This document shows positions 1 through 64,000 of a stretch of DNA of 64,000 bases, in pieces. Origin of the DNA: Echinarachnius parma (taxonomy: Eukaryota > Echinodermata > Echinoidea > Clypeasteroida > Echinarachniidae); NCBI GenBank assembly GCA_037951105.1, contig JBAMJV010003239.1, positions 1-64,000 of the forward strand, written 5' to 3'. Positions within the stretch are counted from its first letter, which is position 1; every line of letters begins with the position of its first letter. Below the pieces are notes generated by a model. That model was not told the DNA's origin, ran no database searches, and was given only the letters and a program-made list of their open reading frames with translations. The translations under genes were made by a program, and so were the position numbers.

Positions 1-159
1 GCTCCACAGTACGTCCCTATATACACCTGACCCCGGGGGGGGGGGGGGGGGGGGGGTCTGTCCTCATAGAAAGGGGGGTATCATGCGTAACCCAGGACTT
101 GCCAAAAGCCCCCTAAACGAGTATTTGCGTGGTGCAACAAATACACCCTAAGTATGATT

Positions 160-372
160 ATCGGTAATTTGATACCCTAAGCAAGTAATCAATTTTTTGT
201 AAACCCCTAAGCAAGTATTTTTGATACCCTAAGCAAGTAATCAATTTTTTGTAACCCCCTAAGCAAGATATAACTATTTTTGATACCCTAAGCAAGTAAT
301 CAATTTTTTGTAAACCCCTAAGCAAGTCATAACTATATTTGATACCCTAAGCAAGTAATCTTTTTTTGTAAA
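160..372. repeat. Minisatellite, CCCTAAGCAAG-based (left block)
   Basis: Alternating sub-units GATACCCTAAGCAAG and TAAACCCCTAAGCAAG are separated by T-rich spacers and repeat about seven times. The same units resume at 2560 on the far side of the LINE, so the LINE landed inside this array. Confidence 0.85.
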
Positions 373-430
373 CCCCTATTTTTTTATTTTTTTAATTTTT
401 TTATTTATTTTTTTATTGCTTTATATCATT

Positions 431-2550
431 TTCATATTTACCTCAAATATTCAGGCCAACCAGGATTACTTCACATTCAGCAACTATTTTAGATAATATT
501 TTTTATAATTACACAGAAAAGGTACAAGATAGTGGTATTATACTGACAGATGTCAGTGACCATTTAACCCCTTATATAACTATTACTTTTGATAATGATG
601 TAAATGAACATAATGAACAATTTATGAAGAGAGAAATTAATGATTGTAATATTCAAACATTTCAATCAAAGTTACATTCTGTTAATTGGAGTATTTTGGA
701 TTATATTAAAGATGTAAATCAAAAATACAGTAAGTTTATTGAAATATATTGTAAATTATATGATGAATGTTTCCCAAAAGTTCAGATAAGGAAAAAGAAA
801 CATCAGTTTGTTAAACCATGGCTTACTGTTGAAATTAAGAAAATGTGTAAACATAAATATACTTTATATAAAAAATATTTAAAAAATACTACTACATATC
901 GAGAACAGGTGTATAAATGTTATAGAAACACGGTAAATAGTGCAATACGAGATGCTAAACGTAAATATTATGATGCTAAATTTAAAGATGCTTTGAATAA
1001 TGCAAGAAAAACATGGAGTATAATAAATGAAGTATTGAATAAGAAAACACATAAGGACCCTATTAAGGAAATTGAGCATGAAGGAGATGTTGTAGTTGAT
1101 AAGGTTGAAATGTCTAATTTGTTTAATGATTTTTTTAGTACTATTGGAAAGAAAATTCATAATAATGTACATAACTCAGGAGATAGTACTCATTCTTTCA
1201 ATAGTTATTTGCATGGAAATTTTGTGGACTCTTTGTTTTTTAGCCCAATTTTAAAATCAGACATTATTAATATTGTTTTAAATTTAGATGTAAATAAATC
1301 AGCAGGGTCTGATGGAATTAGTCCTAAAGTTTTGAAATGTTCTATCGATGCAATTGTTTCTCCTTTGTGTAATATTTTTAATTGTTCCCTTGAGGAAGGT
1401 GTTTTATCTGTATTTTTGTTTGCTGATGATACTAGCCTATATGTGTCGGGTAAATATTTAGAACATTTAAATGATGTAATTAATGTAGAAATGGGTAAAG
1501 TGCAATCATGGTTTATAGCCAATAGACTCCAAATTAATTATAGTAAAACATGTTATATAATATTTAGACCACATAATTTAGATATTAATGAAGATTTGAT
1601 AAATATTCAATTAAATGGGGTTGTAATAAAGCAAGTAAAATGTACTAAATTTCTTGGTGTATTTATAGATGAAAAATTAAGTTGGAATGAGCATATTAGT
1701 TATATTTATTTAAAGATTTCAAGAATAGTTGGAGTATTACATAATTTGAAGTATATTTTGCCTTTGCGAATTTTAGTGAATATATACAATAGTATGGTTT
1801 TATCACATTTAAGTTATTGTAATATTGTTTGGGGCAATTGCTCATTTTATTTATTGAATAGACTGTTTTTATTACAGAAAAGGGCTGTTCGTGCGATTAC
1901 TAAATCACATTATTTAGCACATACACATAAGTTATTTTTGAAATTGAAAATATTAAATGTATATGACATAAATAAATTGCAGACTGCATGTTTTATGTAT
2001 TCATATTTTAAAAAGTTATTACCTCCCCTCTTTAATGGATATTTTAAATATAATAGGGATATTAATGTGTATAAAACAAGGAATTCACATAAAATATATA
2101 TTCCGTTTTGTAAATATAAATTTTCTAGATCAATTATTAGTTATCAAGGTGCGATAGTGTGGAATGATTTGCCTGATGAATTGAAACAGTGTCCAACTCT
2201 TGGTAATTTTAAAAGGAAGTTTAAAGGATTATTGAATAGTACATCATTACAATAGATTTATAATGTAAATGCCTGCTTGTTATGTGTTATATTCATTTTA
2301 ATAAGTCGTAGCTATAAAAGGGAAAGGCCTTGACAGGCCAATGGCCTTTGCCTTTCCCTCACATCCTCTACGGTTTATTATTATTTCTATTTTATCATGT
2401 CCTTGTATTGCTGTGTGTAGATGTTTTTAGATGTTTGTATATACTCTTGAATACTGTTTTTTCTATATTGTTTCCTTTGTATATATTTCTGATGTATATT
2501 TTGATGTATTTTAATGTGATGTGAAATAAACTGAACTTGAACTTGAAAAG
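431..2550 (+). mobile_element. Non-LTR retrotransposon (Jockey/CR1-like LINE), 5' truncated and internally deleted
   Basis: The insertion holds the end of an endonuclease domain, most of a reverse transcriptase ORF and a short 3' UTR. It ends in AATAAA and an ACTTGA repeat tail (2525-2547). Minisatellite sequence resumes directly after the tail. A short tandem repeat in place of poly-A is typical of several non-LTR clades. The 5' boundary is approximate. Confidence 0.75.
456..2255 (+). pseudogene. LINE ORF2 remnant: endonuclease C-terminus plus deleted reverse transcriptase
   Basis: The frame is open from about 456, before the first ATG at 624. The upstream part reads as the last endonuclease motifs (a TILDNIF-like stretch, then TDVSDHL with the conserved SDH). 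The reverse transcriptase fingers follow (NKSAGSDGISPKVLK). The sequence then jumps in frame from the segment ending EEGVLS to FLFADDTSLY, which carries the FADD catalytic box. The block normally between them is gone. Downstream, the thumb region (FLGVFIDEKLSW) and the LINE C-terminal region are intact to the stop. The in-frame deletion leaves a long ORF that cannot encode an active polymerase. Confidence 0.85.
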
Positions 2551-2551
2551 C

Positions 2552-2720
2552 AACTGATAACTATTTTTGATACCCTAAGCAAGTAAGCTGAGTTTTTGAG
2601 ACCCTAAACGAGTCATTCATCTTTTTGAGACCCGAGTAATTTATCAGCCTAAAAAAAGATACCCTTTTTCCTGATTTTGGGTGATTTTGAGACCCTATTC
2701 GAGATACTCGAGTATCTCGC
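2552..2720. repeat. Minisatellite, CCCTAAGCAAG-based (right block)
   Basis: This continues the array left of the LINE. Units degrade into GAGACCCTAAACGAG-like variants before the right terminal repeat of the enclosing element. Confidence 0.75.
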
Positions 2721-2821
2721 CTGATCGTAAAAAAAACACCCTAATTACTCGTTTTCTTGGTCACGCATGATACCCCCCTTTCAATGAGGACAGACCCCCC
2801 CCCCCCCCCCCTCCCCCCGGG

Positions 2822-4057
2822 CAGGCTGACTCTGAATGATCGAGAGGGACCGCCAAGTCTCGTCGTTTTTATACTATAGGGGCGTGGAAAGAACATTGCC
2901 TACAGCAGTGAGGGGCCAACAATTAATGAATAATAATACGTGGAAATAAAACAGGACATTCTTATGCCATGCAAGTTCAAGAGGGGGAGCCTGGATAATT
3001 GAATCCATATTCCTGTAGATATCTCAAGGGCTTAAAAATGTTCATAAGTCCGAAGTTGTTTTTACTATTCATGTTCTAAATTGTTTCTTGAGAAAAATAT
3101 AATTCTCAAGTATCACTTTTGGACAAAAATATAATTAAGGTAATGGATCGCTTTATGACTGGTATATCAGTCTTGCATGTTCATACAAAAGCCCAAGGTC
3201 CGATTCCAAGTAGTTCTAAACATAATTATTGCTTGAATTGAAATGATGATGATGATATTGAGAAGAACAACAAAACCAAGTCTCACAGCCAAGGCTAAAC
3301 ATTTAGTCTTCAACAAAATACTTAATTGTGCAAAAGCATCGGTATGTCACGGTGTGAGACTTGACTGTCGCCATGCAGCCTTGAACTGTTTGTTTCATGT
3401 TAAAGATGTTGAGTAAGGGGTATAATAGCATTATTATAAATCAGATAATACGTATCATAATGCTTTATTATTTAATCTAGGGTAATAATGAGTGACAAAA
3501 ACCGCTTGTCGTATCTTTCTATGTTTTATATTGTCTAGTTAAAGTGATCCATTCACTTTGTCAAATTCAATCAAAGTCATACACTTGGAGATTTCACTTC
3601 TCTTGTATCTAGTTTTTTGGCTTATGGTAATAATTTTTGCGAAATGTAGGTAAAGATTTTTATTATCGCAAAATATAAGGATTGTTATTTCAGTTTATAT
3701 TGAGCGTGCTGACTTTCACAGCGTAAAGTACATGGAAGACTGAAATATGTTTGCATTTGATCTACAATGATATTTTATATAAATTTATATAAATATCTCA
3801 AATTCAAAATAAGTGTACATTGAAATAAACAATTAAAAAAATGCAATAATACAATACAAATTTTAACAATTCTATCGATTCGAAATTCTTCGACATATCT
3901 GACAGAGGAACCAAAAGAAGCAGAGCCTTAATATATTTGGTCCCCGGATTGTCGGTGTTTTATTGGTGTTGATGAGATCGTTGGCCTGGCCTGTTGTTGT
4001 AGTAAAAAACTGTCCTTATTTATTTGGGAGCGTCCAAAGATGTCTGTTCAAACATAA
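2822..4057. other. Non-coding stretch, including a probable fold-back repeat remnant
   Basis: No convincing exon is seen. Two short blocks, near 3108-3146 (CACTTTTGGACAAAAATA) and 3546-3600 (TTGGAGATTTCACTTCTC), recur at 36764 and 36463-36515. Their partial inverse similarity suggests a dispersed fold-back family. The part nearest 4057 should contain the 3' UTR of the reductase gene on the minus strand. Confidence 0.4.
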
Positions 4058-4264
4058 TTAAAGCTGGATATGCATGTCGGTGTTCATGAAATCGTAGACC
4101 TGTCGTCGTAGTAGAAACTGTCCGTGCGGGATTTCTGAGTCCTGGGGGAGAAGGGCCAAGTAGACGGGAGTGTCGACCCCCTCCACAGTAGTCACGCGTT
4201 CTCCCCCGTAATGGCACGGGGGGAGATGGGTGGTCATGTCTGTCAGAATGAAACCTGGGCAGCA
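4058..4264 (-). CDS. CBR1: CBR1-like terminal exon
   Basis: 68 codons plus TAA, after a TTATTTCAG acceptor. It opens with CCPGFILTDMTTH and carries EGVDTPVYLALLP and HGQFLLRRQV, the conserved C-terminal substrate-side segment. It ends at the length expected for the family. Confidence 0.92.
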   Translation of the reverse strand, partial: CCPGFILTDMTTHLPPCHYGGERVTTVEGVDTPVYLALLPQDSEIPHGQFLLRRQVYDFMNTDMHIQL

Positions 4265-7200
4265 CTGAAATAATCAAATAAGTATTTCAAAATATTATTT
4301 TGGGTAATTATGATGATGATACGTAATTCGTACCGTGCTTGGGACCCGCCCCCCTTTTTCGCAATGAATATTTGGATTTTATTTATTTATTAAAAAAAAA
4401 AAAAATTATTTACGGTATACATTACATGATACAATGGTCCGATAACCAACAATGATCATGGTACATTGGTACACTAACAACAATATTCATATATACATTA
4501 AATGCACATAAATCTTAAACAAATTATAATTATGCATAAAAAGTGATGCACATTAAACACTACAACAATCTTAAAAATTCAAAATGATGAAAAAGCATCA
4601 TGTTATACGGCAAGAATATACTAACGTTCAGTTAATTTGTCCTCGAAATGACAACAGCGGTCAAACAAGGAGAGGGAGGAGTAAGAGAGGTAAAGAGCAG
4701 AATAGAAAGTAAGAAAAAGAGAGAGTTAAAATTATTGAGAGGAGACTGGAGGTAAAGAACGGGATGATAATTTTAAAGCGGAATTGAAAGAGAGAGATAA
4801 AATGGAAGCGGGGAAGAAATACACATAAAAGGATTATGATAAAAAGGGAAAGCGAGCAAGAAAGAGAGAGAGAAAGAGTGTGAGGAATAGAAAAAGAAAG
4901 CCAGAAAAAATAGAGAAAAGAGGTGGAGAAAGAGAAAGCAAACATGCAAGAGAGAGAGAACAAGTCGGAGAAAAGATAGATAGATATAGATAAATATATT
5001 TTATTTCAAACATACAAATATTATAACCCATTGGCAAATGACAAGAGAATGCAATAACATTATGTACATCTGAACAATTATAACAATTTCCATAAACATT
5101 TCAAAACAAAAACATTTGGCATTGGTTGTATTATTTTGTTCACGTGTAACATCCAAACTAGTAAACATTTTACATTTAGAAGGTAACTATATTTGAACTA
5201 TATTATATAATGTTAGTTATATAATATATATATGATACTAATACTACTAATAATGATAATAATGATGGTTATCTGATATAGCTCTATTCACTTTAGTTTC
5301 ATTCGTGTGTTTTAAAACTAGAATAGTGTATACACACAAAGCGCATGCATTCAAGATAACTCTCCAACCTTGCATTATCAATTCTCACCGAATTTATTAG
5401 TATATCTCGTCTGGTTTCGTCCTTTCTGATATTTGCAGCTTGGACTCTAGAAAGCACGACCACGGCAAGTTTGCTGACCATGTATCCCGAATCTACCCAT
5501 CCGGCTTCTGCAGTGGTCTCAGCTTTGGAAGATCTGCAAAATCAACGTGTTTTTTATTTATTTTTCTTTGTTACCGTTTACTCTCAATTCACTTATGGAA
5601 TTCAAATAAAAAGAATAAAGATCAAGAACAATATGGCTGAATACGTATAATTAAATAAAAGTAACCAAGTATCATATTACAGAAGCAACGTGGCACAATG
5701 CTATTACCCGGGGTTGGTTGATTGATTGATATAATATACAAATATACCATGCCTTGAGAGGCTCTAGTTGAGACTATGGGCTATGAGGTTACTTCAATAG
5801 TACTATTATCTAGGGGCGAAGGCCCATAAATTCAAATGGTGCCTCGAACCATGAACCTAATACTCGAACAATAATTATTTTAAAAATAATGTCCTTTTTA
5901 GAATTGAAAAATGCACTGGCATGGAAACGCTTGCTCTATCACATGTCACAGCCTAGACATTTCGGCAGCAGAATTAAAGGCACATGAAGAAGTCAAAACA
6001 AATTTAAATGAAGGTAATGTAAGTTACCCACACACAGACATCAATAGTGAGTTGTGCTTGGAAGCATTCACTGCATCTGAACCCGAGACCTCCGGATTGC
6101 TAGACCGGTGCTCAACCCATTGAGCCACGAAGACTCTTGAATCGGGGACGTTCCCATGATTAGTCAGAAGCTGTATTAACCGGGCACTTACCCAAGGATA
6201 ATTAAATTAAATCAACTTTCCTAGAGAAAGTGCGCGGGATCACACGAAGTGATGCAGCTTTTTTTATTAATTGAATTCAAAATACATACACCTACTTCAA
6301 GCGCTCTACAATCAGTCCAACAGCGCAGTTAGAGTAAATGGAGAACTGACAGATTGGTTTAAAACCACAGTTGGCGTACGTCAAGGTTGCGTCCTGTCCC
6401 CCCAACTATTTAACATTCTACTGGAAGTTGTGATGTTGTATGCTATACACGACACTACGATTGGCATACACGTACAGGGACAACTGATCAACAACTTACG
6501 CTTCGCTGATGACATTGTCCTAATAGCAGACAGCGAAAGGGACCTCCAAACACTAGTCAACCAAGTGCACGAGAGCAGCACAAACTTTGGACTGAAAATT
6601 AACATCGCTAAAACAGAAATACAAGTAATAAGCAAACAGCCTCAAATACTAAATATAAACATTGATGGAGATCAACTTAAACAAGTGGAAAAGTTTACCT
6701 ACCTGGGAGGAGCAATAAGCCAGACAGGATCATGCACCGAAGAGATACAACATCGCATTGGGAAGGCACTAGGAGCATTCCAGTCGCTCAACAAAATCTG
6801 GACATCTAAAGACATAAGATGCTCAACAAAGGTAGAACTCTACAAAGTCCTGGTATTATCAATTCTACTCTATGGTGCAGAGACATGGACGCTGAAAAAG
6901 GTGGACGAAAATAGACTCCACACCTTCGAGATGACATGCCTCAGACGGATCATGGGTGTGACCAGACTTGACAGGCTAAGAAACACACACATTCGAACAC
7001 AACTAAACATGGAAGAAACTATCATCGAAAGGGTTGCCACAAAGAGACTAAGATATTTTGGACATATCAATAGAATGAGCCCAAATAGATACTCCCACTT
7101 CCTACTCAATGGTAACATTCATGGTAAACGCCCAAGGGGAAGACCAGCAAAAAGATGGATCGATTGCATCAAGGCAGACTGCAACAACAGGCACCTTGAC

Positions 7201-10200
7201 TCCCTGATTGAGGCCAAAAGACTGACCAAAGACCGGAAGGCGTGGCAAGCCATCGTGAAGCAGAAGCCATCACACATCCCAGCGATGGTGTGGACGGCTT
7301 AAGTCAAGTAAGTCATAGAGGAAACTGACTATAGGCTACATAATTATTTTAAATGTTTGAAAATGAGCACAGAAAAATAGGCTTCTCCGGGAATCGAACC
7401 CGAGACCTTGTTATTATTATTATTATTATTTTTATTATTATCATCCTCTACAATATTCCCGTATAATTTTCTAAAAATCGTCCTTAGCGATTATGATATC
7501 GATCTCAAATTTGTCGCTTCTTTATGCCGACATCTCATCAGATTTACGTGTAATCCACTTCACTTTCTATTGCGCGATTTTTCTGCGCTCGTGAAATCAA
7601 TGGTCGAGCTGCGCATACGCAAATTATACAGTCAATAGTGACCACCCATGGGAGTCAAGAATAGTAGCCACTGTAGACAGGTGACCACTATATAGACAGG
7701 TTCCATAACAGTGTTTTTCTTTGCAGGGTATTACTTTTTCTGGCCACTATAGGCAGGTTGGCTGATATAGACAGGTGGCCACTAAGACAGGTTTGATATA
7801 ATTATGCGAAATGAAATGGCGATACCGATAGTATCGATACCTCTTTCCTAATAAATTGCCCTAGGGAAAGTAGTAAACAATTATATTTTCCTTAGGGCAA
7901 AATTACAATTATGTCATGCAAATAACATAGTAAATCTATTTTTGGTCATCTGACATACTCTCGACCAATCAATGAACACACCTTTTTAGAATCTAATACT
8001 TTGAATTTGATTTTCTTACTGCATGAATTCGTTGACAAGTGCTTCCACGTCCTCTTCTGTCGATGCCTGACGAAATCTTACTTTTATATTCTCGCTCAGC
8101 TGTCTGAAACCCATGTTCGCCGTCGTACTCGACATATTAACGATTCTATGGAATTGAGAATGGTTTATTTTAGTCATCAAATATTATTATCAATATATAA
8201 TGTACATTATATCGATGATTAAAACGGAATCATTCATTCATTCATCCATCCAATCTTTAATTAATTAATTAATTCGAACATTAATTAATTGATTTTTTCA
8301 TTCATTCATTCATTCATTCATTCATTCATTCATTCATTCATTAATTACTACATTAATGAATGAATTAATTATTAATTCATTCATTCATTCATTCACTCAT
8401 TATTTCTTCATTCATTCACCCATTTATTCATTCATTCATTCATTCATTCATTCTTTCACTCTGTATTTCTTCATTCATTTATTCATCACCATTCATTCAT
8501 TCTTTTATTCACTCACTGGAAAACTCAAATTCTTTCTTCATTATGAACCATAAAGATAATCGAAACATCACACATGACTGATTAAAGACTATCTGAAGTG
8601 GTACTGCATGTCCGAAACCCAATTGTCCAAAATGATAGACAAGAAACGTTCTGCTCTGTTGTTAGCGGCATTGTCGGGTAAGCTTCTTTTTCCTATTCAC
8701 AGGGGGAAACAAATAATTGGAAATATGCAGTTAGTTTCAGTTATTTAACAAAAAATGAATAAAGACAATTAACAATGCGCTTGCTAAATAAATAACATGT
8801 TACATAACACATTTTCCTGCCATAAAAATGCCTCATGAACCAAATGTAGCAACCGTCTATCATTTTGAACAATTGGGGTTCGGACAGTTCCACTTCAGTC
8901 ATGCGTGATGTTTTGATCATCTTCAATCTTCATGGCGTCATATGGAATACAATAATATGAGCTTTCCAGTGATGTGTAAGCTTCTGACAAACTTTTCTGA
9001 ATCATTTAGAAATTACCCGTCAAACAGAGACACCGATCTGTATAACGCTACGCGAATTGTTTTGTCTTACCGCCCATGTGATCGAACGAGAGGAATGAGC
9101 GCCCTAGACACTGCAAGCAGACCAGTGAAATTGACCGCCATGGATCCCACTGCTCGTTCGTGGGGATTTAGGATCGACTGGATGATAATTATAAAGGATT
9201 GGAGAAAAAAGAAAATAAATCTAGGCTAGCCTTTATATTTATATATAGTTTGTATATTTGTCAATAGTACATCATGTGACCAGAGGTGTTCAAAACCAGA
9301 TCAGCCAGAGCCACCTATACGATTCGACTAGAACAAAGCAGCGCCCTCTCCTTAATCCGATGCATTATACCTTGCGGTAACTGTACCAAATCCAGATCCA
9401 GATCCAGATCCAGATCCAGTGAAAGGATGACTAGTACTAGATCTTCCGTGTATACGTACTTTCTATTTCTAACCAGTAAAATTGACAGCCATTGACAATG
9501 TTGACTCAACTGCTCGTTCAAAGAGATGCAGTATATATCAGTTGGGCAATATTATAGATGATGGAAAAATGAGACACTATAAGACTATATCCTTTATAAT
9601 TATGCGTTATATAATAATATGGGAACTTGTATACAATGAAACCCAGTCAAACTGTTGTTTTGATATACTTGAAGAGATTAGGAGGAATACTCTCTAAAAG
9701 ATAGAGCATAATCGGGCAAGAAACAGACAATTATGGCACTTTGAAGATGTCCATTTATTCCTATGGGGAACTCAAATTGGCAACGCATTCTGATAAGTTT
9801 GTGGACTACTCTCAATATGTTTTGTACACAACTATTCAAATTGTTCCAGTTTTCTTCGAAGTCACACTTTTCCATTCCCCCAAATCACAGTATATTGTGT
9901 ATAAATGTATTCTACAAAACATGTGTTGAGCTCAAACGAAGAGTAAACATATATTTTGAGAAAATTGAACAAAATTGAAATGTTGTGTACAAAACATATG
10001 GGGAGTAGTCCACAACTTTGCCAGTGTGCGTTGCCAATTTGAGTCACTCGTATAAATAAATGGCTATTTTCAAAGAGCCATAGTTTTCTTATTTCTTGAC
10101 AGATTGTGCTCATATTTTCAGGAACTATTCATCATATTTCGTGTCTCATAGTGCATTCAACAATTTGTCCGGATTGCATTGTCCTTTAATAAATCACTTA

Positions 10201-10565
10201 CTATAAGTAATTACATTCATATAATTATATTTAATTCGTCGGGGGAGGGGGCATATCGCTAAACCATAATGGAAATAAAATAATTATGATCTACTCACTG
10301 GCGTTGAGAGTCCAGCGTTGTTGATGAGGATGTCGATGCCGCCGTGAGTCGTCCTCAAGTGATCACGGAAACTGTAGATGGTCGACTGATCGGTGACGTC
10401 AAGGAGGTGGAACCTCGGGGAAAGTCCCTCCTTCTGAAGGAGCGCTACTGCAGCTAGGCCACGCCCCTCATCTCTCGCAGTCAGGTACACGACGCCATCT
10501 TGTCCAAAATGGCGACACAGTGAGCGGACGATTTCCAACCCGATGCCTTTGTTGCTTCCAGTCAC
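4058..10565 (-). CDS. CBR1: Carbonyl reductase (CBR1-like), short-chain dehydrogenase, five exons
   Basis: Exons on the minus strand are 10565-10299, 9177-9071, 8145-8020, 5533-5389 and 4264-4058. All junctions are GT-AG and reading phases match at every join. They give 283 codons plus stop. Human CBR1 is about 277 residues, so only a short N-terminal exon is missing upstream. In order, the protein shows the NADPH-binding TGSNKGIG, NNAG, the NMSS segment with the catalytic Ser, YMVSK (YxxxK active site), CCPGFILTDM and a C-terminal GVDTPVYLALL block, all CBR hallmarks. The family reduces carbonyl compounds with NADPH in the cytosol. All catalytic residues are present and no frame is broken, so it is probably functional. 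Introns hold a LINE and several repeats. The first coding exon was not located. Orthology to CBR1 versus CBR3-type paralogues is not settled. Confidence 0.88.
4265..5388. other. Last intron of the CBR1-like gene
   Basis: It holds a C tract (4350s), an A run, a GA-rich block (4660-4990) and AT-rich sequence. ORFs in the GA block are compositional artefacts. Confidence 0.7.
4660..4985. repeat. GA-rich low-complexity block
   Basis: Imperfect AGAGAG/AAAGAGAG purine tract on the plus strand, with the pyrimidine strand serving as the gene's sense strand. No periodic unit longer than a few bases is seen. Confidence 0.8.
5389..5533 (-). CDS. CBR1: CBR1-like exon with the YxxxK active site
   Basis: 145 bp between TTTTGCAG and TCG|GTGAGA. 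It encodes AGWVDSGYMVSKLAVVVLSR, containing the catalytic Tyr and Lys, then ILINS at the donor. Vertebrate CBR1 has the equivalent motif followed by a C-C-P-G-W segment, and here CCPGF begins the next exon. Confidence 0.92.
6050..6145 (-). repeat. tRNA-derived SINE head (pseudo-tRNA)
   Basis: On the minus strand it reads GTGGCTCAATGGGTTGAGCA (A-box-like) followed 30 bases later by GGTCTCGGGTTCAGATGC (degenerate B-box). Spacing matches a tRNA-type RNA polymerase III promoter. The cloverleaf is broken and the downstream body is unrelated to tRNA, so this is a SINE remnant, not a tRNA gene. Confidence 0.6.
6271..7302 (+). pseudogene. RTE-type LINE ORF2 fragment (reverse transcriptase, 5' truncated)
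   Basis: 343 codons open from a non-ATG codon, so the 5' end is a truncation and not a start. It begins within the reverse transcriptase. Visible motifs are VRQGCVLSPQLFN, then LRFADDIVLIADS (FADD catalytic box), GLKINIAKTE, YLGGAISQTG and YGAETWTLKK. The C-terminal block RLRYFGHINRM and GKRPRGRPAKRW is typical of the RTE/BovB endonuclease-reverse transcriptase group. The endonuclease and the first palm motifs are missing. It lies in an intron of the reductase gene, antisense to it. The frame is intact, suggesting a fairly young insertion. Confidence 0.85.
7312..7445 (-). repeat. Second tRNA-like repeat with TTA microsatellite
   Basis: The minus strand contains GGTCTCGGGTTCGATTCCCG, a near-perfect B-box, followed by a unique segment that includes GAAACTGACTATAGG (plus strand). 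The same unique segment and a decayed B-box recur at 49965-50040. A TTA repeat (7408-7440) adjoins it. Confidence 0.6.
7655..7800. repeat. Short imperfect repeat of GTGGCCACT/ACAGGT units
   Basis: AGACAGGT next to a (T)GACCACTA or GGCCACTA word recurs four to five times in direct and inverse order. This looks like a small DNA-transposon remnant. No boundaries can be set. Confidence 0.4.
8020..8145 (-). CDS. CBR1: CBR1-like exon with the catalytic serine segment
   Basis: 126 bp between CCATAG and CA|GTAAGA. It encodes IVNMSSTTANMG (catalytic Ser region), then the acidic helix (ASTEEDVEALVNEFMQ) typical of the CBR insertion. Entry phase (one base) and exit phase (two bases) match its neighbours. 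Confidence 0.9.
8228..8510. repeat. (ATTC)n microsatellite
   Basis: A long, partly interrupted ATTC/TTCA array with TTAA-rich interruptions near 8262-8290 and 8341-8375. The Ser/His/Phe-rich ORF across it is a by-product. Confidence 0.95.
8553..8928. repeat. Inverted repeat, ~75-bp arms, in a reductase intron
   Basis: The arm near 8553-8640 (ATCACACATGACTG ... AATTGTCCAAAATGATAGAC) is the reverse complement of 8850-8928 with scattered mismatches. The spacer is about 210 bp. It resembles a small fold-back element. Confidence 0.65.
9071..9177 (-). CDS. CBR1: CBR1-like exon: central helix segment
   Basis: 107 bp between a CATCCAG acceptor and a CG|GTAAGA donor. It encodes a segment containing MAVNFTGLLAVSRALIPLVR, which matches the CBR MKTNFFGT...LLPL region. 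It leaves two bases (CG) that the next exon completes to an Arg codon. Confidence 0.88.
9388..9420. repeat. (AGATCC)n short tandem repeat
   Basis: Five copies of the hexamer CAGATC in a row. Confidence 0.9.
9640..10185. mobile_element. Fold-back element / palindromic MITE (~545 bp)
   Basis: Left-half words (GGCAAGAAACAG, CACTTTGAAGATG, CTCAAATTGGCAACGCA, GTGGACTACTC, TGTTTTGTACACAAC) recur as reverse complements in mirrored order on the right (9970-10150). The two halves meet near 9900-9960, so the whole piece could form a long imperfect hairpin. It sits in the intron between the first two located reductase exons. Confidence 0.7.
10299..10565 (-). CDS. CBR1: CBR1-like exon: Rossmann nucleotide-binding segment
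   Basis: 89 codons, phase 0 at both ends. The acceptor reads TTATAG before GTGACTGGA and the donor is CCA|GTGAGT. It encodes TGSNKGIG (cofactor loop), TARD, LDVTD and NNAG. The initial GTG is an internal Val codon, not a start. A short upstream exon with the ATG is expected to the right but was not identified. Confidence 0.9.
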
Positions 10566-11623
10566 CTATAACGTGAAATTCAACGTGAAATGTAACGATC
10601 AAAGCGACTTTCAGATGAAGCCCCTCTTCATCAATGGTCGCCATGCACTGGTGTTACGGAAGGGGGGGGGGGGGGGGGGGGGGGACTCCTGGGATTGTTA
10701 GCTGATTTGGGGGTTTGAATAGCTAAAATCCCAAAACACCTGGCCCACTGGACCCGCGCCAGACATGCCGCATTGCACCACTGGCGCCCCTTTTCAATTA
10801 CTTTTTTAAAATTATATATTTTGCCATAAAAAATGATGAGAAGACACATACACATATTTCACTCAAGTCTAAAATCTGTGGCCTAAAACAAAAATTTCGA
10901 GGCCGAATTCGATACCACATGGTTTAGTTGTGTAAGCGGGGAGGGGGGGGGGGGGGGGGGGGGTCGATCGTTGCCCCGAGACCACTGGTTTAGATGGCCG
11001 AGACCAATACAAAGTGAACCTTTCTGAATTTAGGGACGGTAGGGGGGTGGCGGGGGCGGTGAGTACGCATAGCGCACCCCCACCCCCCTGGCTACTGGCC
11101 TATTACATGTTTGTTGTATAATAATTGATGCAAGCTTTACAGTCATATAGCACACAAGACCGCCGCTGCATCAAGAGGAGCCGATTGTTGGGTTTCCCGT
11201 CGTCCTTTTGAACGGGAGTTCTACTGGTGTTAGAGCTGCAATATTATCTAGCCCGGAATATAATAAACATACATAAATGAACAGTTTTATGAAAAATTTT
11301 TGTCAGGGGGGCCGAGGTCTTTAGCCCGAATGATATTATCATTCTGCTCTTTCACCCGTGACAAGCAAAAAAGGGATCCTCGCCTCTTTGATGCCCAAAC
11401 ATTTTATGTCTTTGATGCCCGAAAATAACTCGAATACGAAACGGTTTTGCCCGAAAATTATGTTATATTTCCCAAAATTAACTTGACTATGCCCGCCTGA
11501 ATTAACCATGAGTTTACCCGTGTTGTTTGCCAGAATATGGCCTTTTTCAAAACTCCAGGGTGGGCGGGGGGGGGGGGGGGGTGCAGACCTCCCACCCCGC
11601 CTCCTACGCTCATGATGATAATA

Positions 11624-11668
<45 letters not shown>

Positions 11669-12707
11669 GTGATGATAATGATGATGATGGCCATAATGAA
11701 ATGAATGATGCCGATGATTTGGTGGTGGTGGACTTGTCTGTTTTTGATGTTGTTGGTGGTGTAATAGTGATGATTATGATCACACGGATGCATGGTAGAA
11801 TGCGAGGTTGAACCAGTGTCATAGTGAAAACATTTATATTACCACAGCAATTCGCTGACCAGCCATGTTGAATCTGTAAAGATTAGTGTTGTATACAGTT
11901 GTATCTACCAGCTGACCTCGATCTCCGGCCTTTAAAGATGACTTTCTGGGGTGCTATCCAAGCGATGCGTTTCCTTACCGAAGTCAATATCTCCCGCGTT
12001 TTTTCTTCTAGCCGAGGACAAGAATTCCACTGCAGCTACACATATGTAAGTCTATAGTCATTCTATAGTATTAAATGTGTATGAAGAAAATGCGACACGG
12101 TAACGTGTGCCAAAATGTACCATGCAATTTATTGTGACCCTTTAATTGTTTACCGCAGATAAGCTATATGGGTATTTTATCATAGATATGAATTATTAAT
12201 TAATACCAGCAAAAGTATATACGGCACAAACGTTTTCACACATCATTATGGAACATGTAAAATGTAATGCGTCTGAGTATGCAAAATATGTGTGTTATTT
12301 CAGACACATACACATGACAGAGATCCATAGAATATTGTACAAAGATAGGAGAAAGAGTATAAACCTTACAAAGAGTATAACAACCGAAACTGTTCTACGG
12401 TACTATAATTAAAATCGAAACTGCAATAAAAACTATAGTCTAACTTGATACGTGTAATAATCATTTGAACCACATACACCATTTACTACAATGTATTATA
12501 GATCATATATTTTCACCAGGGAAATGGGATACAACCTCCCTGTTTTCACACAGAACAAAATGCGCTGTAATATATTTAGCATAATGTAAATTTTACCTAG
12601 TAATTTAATTCATATCCGATGAAAATATTTTTTTGTCTGCAATATTCATTTCAATAAAAGCAAGGAGTCTGAATCTCCTAAATAAACCTAGCAAACTTAG
12701 CAACAGC
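10566..12707. other. Region upstream of the located CBR1-like exons
   Basis: It contains G runs near 10663-10684, 10939-10963 and 11568-11581, the ATG repeat at 11611, and otherwise AT-rich sequence. The missing first exon and promoter of the reductase gene may lie here or beyond the Harbinger element. A donor-like CTTCG|GTAAGG on the minus strand near 11990 is possible for a 5' UTR exon but is unsupported. Confidence 0.4.
11611..11690. repeat. (ATG)n microsatellite
   Basis: About 25 GAT/ATG triplets with a few interruptions. This explains the poly-Asp, poly-Ile and poly-Ser ORFs in three frames. Confidence 0.95.
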
Positions 12708-13108
12708 TAATGCGGCGTTCCCACTGTCGTGCGATCCGTTACGAACGCCACGATTGGCCATTCGTAGCTGATCGTGGAACTTCTCTGAAATTTCAGATTG
12801 GGATACGAGGTGATGCGAGTCGATACGTTCTGGTGCGATTTGGTGCGCTTGGATGCGATATGGTCACGATTGGTCAATTTCAGGTGACGCGATCTGTCAC
12901 GATCTGGTCTCCCGTTCAGATACGATCATATACGTTTCGATAGGATTGTCCCGATGGAATCCACGATTGGGTCACGATGTGACACGAACATCACGATCGG
13001 GGTCCCCGATTTGGGACGATTGGGTACGTGCAGATACGTTCGGATACCTTCCGATACGTTCATCACGAACCGATGCGCTCTGTTGCGAAAGGATACGATT
13101 GTGGTCGC

Positions 13109-14012
13109 CAGGGGCGTCGATCACGGGGGGGATGGGGGGGGATATATCCCCCCCCCCCAATATTTGAGGTGGGGGGGATGGCCTGTATTATCATCCCCCC
13201 CAATATTTGGGAGGGTAAAAAAAATAAAAATAAAGTATACTGGCGCATGTAATTGTGGAAGAGGCTACCATAAGCAAAACAAGAAGTGTGATCCGCCCTT
13301 TGGTTTTCTGCAAACTTGATTTCATTAATTGTGTTTATCTATAACACGGTAACTCAGAAACAAGTTTATAAAACGTGAAATGGATGCCTTAGGTATGCTC
13401 CAGATTGCACAATTTCAAGCCCCAAAATGCAAAAGCTTCCTACCGTGGGAGGGGGGACACCCCCCTCCCACACCCACCCCCAGGCGGGGATCTACGGGGG
13501 GGGGGGGGGGGGGGGGTTTAGGGGGTTTAAACCCCCCCCCCCTTGGGCTGCCAAGTGAAAATGTGATGTGCATAGACAAACGTCATCATGGGTTTAACCC
13601 CCCCCCCCCCCCCCCCTTGGGCTGCCAAGTGAAAATGTGATGTGCATAGAAAAACGCCATCATTGTGTCCAGACCCACACAGTATCCGTATCGTCATTGG
13701 GTCAAACCCCCCCCCCCCCCTTAGCAAAATAGCCAACAAAAATGGACGATGCTCCGCATCGTCATTGGGTCAAACCCCCCCTTAGCAAAAAAGCTCCAAC
13801 AAAAAATCGCCTCGCCGCTACGCGGCTCGGACTTCGCCGCTTCGCGGCTCGTGGACGATGCTCCGCATCGTCAGTGAGTCAAACCCCCCCTTAGCAAAAT
13901 AGCCACCAAAAAAATCGCCTCGCCGCTTCGCGGCTCGTGGACGATGCTCATCGTCATTGGGTCAAACCCCCTGATCATCCCCCCCAACCATGAAAAGAAA
14001 TCGACGCCCTTG
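13109..14012. mobile_element. hAT-like non-autonomous element 1, within Harbinger
   Basis: Its ends are CAGGGGCGTCGAT and the inverse of CAAGGGCGTCGAT. The 8-bp duplication GTGGTCGC flanks it (13101-13108 and 14013-14020). The truncated Harbinger copy at 19.49 kb shows a near-identical uninterrupted site. CA(G)GGG ends with an 8-bp duplication are hAT characters. The interior is C/G tracts, two copies of a TTGGGCTGCCAAGTGAAAAT unit and several GGACGATGCTCCGCATCGTC units. There is no transposase. Confidence 0.85.
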
Positions 14013-14794
14013 GTGGTCGCGATGTCTTTCACGATGAGGATCGAGAGTGGTCACGATATACAGCCCGACTGACCATGGACTTCATTTTTTTTCTTGAACT
14101 TCTACAGGGTAAACACTACAACCCACAACTATTAATGATGGCAGGAGTTGAGGATGATAACAACATGACATTAATTTGCAGTAGTACTGTATGCTTACAT
14201 TATCGCAAGAGAGGAATAAGACGAGCATCAGCCAGACCAGCCATAATCCCGACCACAAAGGGCCAGGAGAGCTGCGACCATGGCTCACAGAGGAGAGGAG
14301 GCAACAGCTTGGCCAGTTCTCCAGCCTCCTAGACACCCGATTGAGGCTGGCAGATCCAATAGCATACCAAAAACTACATAATGTTAACACCACAGCTCTT
14401 CGATGAAGTCTTGCAGAGGGTGGCCACAACAATCGAGAGGAAACTCACCAGTTTCAGGCAACCCCTCTCACCTGGACTGAAAGTGGCAGTGAGACTGAGG
14501 CACCTTGTCACTGGAGAGAACTATCGGTCCCTTGCATATGCCTTTATGTGTGGAGTGTCCAGTATCTCAGAGATGGTTCCAGAAGTGTGCCAGGCAATTG
14601 TGCAAGCGTACAGAGATGAGGTGTTTATCCAGTGGCGTACCCAGGATTTTTTCAAGGGGGGGGTTATTTTGTAAAATTTTCGAAGCCGAGACCAAGTACC
14701 TTCAAAATTTTCAAGACCGAGACCACGGTCCGTCAACAATTTTCGAGGCCGAGACCAAGACCATTGGTTGAGAACCCCTCTTAGTGGGGGAGGG

Positions 14795-17395
14795 GGAAGC
14801 GAGCGGAGCGAGTTTGGAAATTATAGCAATTTAACATCTGAAATTGCCATTTGTTTCAATATAATTGTATGGGTATGTTCGTGTTATATAATTGCGTTTT
14901 GAAGGGTAATATATAAACACCCGAGGTTGTATGCGAGCGAAGCGAGCGTGACAATTTTAGCAATTTAACATCGGAAAATTGCCATTTGTTTCAATATTAT
15001 TGTATGGGTATATTCGTTTATGACTTATGATATGGCGTAATTAAGGCGAGCGAAGCGAGCTTGAAAATTTTAGCAATTTAACATCGGAAATTGCCAATTG
15101 TTTTAATATTATTGTATGGGTATATTCGTGTTATGTTATTGCGTTTTGAAGGGTAATATATAAACACACGAGGTTGTAGAATATTATATATAGGGAATGC
15201 GAGCGAAGCGAGCTGGAAAATTTGAGCAATTTAACATCTGAAATTGCCATTTGTTTAAATATTATTGTATGGGTATATTCGTGTTATGATATTTCGTTTT
15301 GAAGGGAGCATATAAACACACGAGGTTGTAGAATATTATATATATAAGAATGCGAGCGAAGCGAGCTTGACAATTTTAGCAATTTAACATCTGAAATTGC
15401 CATTTGTTTCAATATTATTATATGGGTTATTCGTGTTATGATATTTCGTTTTGAAGGGAGTATATAAACACCCGAGGTTGTAGAATAATATATATAAGAA
15501 TGCGAGCGCAGCGAGCTTGAAAATTTTAGCAATTTAACATCGGAAAATTGCCATTTGTTTCAATATTATTGTATGAGTATATTCGTTTATGACTTATGAT
15601 ATGGCGTAATTAAGGCGAGCGAAGCGAGCTTGAAAATTTTAGCAATTTAACATCGGAAATTGCCATTTGTTTCAATATTATTGTAAGGGAATTCGTGTTA
15701 TGATATTGCGTTTTGAAGGGTAATATATAAACACCCGAGGTTGTAGAATATTATATATATACGTATGCGAGCGCAGCGACCTTGAACATTTTAGCAATTT
15801 AACATCGGAAAATTGCCATTTGTTTCAATATTATTGTATGGGTATATTCGTTTGTGACTTATGATATGGCGTAATTAAGGCGAGCGAAGCGAGCTTGAAA
15901 ATTTTACCAATTTAACATCGGAAATTGCCAATTGTTTTAATATTATCGAATGGGCATATTCGTGTTATGTTATTGCGATTTGAAGGTAATATATAAACAC
16001 CGAGGTGTAGAATTTATATATACGGAATGCGAGCGAAGCGAGCTTGAAAATTTTAGCAATTTACATCTGAATTGCCATTTGTATCAATATTATTGTATGG
16101 GTATATTCGTGTTATGATATTTCGTTTTGAGGGAGCATATAAACACCCGAGGTTGTAGAATATTATATATAGAAGACTAGAATGCGAGCGAAGCGAGCTT
16201 GACAATTTTAGCAATTTAAAGGGGTAGTTTAGTTTTGGTAGAGAGGGCGCTGCACATCACAATTTTTTGTGAGGTAATGAAAAACTGAATGTCGAATTTG
16301 AGAGAACATGCAATTTTAATGGCAGAATAAACTTTATTTGGTCAAAATCGACCCAGAAACGGCTGAAATATCAATAAATATATCTGATCTTATAATTATT
16401 TGGGGCCCAAATAATTAGATGATTTTAGAAAAAAATTAAAATGGCTTGCACTTTTTCAAAATTTTCAAAGCGTTTTTTAAATAGCTGTTGATGATCTCGC
16501 TATTTAATCATTATATCATAAAACATCACATGCCATAATTTTGTATGCAAAATGGTTGAAACCAATGCCTTTTAAAAAAGCGCCCTCTTGTGTTTGAATG
16601 GCCTCTTTTTGAATGATAACAGGCTTTTTACTTAGTCGTTTGTAATTTTGTATACCTTTCGAGCATGGTGGAGTAATAACTATTAGTTTATAATGTGCAG
16701 GTTTAGCTACTTAAGTTCAGCCTTACCAAAACTAAACTACCCCTTTAACATCTGAAATTGCCATTTGTTTCAATATTGTTATATGGGTATATTCGTGTTA
16801 TGATATTTCGTTTGAAGGGAGTATATAAACACCCGCGGTTGTAGAATAATATATATAAGAATGCGAGCGAAGCGAGCTTGAACATTTAGCAATTTAACAT
16901 CGGAAATTGCCAATTGTTTTAATATTATTGTATGGGTATATTCGTGTTATGTTATTGCGTTTTGAAGGGTAATATATAAACACACGAGGTTGTAGAATAT
17001 TATATATACGGAATGCGAGCGAAGCGAGCTGGAAAATTTGAGCAATTTAACATCTGAAATTGCCATTTGTTGTCATATTATTGTATGGGTATATTCGTGT
17101 TATGATATTTCGTTTTGAAGGGAGCATATAAACACACGAGGTTGTAGAATATTATATAATAAGAATGCGAGCGAAGCGAGCTTGACAATTTTAGCAATTT
17201 AACATCTGAAATTGCCATTTGTTTCAATATTATTATATGGGTTATTCGTGTTATGATATTTCGTTTTGAAGGAGTATATAAACACCCGAGGTTGTAGAAT
17301 AATACATGTATAATATAAGAATGCGAGCGAGCTTGAAAATTTTAGCAATTTAACATCGAAAATTGCCATTTGTATCAATATTATCTCGTGGAAAA
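14795..17395. repeat. Satellite array, GCGAGCGAAGCGAGC monomers (~110 or ~150 bp)
   Basis: About fifteen monomers each start GCGAGCGAAGCGAGC, followed by AGCAATTTAACATC and GAAATTGCCA. The starts are 110-113 or 149-156 bases apart. The longer form adds a segment containing ATAAACACCCGAGGTTGTAG. The array is interrupted at 16220 by a MITE. Confidence 0.92.
16220..16744. mobile_element. MITE, AGGGGTAGTTTAG family, copy 1 (TTAA duplication)
   Basis: Perfect ends AGGGGTAGTTTAGTTTTGGTA (inverse at 16724-16744) are flanked by TTAA on both sides. Neighbouring monomers give the empty site GCAATTTAACATC. TTAA duplication suggests a piggyBac-type mobiliser. A TA duplication with one extra A in the end repeat fits equally well. 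Confidence 0.88.
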
Positions 17396-17893
17396 TTTTG
17401 AAGCCGAGACCAAGAAATTTCAACATTTTCGAGCCCGAGACCGGGTTTCTTCGCAAATTTTTGAGGCCGAGACGAGGTTAATAATGAGGGTCGAGACCGC
17501 TTGTAAGTGGTCTCGAGACCACTTGTAAGTGGTCTTGAGACCACTTGTAAGTGGTCTTGAGACCGGCTAAAATTTGAAAAGGGGGGGTTCAAACCCCCCA
17601 AAACAGCCATTTTGGGGCCAAAGGGGGGGGGGGTTTCAACCCCCCCCCCCCCAAACCCCCCCCCCCCCCCCGGGTACGCCTATGTGTTTATCCTACCTGC
17701 CCTGAAGCCCGGACAGCCGTAGCTAACCAGTTTGAGCAGAGATGGACCACCCCCACGCCATCGGGGCCCTGGATGGCAAACACATTGCTATCAATAAGCC
17801 ACTGGCAGTCTGTACTACATTTACAAAGGCTTTTTTCTTACACCACTCCTGGCTTTGGTGGATGCTTGGTGGAAAATGACACATGTCAGATGC

Positions 17894-17949
17894 TCAGATA
17901 TTTGGTGACTCTGAGCTGTTCAACGGCCTGGAAGAGGAAGCCATATAAC

Positions 17950-17980
<31 letters not shown>

Positions 17981-18575
17981 ACCCCACCCTGCCCTCTGGC
18001 TGCAAGCCCTGATGACTACCAAGAGCTTCTTCATCCTGGGGGATGACGCCTTCGCACTCATGAACCACCTCATGAAGACATGCGGCACTTGCTGCTGCTG
18101 CTGCTGCAAAATAGGCCACATTTCCGGCATCCACCGTCTCAATGTGAGGGATAAAAAAAAAGAGAACTTCTCCGACACGCACTTCTCTGTGCTGTACATG
18201 TCAGTAATGGAATCTCCTCCTAAACCCACGCGTTTCTTCAGCCGGTCCCTCATGGTCCTCTTGCTTGTGTACCATATTTGAATCTTGGCTGCCTGTGCAG
18301 CCAGGAGATCCTCCTTCTGGGTGACATATATGAAACCCGCAGGCATCTGCTGTAGAGGACTTAATTTTGAATGTGGAACTTAATGATTTCCTCCTTTTGC
18401 TCTTCAGTAAAGGCAGATACTGTTTTCTTTCTCTTGGTTTTCTGGGTGGGGTGGTCTCCTCTGCCTCCTCTGGTGCCGGCTCTGGCTGGACTGGTTCAGG
18501 CTCAGGGGTGGAACAGTCTGACCCTTTCCCTTCTTGCGTCTGACAACCTTGGGTGGCATCTCTCAAAGGCTCCAA
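17894..18575 (-). pseudogene. Harbinger Myb/SANT-like accessory ORF, frameshifted
   Basis: Two overlapping minus-strand frames belong together. 18575-18201 holds a Pro/Glu-rich and basic N-terminal part. 18346-17894 holds IQIWYTSKRTMRDRLKKR and EKCVSEKFSFFLSL, matching the conserved WY-S-RT-KLKK and C-terminal helix of the Myb-like DNA-binding protein in Harbinger elements. Such proteins help the transposase bind its ends. Frame breaks and a C run make it non-functional. Confidence 0.7.
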
Positions 18576-19108
18576 AAATTACTAGCAAAAGCAAGTTGAC
18601 AGTAAAGATGTGCTCTCTTCAAGACAGATCGCTGAACGAGGCGCATTCAATCTTGTCCGGTATATATATGGGCGCGAAAAACGTCCGTGAAAAAGCATGA
18701 CATCTCGTATCTACTCGTATCTGCTCGTGAGTCATTTGTGTCAGGTCGTGAGCAATGGTACCCGACAGAGCGCCATAGATCGTGACAGATCGTGGGAGAT
18801 CGCATCACATCTTAACAGAGCGTGGTGTTTGTCTTGTCCAAGGTTGATCCCGATCACCACGATTTGGAAGCACGATTAGATGCGCTTTGTTACGATCCAA
18901 TACGATCCGATGCGATGATGACGATTGATAATTAATCTTGTTGATCGTAGAAATTTTTTGAACCGTTCCAAAAATGTCCTACGATCAACACGATTGCCAC
19001 GACTGACCTTACGATCTGATACGATCACCACGATTACTTCACGATCAGCTACGAATGGCCAATCGTGGCGATCGTAACTAATCGCACGACAGTGGGAACG
19101 CCGCATAA

Positions 19109-19984
19109 TGCGGCGTTCCCACTGTCGTGCGATCCGTTACGAACGCCACGATTGGCCATTTGTAGCTGATCGTGGAGCTTCTCTGAAATTTCAGGTTTGG
19201 ATACGAGGTGATGCGTGTCGATACGTTCTGGTGCGCTTGGATGCGATATGGTCACGATTGGTCAATTTCAGGTGACACGATCTGTCACGATCTGGTCTCC
19301 CGTTAATATACGATCATATACGTTCCGATAGGATTTTCCCGATTGAATCCACGATTGGGTCTCGATGTGACACGATCATCACGATCGGGGTCCCCGATTT
19401 GGGACGATCGGGCACGTGCAGATACGTTCGGATACCTTCCGATACGTTCATCACGAACCGATGCGCTCTGTTGCGATAGGATACGATTGTTGTCGCGATG
19501 TCTTTCACGATAAGGATCGAGAGTGATCACGATTGGACTCCAACGGATATATATACAGCCCGACTGACCATGGACTTTATTGTTTCTTGAACAATTCTAC
19601 AGAGTGAACACTACAACCCACAAGCATTGATGATGGCAGAAGTTGAGGATGATGACAACGTGACATTTGCAGTAATACTGCAAATGTCACGTTGTCACCA
19701 TCCTCATCTTCTGCCATGCTTACATTATCGTATGCATTATCGCCAGAGAGGAAGAAGACGAGCAGTAGCCAGACCCGCCACAATCAAACCACAAAGGGCC
19801 AGGAGAGCTGCAGTCAGGCAGTGCTGATTGCGACCATGGCTCACAAAGGAGAGGAGAGGAGACAGCAGCTTGGCCAGTTCTCCAGCCTCCTAGACACCCA
19901 ATTGAGGCTGGAAGATCCAGTAGCGTTCCAAAATACACAATGTTAACACCACATCTCTTCGGTGAAGTCTTGCAGAGGGTGGCC
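19109..19984. mobile_element. Second PIF/Harbinger copy, truncated
   Basis: It begins TGCGGCGTTCCCACTGTCGT immediately after the TAA that closes the first element, in the same orientation as its left half. It is closely similar through the start of the transposase (ERRQQLGQFSSLLDTQLRLE) and stops abruptly after CTTGCAGAGGGTGGCC. The hAT insertion seen in the first element at 13109 is absent here. Confidence 0.85.
19635..19715. repeat. 38-bp inverted duplication inside Harbinger copy 2
   Basis: Arms 19635-19672 and 19678-19715 are complementary at 36 of 38 positions with a 5-base spacer. The first copy of the element has only one arm, so this hairpin arose locally. Confidence 0.88.
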
Positions 19985-21403
19985 CCTAGGCCTCTAGGCT
20001 AGTACCGTCACACCGAGCTGCGCTCCTACTGCGCTCTCGGTCTTAGAAATAATTCCCAACATTTTGAGTTGACCAAAGCGCAGTGCAAGCGCTGAAAAAT
20101 CGAAAAATTAATGACACGAGGTAGCTTACAGCACGCTCTGACTACGCTTAAACTTAAAGTCAAATTAAATTAAACTTATTTGTATTACAACGTTATGGTA
20201 ATCGTTAACTTGTTTTTTAGTAATGAAAAAAGGTCATCGTAAAGGACTATTTATTATTGTTGCTTATTTTGGAAATTGCGCCGTTTATTTTTAATGAAAA
20301 AAATATTTCTCATACTCTTAATTTGTATGTAGTTTTTATTGTATACATTGTCCTTTAGTCATGCAGGTCCATACCCTCTCTTTCCATTCGTACTATATAT
20401 GTTTCATTGTCTTTTGTATAATCTTGTCCGGGTATGCTTCCACACTGCGTCTTATTCGTTCATACATGTTCTCATATAGTGGTCTCCGTAGGCACACCAT
20501 TATTTTGAATCCTAAGCAAACAGATTTGTAATAATTACATTCTTTATAATACTATATACTGTATATTTGTTATCTTTTTTTTCTTCTTATTTTTCCGTAG
20601 TTGATACTTTCATTATTTTGTAAAACATTAATTTTTGAGGGATTCCAATTCTACATGCCATGCTTTTTAGTGGATCCCTCCATTTTCACTTGAAATCTAA
20701 ACATACAATATTTATTTCCTTTCTGACTCCGCTTATATGACATTATTATTTCAAAATTTCATTGTAACTTAATTATATATAAACGTAAATTTTGATTGGC
20801 AATGTAAAATAACACGCACTTGTTTATAATTTCAACTTGTATATATTATCAAATGTTGTTGTGACTTATTAATTGTAAATATATGTATTTTTCTTGTTGA
20901 AAATGAAATAAAATTGATTAGTACGCTCTCACTGCGACCCCAGTGCGCTTTCATCACGCTCGCAACTCGTTTCCCAATTCTCCATGACCACTGAAGCAAA
21001 TCGAATAGGGTTTTCTGCAAGATGTAGGTAATAAGTTATAGTTTCATACCCTGAAATATCATTCTGATTGATCTACTATCTTTAAAGTTATCGTTGCAGA
21101 AAGTCCCGTTGTAATTAATTTTGGGACATATGATAGTAACCTAAGTAACGGAGTAACGGTAACACAATGCCTATACGGAAACCCCCTCGCTTTCTGTTGT
21201 CCTTTTCACTCTATTGGAATGAGATAAAAATATGTGGAAAATGAAAACAGGGTATAATATACATACAGCACGAATAAAAGCGCGGTATACCGCTAATTGC
21301 CATAACAAACCTTTATACGAAAGCCCAAACAAAACCAAATTTGTATTAAAACAAGCTCCCAAACACCATTGTTAAATCCTCAAAACTTACTTAAAACTCT
21401 ATA
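19985..21403. other. Non-coding AT-rich stretch
   Basis: Nothing resembling an exon is seen. Two GC-richer islands with GCGCTC/GCGACC words (19990-20160, 20920-20990) flank AT-rich sequence and may be ends of an old DNA element. Confidence 0.35.
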
Positions 21404-21912
21404 CAGGGTGGCCCCCAAACAACGGAACGGGGAACTTCCCAACATATAGTACCAAAATGTTTATGTCCATCGGATAGGGTGTCATTTCCAATTAAAAACA
21501 ATACCAAGAACAGTAATTTTGGTCGTGTAGTTTTTGTTTTAGGACGCTGTGAGTGAGACCATGTCAGGTGCCCGTTTTTGTCAATTTGTACCTAGTCACT
21601 GCTAGTTTAACCGCACTCCCTGCCCGCAATACCATTGAATGACCATGCCCATTCTCTCGGCACACGGCTGAGTGCACACTAACAATGGCGCGCTTCGTTC
21701 TGCGCTTTGAAAGGCGGTACGTGCGATTTATCAAGCACTGGCTCGGTAAAAATTGACAAAAAAGAAAACCTGACATGGTGTCACTCACAGCGCCATAAAA
21801 CAAAAACTGCACGACCAAATTGACTGTCTTGGTATCGTTGTTCATTTGAAAAGACACCCTATCCGATGAGCATAATACATTTGTTATTATATTTTGGAAG
21901 TGCCCCGATCCA
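21404..21912. mobile_element. Palindromic MITE, CAGGGTGGCCC family, copy 1
   Basis: It starts CAGGGTGGCCCCCAAACAACGG after TATA. Its two halves mirror each other: the left contains GTCCATCGGATAGGGTGTC and AACCATGTCAGGT-like words, and their reverse complements appear on the right. The right terminus has lost its last bases. Intact relatives lie at 32187-32720 and 49384-49941. Confidence 0.8.
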
Positions 21913-21931
21913 AATAAATTTTACTTCAATG

Positions 21932-21998
21932 GGCAATCAGTGTTATAGTGCACTGGTTCATAAAGAACATGAACCAGTGCACTATAACACCGATTGCC
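21932..21998. repeat. Near-perfect 30-bp hairpin
   Basis: Arms 21932-21961 and 21969-21998 pair at 29 of 30 positions around the 7-base loop AAAGAAC. The left arm is GGCAATCAGTGTTATAGTGC followed by ACTGGTTCAT. It lies right beside the MITE but shares no sequence with it. Confidence 0.9.
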
Positions 21999-23153
21999 TA
22001 TTGGAATAAAAAATCATACGGATGGGCATATCTCAGCCAATACTTAACATATTCAATTGATTTTCAGTATTTAGACATTTTTTGTATGCTCTTTCTGAAA
22101 ATGAAGTTCAAACTTGAAAATTCTAAAAATAGGTGTTTATGACGTCATAGATGACATCACACTTCACCACTCTATTGTATTCATAATCATATTAACAATA
22201 AATAAGCATGGACAAGTATCGGTTTTTCAAATTTCCATTTCGTTCAAAAGATATTTACGATTGAAGTGTTCGGATGTTAAACTCTAGTAGGCCTATAAAG
22301 TGCAATAAGTTAGTGAATATCACTTTGCATTTTAGCTAATTTCTCGGCCAAATAGGCTAACATCCAATTAACGTGCAACCAAGACAGTGCCATATCTAGG
22401 TTTAACCCAGATCTGGGGGAGGGCGCAAGGCCTCGTAATTAGTGGCAGATTCCGCCAAATAATTATATAAGTGGTCAATGTGGACATTGTTTATTTTTAA
22501 TTATAGGTGGGAGAATAAACCCTTCTATACGCCACCGTATATCATGTACCATGTTTTTTTACGCTCATGTAGACAGGGAGGTATTTTTGTCTAGGTTTCT
22601 AGAATATGACGACATCTGGCTTTCATGAGGGCCCCCGTATAATTGTGGCAAGGGCGTGACAGCGACCGATTTGACCAGAACGCGTGGGCCGTAATTTCAA
22701 TTGTGATATGAAAGGCAACGTGTGTCAAAATATTCGGGTGAAAACAGCACAACATTGTAGCCTAAACGTAGATCTCGATTTATAGTAAAGATAATTATGA
22801 ACATCGAACGTGGCATATATGTCCTAACTCAATCGTATGGCAATCGCATTCAATATGATAGAGTTGACTGGATATAGATTTATAGGCCTGCGTTTTGAAA
22901 AGTTAATATTTATGCTTTGCCTTTCATACTGCGTTTGCATCAATATTGACTCCTCCCTGATAATTACAATACAGCAGCATGCACCACCCATTATCACCGC
23001 ACGCACGCTAGCTCTGATTGCACTTTTTCCTGCACTGTCACTGTGTACGTATCTGACGGATATAGTAGTAGAGTCGTTGGGTGTCCTCCCGTGTGGTCAG
23101 ATACTGATTTACTGTCGTCTTCTTTGTCTAAAACATCAATTAATTGTATCATC
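21999..23153. other. Non-coding stretch and probable 5' region of the Cys-rich gene
   Basis: No exon is recognised up to the ATG at 23154. The 200 bases before it are less AT-rich than the surroundings and probably hold the 5' UTR. Confidence 0.4.
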
Positions 23154-23258
23154 ATGCCTGATCTTGGAGATTTGAAGCCCAAGAAGCCGAACAAGTGCAA
23201 GCTGTGCTTCCTGAGGTGTTGTTTCTGCTGTGTGCCCAAACCATCTTTACCCGGCCAG
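23154..23258 (+). CDS. Cys-rich micro-protein, exon 1
   Basis: 35 codons with codon use less AT-rich than the neighbours (many AAG, TGC and CTG). Clean donor CAG|GTACAGT. An in-frame ATG exists at 23043, but the intervening codons look like UTR. Confidence 0.6.
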
Positions 23259-25823
23259 GTACAGTAAAACATTATAATCATATATATGTTATTATACAAT
23301 ACATGTATAATATACCACCAGCACGTAACTATATAATTGCCTACAGGCTACATTATGAGTATATGCATGTATTTCTGCTAGTACAGTGGATACGTCTACC
23401 ATAGTACAAAATTATGTGGTTATTTCGTATAATCATGGACATCTCTGTTGGCTCAACGTATTTTTTTTTGTTTTTTTTGTTAATCATTATCAACATCGAC
23501 ACGCGTGCCAAATAAAATACAATTTGCATTTTTTCGTTATAAAAATGTATGATCGGTTGGATATGTCTATGGATATATAAATATAAGCCCTAGTACATAA
23601 TTATATATATGTAGGTTCACAATCATCCATAATAATGTGTATGCATGTAGCTCGTCATTATATTGTTTCTATTCAATGTATAAAATGTATGCTTATTATG
23701 TTTTGTAGCCTACATGTATAATATAATTATGTCGCAATTAGTTTATATAGCAGATGAGATGGAATACTGTATATTATAAAATAAAGTTTATTGAACTTAT
23801 ACTTAGGCCAAATAAAAAAAAAAACATGTTTAGCGTCCTGCTCGTTTGAAAAAAGGAAGGAGGAGGCCCTTTTTTTTTTTTTTTTTTTTTTTCAAAATGG
23901 CCGACTTTTTTCAAAATGGCCGACTTTTTTCAAAATGGCCGACTGACCCATTTATCCAAAATAACGAATGAGTCTATATTAAAAGTACGATCTTTTTCAA
24001 AATCATTTTTTCCCCCAAAAAAATCACGAAATTAATTTTATTTTATTTTATTTTTTTACATTTTTTTTTTTACATTTTTCACAAAAAAAAGAAAAAAAAG
24101 AAAAAGCAGGCGGCCTCCAAAAAGGAAGCGGGCGGGGACGCTAAACATGTTTTTTTTTTTTATTTGGCCTTATATAACAAGCAACATACAAAGTATAATA
24201 GCCTAAATCATTACAGATGTTTATAATCTAAATTATTTTAAAGAAAATGTATTTCCACGATTATAAAACATAAGTATAATCTCAACTTGCATAGTATACT
24301 CATTTGTAAAACATTGTCTTAGTACTTACTGGCGTAACAATGATAATTTGAGTACATTGTATAATTACGAATCTCAAGAACATTCTTCCACATGTGAAAT
24401 GTATTTATTACATTGTTACCAATATATGTGATGATATAAACTCAGGAATGGAATAATCATATCGAGAGTAACAAACACCGACATGGCCTCATTCATTCCA
24501 TTCCAATGACCTCGCGATTATTTCCGCACCATTTCCTTTGTCAACAACATTGCTCAGAAATACGGTAGACAGAACGTCAGAAACGTAATTCATTTTCATC
24601 AATAAAAGTTTATTGTTAAATCCGCGGTGTGGGTTTCAACTGGTATTTGTGCCGTCACACTCGGTTTACCCTCTTTTCATAAATTATGATAATATATTTG
24701 ATGCCGTTAGGCGTTGGTAACTGGTGATACGTCATGTATGGTGACTTTTAATTCTAGTATAGGATACTGCCCACTCCTTGATTGTAGTTGAATGGGAATC
24801 AGTTATCAATGCACTTTTTAAAAACTCCTACGTATAAGTTCCCTCGCGGTTACCTCTTATTCTAGCATTGTGGAAATATTGTTGAGTTAATGATTTATAT
24901 ATAGATGCATATTTCTGTTCAGTGGTTCATGTGGGGTTGTCATTCGTTTGATGGCTTTTAGTAGTTTTTTTTATTTGTTTCATATAAGTAAAAATAAGTA
25001 AAACGGATTGGTTGTTTTTTTAAATAGTTACTGTGCATTCTTTTTAGATGCTCCAAATACAGATGTGTTATTGTACTATATTTTGTAAGGAATATGACTG
25101 GTATGTCTGCTGTCGTATAAACTTACATTATATAATGTGAATATAATACAATAATGCAATATTCTATGATTGTATAGAATAATATATAACTTGGATGTGT
25201 TCCTTTTTTTCGACAATGGGACTTCAACGAACATAATATATGATAAGGTATTTGACTTGCGTGATATGACATTTAGCCATTTTGGGTATAAATTATGATT
25301 TCAAATATGACTATATACCAAGTTCAAGGTCATTGGTGTAGTCATAATATTATATATTTTATACAAGTATTAAAGGGATCTAGTAACTTTGTTGACATGT
25401 GCAAAAAGTGATGAATGGTTGATGCAATGTATATTGTTGTTATCTCATATGTCCACAGGGTATTGTGTGAAAATTTCAAGTCAAATGGACATTGTATGGC
25501 CAAGTAATGAGCGAAAATGCAAAGTGATATTCAGTAACTCACTGCACTCACTTTGTACACGGAAGAAAAACTCGCCCGGAGTTTTTCTTATCTGAATACT
25601 TCAATCATACATATCTTTGTAACGAAAGGGAAATTTGAAAAACCGAAACCTGTCCCATGATTTTACTGTTAATACGAATACAACAAGGTATAAGGGAACC
25701 GCTAGAATTAAAATTTTATTTTGAGGATTTGGAACAATATTTAAACTAATAATTTGTTAATAATGTATTTCTATATTTGTTTACCCTTTTTATCTACAGA
25801 AAAAGAAATGTGGATGCTGCTGA
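23154..25823 (+). CDS. Small Cys/Lys-rich protein, two coding exons (predicted 42 aa)
   Basis: Exon 1 (23154-23258) encodes MPDLGDLKPKKPNK, then KCKLCFLRCCFCCVPKPSL and PGQ, ending at CAG|GTACAG. After a 2.5 kb intron, TATCTACAG precedes exon 2, whose frame gives KKKCGCC and TGA (25821-25823). Phase 0 matches. The 42-residue product has 10 Cys and 9 Lys and no signal peptide or long hydrophobic helix. The Cys-dense segments next to Lys clusters would suit S-acylation and membrane attachment, or metal binding; both are inference. The frame is also open upstream to an ATG at 23043, so a longer N-terminus is possible. I do not recognise the family. Confidence 0.55.
23806..24169. mobile_element. 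MITE, GGCCAAATAAA-ended (TTA duplication)
   Basis: The ends GGCCAAAT, an A run, then ACATGTTTAGCGTCC are perfectly inverted at 24134-24169. TTA flanks both sides (23803-23805 and 24170-24172). The interior holds three tandem TTTTTCAAAATGGCCGAC units. It sits in the micro-protein gene's intron. Confidence 0.88.
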
Positions 25824-25866
25824 TAGGAGGGCTATCATAAACGAATGCACTTCATAATTTCAAACA
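25800..25866 (+). CDS. Cys-rich micro-protein, exon 2 (CDS ends 25823)
   Basis: A polypyrimidine tract and TATCTACAG precede AAAAAGAAATGTGGATGCTG. In phase 0 this gives KKKCGCC and a stop. A strong donor AACA|GTAAGTAT at 25867 suggests the 3' UTR continues in another exon. Confidence 0.55.
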
Positions 25867-26371
25867 GTAAGTATAGTATTGTGGGCAAAATATTTATATA
25901 ACATCATAATTATGATACTGTATAAAGGTTTTCGGATAAGAAATAATGTTGCAACAAAAATCAATTGAAAATCTTCACACAAATTATTGTTTACCTAATG
26001 ATAGTCATTAATAAAGGATCGACATGAAAAGATGTTGAGCATAAATCAAACACTGGAATGAGAAGAACTTTGTAAAAAAAAAATACTATTAACACTTGCA
26101 TGGCCAAAACCAAGCACAGTATACTGAATGATATTATATGGTTATGTATTTTACAATAATTGATAGCTATATGAACTAATATTATGATAATTATGTTATG
26201 AATAAAAAGTTAATTAAAAGAGGGGCAGTCTAACATTAAAACATTTTTTTTATTCGTAATGTTTGTACTTTTATGGTAACGTTAAATTAATGTTTCAATA
26301 TTTTGTAACACTGTACGATCATGAGGTATTTTCATTCTATTTTTGTATTCCCCTTCCGTCCCCCACTACAG

Positions 26372-26513
26372 CCAGGTGTCACAGGAACTTGGACCAGAGC
26401 CCGCCCGCCCAGTCACACAATGATTCACCCATCAAGCACAGGCACAGGCACCACTTCAGGGATTAACACTGTCATTACCAAGCCATGCCAAATTCAAATT
26501 GGCACAACGTAAA
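26372..26513 (+). other. Possible third exon (3' UTR or alternative C-terminus) of the Cys-rich gene
   Basis: A CCCCACTACAG acceptor is followed by 46 open codons (P-G-V-T-G-T-W-T-R start) to TAA. If spliced from exon 1 it would replace KKKCGCC with a Thr-rich tail. If spliced from the donor at 25867 it would be UTR. Neither is proven. Confidence 0.3.
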
Positions 26514-28413
26514 TAATAAGACAAAATGGTCTCTCGCCAGCTAGCCAAACTTTCAACAGATTAACTAGATCATGTTTGGCCTAACGTCACAATGAAAATT
26601 TGCCTACCAGAATACTAAAGTATACGGGTTTTTTGTTAATAGGTCTATAATTTATAGTCATGCAGCGAGTCTTTTGTTGTTTCAACTGAATGGCCTTTCG
26701 TAAGGCGCCGTTTTAAGCTGATCAGCACTTTAAATGCTCTAATTACCCTTTAACGTACGAATTGTAGCCCCTTTTCACCCCGCAAAATGGTCTTTGCGAG
26801 GTGGATTGCCACAATAACAAATTAATACAATGGAAAACTCGCTGAACATTATAATACGCTTTTTAAAGGATTTTCCCTTATGTTTTTTAATTTATTGTGG
26901 AATATGTTCCACCCTCCCCCTAGCTACGCAACTGGATAAACTTAGTGTGCACCATCTGTGGTTCCCTTTCACTGGACCCTGGCTATGCCGGCACTAACCC
27001 CCCCCCCCCCCCCCCCCCCCCCCCACGGGCCCCTATGGCTTAATCCAATGAAGTTCGACTAGGTCATTACTGGTACATTCCCCAGTATTGCACTTATTAT
27101 GTGGGGTCAGGTGTGATGTAATATTGCATAACATATTGCATGCACAAAACTTCCTGTCGCCTGGAACATAATAAAACAATGTATATGTTACATGTATGAA
27201 ACGTACATGCAACTTTATACAGAATGTAATTTACGTCGTCTGTGCCTCGTCTCACAACTGTATTGTAATGTAATGTATGGTTCCAATTTTCACAATTGTG
27301 CATGCTAAAATATTTTGTTACACATATTTTATGACATTGTATTATTTGAACTGAATCGGATAATTACACACATTAGCTATTAAAGTTTGTAATATGTATA
27401 AGCTCATGTTTTGTCAAATGGAGCCTTCACGCTGTAAAGTTATTTTTCTGAGGCTGAACAATGTTTTTATAATCATTTCTTTCTTGCTTCCAGGCGCTAT
27501 GGTTGCTTTTATGATAAGTTTTCAGTGATTTACGTACAAATCAATATACGTGTATATACCTTGGTTATAAATATTGAGTAAAACAAACGGGTCATAATTG
27601 GGTATATTAACCATACAGGCCGATTCGTATGCCTCTGAGAACACATCATGTGTTTTTGTACACTGTCCAAGGACAATGAAATGTTGTGTAATTACCACAA
27701 AAGTTCACTCGATACCGTTATGATTTTCTGTATTAAGTACATTTTTAAGTCTCGTGAACTACATGTATGTTTATTGCATTCGCCTTTCAAAGTCATGCTT
27801 TAATTTTGTGTCACTATGTAGACCAGGTGTAGGCATTCCCTTTTATTACGATGTATATGAACCAATCAATTATTAGTCATTTATTCTATGGAAAAGTAAA
27901 GTGACCCCTAATTCCATCCGCTAAAATCTATTTCAGGAATCCCAGTTCCCATTATACACTTAATTTCCTGTATCCTATTACCATTTTATGAAACCCTTTT
28001 AAAAATTTTTTTTATAGAACCTTTCGTTTTTAAACCAAATCGGATTTAGGCCTATTATCGGATAAACGAATACTTCATAATGCTCACAATTGTTAACTAC
28101 TGAAGTAGCATAAAAACGGCGATAGTAATGATACATTTTATAACAAAGTGGGTCGGACTCTACTATACATGCAAGTCCTATAATTAAAGGAGATCATCAT
28201 ATTATACAACCTGTACATTCAAATAAATTTGTCTTATTGTTACTCGAAGATTGATCGATTTCCAACTGTCTCATGTATGTTAACATACCCCATTACATCG
28301 CTGTAAATTATGTTTTCTTTGTATATGTAAATGTGTCAGTAAATAAAATTTCCAACCCAAAATTAATTGTACATACATTTGCTTGGTTACAACCACTCTA
28401 TGGTTATGACTTA
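26514..28413. other. Non-coding AT-rich stretch
   Basis: It contains a C run (26999-27024). I see no exon-like segment or recognisable repeat ends. Confidence 0.45.
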
Positions 28414-28592
28414 TTGGTCCCGTTGCAGAACGAGAACGAGAGAGATACAATCCATTGTAAGATACGAGTTGATTGTAAGTCAGAAACTTTGCACGTTTCA
28501 ACCAATCCGATTCGCGCATTAAGAACACATGCATGAACCGACTTTATTACAATCGATTGTATCTCTTTCTGCAACGGGGCTCTTGTCTGAAA
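28414..28592. mobile_element. Short inverted-repeat element (~180 bp)
   Basis: CCCGTTGCAGAAC...GAGAGATACAATC near 28420 is mirrored by GATTGTATCTCTTTCTGCAA and CGGGG near 28552-28578. The inner parts (AGTCAGAAACTTTGCAC and GTCTGAAACTTTGTGC) instead run in the same direction. Confidence 0.5.
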
Positions 28593-29217
28593 CTTTGTGC
28601 GATTGAAGTTGTTTTATTTGTTGAATTATATCATTCAGCTTTTACAATCCCCCCGATACCCATATAGAAAAAAATTGGGGGGCCCCATCTGGTTAGAACT
28701 GGGCTCACATGGGCCCGTGTACATTTGCACCAGGGTTTTGACATGGGTCCCAAAAATGGGCGGCGGGGATGTGTTCGCTAACATTTCTCGAAGCCGAGAC
28801 AGACCTAATACAAACATTTCTGAGTTGTGTTCTCTGTGGCCGAGACCACAGGTTAAAAGACCAGTTGAAAATTGTAAAGGGGGGGGGGGGTTAAACCCCC
28901 TCCCCCCGGGTACGCCTATGCGCCTCCCCAAAATCACTTGGATCACGCTACGCCATTGTAGACAAACTTGTTGTGTAATGTAGTTACATAAATTCCCGGC
29001 ATAAATCAGGCGTTAGAAACGGTGGTTTAGCGAGGGAACTCGACCTCCCCCCCCCCACCCAATAGGATTTTGTTTGGTTAGCCATTAGTTTTGATTTCGC
29101 CGTTTTCAAAAGCTTACGGCGCCCTGCGCTTTCTTGCTCGCATATTGAAGCACCCCCTCCCCCTCCCCCCCCCCCCCCCCCCCCCCCCACAAAATTCCAG
29201 ACTATAGGCAACTATAA

Positions 29218-29721
29218 AGGGGTAGTTCAGTTTTGGTAGAGAGGGCGCTGCACAACACAATTTTTTCGTGAGGTAATGAAAAACTGAGCATCGAATTTGA
29301 AAGAACATGCAATTGTAATGGCAGAATAAACTTTATTTGGTCAAAATCGGTTCAGAAATGGCTGAAATATCAATACTATCAGATCGTAAAATAAATACGA
29401 TGATTTTTTGAAAAAATTTAAAAAATGCTTACACTTTTTGAAAAATTTTCAAAAGCGGTTTTTTAAATAGTTGATGATCTCTGTCATTATATCAACAAAA
29501 CATCACATGCATAATTTTGTAATGGTTGAAACCAATGCCTTATTAGAGTGCGCCCTCTTGTGTTTTAATGGCGCTTTTTTTAATGATAACAGGCTTTTTA
29601 TTTAATCGTTTGTATTTTTGTATACCTTTCGAGCATGGTGGGGTTATAAATATTAGTTTGTAATGTTACTGCGCAGGTTTTGGTTACTGAAGTTCAGCCT
29701 TACCAAAACTGTACTACCCCT
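29218..29721. mobile_element. MITE, AGGGGTAGTTYAG family, copy 2
   Basis: Its ends match copy 1 at 16220 and the interior is colinear (GAGAGGGCGCTGCAC, CGAGCATGGTGG). It is flanked by ATAA on the left and TTAA on the right. Confidence 0.85.
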
Positions 29722-29882
29722 TTAATTTCATAGCATTCAGCTTTTACAACCCCCCCCCCCCCCCCCCCCATACCCAGATAGTACACAAATTTTGTGGAAC
29801 TTTACATAAATTCCCCGCATAAATCAGGTGTTAGAAACAATGGTTTAGGGAGGGAACTCGACCCCCCCCCCCCCTCCCCCCG

Positions 29883-29980
29883 CTGGCGCCCTCCATAGGA
29901 TTTCACTTTTGGTTAGCCATTAGTTTTGCGTTTTAGTTTTGAATGGCTAACCAAAAATGCAATCCTATGGAGGGCGCCAG
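29883..29980. repeat. Hairpin, ~39-bp arms
   Basis: CTGGCGCCCTCCATAGGATT then TTTTGGTTAGCCATT is mirrored around 29922-29941 with one short mismatched patch. Only one arm appears in the other array units. Confidence 0.8.
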
Positions 29981-31204
29981 GGGAGAATTTAACGCCCCCC
30001 CAAAAAAAAAAAAGAAAAGGGGGGATTTAACCTCCCACCCCCTGGGTACGCCTATGCCCCTCCCCAAAATCACGCTACGCCATTGTACACAAACTTGTTG
30101 TGTAATGTAGTTACATAAATTCCCCGCATAAATCAGGTGTTAGAAACAATGGTTTAGCGAGGGAACTCGCCCCCCCCCCCCCAAAGAAAAGGGGGGATTT
30201 AACCCCCAACCCCCCCCCCCCCCCGGGTACGCCTATGCCCCTCCCCAAAATCACGCTACGCCATTGTACACAAACTTGTTGTGTAGTTACATAAATCAGG
30301 TGTTAGAAACAATGGTTTAGCGAGGGAACTCGCCCCCGCCCCCCCCCCCCCCCCCCCGCTGGCGTCCCCATAGGATTTCATTCTTGGTTAGCCATTAGTT
30401 ATTCTATTGGGGGGGGGGGGGGAATTTAACTCCCCCCCCCAAAAAAAAAAAAGAAAAGGGGGGATTTAACCCCCAACTCCCTCCCCCTGGGTACGCCTAT
30501 GCCCCTCCCCAAAATCACGCTACACCATTGTACACAAACTTGTGTAATGTAGATACATAAATTCCCAGCATAAATCAGGTTAGAAACAATGGTTTTGCGA
30601 GGGAACTCGCCCCCCCCCCCCCCCCCCCCCCTGGCGCCCCCATAGGATTTCATTTTTGGTTAGTCATTAGATTTGATTTTGCCGTTTTCTAAAGCTATAA
30701 TCCAAAAGCTTACAGCGGCCCGCGCATTCTTGCTCGCATATTGGACGCCCCCCCCCCCCCTTCACAAAATTCCAGACTAGGCAACTAGTTATTTTTTTGT
30801 TTGTTTCAATTCGATGTGAGAATATTTTCACATTTGAAATTTTTAGTTATCAAAAACAAATTTGACTTTTTGAAAAAATCCCAGTTATAGTGCAATTTCT
30901 TACGTCATTATGTCTTACATCTCTGCTCGGTAATGGATATATTTTTTCCCGAAAGGTGTATACCCTTTAGAAATTATCAGAACTTTCGGGACCCCCGCCC
31001 CCCCCCCCCCCCCCACAATGTCTATGCTTTTCTTACACAAAAGGAGAAATCAAGAAGGAATTCAACCAAACATGTGTTCTTTGCATGCAGTCATCTCCAA
31101 TTACATGAACACACACAGTCACAGACAAGCTGGTACACTTTCAAACACACATACTGCTCGTGGTACATGATGCAGTGGGGTTACTTTAGAATTTGGGCAG
31201 AATA

Positions 31205-31335
31205 AAAAAAAAAAATGGTCCACCCCCCTCCCCCCAAATAATGATAATAAAAATTAAAAAAATAATAATACATACATCAATAATAAATAAACAAATTTAA
31301 CAAAAATAATAATAATAAATAAATAAATACAACAA
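31205..31335. repeat. A-rich AATA/AAT low-complexity block
   Basis: AATAATAAT and AAATAAATA runs on the plus strand, preceded by C tracts. Confidence 0.8.
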
Positions 31336-31339
31336 TTAA

Positions 31340-31850
31340 AGGGATAGTTGAGTATTGGTCAAACTTAACTTTAGTAACCAAAACCTGCACCATTATGGTA
31401 CAAAACAATAGATAACTTCACCATGCTCGAAAAGTATACACAATTACAAATGACTAAGTAAAACCCCTGTTATCATTCAAAAAGAGCCGTTACAACTCAA
31501 GGGGGCTCTCTAAAAAAAATAATTGGTTTTAGCCATTTTTCATACAAAATTGTGCATTTTTGTTAAAATAATGATTCAATAGAGATATCATCAACAACTT
31601 TTTAAAAACCTATTCAGATTTGTTTGCATTTTAATTTTTTTTTCTAAAAAGTCAAAATATCCCCTGGCACAGAATTTTTGAATAAAAATATGTTTATGGA
31701 TATTTCAGCCGTTTCTGAACCGATTTTGTTCAAATAAAGTTTATTCTGTCATTAAAGTTGTATGTCCTTTCAAATTTGACAGTCAGTTTTTCATTATCTC
31801 ACAAAAAATATTTTGTGAAGTGCCCCCCTTTACCAACACTCAAACTATGC
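31340..31850. mobile_element. MITE, AGGG(G)TAGTT family, diverged copy
   Basis: It starts AGGGATAGTTGAGTATTGGT after TTAA, with internal words shared with the other copies in the opposite orientation (CCATGCTCGAAAAGTATAC). It ends ACCAACACTCAAACTAT. The right terminus is degraded. Confidence 0.7.
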
Positions 31851-31974
31851 AATTAGATGGCATGTGGCCAAATCGGTAAGCCCACACTACATCACTGCTT
31901 GGTATTTGTACAGTGGAACCTCTTTATTACAAGATCATTGTGACCATGAGAATTACTTTGTTTATTAGCAGGTA

Positions 31975-32142
31975 CAGTGGAACCTCTCTATAACAAGCAC
32001 CGTTTTACTGAGGTACCCACTATAGCAAGGTAATTTCACAGGTCCGGTTTTTATGTATTTTATTTTAAGCCCCGATACGAGAACTCTCATGTAACAAGGT
32101 AAATTCAATGGGCCCAAGTTGCTCGTTAACAAGGTTTTACTG
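31975..32142. mobile_element. Tigger/pogo-like MITE (nested)
   Basis: From CAGTGGAACCTCTCTATAAC to AACAAGGTTTTACTG, flanked by TA. Internal AACAAGGTAAATTCAATGGG words match the other members. Confidence 0.7.
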
Positions 32143-32186
32143 TATTCTGTAATATCAAGTATCAAGGTAAATAAAGAAGGAATATA

Positions 32187-32720
32187 CAGGGTGGCCCAGA
32201 AATAACGGAACGGGGCACTTCCCAAAGTAAAGTAACAAAATGAACATGTCCATCAGCTAGGGTGTCCTTTCCAATGAACGATACCAAGAAAAGTAATTTT
32301 GGACGTGTAGTTTTTGTTTTAGGGCGCTTTGAGTGAGACCATGTCAGGTTCCTATTTTTGTCAACTTTTACCAAGTCAGTGCCTGATAAATGAGACTTAT
32401 TGCCCTACTCACCATTGAACACGCGAATATTCCGCGCGCCATTTTAGTGTGCATTCAGCTGTGTGCCGAGAGAATGGGCTTAATTGGTGACTAGTATGAC
32501 GGGCAGCAAGTCTCATTTATCAGACACTGACTTGGTAAAAATTGACAAAAATAGGAACCCGACATGGTCTCACTCAAAGCGCCCTAAAACAAAAACCACG
32601 TCCAAAATTACTTTTCTTGGTATCGTTGTTCATTGGAAAGGACACCCTATCCGATGGACATGTTCATTTTGTTACTTTATTTTGGGAAGTGCCCTGTTCC
32701 GTTATTTCTGGGCCACCCTG
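32187..32720. mobile_element. Palindromic MITE, CAGGGTGGCCC family, intact copy
   Basis: Left CAGGGTGGCCCAGAAATAAC and right GTTATTTCTGGGCCACCCTG are perfect inverses, flanked by TATA on both sides (TA or TATA duplication, Tc1/mariner-like). Nearly the whole element is an inverted repeat around 32430. No transposase. Confidence 0.9.
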
Positions 32721-32951
32721 TATAGAGGCGGGACCAGCAAAATTATCTATTTACAACAGTGATGTGTCATTTATCTGAGCTCTTTATGAGGTTCCACTGA
32801 AGAAAATAAATAAAAATAAAGTTGCAATTTAAAAACTATTCATATAAATAAATCCCATAACATCCCGGTGATTTTAGGGGAGGGGGCACGAGCATGGAAA
32901 ATAAAGTGAAATTTAAAAAATAATTAAAAATCAGACACGCATTATTTCAGA

Positions 32952-33512
32952 TACCGTAAAACTCCGTGTATAAGGCGCACGTTTTTTCCGTCGGAAAAAT
33001 TTCAAAGTCGGGGGTGCGCCTTATACACAGGTACAGAAAGAAAAAAAAAAACAATTTTTGTTGGGACACCCTGTAGTCATGTTCAATGCATATTACACTG
33101 GTCCCTATAGGGCATGACAAGAGCTTGATATGAGGGGGACATTTATCAACATCTACCTTTTTCCTACATAAATGATACTCATTTAATATTCAATTTTCTA
33201 AACAGTGGTTATACATTTTTCTCATTAAACAAAGTTATTAATGAATTTAGTATTTTGCATATGTAATTAGCTTTGCTACCTCATGAATATTCATGAGCAA
33301 CAGTATTATTGCTCAATTAATGTGCAATTTTTGTAATAACCACTATGTTTTATTTGAGAAAATGTATATGTTGATGAATGCTAAATTAAACAGTAAGCCC
33401 TTGTTATGCCCTAGAACAGTGATGTAAGCTTTCCAACAGCACTACAGGGTGACTTGAAAAAAATACAGGGTGTTTATACACGAGTGCGCCTTATACACAG
33501 AGTTTAACGGTA
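32952..33512. mobile_element. MITE with TACCGT(A/T)AAACTC ends
   Basis: The left end TACCGTAAAACTCCGTGTAT, then AAGGCGCAC, is mirrored at 33484-33512. Inner segments around the phrases TACAGGGTG and GGGCATGACAAG are also partly mirrored. About 560 bp, no ORF. Confidence 0.82.
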
Positions 33513-34118
33513 AACAGAGATCATATTTTTACAGCCTCCTGGTTATGTCACTTCATACCAGAATGTAAGCATGACTTATCGGAGAAAAAAAATCCCACCC
33601 TCACTAGGTACGCCCTGCAAAAGTAACCAAAAACTTGTTTAAAGTGTGCAATAACTTGAATGAACAGACATGTTTGAATCACGAATCCAAGTGTTAGACA
33701 TACTCAGAGCTGCCAACCTTGATATAAAAAAACAGAATTATATGACCCCCCAAAAAAATCGGAATTTTCAGGGAAAAAACAGAATTCGATGAATTACACA
33801 ATCATTAAAAATGAACCGTATTACAAAAAAATGAAAAATAATCGCACAAAGCTTACTACATACTGAAGTTCGCGCACAAAATTCGACGATCAATTTGAAG
33901 ATCGTATATACAGGGAAGGTACTGATGCTCATCAAGTGAATATTACATGTACAGTGTTTGTTTTTGGGGTGAGAAAATGCAATTTGACTAATTACTGCTG
34001 TAATTACTTTATAAAAAAAAACAATTTCTGCAAAAACGGAATAGTTAGCAGCTCTGCATTATGTTATATGTAAGAGGTCACTTGTCAACAGTGGCAACTA
34101 TACACAGGTATCAATGTA

Positions 34119-34291
34119 CAGTGGAACGTCGTTATAACGAGGTCAGATATAACAAAACCCTCGTATAACAAGGTAATTTTGCTGGTCCCAGCTCTATATA
34201 TATTTTTTGTTTACCCTAATATAATGAGAAACCTGATATAACAAGGTACTTTTCATGGTCCCAAGGACCTCGTTATAACAAGGTTCCACTG
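34119..34291. mobile_element. Tigger/pogo-like MITE, short intact copy
   Basis: CAGTGGAACGTCGTTATAAC and its inverse TTATAACAAGGTTCCACTG close a 173-bp element flanked by TA. Internal repeats of ATAACAAGGTA. Confidence 0.85.
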
Positions 34292-37200
34292 TATTTATGC
34301 ATTATACATGTATGGGAGTTTTAGAACACAACCAAAAACCTACTGTGGCAATCTAATGATTTTAGAATGTAATCATTGAAATCAACCCATTTTCTCTTCC
34401 ACCCAAAAGTAAGAATGTGATATTAATGTACAACTAAGAACAATCATGCTTACATGTACATTGTACTTATATCCGGTATGAAGTGACGAGACCTTGCCAC
34501 TACTATGAAAAAGCCACATAAATCATTATAGACATTAGGGCAAATATGCATGCTACGGTTATGAACTATGAGCCTTTTTGTATGATTCACCTCCATTCAT
34601 TAATTTGGTGTAAATTGCCATTAGCCGAAAAGTAATGATTAGTGTAATACACAAGTCACAAAGATGCACTGCAACATGCAAGAATAGCAGCATATTGTTG
34701 GGCCATACTTGTGCCTGGCATGGAGTTTTTCAAGAGCATGTTTCAAATGAAATAACATTTAAATTTTGACTGTGACGTGTCATTTATCAAGTCGAATGTG
34801 TAAGGTAATTTCCATCAACTTTTTTTCTTTTCAATTTAACTTTGTTCAAATATTCATAACAGCTGAACTTGCAATTCGTTATGCATGTCATATTCAAAGA
34901 TACGTGTATTCAACATAATTTTGCCCAACTTTCCAGCGGCTTTCACATCGCATGTGGAGGAAGTAGAAGCTGTAAAAATATAAAAGTCAAGATGCAGTTA
35001 ATGAAACAAAGCATAAGTTATTCTGTAATTTGAATTTTACATAAACAAAATATTTATTTGACATGAAACATGTACATGATCAAACTTTTCAATGTTACAT
35101 TCTTGTGAACAACAATACAAAACAATAATTTGTCAAAAGAAAAGTTTCTGGTAACTAGCAAATACTACAAATCATATTACATGAAATGTTTTAAATTAGG
35201 AAAACATAAATAAACATACTTGCTTATTCTGTACAGGTTATCAAATCAAAACTTTTTTTATCAAAGAAAATAGAATTATACACTAATTTACATCAATGAT
35301 TTAAAACAGAAATACAAATTACTTGCTCAATTCTTGTAAAACCTTTTTTCTTAAGTTAAATATTGTTCATCAAAACTGTTCCTTGAAAAATGTATGTACA
35401 TGAATAACGTATGTAGATAAAAATTCTTTGTACACTATTATACATACATGAAGCATCAACAGTACTTTACATACTTACACCATACTTACGCTCAAATACT
35501 TACACCAAAAGGTCAATGCACTTGTCCTCAGGGGTGTGCAATGAGGCACAAGGGCTCACAATGTTACCTTAAATGCTTTTGGTTAGAAGAGCCAAAAGTA
35601 CAGGATTCCGGGCCAGAGCATAAGGGAGGAAATTATAGTAGAGTGTCAGTTTATCTTTTTTCAGAGTATGCACAACCGAGGTCATTTAACTATCCACCAA
35701 CACTTCCTTCTTTTTTTTTTACAAATAAAGACGAACAAAATAATACTATCAAAAAAGGTATGGCTTAGTTATTGCCATAAAAGACAGATTACTGTACAAA
35801 ATTACTGTACAAAATGGTAGAAATTCTTTTCTTGACAGTGTCTTCACAGAGTTTTCAAAGGAAAACAAATCAATTGCTGGATAATGGACAGTCAAAGGCC
35901 TCAATGTTATGCAATATTTATGTAAATTAACTGAATCATTCAATAAAATATTTTCTTTTTATTACCTAATTTTATTTTTTTTAATTAACAGACTGGGAAA
36001 ATATCCAACATTTCCCTCTATAGATGTCTCAAACTTACACGCACAATATTTTATTTGTTCATGTTCAAATGTAAGTATTCTTAAAAATTATTTTAAGAAA
36101 TTCAGCAAACTCTTCCCCTAGTCCAGAGTAGTTTTCTGCAGTTATGTTAAAGATCTGCATAAAAAACTTTCATGATTTGCATTGAAATTACTGAAAAGTA
36201 AAACTTTGGTAAAGCCAAGTCTGCCAACAGTTGAATGTTTGTGACTGCCTTGACTTGGTCCAAATACCATTTCTCAGTACATTGCATTTATTTTTGAATT
36301 TGTTCACAAATTCTATTTGTGAACATAAAATTGTTAGGATAGTAATGTACAACTACATGTATCTTTTTTGGAGTTTTCAGACACCCTCCTAGAGACATCC
36401 AAAATAACATATTTGCTATTTTGCTTGTGAATCACGATTTGAACACGAACATTAAATTGATCCATTAACTTTGTAAAATTTTACCCAACTTACTTGGAGA
36501 TTTCACATTTCTCTTGTAGTTGTACCATGGTGTTTGGCCTATAGTAACAGGAGGATAAATGTGTTTTCATTTTCCAAATTCATTATAATTATGGAGATAA
36601 TTATGATTGGATGAAGAGTTCAGGAATGCCTTTCAATTGTAAAGTCAGTAGGTGTTAAAATCTGACACCAATTTCACTAGGTAAAACAGTGCTCCTTTTC
36701 TATGAAATGTAATATGCCTCATGCACAAGAAGCTTGCAATGATATTAGTATATGATACAAGACTCAAATATCACTTTTGGACAAATCTTACGAAGTTGAT
36801 GGATCAAGTAAAAAAAAAGGAAAACACAAAAAAGGCTCTGTTGGGTGGTTCTAGTCACATGGAATTGACATCCTTACCAGATAAGTCTGTTATGTGGCGA
36901 TTCAGCGGTGCCAGGAATACTGCACCTATAGAGGGAAAAAGCAATCAAATCTTTCTGAAAGTATTTTGCTTTTCTGATAGATTGAGCAAATGAAAACCGT
37001 ATCTGGCATGGAGATAGTACACATTTTGGTAGCCCCCCCCCCCCCCCCCCCAAAAAAATAAAAATAAATAATAATACAAATTACAAAAAAAAAAAATTTA
37101 AAGAAATGAATTGTTATACATGTATGTATGTACATATCAAAGTTAAAACAGTTCTGAATTTTGTCTTTACCATGACATAAATTGATTCATATGTATAAAC

Positions 37201-37628
37201 TCGTACTCCAGCCAGTCAAGATTTTCATTTACTTAAAAAGAATCCGATACAGCATGTTTGTCCTCGCTTCCATTTTAGTCCAGATGTTTAAATATTAAAT
37301 GTTGTTTTTACATGTATCCACTAATACTTTACAAGCCAACAACAATTCCAATCAAAATGTTAATTTATTAGGTCAAAAATTTACTTGTTTGAAAATTAGG
37401 ATAGTTTGAAACTTTGAATCATGCATGGATATGGATGTTTTTACAAATAACATGCCTCCTGCATTATAGGGTTGACAAGAATGATCTGTTCACAGTATTT
37501 TATCCGAAACACATACAAAATTTAATTAATGTAAATGAACGCATTTAGAATTAAGACTTTCTACAAATTTTAGGTAGAGTTTATAACCGACCATTTTCCT
37601 GTCATCACAATAAACTGAAATGAGCACT
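34292..37628. other. Mostly non-coding AT-rich stretch
   Basis: A minus-strand TTTTTACAG acceptor near 34970 opens short frames, but no coherent exon can be argued. A C run lies near 37033-37050. Blocks near 36463-36515 and 36764-36806 match the 3.1-3.6 kb repeat. Confidence 0.4.
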
Positions 37629-37731
37629 TCAGTTGATGTGATTGAACAGTTTAGCTTCACTTTCTCCAGAAGTATCGTCAATGTCCAGACAGTCCAGTCT
37701 AGACACTTCAGTTTTCTCCAAGGTCGAGAAT
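37629..37731 (-). CDS. Candidate terminal coding exon, unassigned
   Basis: TTTCCCATGCAG precedes a segment that, entered with one base, reads FSTLEKTEVSRLDCLDIDD then TSGESEAKLFNHIN and a stop. The composition looks protein-like. It lies about 500 bases downstream of CREBZF on the same strand. No phase-compatible strong donor was found in CREBZF; the AAC|GTGAGA there would enter a different frame and stop after seven codons. It may be an alternative exon or chance. Confidence 0.3.
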
Positions 37732-38237
37732 CTGCATGGGAAAGAACAAAAAGACATCTGAAAGCGAGATTAGTGAGTGTTCTTCTGTAAGTAAATGTTT
37801 CAAGCAGTAATAATTTGAATTTACCAAGTTAACATACTTTACAGCATACTTACTAGAAAAGCCGATTGCAATGCACACATGATTGTATATTGCAAGCGAC
37901 TTTCCTTTACAAGCAAAATCATACAACTACAAATTCTTATAAGAGTACTGAAACTGATTAACAAAATACAACAGAGTCAACAGACTGTTCTGAATCCACA
38001 AAATTGACAGATCAGCTCATTGTTATACACGAGTTATTCCCATGATATTCAAGATTTTGTCTTCATATCTGCAGGCAGTTATATGCAAGGTAACTAAAAT
38101 TTAACCGACCATTCAAGTTTCTGCTTTATTAAGCAGTTCACTCCTTCACACATCTTGTTCCCGCGAATTCCCATGGTGTTTCCTCCCGTTATTCCGTTTA
38201 AACTTGACGAATTAGCGCTGGTTATGGCTCATGCTGC

Positions 38238-39329
38238 TCATCGGTTCCCCTGCCTTGTTGCTGCTGCCCGACCTGCCTTCGCTCTCACGTTACACTTGGA
38301 GCAGAACTCGAGAGATACGCTTTCACCCGACACATGGAGACACACCCCAGCGGTTTCAGACTCGACCGGGATGATTTTAGCAATTTGTTCGTTGATCTTT
38401 TCATCAGCCAGCTCCCTTTGTGGTTGTTCAACTTCCAGCTCAAGGCAATAATCGTGATCATCAATTCTCCTCCTCTTACGTCTGGCTTCTGCGCTCGTTG
38501 ATGGTGCTACTTTCATTGAGGAATGGAACTCGAGTTCTGTTGCTTGAATATTTTTAAGAAGTCCAGCCAAGGCACTCTGATTTGCAAGAACACCTTTAAC
38601 ATACTGCAGCTCCTTTTCCACGAGTCCAAGCTTCTTTTTCAGACACACATTCTGCTTCTTCAGCGCATCATTTTCTGTCCCCAGAAGCCCGGCTTTCTTT
38701 TCCAAATTGGACATGATCTGCTTCTTTCTTTCGCGGTTCAGCTTGGCCATGACTGCATTTCTGTTTGGTCCCTGAACAGTCTTCTTCACACCATCATCAC
38801 TGACAACTGTGACAGACGTTTTTGGCGGCTTTATTTTGCGCGTCTGGTTACGAACCTGCTGAATTTTGGGGATTTTATGCGCACACGGGCTCTTCGCATT
38901 CTCTGAAAAGTTACCTGAATCAAGCGAAGACAATCGTCGCTTGCGCCCGGCCCCTGCTCTTGATCTGGTCTGTGTCGACGTTATGTCATTTTCTCCATCT
39001 GAGGCTCCTGCAGTCATCACTCCTGTTTCGCCAATGAGGTATCTCAGCAAGTTGTCATGGTCGTCTTCCTCCGTTTCCTCATCTGAAATGGATGATCGTG
39101 AAGCGGTCTCACAATTATCAGACTGGAATCCGTGATCCAAAATTTCTGGAGATTGCGCTTCATCGCAGAAATTCTGGAAACTGTTATCGGAACACACCGA
39201 TTTTGCGAGAGCTTGATCCGCGAGTGATTCAATGTCCACCATCTCTTCAGGTTCCACACTGCTCAGTTCAGGAAACAACTCGAACTCGCTCCCGTCATAC
39301 GGCGGACTCAAGCCAGCATTTTCGACCAT
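38238..39329 (-). CDS. CREBZF: CREBZF-like bZIP transcription factor (Zhangfei/SMILE)
   Basis: A single coding exon of 363 codons; human CREBZF is about 354. The ATG at 39329 is chosen because TTTCTCTTTTCCAG, a splice acceptor, ends exactly before it. An ATG nine codons upstream would lie in that intron. An acidic Ser-rich N-terminal half is followed by the basic region NRNAVMAKLNRERKK (about residues 189-203). A leucine zipper follows (to about 262), with LAGLL at its end. DHDY (about 291-294) fits the HCF-1-binding motif [D/E]HxY. The C-terminal block GVCLHVSGESVSLEFCSKC closely parallels the end of vertebrate CREBZF. Known members are nuclear, act mainly as co-regulators and partner ATF4-type factors. 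The 5' UTR exon should lie to the right. Confidence 0.92.
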   Translation of the reverse strand: MVENAGLSPPYDGSEFELFPELSSVEPEEMVDIESLADQALAKSVCSDNSFQNFCDEAQSPEILDHGFQSDNCETASRSSISDEETEEDDHDNLLRYLIGETGVMTAGASDGENDITSTQTRSRAGAGRKRRLSSLDSGNFSENAKSPCAHKIPKIQQVRNQTRKIKPPKTSVTVVSDDGVKKTVQGPNRNAVMAKLNRERKKQIMSNLEKKAGLLGTENDALKKQNVCLKKKLGLVEKELQYVKGVLANQSALAGLLKNIQATELEFHSSMKVAPSTSAEARRKRRRIDDHDYCLELEVEQPQRELADEKINEQIAKIIPVESETAGVCLHVSGESVSLEFCSKCNVRAKAGRAAATRQGNR

Positions 39330-39666
39330 CTGGAAAAGAGAAATTGGAAAAGACATAATTGGGAATGTAGCCGGAATTTCAGCTTTGATGAATCTAAAAC
39401 AAGGGCAACGATGATTAACTCAAACACCAACAGTTTTCACGCAATTTTTACCGTTTTATCAAGAGAGACGACAGTTATTCCTTGCTCAATAGTTCGGCTG
39501 TGTTTTGTATTGTGTATAAACTATACTACGGTATATATTTGGGCGCGTGTATTGTAATTGTATACAAAACGCGACGCGACGCGACGCTGACGATCGAATT
39601 GAAATCGTCAGTCAACGTTCAACACGTTTCTGCAACGATTTTTGGTTCAATGGGCGCATGATCATG

Positions 39667-39678
39667 GGTCATGTGACC
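39667..39678. promoter_or_regulatory. Palindromic E-box GGTCATGTGACC upstream of CREBZF
   Basis: A perfect 12-bp palindrome containing GTCATGTGAC, the site preferred by USF/TFE-type bHLH-zip factors. It is 338 bp upstream of the CREBZF ATG, in a locally GC-richer stretch that also holds GCGACGCGACGCGACGC (39569-39585). A promoter role is inference. Confidence 0.45.
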
Positions 39679-40043
39679 GGATGGTGATTCGATCGTATTC
39701 GTAATAAAAACTGAGTTGCTATTTCTCTGAGAAAAGAGAACACATGTCACAGTTTCAGATTGGATTACTAGTAATGAAATATAAATCATACATTAAGAAA
39801 AAAAAGTCAATTATAAATAAATATCATACCAACAATGTTGTCTCAGTATAACATTTTTGGTTGATATACCAGTACAGTGAAATCGAAAATATAATACGTA
39901 TATCCTTGTAAAAGGGCTAATCAGGATTACGTCAGAGCCGTATATAGTTTGGCCATAGATTTTGTACGTGCACGCACACACAAACACCCATTAACACACA
40001 GACTTGTCCGAGACTTGTAGCCTAAAGCCCGGCGCTGACAGAG

Positions 40044-41285
40044 CCAATGACAATGACAATGAATTTTATTTCTCAATAACGGCCCCTCACGGGGGCATGG
40101 GAGAAATACAAAGATACGACAAGTGTATATATACATATAATATGCACAAATATAACAAAAACTAAATATTTACATTAAGTATAAACATGGTAAAAAACAA
40201 ACAAAATCTTTGGCAACACTTTGGCGACAATAGCACCTCTAAAAAACAAAAAACAAAAAACAAACATTTAAAAAAAAGTACAATATGAGTAGCACAACTT
40301 TTAACTAGCACACACAATGACTTATTTTGCACTAAGAGAACTTAGACATAATAATTCTACAAAACCTTGACAAATTCTTTTACTGATTCTTTTACTGATT
40401 AATATTTTTTTTGGTACATGTACATCTTATATACATTTGGCCTCTTAAAATAATGACTTTTAACTAGCTGCTTCCGATCATTCTGAAATGCAGGGCACAC
40501 TAACACATAGTGAAATTCACCCCCCTGATCTTGTAAGGAACACAAGCTGCAAATCTGCAACTCTTGCTCAGGCAAGTAGCGACCATTTGCTATTGGGAGT
40601 TTATGGTTTCCACACCGAAATCTAGACAAAGTTATCCTATCTTTAACATCCAACTGAACTAAATATTTTTCAAAACCAACCTATAATTTATACACAAACG
40701 ATTCCTATTAACCTCATCATTCCAATTTTGCTTATACATATCAGCTAACCTCAAATTCAAAGACAATTTCAACCAATCAACATTCAATGGAACATCAGCA
40801 GTCCAGACATTTGACATTCCACAACTATCCAAAACATGTTCTATATGTTTAATCCACCTCGACTCAAAATCACCCTTATTATACAACTTACGCAGCAACT
40901 TACAAATAATGTAAGATAACTTTGACTTTTTCCCCTGAACAATTCTAGCCCAGTAGCTAACCATACGCGACTCTACAGTGCTTCTCAAATCAGACCTACC
41001 AAGTTCTCCATAAACCATACAGTTAGCAGTACCACGCTTAACTCTAAGCAAACTTTTATGAAATTTCTTATGGAACATTTCAACACAATCAAGTTTCTGA
41101 AACCCCCAAACCTCGCAACCATATAATAAAATTGGTACTACAAGCTGATCAAATAACTCACATTGAATATCCAAAGGCAAACACAATTTCCTTGCCTTAC
41201 CAATTAAACAATATAATGCTCTCCTTGCCTGATTCACCTGTTTAACTATAGCTTTATTAAATGAACCATTAAAACTAAATGTTGT
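40044..41285 (-). mobile_element. 5'-truncated non-LTR retrotransposon (LINE)
   Basis: The minus strand holds the C-terminal third of a reverse transcriptase ORF, a 3' UTR with AATAAA, and a CATTGT-type tandem tail (40044-40062). It interrupts the arm of the enclosing DNA element. Confidence 0.8.
40399..41237 (-). pseudogene. LINE reverse transcriptase C-terminus, one frameshift
   Basis: The first frame (41237-40659) contains YGCEVWGFQKLDCVEMFHKK and further thumb/connector sequence. A one-base shift near 40680 leads to the second frame (from 40653) with LDVKDRITLSRFRCGNHKLP and a CxxC...H...C segment (CSLCSLQDQGGEFHYVLVCP), a zinc-knuckle-like end common in LINE ORF2 proteins. Palm motifs are absent, so it is inactive. 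Confidence 0.82.
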
Positions 41286-41749
41286 CCCAAGAATTAGCCG
41301 ACTCGACCCGATCCGACTGGTTTAAATCAGGCTAGAGTTGGGCCCGGTCGGTCGGAGCAGATTTATCGTGTTGAATCGGCCCCAACTGGCATCCGACTGT
41401 CTCTCGACTGGCAAAATGTGTGTCGCGAGGCACTGAAAACTGAGCCGATCGGAATGACAACCAGTCGAGTCGGCTCTGTCTGCGCCGGGCATAAGTCATT
41501 GATTTAAAGCTGAAAATAACAACTCGATCTCTTACGATTACTAGTAGTCCACTCTGTATAATTTATGATTTTAAAAACGACCCAAGTCCATCAAACAAAA
41601 TGCCCCCCCCCCCCCCACAAATAACGTGAATCATAATTAATGTACATTAAAACTAGTGTTGCCTTATACCATAATGGTCAAATATAATGTTATTGAAGAA
41701 ATGACCTGTCCCCTGTCCCCTGTCATGGACTTGGGTCGTTTTTATATTC

Positions 41750-41885
41750 AGATACTCAATTACAAACGACTAATAAAAAACCCTGTTATCATTTAAAAAG
41801 AGGCGTTACAACTCAAGAGGGCGCTCTCTAAAAACTCATTGGTTTTAACAATTTTTCGTACATGTGATGTTTTTAAAAATAATGT
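41750..41885. repeat. Partial MITE copy (AGGG(G)TAGTT family)
   Basis: The internal segment ACAAACGACTAA ... GAGGGCGCTCTCTAAA abuts the next full copy. Confidence 0.6.
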
Positions 41886-41889
41886 TTAA

Positions 41890-42975
41890 AGGGATAATTG
41901 AGTTCTGGTAAGGAGAGTAGGCCCCGGGGGGGGGGGGGGGGGGGGGCACTCATGTCAAAGACGGGTATGTGCCGCTTAAAAGAACCCCTTTTTCACACCC
42001 GATCGCAACTCTAAAGATACCCGATTTTCAAAAATTGCTGCTCCATAACTATAGACCCCCGGAATGACTTGGCTAGGTAGTTAGTAGCGCCAAGTCCATT
42101 ATTCTTCTTCTAGTTCGGCTCCATAGACCCCCGGAATGACTTGGCTATGTATTTGACTAGCGCCAAGTCCATTATTCTCTTCTAGTTTGGCTCCTTGGAC
42201 CACCATTTGAGCCTTTTTGAGGGTTTCCGTAGGTCTTTGGTAGCTCCAAGTCTATGTATTTTGTAGTTTTAGTCTGCTCCTTAGACCCCTTAACTCCCGT
42301 TTCAGGGTTTTTGTAGCTCCAAAGACCCTATATTCTGTGCTTGTAGTCAGCTCTTCAGACCTCCATTTCAGAGTTCTGTGAGGCACACCCCCGTCAAAAA
42401 ATAATTCGAGTGCCCCCCCCCCCCCCCCCCCCCCCGGGGAGTAGGCTACAATTTTGGTGAAACTGAATTTTAGTAACCAAAACCTGCATCATTACATTAC
42501 AAACTATAATAGTTATAACTAGAAAGGAACACAACATTACAAAATGACGTAGTAAAGATCATGTTATTATTCAAAAAGAGCCGTTAAAACGTAAGAGGGC
42601 GCTCTCTAAACACTCATCGGTTTCAACCCTTTTGAATAAATTATTGTGCATGTGATGCTTTGTTGAAATCGTGATTAGATAGAGAAATAACCAACAACTA
42701 TTTAAATACCTATTTTGTCACTTTTTGAAAAGAGGAAGCATTTTTTTGAATTTTTAACGGCTGGTTCAAAATTCTCTAATAAACCTGGGCCCCAGCTTTA
42801 TTACAAATTGTTATATTTATGGATATTTCAGCCGTCTCTGAACCGATTTTGATCAAACAAAGATGATTTTATTATTTAAATACTATGCTCTTTTAAATTT
42901 TACACTCAGTTTTTCATTACCTCACCAAAAAAATAAGTAGTCTAGCGCCCTCTCTACCAAAACTCAACTATCCAT
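41890..42975. mobile_element. MITE, AGGG(G)TAGTT family, hosting a G-tract element
   Basis: From AGGGATAATTGAGTTCTGGT to ACCAAAACTCAACTATCC, flanked by TTAA on both sides. A 516-bp G-tract-ended element lies inside it. Confidence 0.82.
41923..42438. mobile_element. G-tract TIR element, copy 2, with exact 8-bp target duplication
   Basis: Ends are CCC + about 21 G + CACTC, and the perfect inverse GAGTG + C run + GGG. GAGTAGGC occurs immediately outside both ends (41915-41922, 42439-42446). The interior has two ~65-bp tandem units (ATAGACCCCCGGAATGACTT) and further decayed ones. No ORF. Confidence 0.88.
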
Positions 42976-44005
42976 TTAAATAGAGATATCATCAACAACT
43001 ATTTAAAAACCTATTTTGATTTTTTTCAAGGAAGTTTGTCTTTTTCTAAACAGTCAAGATGTCCCCCGGCAGGGTAGACTTATACATAATCATATAGGCT
43101 ATAGCCTACAATGTATTTTGAAATCAAATGTTACAACTATGAGAGCATTCGAAAGGGAATGATTCTCATTTCACGTTTTATTCAATGAACTTTCAAATGG
43201 AATTAAAACCAACCAAGTTGGTGTCAAGGGGCATTTCGGGAAGAACCAATACTCAAGTGTACCTTACTTTAAATGCAGAAATATCAGTTGAAACGTTTAA
43301 ATGCATGCCGCCGACATTTGGGCCTAAATCACCTCCAGTTTGGCCCGTCTACGCTGGCCACATACACGCTCGTTCACATGCATTTTCCATAGGTTTTGCA
43401 CGCCACAACGAGCATGCGAATTAATTGAATCTGTGCATGATCAAAGATCGTGTTATTAATGCTCAAACAGTCAATTTCAAAGCAGTTTTTGTCCAAATAT
43501 TTACATTATTGGTCAAACGTAACTTTAGTAATCAAAACCGGCACCATTACGGTACAAAGTAATAGTTATAACTTCACCATGCTCGAAAAGTATACACAAT
43601 TACAAACGACTAAGTAAAACCCCAGTGGTTATCATTAAAAAAAGAGCCGTTACAACTCAAGAGGGCGCTATTAAAAACATTATTTGGTTTTAGCCTTTTT
43701 TCATACACAATAATTGTGCATTTAATGTTTGTTAAAATAATGATTCAATAGAGATATCATCAACGACTTTTAAAAAACCTATTCTGATTTTTTCAAAGTA
43801 GTCTTTCGAGCATTTTTTGAAATTGTTACAGTATATCGCCCGGTGATTGCCGGTGAAGAACATTTTTAATACAAATATATTTATGGATATTTCAGCCGTT
43901 TCTAAACCGATTTTGATCAAATAAAGTTTATTCTGTCATTAAAATTGTATGTTCTTTCGAATTAGACAGTCAGTTTTTCATTATCTCACAAAAAAATATC
44001 GGGGG
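42976..44005. other. Fragments of the same MITE family, no genes
   Basis: Two partial copies (about 42976-43080 and 43497-44000) share GAGATATCATCAACAAC and CCATGCTCGAAAAGTATAC with the family. Between them is unique AT-rich sequence. Confidence 0.6.
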
Positions 44006-45807
44006 GCACTTCGGGAAATACCAATAGGTACTCAACACTACCTTTAACATCCAAGTTATGATTATATTCGTTAAAAATGGCATATTTTTCATTTGTTTGT
44101 GTGTGGGGCATTTCCCAATACTGTTATTTGGCTTTAAGTGGCAATTTTCCGGCCACAATTTCGTTGAAAGGCCAACATTGACACTACATTCACTCTGTAC
44201 ATGTCATAACAAAAACTTAACACAAATTGCTGTACTTTGGATCATTTTCTCGGCTAGCTCTAGTATAAAAGTCGTTTTGTTCCCATCGGAAGCATTTTCT
44301 TTCTTGGCCAGCCTGTACTAGGCACACGTGACAAATAACACGTACACACTTATAAACATGAACACACACAATGCACCAATCATAAATTTCCATATGTCAC
44401 AGTTATGTATACATGGTCAAGTAAACACAAGCCTAAATTTTGTTTGGGTTATTGATTTTTATTATCAGAAAGTAACATAATTATTAATTGCACAGTGGTA
44501 GCTAAACAAATATGAAAACATGTAGTGTTCTCCTCTCACCTTACACATTCTCAATGGCGTAGCCAGGACTTTCAAAGGGGGAGGGGGGGGGGGGGGGGCT
44601 CCACCCTGTGAGCGTGTAAGCTGCAGGGGGTGGAGCCCCCAAAGCTTTTGGATTTTTGTACTACATCAAAAGACAAAATATAGAGGTCTTAATGTGTGTT
44701 ACAGTATAATGAAACATTGGTATACATATCAGTAGGCCTATTCTTTATGAATGGAGTATACTGGAAAATTCATGGAAAACATGAAACATATACATGTACA
44801 AGATAGCAAATGAAAACGTGAACTACCAGCCTTACACAATACAAACATGCATACAGCGCCCTAAATAAAAACTACACGTCCAAAATTACTGCTCTTGGTA
44901 TCGGGTTTCATTGGAAAAGACACCTTATCCGATGGACATAATCATTTTGTTACTATATTTTGGGAAGTGCCCCGTTCCGTTTTTATTTCGGCCACCCTGT
45001 ATAGAAATTAACCAGTGTGTATTATACAGTGAACTCTGAAAACAACTGAGAATCCTTGGAACAGTAATTATGGGACTTTCAAGTTCTTTTTGCGACACGT
45101 ATCAGGTTGCAAAATCAATAAGGTACAAATACTTTTTTTAGGTTTTGGACAACAATATTGTTTGTTTTTTCAATGAAATGTTCTTGTTATTGTTATTTAT
45201 TATGAGATCGAGTTGACTGATGGCATATTTGCATACCAACACAACCTTAGTAAACTGCAGTACATTATAGCAGGGAAAAACACATTTCGGGGGCTATACT
45301 TTTCAAGCTTGCCTGCATGAAAATGACACTTACAATTTTTGTAGCATTGAACTAAAGCAATTTCAGGGGCTCTTTTGGGCATTTCTCGGGCGATTTCACC
45401 CTGATCGAGCCCTGTGTATTTTTTTTCACTGTATTATAGTTGCACAAACCTCCCCCCCCCCCCCCCCCAATCGTTAAACACATCATGTTACAACCAACCA
45501 AAACATAAGTCAATATATACATGTATCGAGATAGTAATTATGTAAAATGCTAAAGTAATATAAATATATCAACAATTTATGACGAGTCAATATATGGGGC
45601 CTAGGCCCATTATTGACTCATTTTATTAAACAGGCGAGATTTTAGTGCTAAGCTGTTCTCAGTATTATTTGCATCAAATATGTATAGAAATACATTAAAG
45701 ATATTTATGCAAACAAATCATTATTCTATGCTAAATACAAATTCTGCACAGATATAGTATATCATCTGTCAGTTGCCTCCGTAGTGTCCATGTCCCTATG
45801 CGCTGTG
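44006..45807. other. Intergenic, with a partial CAGGGTGGCCC MITE
   Basis: 44862-45002 is the right end of the CAGGGTGGCCC family (TGGGAAGTGCCCCGTTCCGT ... GGCCACCCTG). 44560-44640 has ATGGCGTAGCCAGG beside a G run, resembling one end of the hAT-like family. C run at 45450-45468. No exon seen. Confidence 0.5.
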
Positions 45808-45875
45808 TCAAAGTCTAGCATCTCGTGTACTGATCGGTGTATGTCTCTCAGCATGTTGAGCCTTGGCATAGAATT
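45808..45875 (-). CDS. Two-helix protein, exon 3 (C-terminus)
   Basis: Acceptor TTTCCATTCCAG. Entered with two bases it reads E then FYAKAQHAERHTPISTRDAR L and TGA. A second open frame exists in phase 0 (NSMPRLNMLRDIHRSVHEML...), but it does not match exon 2's exit phase. Confidence 0.55.
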
Positions 45876-48800
45876 CTGGAATGGAAATGTGAGAAAGAAA
45901 TTTTAGCTCTTGAAAGTTAGTACAATGTATTAGTAATCATGAGTTCTTACAATACAGTAAAACCTCATAACGAACACCTCATTATTTCAGGGCTTAAAAA
46001 CAATAAAATACATAGAATCTGGGCCTGTGAAATAATCCTGCTATATAGTATATCAGGTACCTTGATATAAGAGAGCTGGTTACTTAGAGGTTCCACTGTA
46101 GTCTATATGAATTGAAATTTAAAACATTTATTTTTGATAATTACTGTATTTGAACAAACTACTAGTACTTGATGTAATTTAGAGATTGACAATCAAATCC
46201 TCTGGCATTGGTCACCCAAACATCAATAATACAATGTAGGCCTATACATATCTGCAGTATAACAATTATTTGTCAAAGCTGGATGGGAGTCTAATCCGAT
46301 TCTGCACAAGACACAACATTTTAAAAGTAAACCCATGGGAATCGATAAGTATGCCGATATTTTATTACTGTGGGATGATAGAAAATTGTCTGCATACTTA
46401 TGTTTAGCCTCTGATACAACTGCATGGATACAAGAAGAAATTTATCACAAAATCTCACCAAAAACACAGGAACTAATGAATGTGAAAGCTTCTGATCATC
46501 CTGATGTCTTAGCAGAACAGCCATGTAATAGACAACCTCATGCTGAAATGATGATGAAATAGAGAAAAATAATTACACCTAGGTACATGTGTTCATTTGG
46601 TTTGATTTTGATGCTGGTGAGTGGTGATGCACTATTAATTGGTAGGGCCTTACATGTAGGAGGAGGGGAATCAAGACTGTTGGATGGGGGGGGGGGGGGG
46701 GGGGGGAGGGGGGGTCTTGTCTTTTGCACCCTAACTTGAGTAGATAATAACTTATTATGCAACATCCATTCTAATATTGGGAACAGATTGCCGAGACTGA
46801 CACAGGAGTCTCTATATTTACCTCTATCTGGAATGGATGATCAAGGTTAAATGCCAAACACCAAACATGCCTTTTTGCAGTTAACCCACTGATAACAATA
46901 TATTTGAACATGCATTTTGCACAGACCCCATCAGTATTTTCTAGACCAGTTTTGAACTGGTTTACCCCTTACCTACAGCGGGCTTTGTACAAGTCTATTA
47001 AATTGAGATGTCAAAATCTGGAAAGGAATGGGTCAATTAATATACGCTACCATTGTCACAGCTTCATGGATGATGATGTCTTGCACTTGTTGAGATGGGA
47101 TGAACTTTGTCACTCTTCTTCCAGTTGCATACTGTGATGAAATTTGCACTCCCAGAGATGGAATTAGTGTGAGGGTTTCTAATAAGAGAAAAATTACGAA
47201 ATTATATTTTCAAAAAGAGTTAATTTGTTTCCTTGGCTCAACACATGCAAAGTATAAAAGTCTGCGCATTTTTGTGAAGGAACACTTTTGTTCAGTACTT
47301 GGTAAGGAGTCGACTCACTACACATATATTATAACATAATGCCTCCCCCCACCAAAACAAATCTGCATGTTTACATCCCTAAAAGTTTGTCATAATAAGT
47401 TTCCAGTGAAAATGCTTTTAGTTACATGAGTCATTCAGTATTTTGTACAGCTTAAATTCAATTTCCAAATAGCTTTTATTGGTATGTGAAATTGTATTAA
47501 AATGAAATATGATAGAAAATATAAATTATGTTAGAAAATTACTGTCTACCCTTGCTTATAAAATTGGCAAGCAACTCACCATTAGATATTGATGCAAAGT
47601 GGAGATGCATCAATACGCAACCAACCAGAACTAAAGTGAAGGCTGGAGCAATCATCTGTCAGCATAATTAAAAATAGTAAACATAATAATTTGTGTTTAA
47701 AAAAAGGTTACATCATAAGCTGTAGCATTCATAAAATAATCACATTAAAACTAATTAGTTAGTGAATGACAATACTCTTTTCACATTTTCAAAATAAAAT
47801 GAGCAAAAGACTGGCCACTGCAGGGGTACACTTATTGAGTAATTAAATTAGACACCCCCACCCCACCACATCTACAAAGTAAATGGTTCACTCAGGTGAA
47901 CCATTTACACGCAATATATGCAAATGCGCTGGAGATAACAATACCAGCCATTCGTACCCTTTGCCGGTTCAACAGTTGACCGGCGTGTTTTAGGATGCAT
48001 CGGTAAGGAAAACGGACGGGAAATAATCATTTTATTTCTACATTTTGCAGTCTTCAAAACAACAAAGTCGGTAATTATTATCAAAGTATATGAATTATGG
48101 ATCACAATAACGAAAGTTTTTTTGCATTTGCTGGTAAATTGAGGGAGAAATCAGCCGACAAAAAAAATTGTTTCCGTTGGATAGTGCAGCGGGCGGGAGA
48201 GGTTGATCTCCGCACAACCCTATTGTAATGAACCTATGTGTGCACCCCACCCCACCCCACCCCACCCCACCCCACCCCTGCAAGTCAATTGGCTTCTGCA
48301 GATGCTAGCTGCAGCTCAGCAACTTGCTCCAAGCTTAATATAAGAGTGTTAAGAGTTAAGTGCAGCTCGCAGTTGTCTTGTAAATGTAAGGATCCACAAT
48401 TTGTTCAAATGTCTAGGCTTGGGGTGATGCACATTTTATGTCCAAAGTAAATGGTCCAATCAGTTGGACCATTTACACGCAATTACGCTAATACCCTGGA
48501 GATAAGCATACCACCCATTCATACACTGTACCGTTCAACAGTTGAACGCTGTATTTTAGGACGCATGCGTAAGGAAAACGGACGGGAAATAATCATTTTT
48601 TCCCTACATTTTGCGGTCTTCAAAACAACAGAGTCAGTAATTATTATCACAAGTAATAATATTGGTGTCAAATGCTCACCTTCAATATATGCCCCATTAA
48701 ACAAATAAGTGCAACTGCGACAAACATTATGAATGATATGTGATGGAGTTGCAGAGAAATCAATTTGGAAATGCCAAGTTCCCGAAACTCATTTGTATTT

Positions 48801-48913
48801 CTAATTTTCAACACTAAGCCTCCCTCCATAATATTCCTCGAACAAGCACTTCCTCTTCCATTCAGATATTCAGGCTCCTCGTTGCCGTTGATATGGTGCT
48901 GTCGTTGATACAT
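45808..48913 (-). CDS. Predicted two-helix membrane protein, three exons (125 aa)
   Basis: Minus-strand exons 48913-48680, 47655-47580 and 45875-45808 join in matching phases (0, then 1) with GT-AG boundaries. They give 125 residues ending in TGA. The N-terminal ~55 residues are polar (MYQRQHHINGNEEPEYLNGR start). Helix one, ISFIMFVAVALICLMGHIL, closes exon 1, and helix two, MIAPAFTLVLVGCVLMHLHF, is exon 2. A short basic/polar tail ends RDARL. No signal peptide. A helical hairpin in an internal or plasma membrane is likely. I do not recognise the family. A missed middle exon is possible, since both intron boundaries are phase-compatible with other arrangements. Confidence 0.6.
45957..46099. 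mobile_element. Tigger/pogo-like MITE
   Basis: CAGTAAAACCTCATAACGA at the left and TTACTTAGAGGTTCCACTG at the right, flanked by TA. It lies in an intron of the two-helix gene. Confidence 0.7.
46100..47579. other. Intron of the two-helix gene
   Basis: It contains a G run (46686-46716) and unique AT-rich sequence. Short ORFs on the plus strand (46335-46562, 46904-47339) lack splice context and family motifs. Confidence 0.5.
47580..47655 (-). CDS. Two-helix protein, exon 2 (second helix)
   Basis: 76 bp between TGCTGACAG and AATG|GTGAGT. All 25 codons encode a hydrophobic helix followed by HFASISN. Confidence 0.6.
47865..48115. repeat. Dispersed ~240-bp repeat with 26-bp palindrome, copy 1
   Basis: AAATGGTTCACTCAGGTGAACCATTT, a palindrome, is followed by CGGACGGGAAATAATCATTT and CTACATTTTGCAGTCTTC. 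All recur in order in copy 2. Confidence 0.8.
48243..48279. repeat. (CACCC)n short tandem repeat
   Basis: Seven uninterrupted CACCC units on the plus strand. Confidence 0.95.
48443..48660. repeat. Dispersed ~240-bp repeat, copy 2
   Basis: It carries the related palindrome AAATGGTCCAATCAGTTGGACCATTT and the same downstream words. The palindrome core differs from copy 1 but pairing is preserved. Confidence 0.8.
48680..48913 (-). CDS. Two-helix protein, exon 1 (start and first helix)
   Basis: 78 codons from ATG to AAG|GTGAGC. An upstream in-frame start was not sought beyond the GAAGCA context. The last 20 residues form a clear transmembrane segment. Confidence 0.6.
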
Positions 48914-49383
48914 TGCTTCAGAAACAAATCAAATTGATGTTTTTAATGCTCAGATTTGGCACTATATTTATGTTTCTTTTCAACACTACACTAAAATAAA
49001 CGAGTGGGACTATACTATGTCAACGGCGAGAATAGCACAATCCTGCGATGCATGACCACAATTTTCGTCTGCTTCCTCGTTTTAATTTTAGCGCCCTCTG
49101 TAGTTGTTTACATCGCAACTGGGCAACGCAACTCCTACACATCTCGTCCGAAACTTCTCGCGCAGCGTATGAATCGACCTGAACTTCAAACTGCACTCTG
49201 GAGATAGATAATATATTGACACATGAAACATACAAGACGAGGACCTCGTGCAGTCGTGCACAACATAAATATATAAACATACATGCATAAATATATTAAA
49301 ACGTAAAATACAATATTACTTGACATCAAAATAAAACAAAAGAATATATAAATGTGTGTGCAAATATTCTTACTATAAATAAT

Positions 49384-49941
49384 ACAGGCCCAAAAAAACA
49401 TCGGAAAGGGGCATTTCCCAAAATATAGTAACAACATGATTATGTCCATTGGATAGGGTGTCTTTTGCAATGAAAAACAATACCAAGAACAGTCATTTTG
49501 GTCATGTAGTTTTTGTTTTAGGGCGATGTGAGTGACACCTCTGTCGTTCCGGCCATTTACCAAGTCAGTGCCTGATGCCCTAATAAATCGTACTTACTGC
49601 CCGTCATAGTATCGAACAACTATGCACATTCTCTCGGCACACAGCTGAATGCACACTAACAATGTCGCGCGTATTGCTCGTTGTTCGATGCTATGACGGG
49701 CAGTAAGCGGCGATTTATCAGACACTGACTTGGTAAAAATTGACAAAAATGCGGGGAACCTGACATGGTGTCACTCACAGCGCCATAACACAAAAACTAC
49801 ACGACCAAAATGAATGTTCATGTTATCGTTTTTCATTGGAGAAGACACCCTATCCGATGGACATAATCTTTGTTACTATATTTTTGGACTAGTAGGCCTA
49901 TTCCTTTTTTTTTTTGGGGGGGGGGGGGGGGGGTCACCCTG
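49384..49941. mobile_element. Palindromic MITE, CAGGGTGGCCC family, degraded ends
   Basis: Colinear with 32187-32720 (GTCCATTGGATAGGGTGTC, TGCACACTAACAATG and inverses). The right end is interrupted by a G run before CACCCTG. Confidence 0.75.
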
Positions 49942-49964
49942 TACAGTCAAATTCAAACATAAAG

Positions 49965-50040
49965 GAAACTGACTATACATTTTTGAAACGATTGAAACTG
50001 TTAAGCTAAGAAAAATAGGCATCGCCGGGAATCAATCGAA
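49965..50040. repeat. SINE-like fragment related to 7312-7410
   Basis: AAAGGAAACTGACTATA ... GAAAAATAGGCATCGCCGGG parallels the repeat in the reductase intron, with a decayed B-box. Confidence 0.5.
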
Positions 50041-50323
50041 TCATATAAAATAATGTTGACATGTGTCCGTTGAAGAGAAAGCAATAATAACAATAATGTA
50101 TTTTACAAACATAAGCATACTTGAAGGCATGATCACTTGCATGCCTGCATTTATACAAATAATTATATCTATTTGGATGCATCTGGTCACTGGACTAATT
50201 AATTTATACAATATTAATAGGTAATATAAAAATTATACTCCTAAAAAAGAAGTGTAAACAAAAACATAAATTTAAAAAAAGCCATGGTAGTCTACAAAAT
50301 GTTATTATTAAAATATATATATA

Positions 50324-51313
50324 CTCCGCAAAAAAGGAAACTGGACACTTGTACAAGTTGAAATATTTTATATTTATTTACGATAAAGTGTACATTATCA
50401 ATGTATATCAAATTAACTTCTTTATTCATACATGCAGGTTATAAGTTAAAGGTGTAATCGTTCATGCATGAAATTCCATGGTCAATTAACAATTATTAGC
50501 AAGGTCTGTTTTCAAAAATAGCAAAATAATGGAGGACCACACCATTCGACTCAAATGATAGTAAGCGTTTCACTTAAAAGATGTGCGGGGTAAGTAAATT
50601 ATGACTTTATCTAACTTTATTGTTATGAACAAACTCTGAAAATAAATTTTCAATAAAACAGGGCCAGGTTATGAGAGCATCAACATACTGGTCTGTCTTT
50701 GAGGCATACAGCTTGCCTGTTTCATGTGTCCCCTGCAATTTTAACCATAGTTACCCAGAGAAATGACATATTATAGACTGCCCAACTGTTTTACCAAGGA
50801 TGACAGCAGGTTTTGAAGATCTTTGGAATACGGTATAATTCTTATTATTGAAAATAATTTATACCATTTTTCATGCTGAAATAAGGGCACAAACTGTGGT
50901 TTCGACTAATAAACCTTTGCCATGGAATTACCCATTTTTGTTACATTTGGATGAAAATAAAACCTATAACGTTCACAATTTGTCTTCATTTATACTTATA
51001 TTGAGATGAAGATAGAGAGTGTCACATTTGTAATGAAAAATTATGCCAGGTTATGAATATAGCGTTTTAGATTATGCTTATCAACATTTTATATGGCTGA
51101 GTGGTATTCCATTTTTGCTATTTTTGAATACAGACCTTGCTGTGGTTAATTGACCGTGACAAGTCATGCATGAATGATTTCATTTGAATGTTATGCCAAT
51201 ATTGAAGAGGGTCATTTTATCTTTAATTTGATAAACAATATAATATATTTTGATCTTAAATGAATATGAAGTATTTTGCTTATGCAAGTGTCCAGTTTCT
51301 TTTTTTTGCGGAG
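50324..51313. mobile_element. Palindromic Tc1/mariner-like element with CTCCGCAAAAAA ends
   Basis: Left CTCCGCAAAAAAGGAAACTG, then GACACTTG, is mirrored at 51286-51313, and TA flanks both sides. Inner segments (GTTATAAGTTAAAGG..., AGCAAGGTCTGTTTTCAAAA) also recur inverted on the right, so almost the whole 990 bp is a large inverted repeat. No ORF. Confidence 0.85.
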
Positions 51314-51315
51314 TA

Positions 51316-52135
51316 TTCCTCAATTGATTTTATTCTAGACGTAAATGAAATTTACTGTCACTCTAGAAACACTTGTATCTAATAATTGTGACAAAATGTA
51401 TCTATTCATAGTACCCAGGGGGCAAACCACCATTTTTTTAGGATTTCAGCTTTTGCCTGTTGTAAAAGGTTGGCCACCAGAAATGAATTCTAGGACCTTC
51501 TAGGATCACAACCTAGGTGGACAACCTCGCGAACTTGCTACTGGAAGTCCACAGGATGAGTTTCAAGAAAACCACACCTAATGCACTAAATAGTGTGTTT
51601 TAGCCCTAGGGGTCATGAATACCCAGTCACACATCTTGCACATTTACACCACAATCCATGGTGATACAAGCTTGTTATTTTATAGAGGTCTTCTCTAGAG
51701 TATTACGCATCATTTGATACCAAATTTGAGCATTTTGCATCTTTGGTTACTGTGTCACACGTCGTTACAACGTGATGTGTCACACATGGACGTGAAATTT
51801 CGAATACAGCGCTTATGTAATGAAATGCAAATAACTCCTCAAGAGTTAATAATAGGCTATATTTTGATCTTTATAAACTTAATTCGATTTTAAATACCTA
51901 TTAAGAGCATTAAACAATGACACCAACTATGTAAATTAATAAATCAATACAAAACAAAAGCAATACAAACAATCAAATACATTTGCCTTCTTTTAATCAC
52001 AATATATTTCTGGTCAGTTTCCTTATATGTTTGAATTAATGTAATAATTTGTTAGATTGCGATAAAATGATACATAATCCATTTGAAACATTATATCATT
52101 TCATCATTTGAATCAGATATGGAAGAGGTGTGTAT
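51316..52135. other. Non-coding stretch
   Basis: AT-rich sequence without recognisable exon or repeat ends. Confidence 0.45.
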
Positions 52136-52138
52136 ATG

Positions 52139-52326
<188 letters not shown>

Positions 52327-52499
52327 GTATTGTGGGGGGTTGGAGGGGGTCACAAGACCATCAGTGGACTCCAAAAATAATTATAATCGAGGACTACTCA
52401 GTATGGACGAAGTGTTACAACTGAAGTGCATGACAAGTTCAAAGCAGAGTCTCTTACTAGTTCTTAAATGAGGTAGCCTATATTATGAAGCTTTCCCAA

Positions 52500-52790
52500 A
52501 TACAGCCGAATTTCCTATCTAGGTATGCACCAGATTGCACAATATTTCAAGTCCAAAAATGCAAAAGCTCCCTACCGTGGGAGGGGGGACACCCCCGCCC
52601 ACACCCTCCCCCCGCTCAGTCGCTTCACTCCTTCGCAATGTCTCACTCTCACATCTGGCTCAAAGTTGGAAACCCAGAGTGTGGTTGGGCATGAGCCCCT
52701 ACACACACAAATTGTGAGCCCCCTTGGGGTTTTGCCCCCCCCCCCCCCCCCAATCCAAAACTGCTTCCGGCGCGCCTGAGAGGAGTAACA
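52500..52790. repeat. Dispersed repeat shared with 13385-13480
   Basis: CCAGATTGCACAATATTTCA ... CTACCGTGGGAGGGGGGACA is nearly identical to part of the hAT-like element at 13109-14012. It is followed by C tracts and GGCGCGCC. Confidence 0.7.
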
Positions 52791-53378
52791 AATTAGATGC
52801 ACGGATTGTGAAAACTGAATGAATTCGCCCATGAGCAAATGAAGAAACGCGCAAATAGTGACCCCTTTGTGGATTGGGATGAGAAAAGTATGAAATTGGC
52901 CCGGTAAACCATATTATTAATGTTATGCCACTGACATTGTTTTCACACACATAATTCCCCATAAGTGTCAAAATAATCTCCATCCCACTCCGATTCCCGC
53001 CCTCCTCCCGATTACCTACCCATCCCTCCTCCCCTCATCTAACCTAATCAGACCCCTCATCATGCTCATGCAGTTGCTCATAATACAAATCTATTTAAAA
53101 AAACACAATTTACCTTCTTTGGAATATTATTTGTTATACGGTATATATATATAGCATTTCCTTATACAGCATTTGAAGTTGAAATCCGCTGCATGCACGG
53201 CCAGCAGGGGGCGGTGGCCATGGGGTGAATATTTAAGGGTCGAGTATATATTGGCACGGATACTGGATCATGATATCGAAAACATTTTCGAGGATTTGGA
53301 AAGAAAATTGAAAGTTAAAAAACCAAAACAGGAAACTAGTATTTTATTATTTAATTAGTATTTTGCATTGTGTCAATT

Positions 53379-53439
53379 ATGACAGCACCAACAGAGCTAC
53401 CGGCAGTTAAAGCTGCACTTCGGCGACTTCAAGAATTAG
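53379..53439 (+). CDS. CCDC175: CCDC175-like exon 1
   Basis: Start exon, 20 codons plus one base, donor TTAG|GTAAGT. ATG context is AATTATGACA. Confidence 0.75.
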
Positions 53440-56400
53440 GTAAGTTGATATCAAAAATCAAAATCCATCGTCGCGCTCGCTGCTACGAATTGTTAGTGTT
53501 ACTAGCCGAAAGCATCGGAATCCCACGCCCTTAGCTCTGGGGATCCACCGGCTGGAGATTCCGCTAGCGGTTCAGCATACAGCGACGCGATCGCGAGGCC
53601 GAGCCCGCGCCCGAGGCGCGGCGAGGGCCCGGCGCGGCCTTGGCCCATGATCGGCGCGGCTTGACCACATCTACAAAGTAAATGGTTCACTCAGGTGCGC
53701 TTGACCACACATAGGTACAATAGCGTGGCAAAACTATACTTTAGTAGGCTTAGAGAATTTTGGTCGCTAGATCAACCTCTTCCGCCCACTGCACTATCCA
53801 ACAAATTTTTTTGTGGCAGCGCGCATCATCATGTCAGTGCGCATCATGTCAGTGACATTCCCATGGCCATGCAAAACGGGGATAATCGATCACGTATGGG
53901 CAATACAACACACAATTTTGGGGTCGGGAAGAGGCTTCTTTTTTGGAAGGGTTTACAAGAAAGTCGATTTGGAGAAAAATTTGCAAATTCTTTATGACAT
54001 TTACAACAGATGGATTGTTTATGAGTTTACATTGTATGCAGCTGCTCATATAATTTCCACTTTTATTTGATGCAGCCAATGTTTGTTTTTTGCGGTGAGT
54101 ATTGGTATCCGGTAATAGGGCACAGCTCGGTAAACAATATCGAAAGTAAATTACTTTGAGATTTCTTGCACACACAATAAAACGATACATGATCTCCGCC
54201 AACGAAGTGGCCGGAGGCATTATGTTTTCGGGTTGTCCGTCCGTCCGTCCGTACGTACGTCCCGTTTTCGTTCTCGCGATATCTCAAGAACCGGTTGACG
54301 GATCAATTTCAAACTTAGTATGAGTGTACATGTTGGGGTGACAATGATCTGAGTAGATTTTAGGGGTCATGAGGTCAAAGGTCAAGGTCACAGGACTCAA
54401 TATATATGCAAAAATGCCTCGTTCTTGCGATATCTCAAGAACAGGTTGACGGATCAAATTTAAACTTGGTAATAGTGTAGATATTGGGGTGGCAATGATC
54501 TGATTAGATTTTGGGGTTCATGAGGTCAAAGGTCAAGGTCACAGGACTTGATGTATGCGCAAAAATGCCTCGTTCTTGCGATATCTCAAGAACCGGTTGA
54601 CGGATCAATTTCAAACTTGGTATGAGTGTACATATCGGGGTGCCACTGATCTGATTAGATTTAGGGGGTCATGAGGTCAAAGGTCAAGGTCACAGGACTC
54701 AATATGTATGCGAAAATGGCTTGTATTGGCAAAATTTCAAGAACTGAATGTCAGATTTCAATCAAACTCGGTACCTGAATGTATCATAAAGAGTCAACGT
54801 AGCCGTAAAATGTTGGGGTCATGAGGTTGAGGTCAAGGTCACGGGACTCATTATACATGCAAAAAAGCTTGTAATGCCAAAATCTCAAGAACTAAATGTC
54901 AGATTTCAATCAAACTTGGTACCTGAATGTTTTTTAGGGAGCCATCAAAGATTGGGGTCATATGGTCAAGGTCACAGGACTCAAAATATTAAAAAAAATT
55001 AAATCAGTGCATGTTAATAAGGGCTTGATATTAAAATCGCGTGGTAGCGGAGGCATAATTTTCGATTGCGCGCAATCGAAGATCCATCTAGTTTGTACAT
55101 GATTTGATTTTGACCTGTCATGTCAATCATCAACACGTATGATCAATTGTGTTTTTGTAGTTATTAAAGCATGCAGGGGAGCCAATCGACTAGGCAGAGC
55201 TTGTAAGATGAAAGGTCTGTTTAAAACTTAATTACAGGAGTATAATCAATTCAAGGTGTGTGTAAACTGAGGATTAGAGAGTGAGCGGCTAGTACTATGC
55301 CAGTGGTTTGCTGCATAACTTTTAATACAAAGTTAAAGGTGGTTTGGATTTGTAAATCAGATTCGTGTTGCCATCTTGCAAGCAACTAGCACACAGAACT
55401 TATTATTCTTACTAGACTAGAATAGATCTAGTTAAACTATGAAACTAGACATTGTCTGAATGTCTGTGTACATGTGAATTATATGTGGAACAGTGCAACT
55501 GAATGATAGGGAAAGTTGTAATTGTGTGTGGATCATGATCTCTCTTTCCTAATATCAAACCTATGATTACAGATGAAGCATGACATAAAAGAAAATAAGA
55601 TTTTTTCAGTTTGTCAATGTCGGGTTGCAAATCTGCTTGCCCGATCGGGCCACCAAATATGACTTTTATACATTTTGCTGCCCCCAAGTGCAATTTCACT
55701 GGCCCCGGGCCAGCGGGCCAGTGCGAGTGGCCTTGATGCAGGTTTACAACAATTTTGTTGTTTATTCTGCTGTTTATATGCATCAGGATATGATCACAGA
55801 GACATTTAAACAAAAATCTGTTTTTAAGGCAAAATTAACTTTTATGAATTATAGTATACTGCAAGTTTACCAATTAGTTGACAATGACTTTTGTAATGAT
55901 TTCTTGGCCTTTTTCTATAGAGACATTCCCACAGCATGACAAAAACAAACTTACGGATGCTCTAAAAAATATACGCAATTGCATGGAGCATCCATTCTTT
56001 TGGTCAAGCCATGGCCTTGGGCTTGTCTTGGAAGAGAATGCAGATTTCTTTAAAACTCAAAGAATCTTAAATATATCTTTGACTCTAGTGCAGTAGTGCT
56101 ACTTAATTCTTTGCAAGTCTTGGGTCTTGTTAACTTAAAAGGGTTAAGGTAAGTAAAGGATAGATAAATTAGATTTGGTCATGTTTATTCTTACTACGAT
56201 CTTTTAATAAGCAGATCATAATGTTCTCTACAAATTTTTGTTTCTTTTCTGTACAGCTGAGCGGATGAAGACTGTTGAGTTTGGCTTCAAAGATAATGAC
56301 ATCAATATGATCGATAAGGTGGCAGAAACTGTCAGAGAACTGGTAAGATTCTATTTGCTGAGTGCAGATGGTCTTTGATTCTAACTTTTTTTAAAGTAAG

Positions 56401-59400
56401 CCAAGGAAATGTAAAATTGTATAATTTTCATAAATATGTAAGAAGTCAGGATATTTTATATTTTACTCTCCCTCCTGATTCCATGCTTAAATGCTGAATA
56501 TTCTGTCCTTTGTATACTAATCTATCTATTAATTTAATTGCATGAATATTACTTGAGATGAGAAAACTATAAGTAGTATAAAACATGAAAAATATCAACA
56601 AGGAAAACAAAATCAAGGATATTGGTTCATGTTTTCGATTTTTAATCAGTACCTCATGTATCTTAAGTGTAGGCCTCAGAGTAGGCAGCATGTCAGACAG
56701 AAATCCTTTCTTTAAACAGAGATCCGATCACATATCCCGGCTCTCCTGCAAAATAAAGAATAGATTAATAAAAAATAACTTGGAGAGTAGGAAAGAGATG
56801 TGTGTCTTTGAGTGTATGAAATTATTTATTTATATTTAATTAGTTATTTGGAAAATCTTCAATAATTAATCAAGTAATTAGTTCTTCCCGACCAGATGAA
56901 CAGAGACATCTAAAGATTGATTAGTGTATGAAATTGATATTTCTCCAGCACCTGATTCCTGAGACACCAGTGCCAGATCAACAGAGTGATGATAGCTGTA
57001 GAATATTTGATTAGGAATTATCTCATGTTTTTTCTTATATTACAGGATGGGCAGCGTGTGAAACTCCACACCCTCCTGGAGACGGAGACAATCAACTCCA
57101 GCATCCTGAGACATCAACTCCAGTTCTTCCCTGACCAGATCAAGAGGGAGATCATGGCGGCTGTGGAATCAGCCAGGCAGTCCAATGCTGAGGAACTAAA
57201 GAGTCTACAGGTCAGAGAAAAATAGTATTTTACTAATGAATTGAAAGACCTTCTCTCCTCCCAATTGCAGTAAGCATCATTTCAAGGGCTTTAGTAGGCC
57301 CTTTATTGTTGCTACTTTTGTTATTAATATACATATATTTGTGTTTTGTTTTAAAATTGATCTCTAGTTAGTCTTTAAAAAGAGTAATTTTCATATATAT
57401 ATAGGTAATTTACTGTTAGCAACTGGGGCACATATCTGCATGCATGAAGCCCTGTTAAAGTTAGGTGACTATTAGATATTTGTGGAACTTGGGGCAACTT
57501 GTGGATTATTTTATTGTCAGGTAGTGTTAGCAGGCTTGCATGAAAATGGGCCTTGATCAAGAGGGGATGTGGTATTTCAAAACAATCTTAACAAACAACA
57601 GCAAAAGAAACTAAAGAGTCTTATATCTTTACTTTTCAACTTGTCCATTGAAATATTGTTCAACCTTAAATATTTCAGTGAGACCGTATCCATTGGGCTT
57701 TGATAATTTTATGAAAAATAATTTGAATTACACACACCAACAATATAACAATTTGACTATCATTTACATTGTTCTGTTTGTAAGGAGGACATGGGTTAAC
57801 AATATGAATGGTAATTGTACTGACCCATTTCAAATTCTTTGAACTTGCAGGATAAATTGGAGCAGCTGAATGAAGATATTGAGGAATTTGAAGAGAGGCA
57901 TAAGAAGCTTAGCAAGGAAAACGCAATACTTGCGTAAGTGTATTTTTTTATTGATTTTGTTGTTGCAATTTGACTTTGACTTTTTTTACGCACTTATCAA
58001 AGCAATTAGAATATAGACAAGGCATACGTATTGTTATTCAAAAGAGCAAAAATAAAAGTTGGTTTGTACTTGTATTATCAATGACCTAAATCATTTTGTA
58101 GGACTTTTCTTTTATTTACAGCCACTGTATATTTCCAAGTATTGAAAAGACATGGATTGAACAAGTTGATATTTGTCTATTTTCTCTTTTTATTAGATGT
58201 TAACTTTTATTTCCATATGCTAAAGAATTAAAAGAAACTAAATATTTGGATGTAATTATTAATTATTTTTATGCCTCCGCAACGAAGTAGCCGGAGGCAT
58301 TATGTTTTCGGGTTGTCCGTCCATCCGTCCGTACGTACGTACGTACGTCCCGTTCTCGTGATCGCGTTATCTCAAGAACCGATCGACGGATTCTCACCAA
58401 ACCTGGTTCATGTATGTATCTTGGGGTGCCAATGATCTGATTAGATTTTGGGGTCATGAAGTCAAAGGTCAAAGGTCACAGAGCTCATTATATATGCATA
58501 AATAGCTCGTGATCGCGTTATCTCAAGAACGGATTGACGGATTCTGACCAAACTTGGTACATGTATGTATCTTGGGGGGCCGATGATCTGATTAGATTTT
58601 GGGGTCATGAGGTCAAAGGTCAAAGGTCACAGAGCTCATTATATATGCAAAAATAGCTCGTGATCGCGTTATCTCAAGAACGGATTGACGGATTCTGACC
58701 AAACTTGGTACATGTATGTATCTTGGGGGGCCGATGATCTGATTAGATTTTGGGGTCATGAGGTCAAAGGTCAAGGTCACTTATAGCTCATAATTGTGAT
58801 ATGTCAAGATCTAAATGACAGAGTACCATCAAAATTGAGTTGACAGAATTAATTCAGTGTACATGTTGATTTGGGCTTGATATAAATCGCGTAATGGCGG
58901 AGGCATCATTTTGGACTGCGCGCAGTCGAAGATCCATCTAGTTCAATATGCCACTTTGTTAATAGTGGAATACGATCCTGAAATATTGATCTTTTTTTGG
59001 GGGGGGGGGGGGCTGTAGGAAAGTACACAATTATGGGCAATGGACATCAATAAATTGATATATGATGTTTGTGTTTCTTCAATTGTACTTTTTGTCTGAA
59101 AATGATGATCATAGTCTTGCAAAACAATGTAAATAAAGATTTAATGTAAATAATTATTTGTGAATCATAATTTATTTTTTCCAGTCCAGAGCGTGACATG
59201 GTGCGGGCACAGCATGAAGAAGTCATCTCACAACTCAACCAACGTCTAGCAGACAAGGCAGGGTTAGTCAGATAATGAAGATAATTATAATAATAAATAA
59301 TAACATGTTTATATTTATTATAATACAATATAACCTGTATTAAAATGCTACTATTATTACCACGGTCATAGATAACATTTGCCTGCCCACACACATTGGC

Positions 59401-62400
59401 CTGTATTCACAAAGGAGGTTTGTACAAACCATAGTTCAAACCATGGTTTACATCTATGGAATGCCAATTGTAAACTGATGGAGAGAGAATGTGTACCATC
59501 AACATTGTTAACAAGTAAGGAATTTACATTCTCTCTCCATCAGTTTACAATTGGCATTCCATAGATGTAAACCATGGTTTAAATCATGGTTTGTACAAAC
59601 CCCTTTGTAAATGTGTGCTGGCTGGGTAAGCCATACATAACTTAATCTCTGACATCTGGTATATGAGGAGTGAGATTATTAAGCATTCACCAGCATCAAA
59701 TTGTCATTGTATCATTTGATGCATCATTTGAAAAGAGCTACACAAATATGAAGTACATATTTTATTAACATAATAGCCTACAAGGTATTCCAGGTATTGA
59801 TTTTGTAATTTTATGATTGAAGTATAACTTTGTCTTTCTGTGGATATAGACTTGAAACTTATTGTTCTTGTAAATATGACTTTGGTCCACTGGTTACTTG
59901 ATGTAAAAGATGTTCATTCACAATATTTTCTAATAAGTTAGTTTTGTTTCCATAGGCAATAAACTTTGCAATGTTGTATTGTATTGAATGAGAAGGTTAC
60001 CAATTCCGTTAACATATCCTTATTTCCATTGCCTTTATTTAGGAAGCAAATCATGTTGAATGAGACAAGAGATCGTCTTCGAGAGACAAATCAAAAGGTG
60101 AGTGTTCTTTTAATATGGCTAGGTAAATTTTGTAATAAATGATGACATAAATGGTACCCTGGGGTACCAAACGAAAATCTGCCATTTTGTTTAATTATTT
60201 ATTTATTTTTTAGGCTGTACCAGGGTATAGCGTGCAAACAAGCGCGCGCTGCACTACATGCACAACGCAATACGGTTGTACTTCGAGTGGACACAAGATG
60301 GCGCTACACAACGCGGGATACCGGGGTACCACGGTACCTCGGGGTACTGCGTGTGTCATCAAATACCAAATGTGAATAGGGACATTATTTTGATGGGAAT
60401 GATGTATCCTGTTAGAGGGAACTGGACAATTCATGTCTGATTAATGACCTTGTAACAAGATTATGAAATTAAAGAAATTTAAGTTTGAAAGCTTGTAATT
60501 ATTTTTAACTACCATGGCAACAGCTCCAATGCTCCATGCTGATTGGCTGTTGACCTAATAATAATAAAGTTTTATGAAACGGGGCACTGATCCTTTCCTA
60601 TTTACTTTATTTAGTCTGATAACAATACAATACAAATTAAAAAATCTTAGAGATTTTTATGTCACTGAATGAACAACTTCTAATCTCTCCCCTTTTGTCC
60701 TTCATTTGATCAGATTGTGGACCTCGAAGCCAACATAGTGATCTTGAAGGAGGATATGATTCAGGAGAGAGCTGATGCTAGGCAGGAGAAGAAGCGACTC
60801 AAGCAGGCTGTGGTATGTAGCACACATTGTTGTCTGTAGTAGGGCCTTGATTCTCTAGATAAATCAAAAGGGCACAAATGAGAACATAACCTATATTGTG
60901 TCTAGTAGGGCCTAGTCTTTCCGGCCCACAGCTTTGACATTTTCAGCGGCAGTTTTCTTCCCCTTGATTTTATTCTAGATAAATCAAAAGGAATATGTAT
61001 ACAGTGAGGAGGAAATAGATATACTATCTATACTATCTATTTGACAAACATATAATGATCATATTGTACATTGAAATAGCATAGTTGTTGGAACTGACAA
61101 TGTAAACCAAAACATACCCTTTGTCTTGAATAAGACATCTAATTTGAAGGCATGGGCTGCAAAGTATACTTCTATATGGAGTGCAATAGAAAATGTATTA
61201 AGAAGACATAGAATATTCAGTTCAGAAATGACATCATATTTAATGTTCTTTTTTGTGTTTTCTGGTTGTCTTGTCCGTTCGTCCGTCTATTCGTACGTCC
61301 CGTTCTCGTTATCGCGATATCTCAAGAACCGGTTGACAGATTTCCACCAAACTTAGTACATGTATGTATCCTGAGGAGCCAATGAAATTATTATATTTTG
61401 GGGTCATGAGGTCAAAGGTCAAAGATCACAGAGCTCATTGTATGCCCAAAATAGCTCTTAATTGTGATATCTCAAGATTTGGTGGAAAGATTGCCATAAT
61501 ACTTGGCACATGTATGTATCTTGAGTAGCCAATGAAATGATTATATTTTGGGGTCATGAAGTCAAAGGTCAAAGATCACAGAGCTCATTGTATGCCCAAA
61601 ATAGCTCTTAATCGTGATATCTCAAGATTTGGTGGAAAGATTGCCATATTACTTGGCACATGTATGTATCTTGAGTAGCCAATGAACTGATTAGATTTAA
61701 AGGGTCGCTAGGTCGAAGGTCAAAGGTGACTGCTTATATAAATTGCTCAATGGCGGAGGCATCTATTTCGACTATGTGCAATCAAAGATCCATCTAGTTA
61801 TTCTTGTTTTTTGTAGCATGATACAGCTAAGAAGACAAAGAAGCAGAAGGAAGCCAACATAGCCCAGAAGAAAGAAATGGACAGACTACAGGAGGAGCTG
61901 ACTGGAAAAAACATAGAGCTGAATGATATAATGAAGGTGAGAATTAAGTATTTTAATAATCAACCTAAATTTTTTCCACTTTATTTCTTCCATTCACTTT
62001 ATGAACACTTGAAAAATGGACACTTACACACACACATACATATACAAACTCACATTTATTTGGGTGAATGTGAAATACTTGACAAATTTTTGTGTAAATT
62101 AATTGTTGGTATTTTGGGCAATGTGATAGGCAGTCAGGAAAAAACTTGTCAGTGTTCTATTTAGCTGAGTTGGTAGATTAATAAAAGAAATCATGTTGCT
62201 ATATTTTATATGCTTTATTCTCAACATAATGTTTTTGTGTATAATGTTTGATTATAGGTAATAAGGCGATTTGACATCAACTGTGCAAGGGCTGAAGCAC
62301 AAGAGAGGGAGTTCCAGGAAGAGCTTAACATATTTTGCTCTATTTTTAATGCTTTATTGCTCTATGTTATTTTGTCAATGATGTTATCAGGTGATCAGGC

Positions 62401-63261
62401 GATTTGACGGGAACAGGTCCAGGGCTGAAGCGCAGGAGAAGGTGTTCCAGGAACAACTGAGTAAAGAACGGGCCCAGAATGAGGTCATGAAAGACCAAGG
62501 GTAAGAAGAATAATTGAGCAATATGCAACAAATATGAGAAAGGCATAAACAAGAATGTTTTATGAATCAAGAATGCCTTACCAAAGGATTTTAATTATTA
62601 AAAGTACAGAGGAGTTATCAATACAATATGTACATAAATTCAATTCTCCATGCTCATTTTGTTACCATACAATCCTCTGCTTATGATACACTCTTTGTAT
62701 AAAGAGTAAATATTTTATATACTTTTAAATATCACAGCTTGGATTAAAGCTGAGATAGTTTATAACTTATATATCTACAATGTATGCAATTTAAGTAAAT
62801 ATCCAGTAAAACATTTTCCTAAAAAATGAACTAGGCGTATATCCAGCATCTTGTCAGGTGAAGTATTTTGCAAGATTTGTTAGTGAATTACCTGTAATTT
62901 AAGTTATATTTTTAGCTAACATGATCTATTTTTGTTTGTCTTTTAATTGTATGATTTAAAAAAATTGAATGAGTGAAATAACAGATTTTCCTTGGACTAC
63001 AGCCCAAGTATTTCAAGAAACCGTCCTGGGCCCCATAACATAAAGATTCATGATTAATCATACAATCGGTTGATTGATCATAGGATTAATAGTTCTATCA
63101 TTGAATTAATCATCGCTAATCCATATGTTCGCACCCTGAGTGGGATGAACTATACTTCATTATCTTGTTCTTCTTTCAGGATCAAGTTGTCCCTCCAGCT
63201 GACTGATCTGGAGACAAAGACTGACAGGGAACAAATTAAGCTACAAACTAGAGTGGATGAC
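53379..63261 (+). CDS. CCDC175: CCDC175-like coiled-coil protein, first ten coding exons (continues past window)
   Basis: Ten exons (53379-53439, 56257-56342, 57046-57210, 57851-57933, 59185-59262, 60043-60097, 60714-60812, 61817-61936, 62391-62500, 63180-63261) join in phase across GT-AG introns. They give 313 codons with no stop. The start MTAPTELPAVKAALRRLQEL is the first ATG of an open exon with a GTAAGT donor. The protein is almost entirely heptad-rich Glu/Lys/Gln/Leu coiled coil. The blocks LLETETINSS, PDQIKREIMAAVESAR and KEMDRLQEELTGKNIELNDI align in order with vertebrate CCDC175 (about 790 residues), so more than half should lie beyond 64000. Its function is poorly known. Assignment is from memory of the family; CCDC178-type relatives remain possible. 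Confidence 0.78.
53530..53670. other. GC-rich, CpG-rich segment in intron 1
   Basis: CGCGAGGCCGAGCCCGCGCC and similar: about 140 bases of very high GC in an AT-rich intron. No RNA gene or exon recognised. Confidence 0.6.
53675..53855. repeat. Fragment of the 47.87 kb repeat, rearranged
   Basis: TCTACAAAGTAAATGGTTCA and CTCAGGTG repeat the start of copy 1. It is followed by sequence (ATCAACCTCTTCCGCCCACT) that is the inverse of 48160-48240. Confidence 0.65.
54193..55091 (+). mobile_element. Helitron-like non-autonomous element, copy 1
   Basis: The left part has CCGGAGGCATTATGTTTTCG and a GTCCGTCC repeat. The middle has several tandem ~170-bp units with CGATATCTCAAGAACCGGTT and AAGGTCAAGGTCACAGGACT. 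The right end is the hairpin TTCGATTGCGCGCAATCGAA, then GATCCATCTAG followed by T. A subterminal hairpin followed by CTAG|T is the Helitron 3' signature. No inverted termini or target duplication. The 5' boundary is approximate. Confidence 0.6.
55092..56256. other. Rest of intron 1 of the CCDC175-like gene
   Basis: Unique AT-rich sequence. The GGGCCAGCGGGCCAGTG segment near 55710 gives overlapping ORFs on both strands without splice context. Confidence 0.5.
56257..56342 (+). CDS. CCDC175: CCDC175-like exon 2
   Basis: After TTCTGTACAG. Encodes AERMKTVEFGFKDNDINMID and KVAETVREL. Exits in phase 0 at CTG|GTAAGA. Confidence 0.82.
56343..57045. other. Intron 2 of the CCDC175-like gene
   Basis: AT-rich, no repeat ends recognised. 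Confidence 0.6.
57046..57210 (+). CDS. CCDC175: CCDC175-like exon 3
   Basis: 55 codons after ATATTACAG. Contains LHTLLETETINSSILRHQL and PDQIKREIMAAVESARQSN, the most family-diagnostic stretch. Confidence 0.88.
57211..57850. other. Intron 3 of the CCDC175-like gene
   Basis: AT-rich, nothing further seen. Confidence 0.6.
57851..57933 (+). CDS. CCDC175: CCDC175-like exon 4
   Basis: After AACTTGCAG. DKLEQLNEDIEEFEERHKKL then SKENAIL. Leaves GC for an Ala codon at GC|GTAAGT. Confidence 0.88.
58271..58941 (+). mobile_element. Helitron-like non-autonomous element, copy 2
   Basis: Same left end (ATGCCTCCGCAACGAAG), tandem GTTATCTCAAGAAC units, and a right end with hairpin GACTGCGCGCAGTC then GATCCATCTAG|T. 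The hairpin sequence differs from copy 1 but pairing is preserved. Confidence 0.62.
59185..59262 (+). CDS. CCDC175: CCDC175-like exon 5
   Basis: After TTTTTTCCAG. PERDMVRAQHEEVISQLNQR and LADKAG. Donor GG|GTTAGT, weaker than the others. Confidence 0.85.
59396..59625. mobile_element. Fold-back element with ~85-bp arms, intron 5
   Basis: ACATCTATGGAATGCCAATT through GATGGAGAGAGAATGT is perfectly mirrored at 59525-59570. Outer parts (GGTTTGTACAAACCAT...) pair with mismatches. The loop is about 30 bases. Confidence 0.85.
60043..60097 (+). CDS. CCDC175: CCDC175-like exon 6
   Basis: After CTTTATTTAG. KQIMLNETRDRLRETNQK, which aligns with the INETYTKIN-type segment of CCDC175. Donor AAG|GTGAGT. 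Confidence 0.85.
60150..60365. repeat. GGTACC-rich repeat, intron 6
   Basis: GGTACCCTGGGGTACC near 60153 and CCGGGGTACCACGGTACCTC near 60320 are related inverse words. Possibly a short DNA element; boundaries unclear. Confidence 0.4.
60714..60812 (+). CDS. CCDC175: CCDC175-like exon 7
   Basis: After ATTTGATCAG. IVDLEANIVILKEDMIQERA then DARQEKKRLKQAV. Donor GTG|GTATGT. Confidence 0.86.
61262..61797 (+). mobile_element. Helitron-like non-autonomous element, copy 3 (5' damaged)
   Basis: It starts inside the GTCCGTCC region and has the same tandem units. It ends AAAGATCCATCTAG|T after a decayed hairpin. Its 3' end is 19 bases from exon 8 of the CCDC175-like gene. Confidence 0.58.
61817..61936 (+). 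CDS. CCDC175: CCDC175-like exon 8
   Basis: After TTTTTTGTAG, only 19 bases downstream of a Helitron-like end. 40 codons, very Lys-rich (HDTAKKTKKQKEANIAQKKE), then MDRLQEELTGKN. Donor AAG|GTGAGA. Confidence 0.86.
62258..62329 (+). pseudogene. Decayed duplicate of CCDC175-like exon 9
   Basis: After TTGATTATAG, the frame reads VIRRFD, then ARAEAQEREFQEEL, matching VIRRFDGNRSRAEAQEKVFQ of exon 9 just downstream. Similarity stops about 72 bases in and no donor follows. It would run on into AT-rich sequence. Confidence 0.8.
62391..62500 (+). CDS. CCDC175: CCDC175-like exon 9
   Basis: After GATGTTATCAG. VIRRFDGNRSRAEAQEKVFQ then EQLSKERAQNEVMKDQ. Donor GG|GTAAGA. A decayed copy of its first two-thirds lies 61 bases upstream. 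Confidence 0.86.
63180..63261 (+). CDS. CCDC175: CCDC175-like exon 10
   Basis: After TTCTTTCAG. IKLSLQLTDLETKTDREQIK then LQTRVDD. Donor GAC|GTGAGT. No later exon is seen before the window ends. Confidence 0.85.
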
Positions 63262-64000
63262 GTGAGTAGCTGAGTAGTTATCCTTGGGAAATTCAGTATT
63301 TCGCACAGGTGTAGATACAGAGGTGGAGGGGGGGGGGGGGGCAAGCACCAGTGCCTACTTGGGGATTTGTGTTAGTGGCCTACAAATAGTTATATTTTAG
63401 CCTACTTATTTCTCGTATCCCCCTAGCCAACATCTGATGTCACCATGGCTATACCACTGATTTTGCTCAAAGCAGGGGGGGGGGGGGGGGGGGGGTGTGC
63501 CCCCTTCGGGATTTGTGGCTTTCCAGTTTATGACCTTGAAATAATTTGCTCATATTTTGCTTTCTGTAGCCACAACCTTGGTTGGCATGGCTATTCCACT
63601 AATTTTGAACAGTGTTTTTTAATCCCATTAGTATTTTTTAATGTAAATTATCCATAAGTCATTTATACATTCTATGTGAATGGGTATAATTTATTTAAAA
63701 GAATTATACTATATGAAAACATGAATTAAACAATTAAAAAGTAATTTTCAAAAGTAATTCTCATTAAGACACATGAAGATGTTTTGTTTTAAAGTATATA
63801 ATCCTACACGTAGATACCAAAACATCTACTTTTTTACACAAATATAAAGAATTTTTGATTAATAACATGTAAACTCTGCCTTTTGATGACATGTGATATA
63901 ATTTACACCTTTGTTTTGTTTTATGTTCGTTTTTGGGATGTGCTTTTTTGCTAACTCATATATATGTACATTTATTTTAAGTACCTTATTTGTTGGGGAG
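63262..64000. other. Intron after exon 10, to window edge
   Basis: G runs near 63328-63341 and 63475-63494 lie beside GTGCC-type words. The rest is AT-rich. No further exon visible. Confidence 0.55.

Follow-up and report, generated by a model that had tools for sequence, protein, structure and literature searches.

Short DNA transposons with CCC and G-run tips and 8-bp target site duplications in Echinarachnius parma

Described systems and the two elements of the window

Duplications of 8-9 bp are made by P, Merlin and MULE transposons, and hAT elements are marked by an 8-bp target site duplication (TSD) of the nTnnnnAn type together with CA..TG tips. Among echinoderm DNA transposons, the TU foldback elements of sea urchins make 8-bp duplications, as do the elements described here, and differ from them in their long repeats of 15-bp tandem units. 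In extracts of the literature, 8-bp duplications are given for hAT (usually) and Zisupton (PMC12730594), and Zisupton-like elements with inverted repeats are described for which no duplication was found (PMC9297572). Repbase-style unclassified non-autonomous transposons with 8-bp TSDs, which are sorted by TSD length and by their first 11 terminal bases, are alike in their 8-bp duplication, their inverted ends and the absence of a visible coding sequence; what sets the elements described here apart is the tip, CCC plus a G run whose length varies. Pineapple Ac-mMITE (PMC8449440) and guayule SaTar (PMC5907723) are also MITEs tied to simple repeats. According to extracts of these two papers, the plant microsatellite is the target and lies outside the element, whereas the G run described here lies inside the duplication and is part of the element. 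The Caenorhabditis genome, whose poly-G/poly-C tracts are kept by DOG-1 (PMC2211496, extract), is likewise rich in long G/C tracts; a word search of the text of that paper found no "transpos". Among the matches listed in the open-access literature (titles and abstract openings, Repbase not being covered), none was a transposon with homopolymer tips. The group that we describe belongs to a known kind, MITEs with 8-bp duplications, and is a variant of it.

We analyzed a stretch of 64,000 nucleotides of Echinarachnius parma (hereafter, the window), which is the first 64 kb of contig 3238 in a 1.2-Gb assembly. The element marked by the original prediction, E2 (41923-42438, plus strand), is a non-autonomous DNA transposon of 516 bp, recognized from the sequence and from its genome copies and assigned below to family B. 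It starts with CCC-G21-CACTC and finishes with GAGTG-C23-GGG. The left tip (41923-41946, plus strand) consists of CCC (41923-41925) and G21 (41926-41946), and the right tip (42413-42438, minus strand) reads inwards as CCC and G23, with C23 at 42413-42435 and GGG at 42436-42438. A CACTC motif adjoins each tract on its inner side, at 41947-41951 on the plus strand and at 42408-42412 on the minus strand (GAGTG on the plus strand). As the original prediction held, an exact 8-bp duplication, GAGTAGGC, abuts both sides (41915-41922 and 42439-42446). Such in-register agreement arose by chance in 17 of 200,000 random draws of 8-mer pairs from the window, and CCCG10 did not occur in 100 shuffles of the window. 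Taken alone, E2 is equally compatible with a 6-bp duplication, AGTAGG, and a CCCC tip; other copies decide for 8 bp, because in them the duplication does not always start with G and end with C.

No open frame of at least 120 aa overlaps E2. It contains 2.1 copies of a 72-bp tandem unit (42051-42201, plus strand), and one such unit is absent from four of the six other aligned B copies (L001, L002, L007, and L009). We found 39 further near-full-length copies of E2 at 93-96% identity (40 scored including E2; 2,355 first-look candidates), and the sequences of 20 of the 39 were fetched for the end tables. E2 sits at the beginning of one copy of an older interspersed repeat, which begins near AAAGGGGTAGTTTAGTTTTGGTAAGG and flanks it on both sides (41752-41890 and 42447-42700); since it lies between two pieces of this repeat, E2 is probably the later arrival. 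Further copies of the older repeat are at 16482-16731, 29489-29713, 31355-31599, and 43502-43768. Left of E2, there is also a small element-like inverted repeat with an inner C14 (41566-41750; arms 41566-41591 and 41725-41750, 92%).

The second locus, E1 (32-2821, plus strand), is a family-A element split by an insertion. Its left tip is CCCC-G22, while its right tract, C17-T-C6-GGG, is interrupted, so that the perfectly inverted ends ascribed to this locus proved imperfect. Inside the tracts lie the terminal inverted repeats, TCTGTCCTCATAGAAAGGGGGGTATCATGCGTAACCCAG at 57-95 (plus strand) and its counterpart at 2756-2794 (minus strand). The inverted repeat thus extends beyond the tract, with 36 of 39 aligned bp identical and 70 bp at 90%. 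E1 has no 8-bp duplication, and its flanking 8-mers, CACCTGAC and CAGGCTGA, do not match. The insertion (381-2545, plus strand) was delimited with an uninterrupted A copy in L026, which aligns to E1 50-380 and then directly to 2546-2814. Judged by eye, it looks like a broken non-LTR retrotransposon; its 619-aa frame (396-2252) matched no Pfam family at E 0.001.

E1 and E2 had been called unrelated. They do belong to different families, yet they are part of one group, with a common tip and the same duplication length in other copies. Homology between their inner ends is weak: the score of the best pair, E1R/E2L, was matched by 17 of 2,000 shuffles and by 43 of 2,000 random window pieces, and the other three E1/E2 pairs are weaker.

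A genome-wide group with 8-bp duplications

CCCG12 occurs at 7,792 sites in the 1.2-Gb genome (3,923 + 3,869), compared to 871 (420 + 451) for a reversed control, and not all of the 7,792 are of the E1/E2 kind. From 100 CCCG12 places listed, we sampled 12 convergent pairs (at most about 2.1 kb), eight other regions, and 20 single sites. Elements of the group were recognized in five of the eight single regions and at 12 of the 20 further single sites; several of the unrecognized sites resemble other repeats with inner G runs. Together with the fetched copies, these counts confirm that a transposon family with CCC and G-run tips is spread throughout the genome.

By eye, we delimited seven families with a CCC-G(n) tip, and [C/T]ACTC comes next in six of them; the universality of the G run at the tip is partly a matter of selection, as our searches asked for CCCG. 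Ends in the group take the form CCCG(n)-[C/T]ACTC or CCCG(n)-TCTGTCCTC. After CCC-G(n), family A (E1) continues with TCTGTCCTCAT(A/T)GAAAGGGGGGTATCATGCGTGACC, and family B (E2) with CACTCATGTATAATGTAAGACGGGTATGTGCCGC and, at the opposite end, CACTCGAATTATTTTTTGACGG. The corresponding sequences are TACTCACGTATATTGGG / TACTCAGATTATAG in family C, CCACTCAACTATATTGCTGTACACACGCGCGACC in D, TCACTCTCATACAAAAGTGCTACC in E, CACTCTTTTTGTG in F, and TACTCGAATTATC in G. Family F includes one 119-bp element with the duplication ACTAGCCT, and family E ends number 385 + 436 genome-wide at up to two mismatches (control, 0). In viral contigs, neither of the two patterns of exact terminal sequence had a match. 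A published rule places elements in one superfamily when their TSDs are equally long and their terminal 11 bp differ at no more than one position (PMC4455052, extract). Under this rule as extracted, ends of at least G6 would place families A and B in one superfamily.

Duplications of 8 bp accompany these tips across the genome. Where left and right tips of the same locus were paired at up to 10 kb, the 8-mers next to them differ by no more than one base in 13 of 17 cases, versus three of 962 between-locus pairs, two of which are exact and join L010 with L011, a duplicated locus. A joint table holds 36 elements, 35 with both ends (the right end of L057 was not found). On a strict reading, with CCC and 8 bp, 24 of the 35 have an exact duplication and three more have one mismatch; when tips of 2-4 bases are allowed and the best setting out of 36 is taken, 33 of the 35 have at most one. 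Seven further elements, from families A, B, D, E, F, and G, all reach this level with the same tip latitude (L036, eighth of that set, was already in the table and was not recounted). Pooled, 40 of 42 two-ended elements have an 8-bp duplication with at most one mismatch and a tip varying by a base; among the 40, L050 and L054 are uninformative because of their position in poly-C, and L010/L011 and L043/L046 are single insertions seen twice. Thus, the search for CCCG pairs with their flanking 8-mers, which the original prediction had proposed as a check, yielded a consistent duplication.

The failures are L045 and L055 in the table, and E1 and L016 outside it; the right end of L016 has no GGG and, by eye, its flanks do not match. 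Loci with no recognized second end (e.g., L015, L027, L029, L032, L033, L072, and L073) stand outside the duplication tables, and some tips differ from CCC by a base, as in L026, L040, and L043. Altogether, the elements have what defines MITEs, i.e., non-autonomous TIR transposons: terminal inverted repeats, short and non-coding sequence in many similar copies (25 A elements span 340-1,837 bp), and a TSD of fixed length, 8 bp, with misses at E1, L016, L045, and L055. The duplications and the structure of the copies show transposition. Beyond the tip-plus-duplication structure itself, that structure suggests cut-and-paste movement, in which a putative transposase acting in trans would cut at the CCC tip and join the element to its target with an 8-base stagger.

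Base composition of the target was considered for 32 duplications, of which 17 have G at position 1 and 15 have C at position 8. A candidate target motif, GNYRYRNC, outscored every one of 5,000 random sets; since it had been derived largely from the same data, we claim no motif. A palindrome test was negative, with 1,047 of 5,000 random sets reaching the score. The E2-family copies L050 and L054, and perhaps L072, are inserted in poly-C, which is only suggestive of a preference for G/C tracts as targets.

Length of the terminal G run

The G run at the tip comes in two states, a short class, whose mode is at 6 in family A and at 7 in family B, and a long class of 10-33. In family B, we used 85 pure left-end runs among 100 listed of 729 (15 are interrupted, and the search pattern limits the tract to 33). 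One is at 6, nine are at G7, one is at 8, none is at 9, and 74 are at 10-27, with a median of 16; nine fall at 10-12 (three at 10 and three at 11). In family A, 24 of 86 ends are at 5-8, none is at 9-11, and 62 are at 12 or more; these 86 come from 100 listed of 1,074, with 14 interrupted ends dropped and 27 known by coordinates only, where interruptions would be unseen. For 25 A elements, both ends were listed (interrupted tracts kept), and 12 are long/long, 10 mixed, and three short/short. The two ends vary close to independence.

Homopolymer lengths are error-prone, and copies of one insertion do differ in tract length. L010 and L011, one duplicated locus, have tracts of 13/16 and 12/15 and are identical in 993 of 998 columns; the five differences are all gap columns (three in the right flank), without a substitution. 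L043 and L046 share their flanks and have G23 and G19, with 673 of 686 columns identical. Differences confined to indels are what assembly or sequencing artefacts would give, and the original prediction allowed for such an origin of the tracts. However, in dozens of copies the run is bound to one strand, to one place, and to the duplication boundary, the reversed control is rarer by a factor of 9, and the exact lengths 6 and 7 recur; we regard an artefact as very improbable.

According to the original prediction, the long G/C homopolymer is itself the terminus that a transposase recognizes, perhaps as a G-quadruplex. Consistent with this, all seven families have a G run at the tip (in part because CCCG was searched for), and 51 of the 85 pure B ends have at least 15 G, in principle enough for a one-strand quadruplex. 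Short ends speak against it. They form a class apart (24 of 86 in A at 5-8, 11 of 85 pure B ends at 6-8) and occur in copies with exact duplications, namely L021 (17/6), L035 (16/7), L058 (18/6), and L070 (G7 left). Ends with 6-8 G are also found, with a shifted tip, in the duplication-flanked L036, L051, L026, and L071. It follows that insertion does not depend on a long run, unless the runs shrank later. Tract length in duplication-flanked copies ranges between 6 and 41, yet the boundary departs from CCC by no more than a base, and a conserved, ordinary complex sequence lies behind the tract. Recognition of the homopolymer thus fits poorly and is, in our judgment, quite unlikely. A functional end would rather be an ordinary terminal repeat, probably CCCGGGGGG(G), then [C/T]ACTC(A) or TCTGTCCTCAT, then family-specific sequence, and 6 or 7 G appear to be enough at the tip.

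Which of the two states came first can be read in two directions. A long run of about 16-20 may be ancestral and transmitted, and the short class could be contractions of it. Most ends are in the long state: 62 of 86 A ends have at least 12 G, and 74 of 85 pure B ends have at least 10. One interrupted tract, G13-15, T, G5, A, G2, recurs at three of the listed A ends (C249:23478, C249:26758, and C371:71109); it is possible that a long tract was passed on by transposition there, or that these are one duplicated locus. Large contractions, however, should not halt at sharp, family-specific lengths (mode 6 in A; nine of 11 short ends at 7 in B), and we hold this order of events to be doubtful. Because of these sharp lengths, we read the short state as the inherited terminal sequence, and because of the wide spread of the long class, we read the long state as expansion, an ordering that we infer.

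Growth of the G run is tip-biased. Family A ends contain a second, internal G6 run, which reaches 10 or more in 31 of 1,598 cases genome-wide, while 62 of 86 A tips are at 12 or more; the tip and internal counts come from different, overlapping sets, and the A tip set demands an internal G6 exactly. The internal run is at 5-8 in 98 of the first 100 listed of the 1,598, and 29 of the 31 expanded ones are at 10-17. This near-static internal run counts against slippage alone. Single-base slippage is further disfavored by the lack of intermediates at 9-11 among the listed A tips, although B has three at 10 and three at 11. Two candidates could account for growth at the tip next to a static internal run: a CCC/GGG foldback at the tip, or repair during integration. 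We favor the foldback because long CCCG runs are present at other repeats, too.

The candidate of repair during integration can be extended to an expansion of the G run in transposition, one step per end, with repair synthesis of the 8-base gap entering a CCC/GGG foldback. Each joining to a new site could then add some 6-25 Gs at the tip, independently at the two ends. In favor of this are the two-state lengths (the listed A ends skip 9-11), the independence of the two A ends, and the internal G6 run of A ends that barely grows and whose rare expansions, 29 of 31 at 10-17, lack the length gap of the tips. Changes of 1-4 bases between copies of one insertion indicate that slippage (or assembly error) acts, long CCCG runs are also found away from these tips, e.g., at the GGGTACGCCTATG ends described below, and B ends at 10-12 do exist (nine of 85). 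Overall, we consider growth at transposition unlikely. If true, it would mean that a transposon family seeds its genome with new quadruplex-prone tracts, and that its enzyme, possibly of an undescribed superfamily, tolerates a spacer of variable length between cut site and recognition sequence.

The account that we favor, and believe to be probably correct as a whole, is that of MITEs mobilized in trans, with an ordinary terminal repeat and a G run grown later as a by-product. E1 and E2 would be members of a large group of TIR DNA transposons that are short and non-autonomous. The G run at their tips would, in most copies, have been lengthened later, end by end, to about 10-33 bases, presumably by replication or repair slippage. 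The homopolymer would then be a hypermutable by-product of a run bounded by CCC/GGG, rather than a recognition signal.

These observations draw attention to one group of echinoderm transposons. They show that the homopolymer at the end of a transposon can come in two states, independently at the two ends and with a bias to the tip, atop an ordinary terminal repeat. Since this genome has thousands of such ends, and since the internal G run of family A supplies a control within the elements themselves, it could be used to test how long G runs originate, which concerns replication and repair no less than transposon biology.

Transposase search and other features of the window

The original prediction proposed looking for a longer copy that encodes a transposase, and none was found in the regions and loci sampled. 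In regions around 20 CCCG12 sites, each at most 10 kb long, the open frames within group elements gave no recognized transposase; the longest element there (L028, 956-5514) has a duplication and no evident transposase. Among the first 100 listed A ends, 36 of 37 pairs are less than 2 kb apart, and one is 7,982 bp apart (C170:109131-117112). This convergent pair is the best lead to an autonomous copy.

The genome does have matches to known transposase families: KDZ (32), P (30), Merlin/IS1595 (77), MULE (24), and hAT (34). We fetched eight transposase loci (L061/62 taken as one, and L063-L069), and in this sample, which is too small for the exclusion of any of the five families, the fetched stretches have no CCCG6-or-longer tips, unlike the E1/E2 group. 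They comprise one intact hAT locus (L066, 596 aa), whose 4 kb contain no G/C tract of at least 6, three P loci (L063-L065, Pfam-confirmed), two Merlin/IS1595 loci (L068 and L069), one KDZ/Zisupton locus (L061/L062), which spans 15 kb and accounts for two of the 32 matches, and one weak MULE locus (L067), with no G/C tract of 6 or more. Pfam confirmed the transposase frames tested at L063-L068. A search for an inverted repeat with an exact 8-bp duplication gave nothing credible at seven of the eight loci (L061/62, L063-L066, L068, and L069) and is uninformative on their real ends. An assignment to hAT by its hallmarks was rejected: the tips are CCC..GGG, and T at position 2 and A at position 7 are found in eight and nine, respectively, of 32 duplications. 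As side observations, KDZ (Kyakuja-Dileera-Zisupton) matches with identical scores are present on seven contigs (C987, C1292, C1601, C2190, C3376, C6016, and C7305), suggesting recent spread or duplicated contigs, and some 25-30 Merlin/IS1595-type fragments have near-equal scores (C1327, C3854, C4543, C53, C1502, and others), some pairs being 6.5-6.9 kb apart.

The window contains 35 G/C tracts of at least 12, four of which belong to the E1/E2 group, and poly-G/C runs of at least 8 make up 704 of its 64,000 bases. If the window is assumed to be representative, 35 tracts per 64 kb extrapolate to about 656,000 genome-wide, and the 7,792 CCCG12 sites to about 1% of these. The suggestion that the group explains part of the abundance of homopolymers in this genome therefore holds in direction, but the contribution is minor.

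Two CCCG tracts in the window, at 17662-17674 and 30215-30227 (minus strand), were examined as ends of the E1/E2 type and rejected, as they run into GGGTACGCCTATG instead. Repeats with C(n)GGGTACGCCTATG (CATAGGCGTACCCG(n) on the other strand) are at 17656-17674, 28879-28920, and 30210-30227, and in L034 near 8989. Their G/C run lies about 13 bases inside the end and is short and interrupted at 28879; the end itself looks hAT-type, as we presume. They are a second, different repeat group with CCCG runs. Several copies of another repeat, with a context like GAGGGAACTCG-C(10-22)-...GGCGCCCCCATAGGATTT and a run length that varies by copy, lie at 29047-30640. At 54268-54921, 58355-58780, and 61311-61698, there are tandem arrays whose unit is about 150 bp long and which contain phrases such as TTTTGGGGTCATGAGGTCAAAGGTCAA. 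Finally, a bZIP-like frame at 38241-39419 matches Pfam bZIP_1 below the cut-off; its top match, at 50% identity, is without a name, and its best named relatives are in sea urchins, at 44-48% identity.
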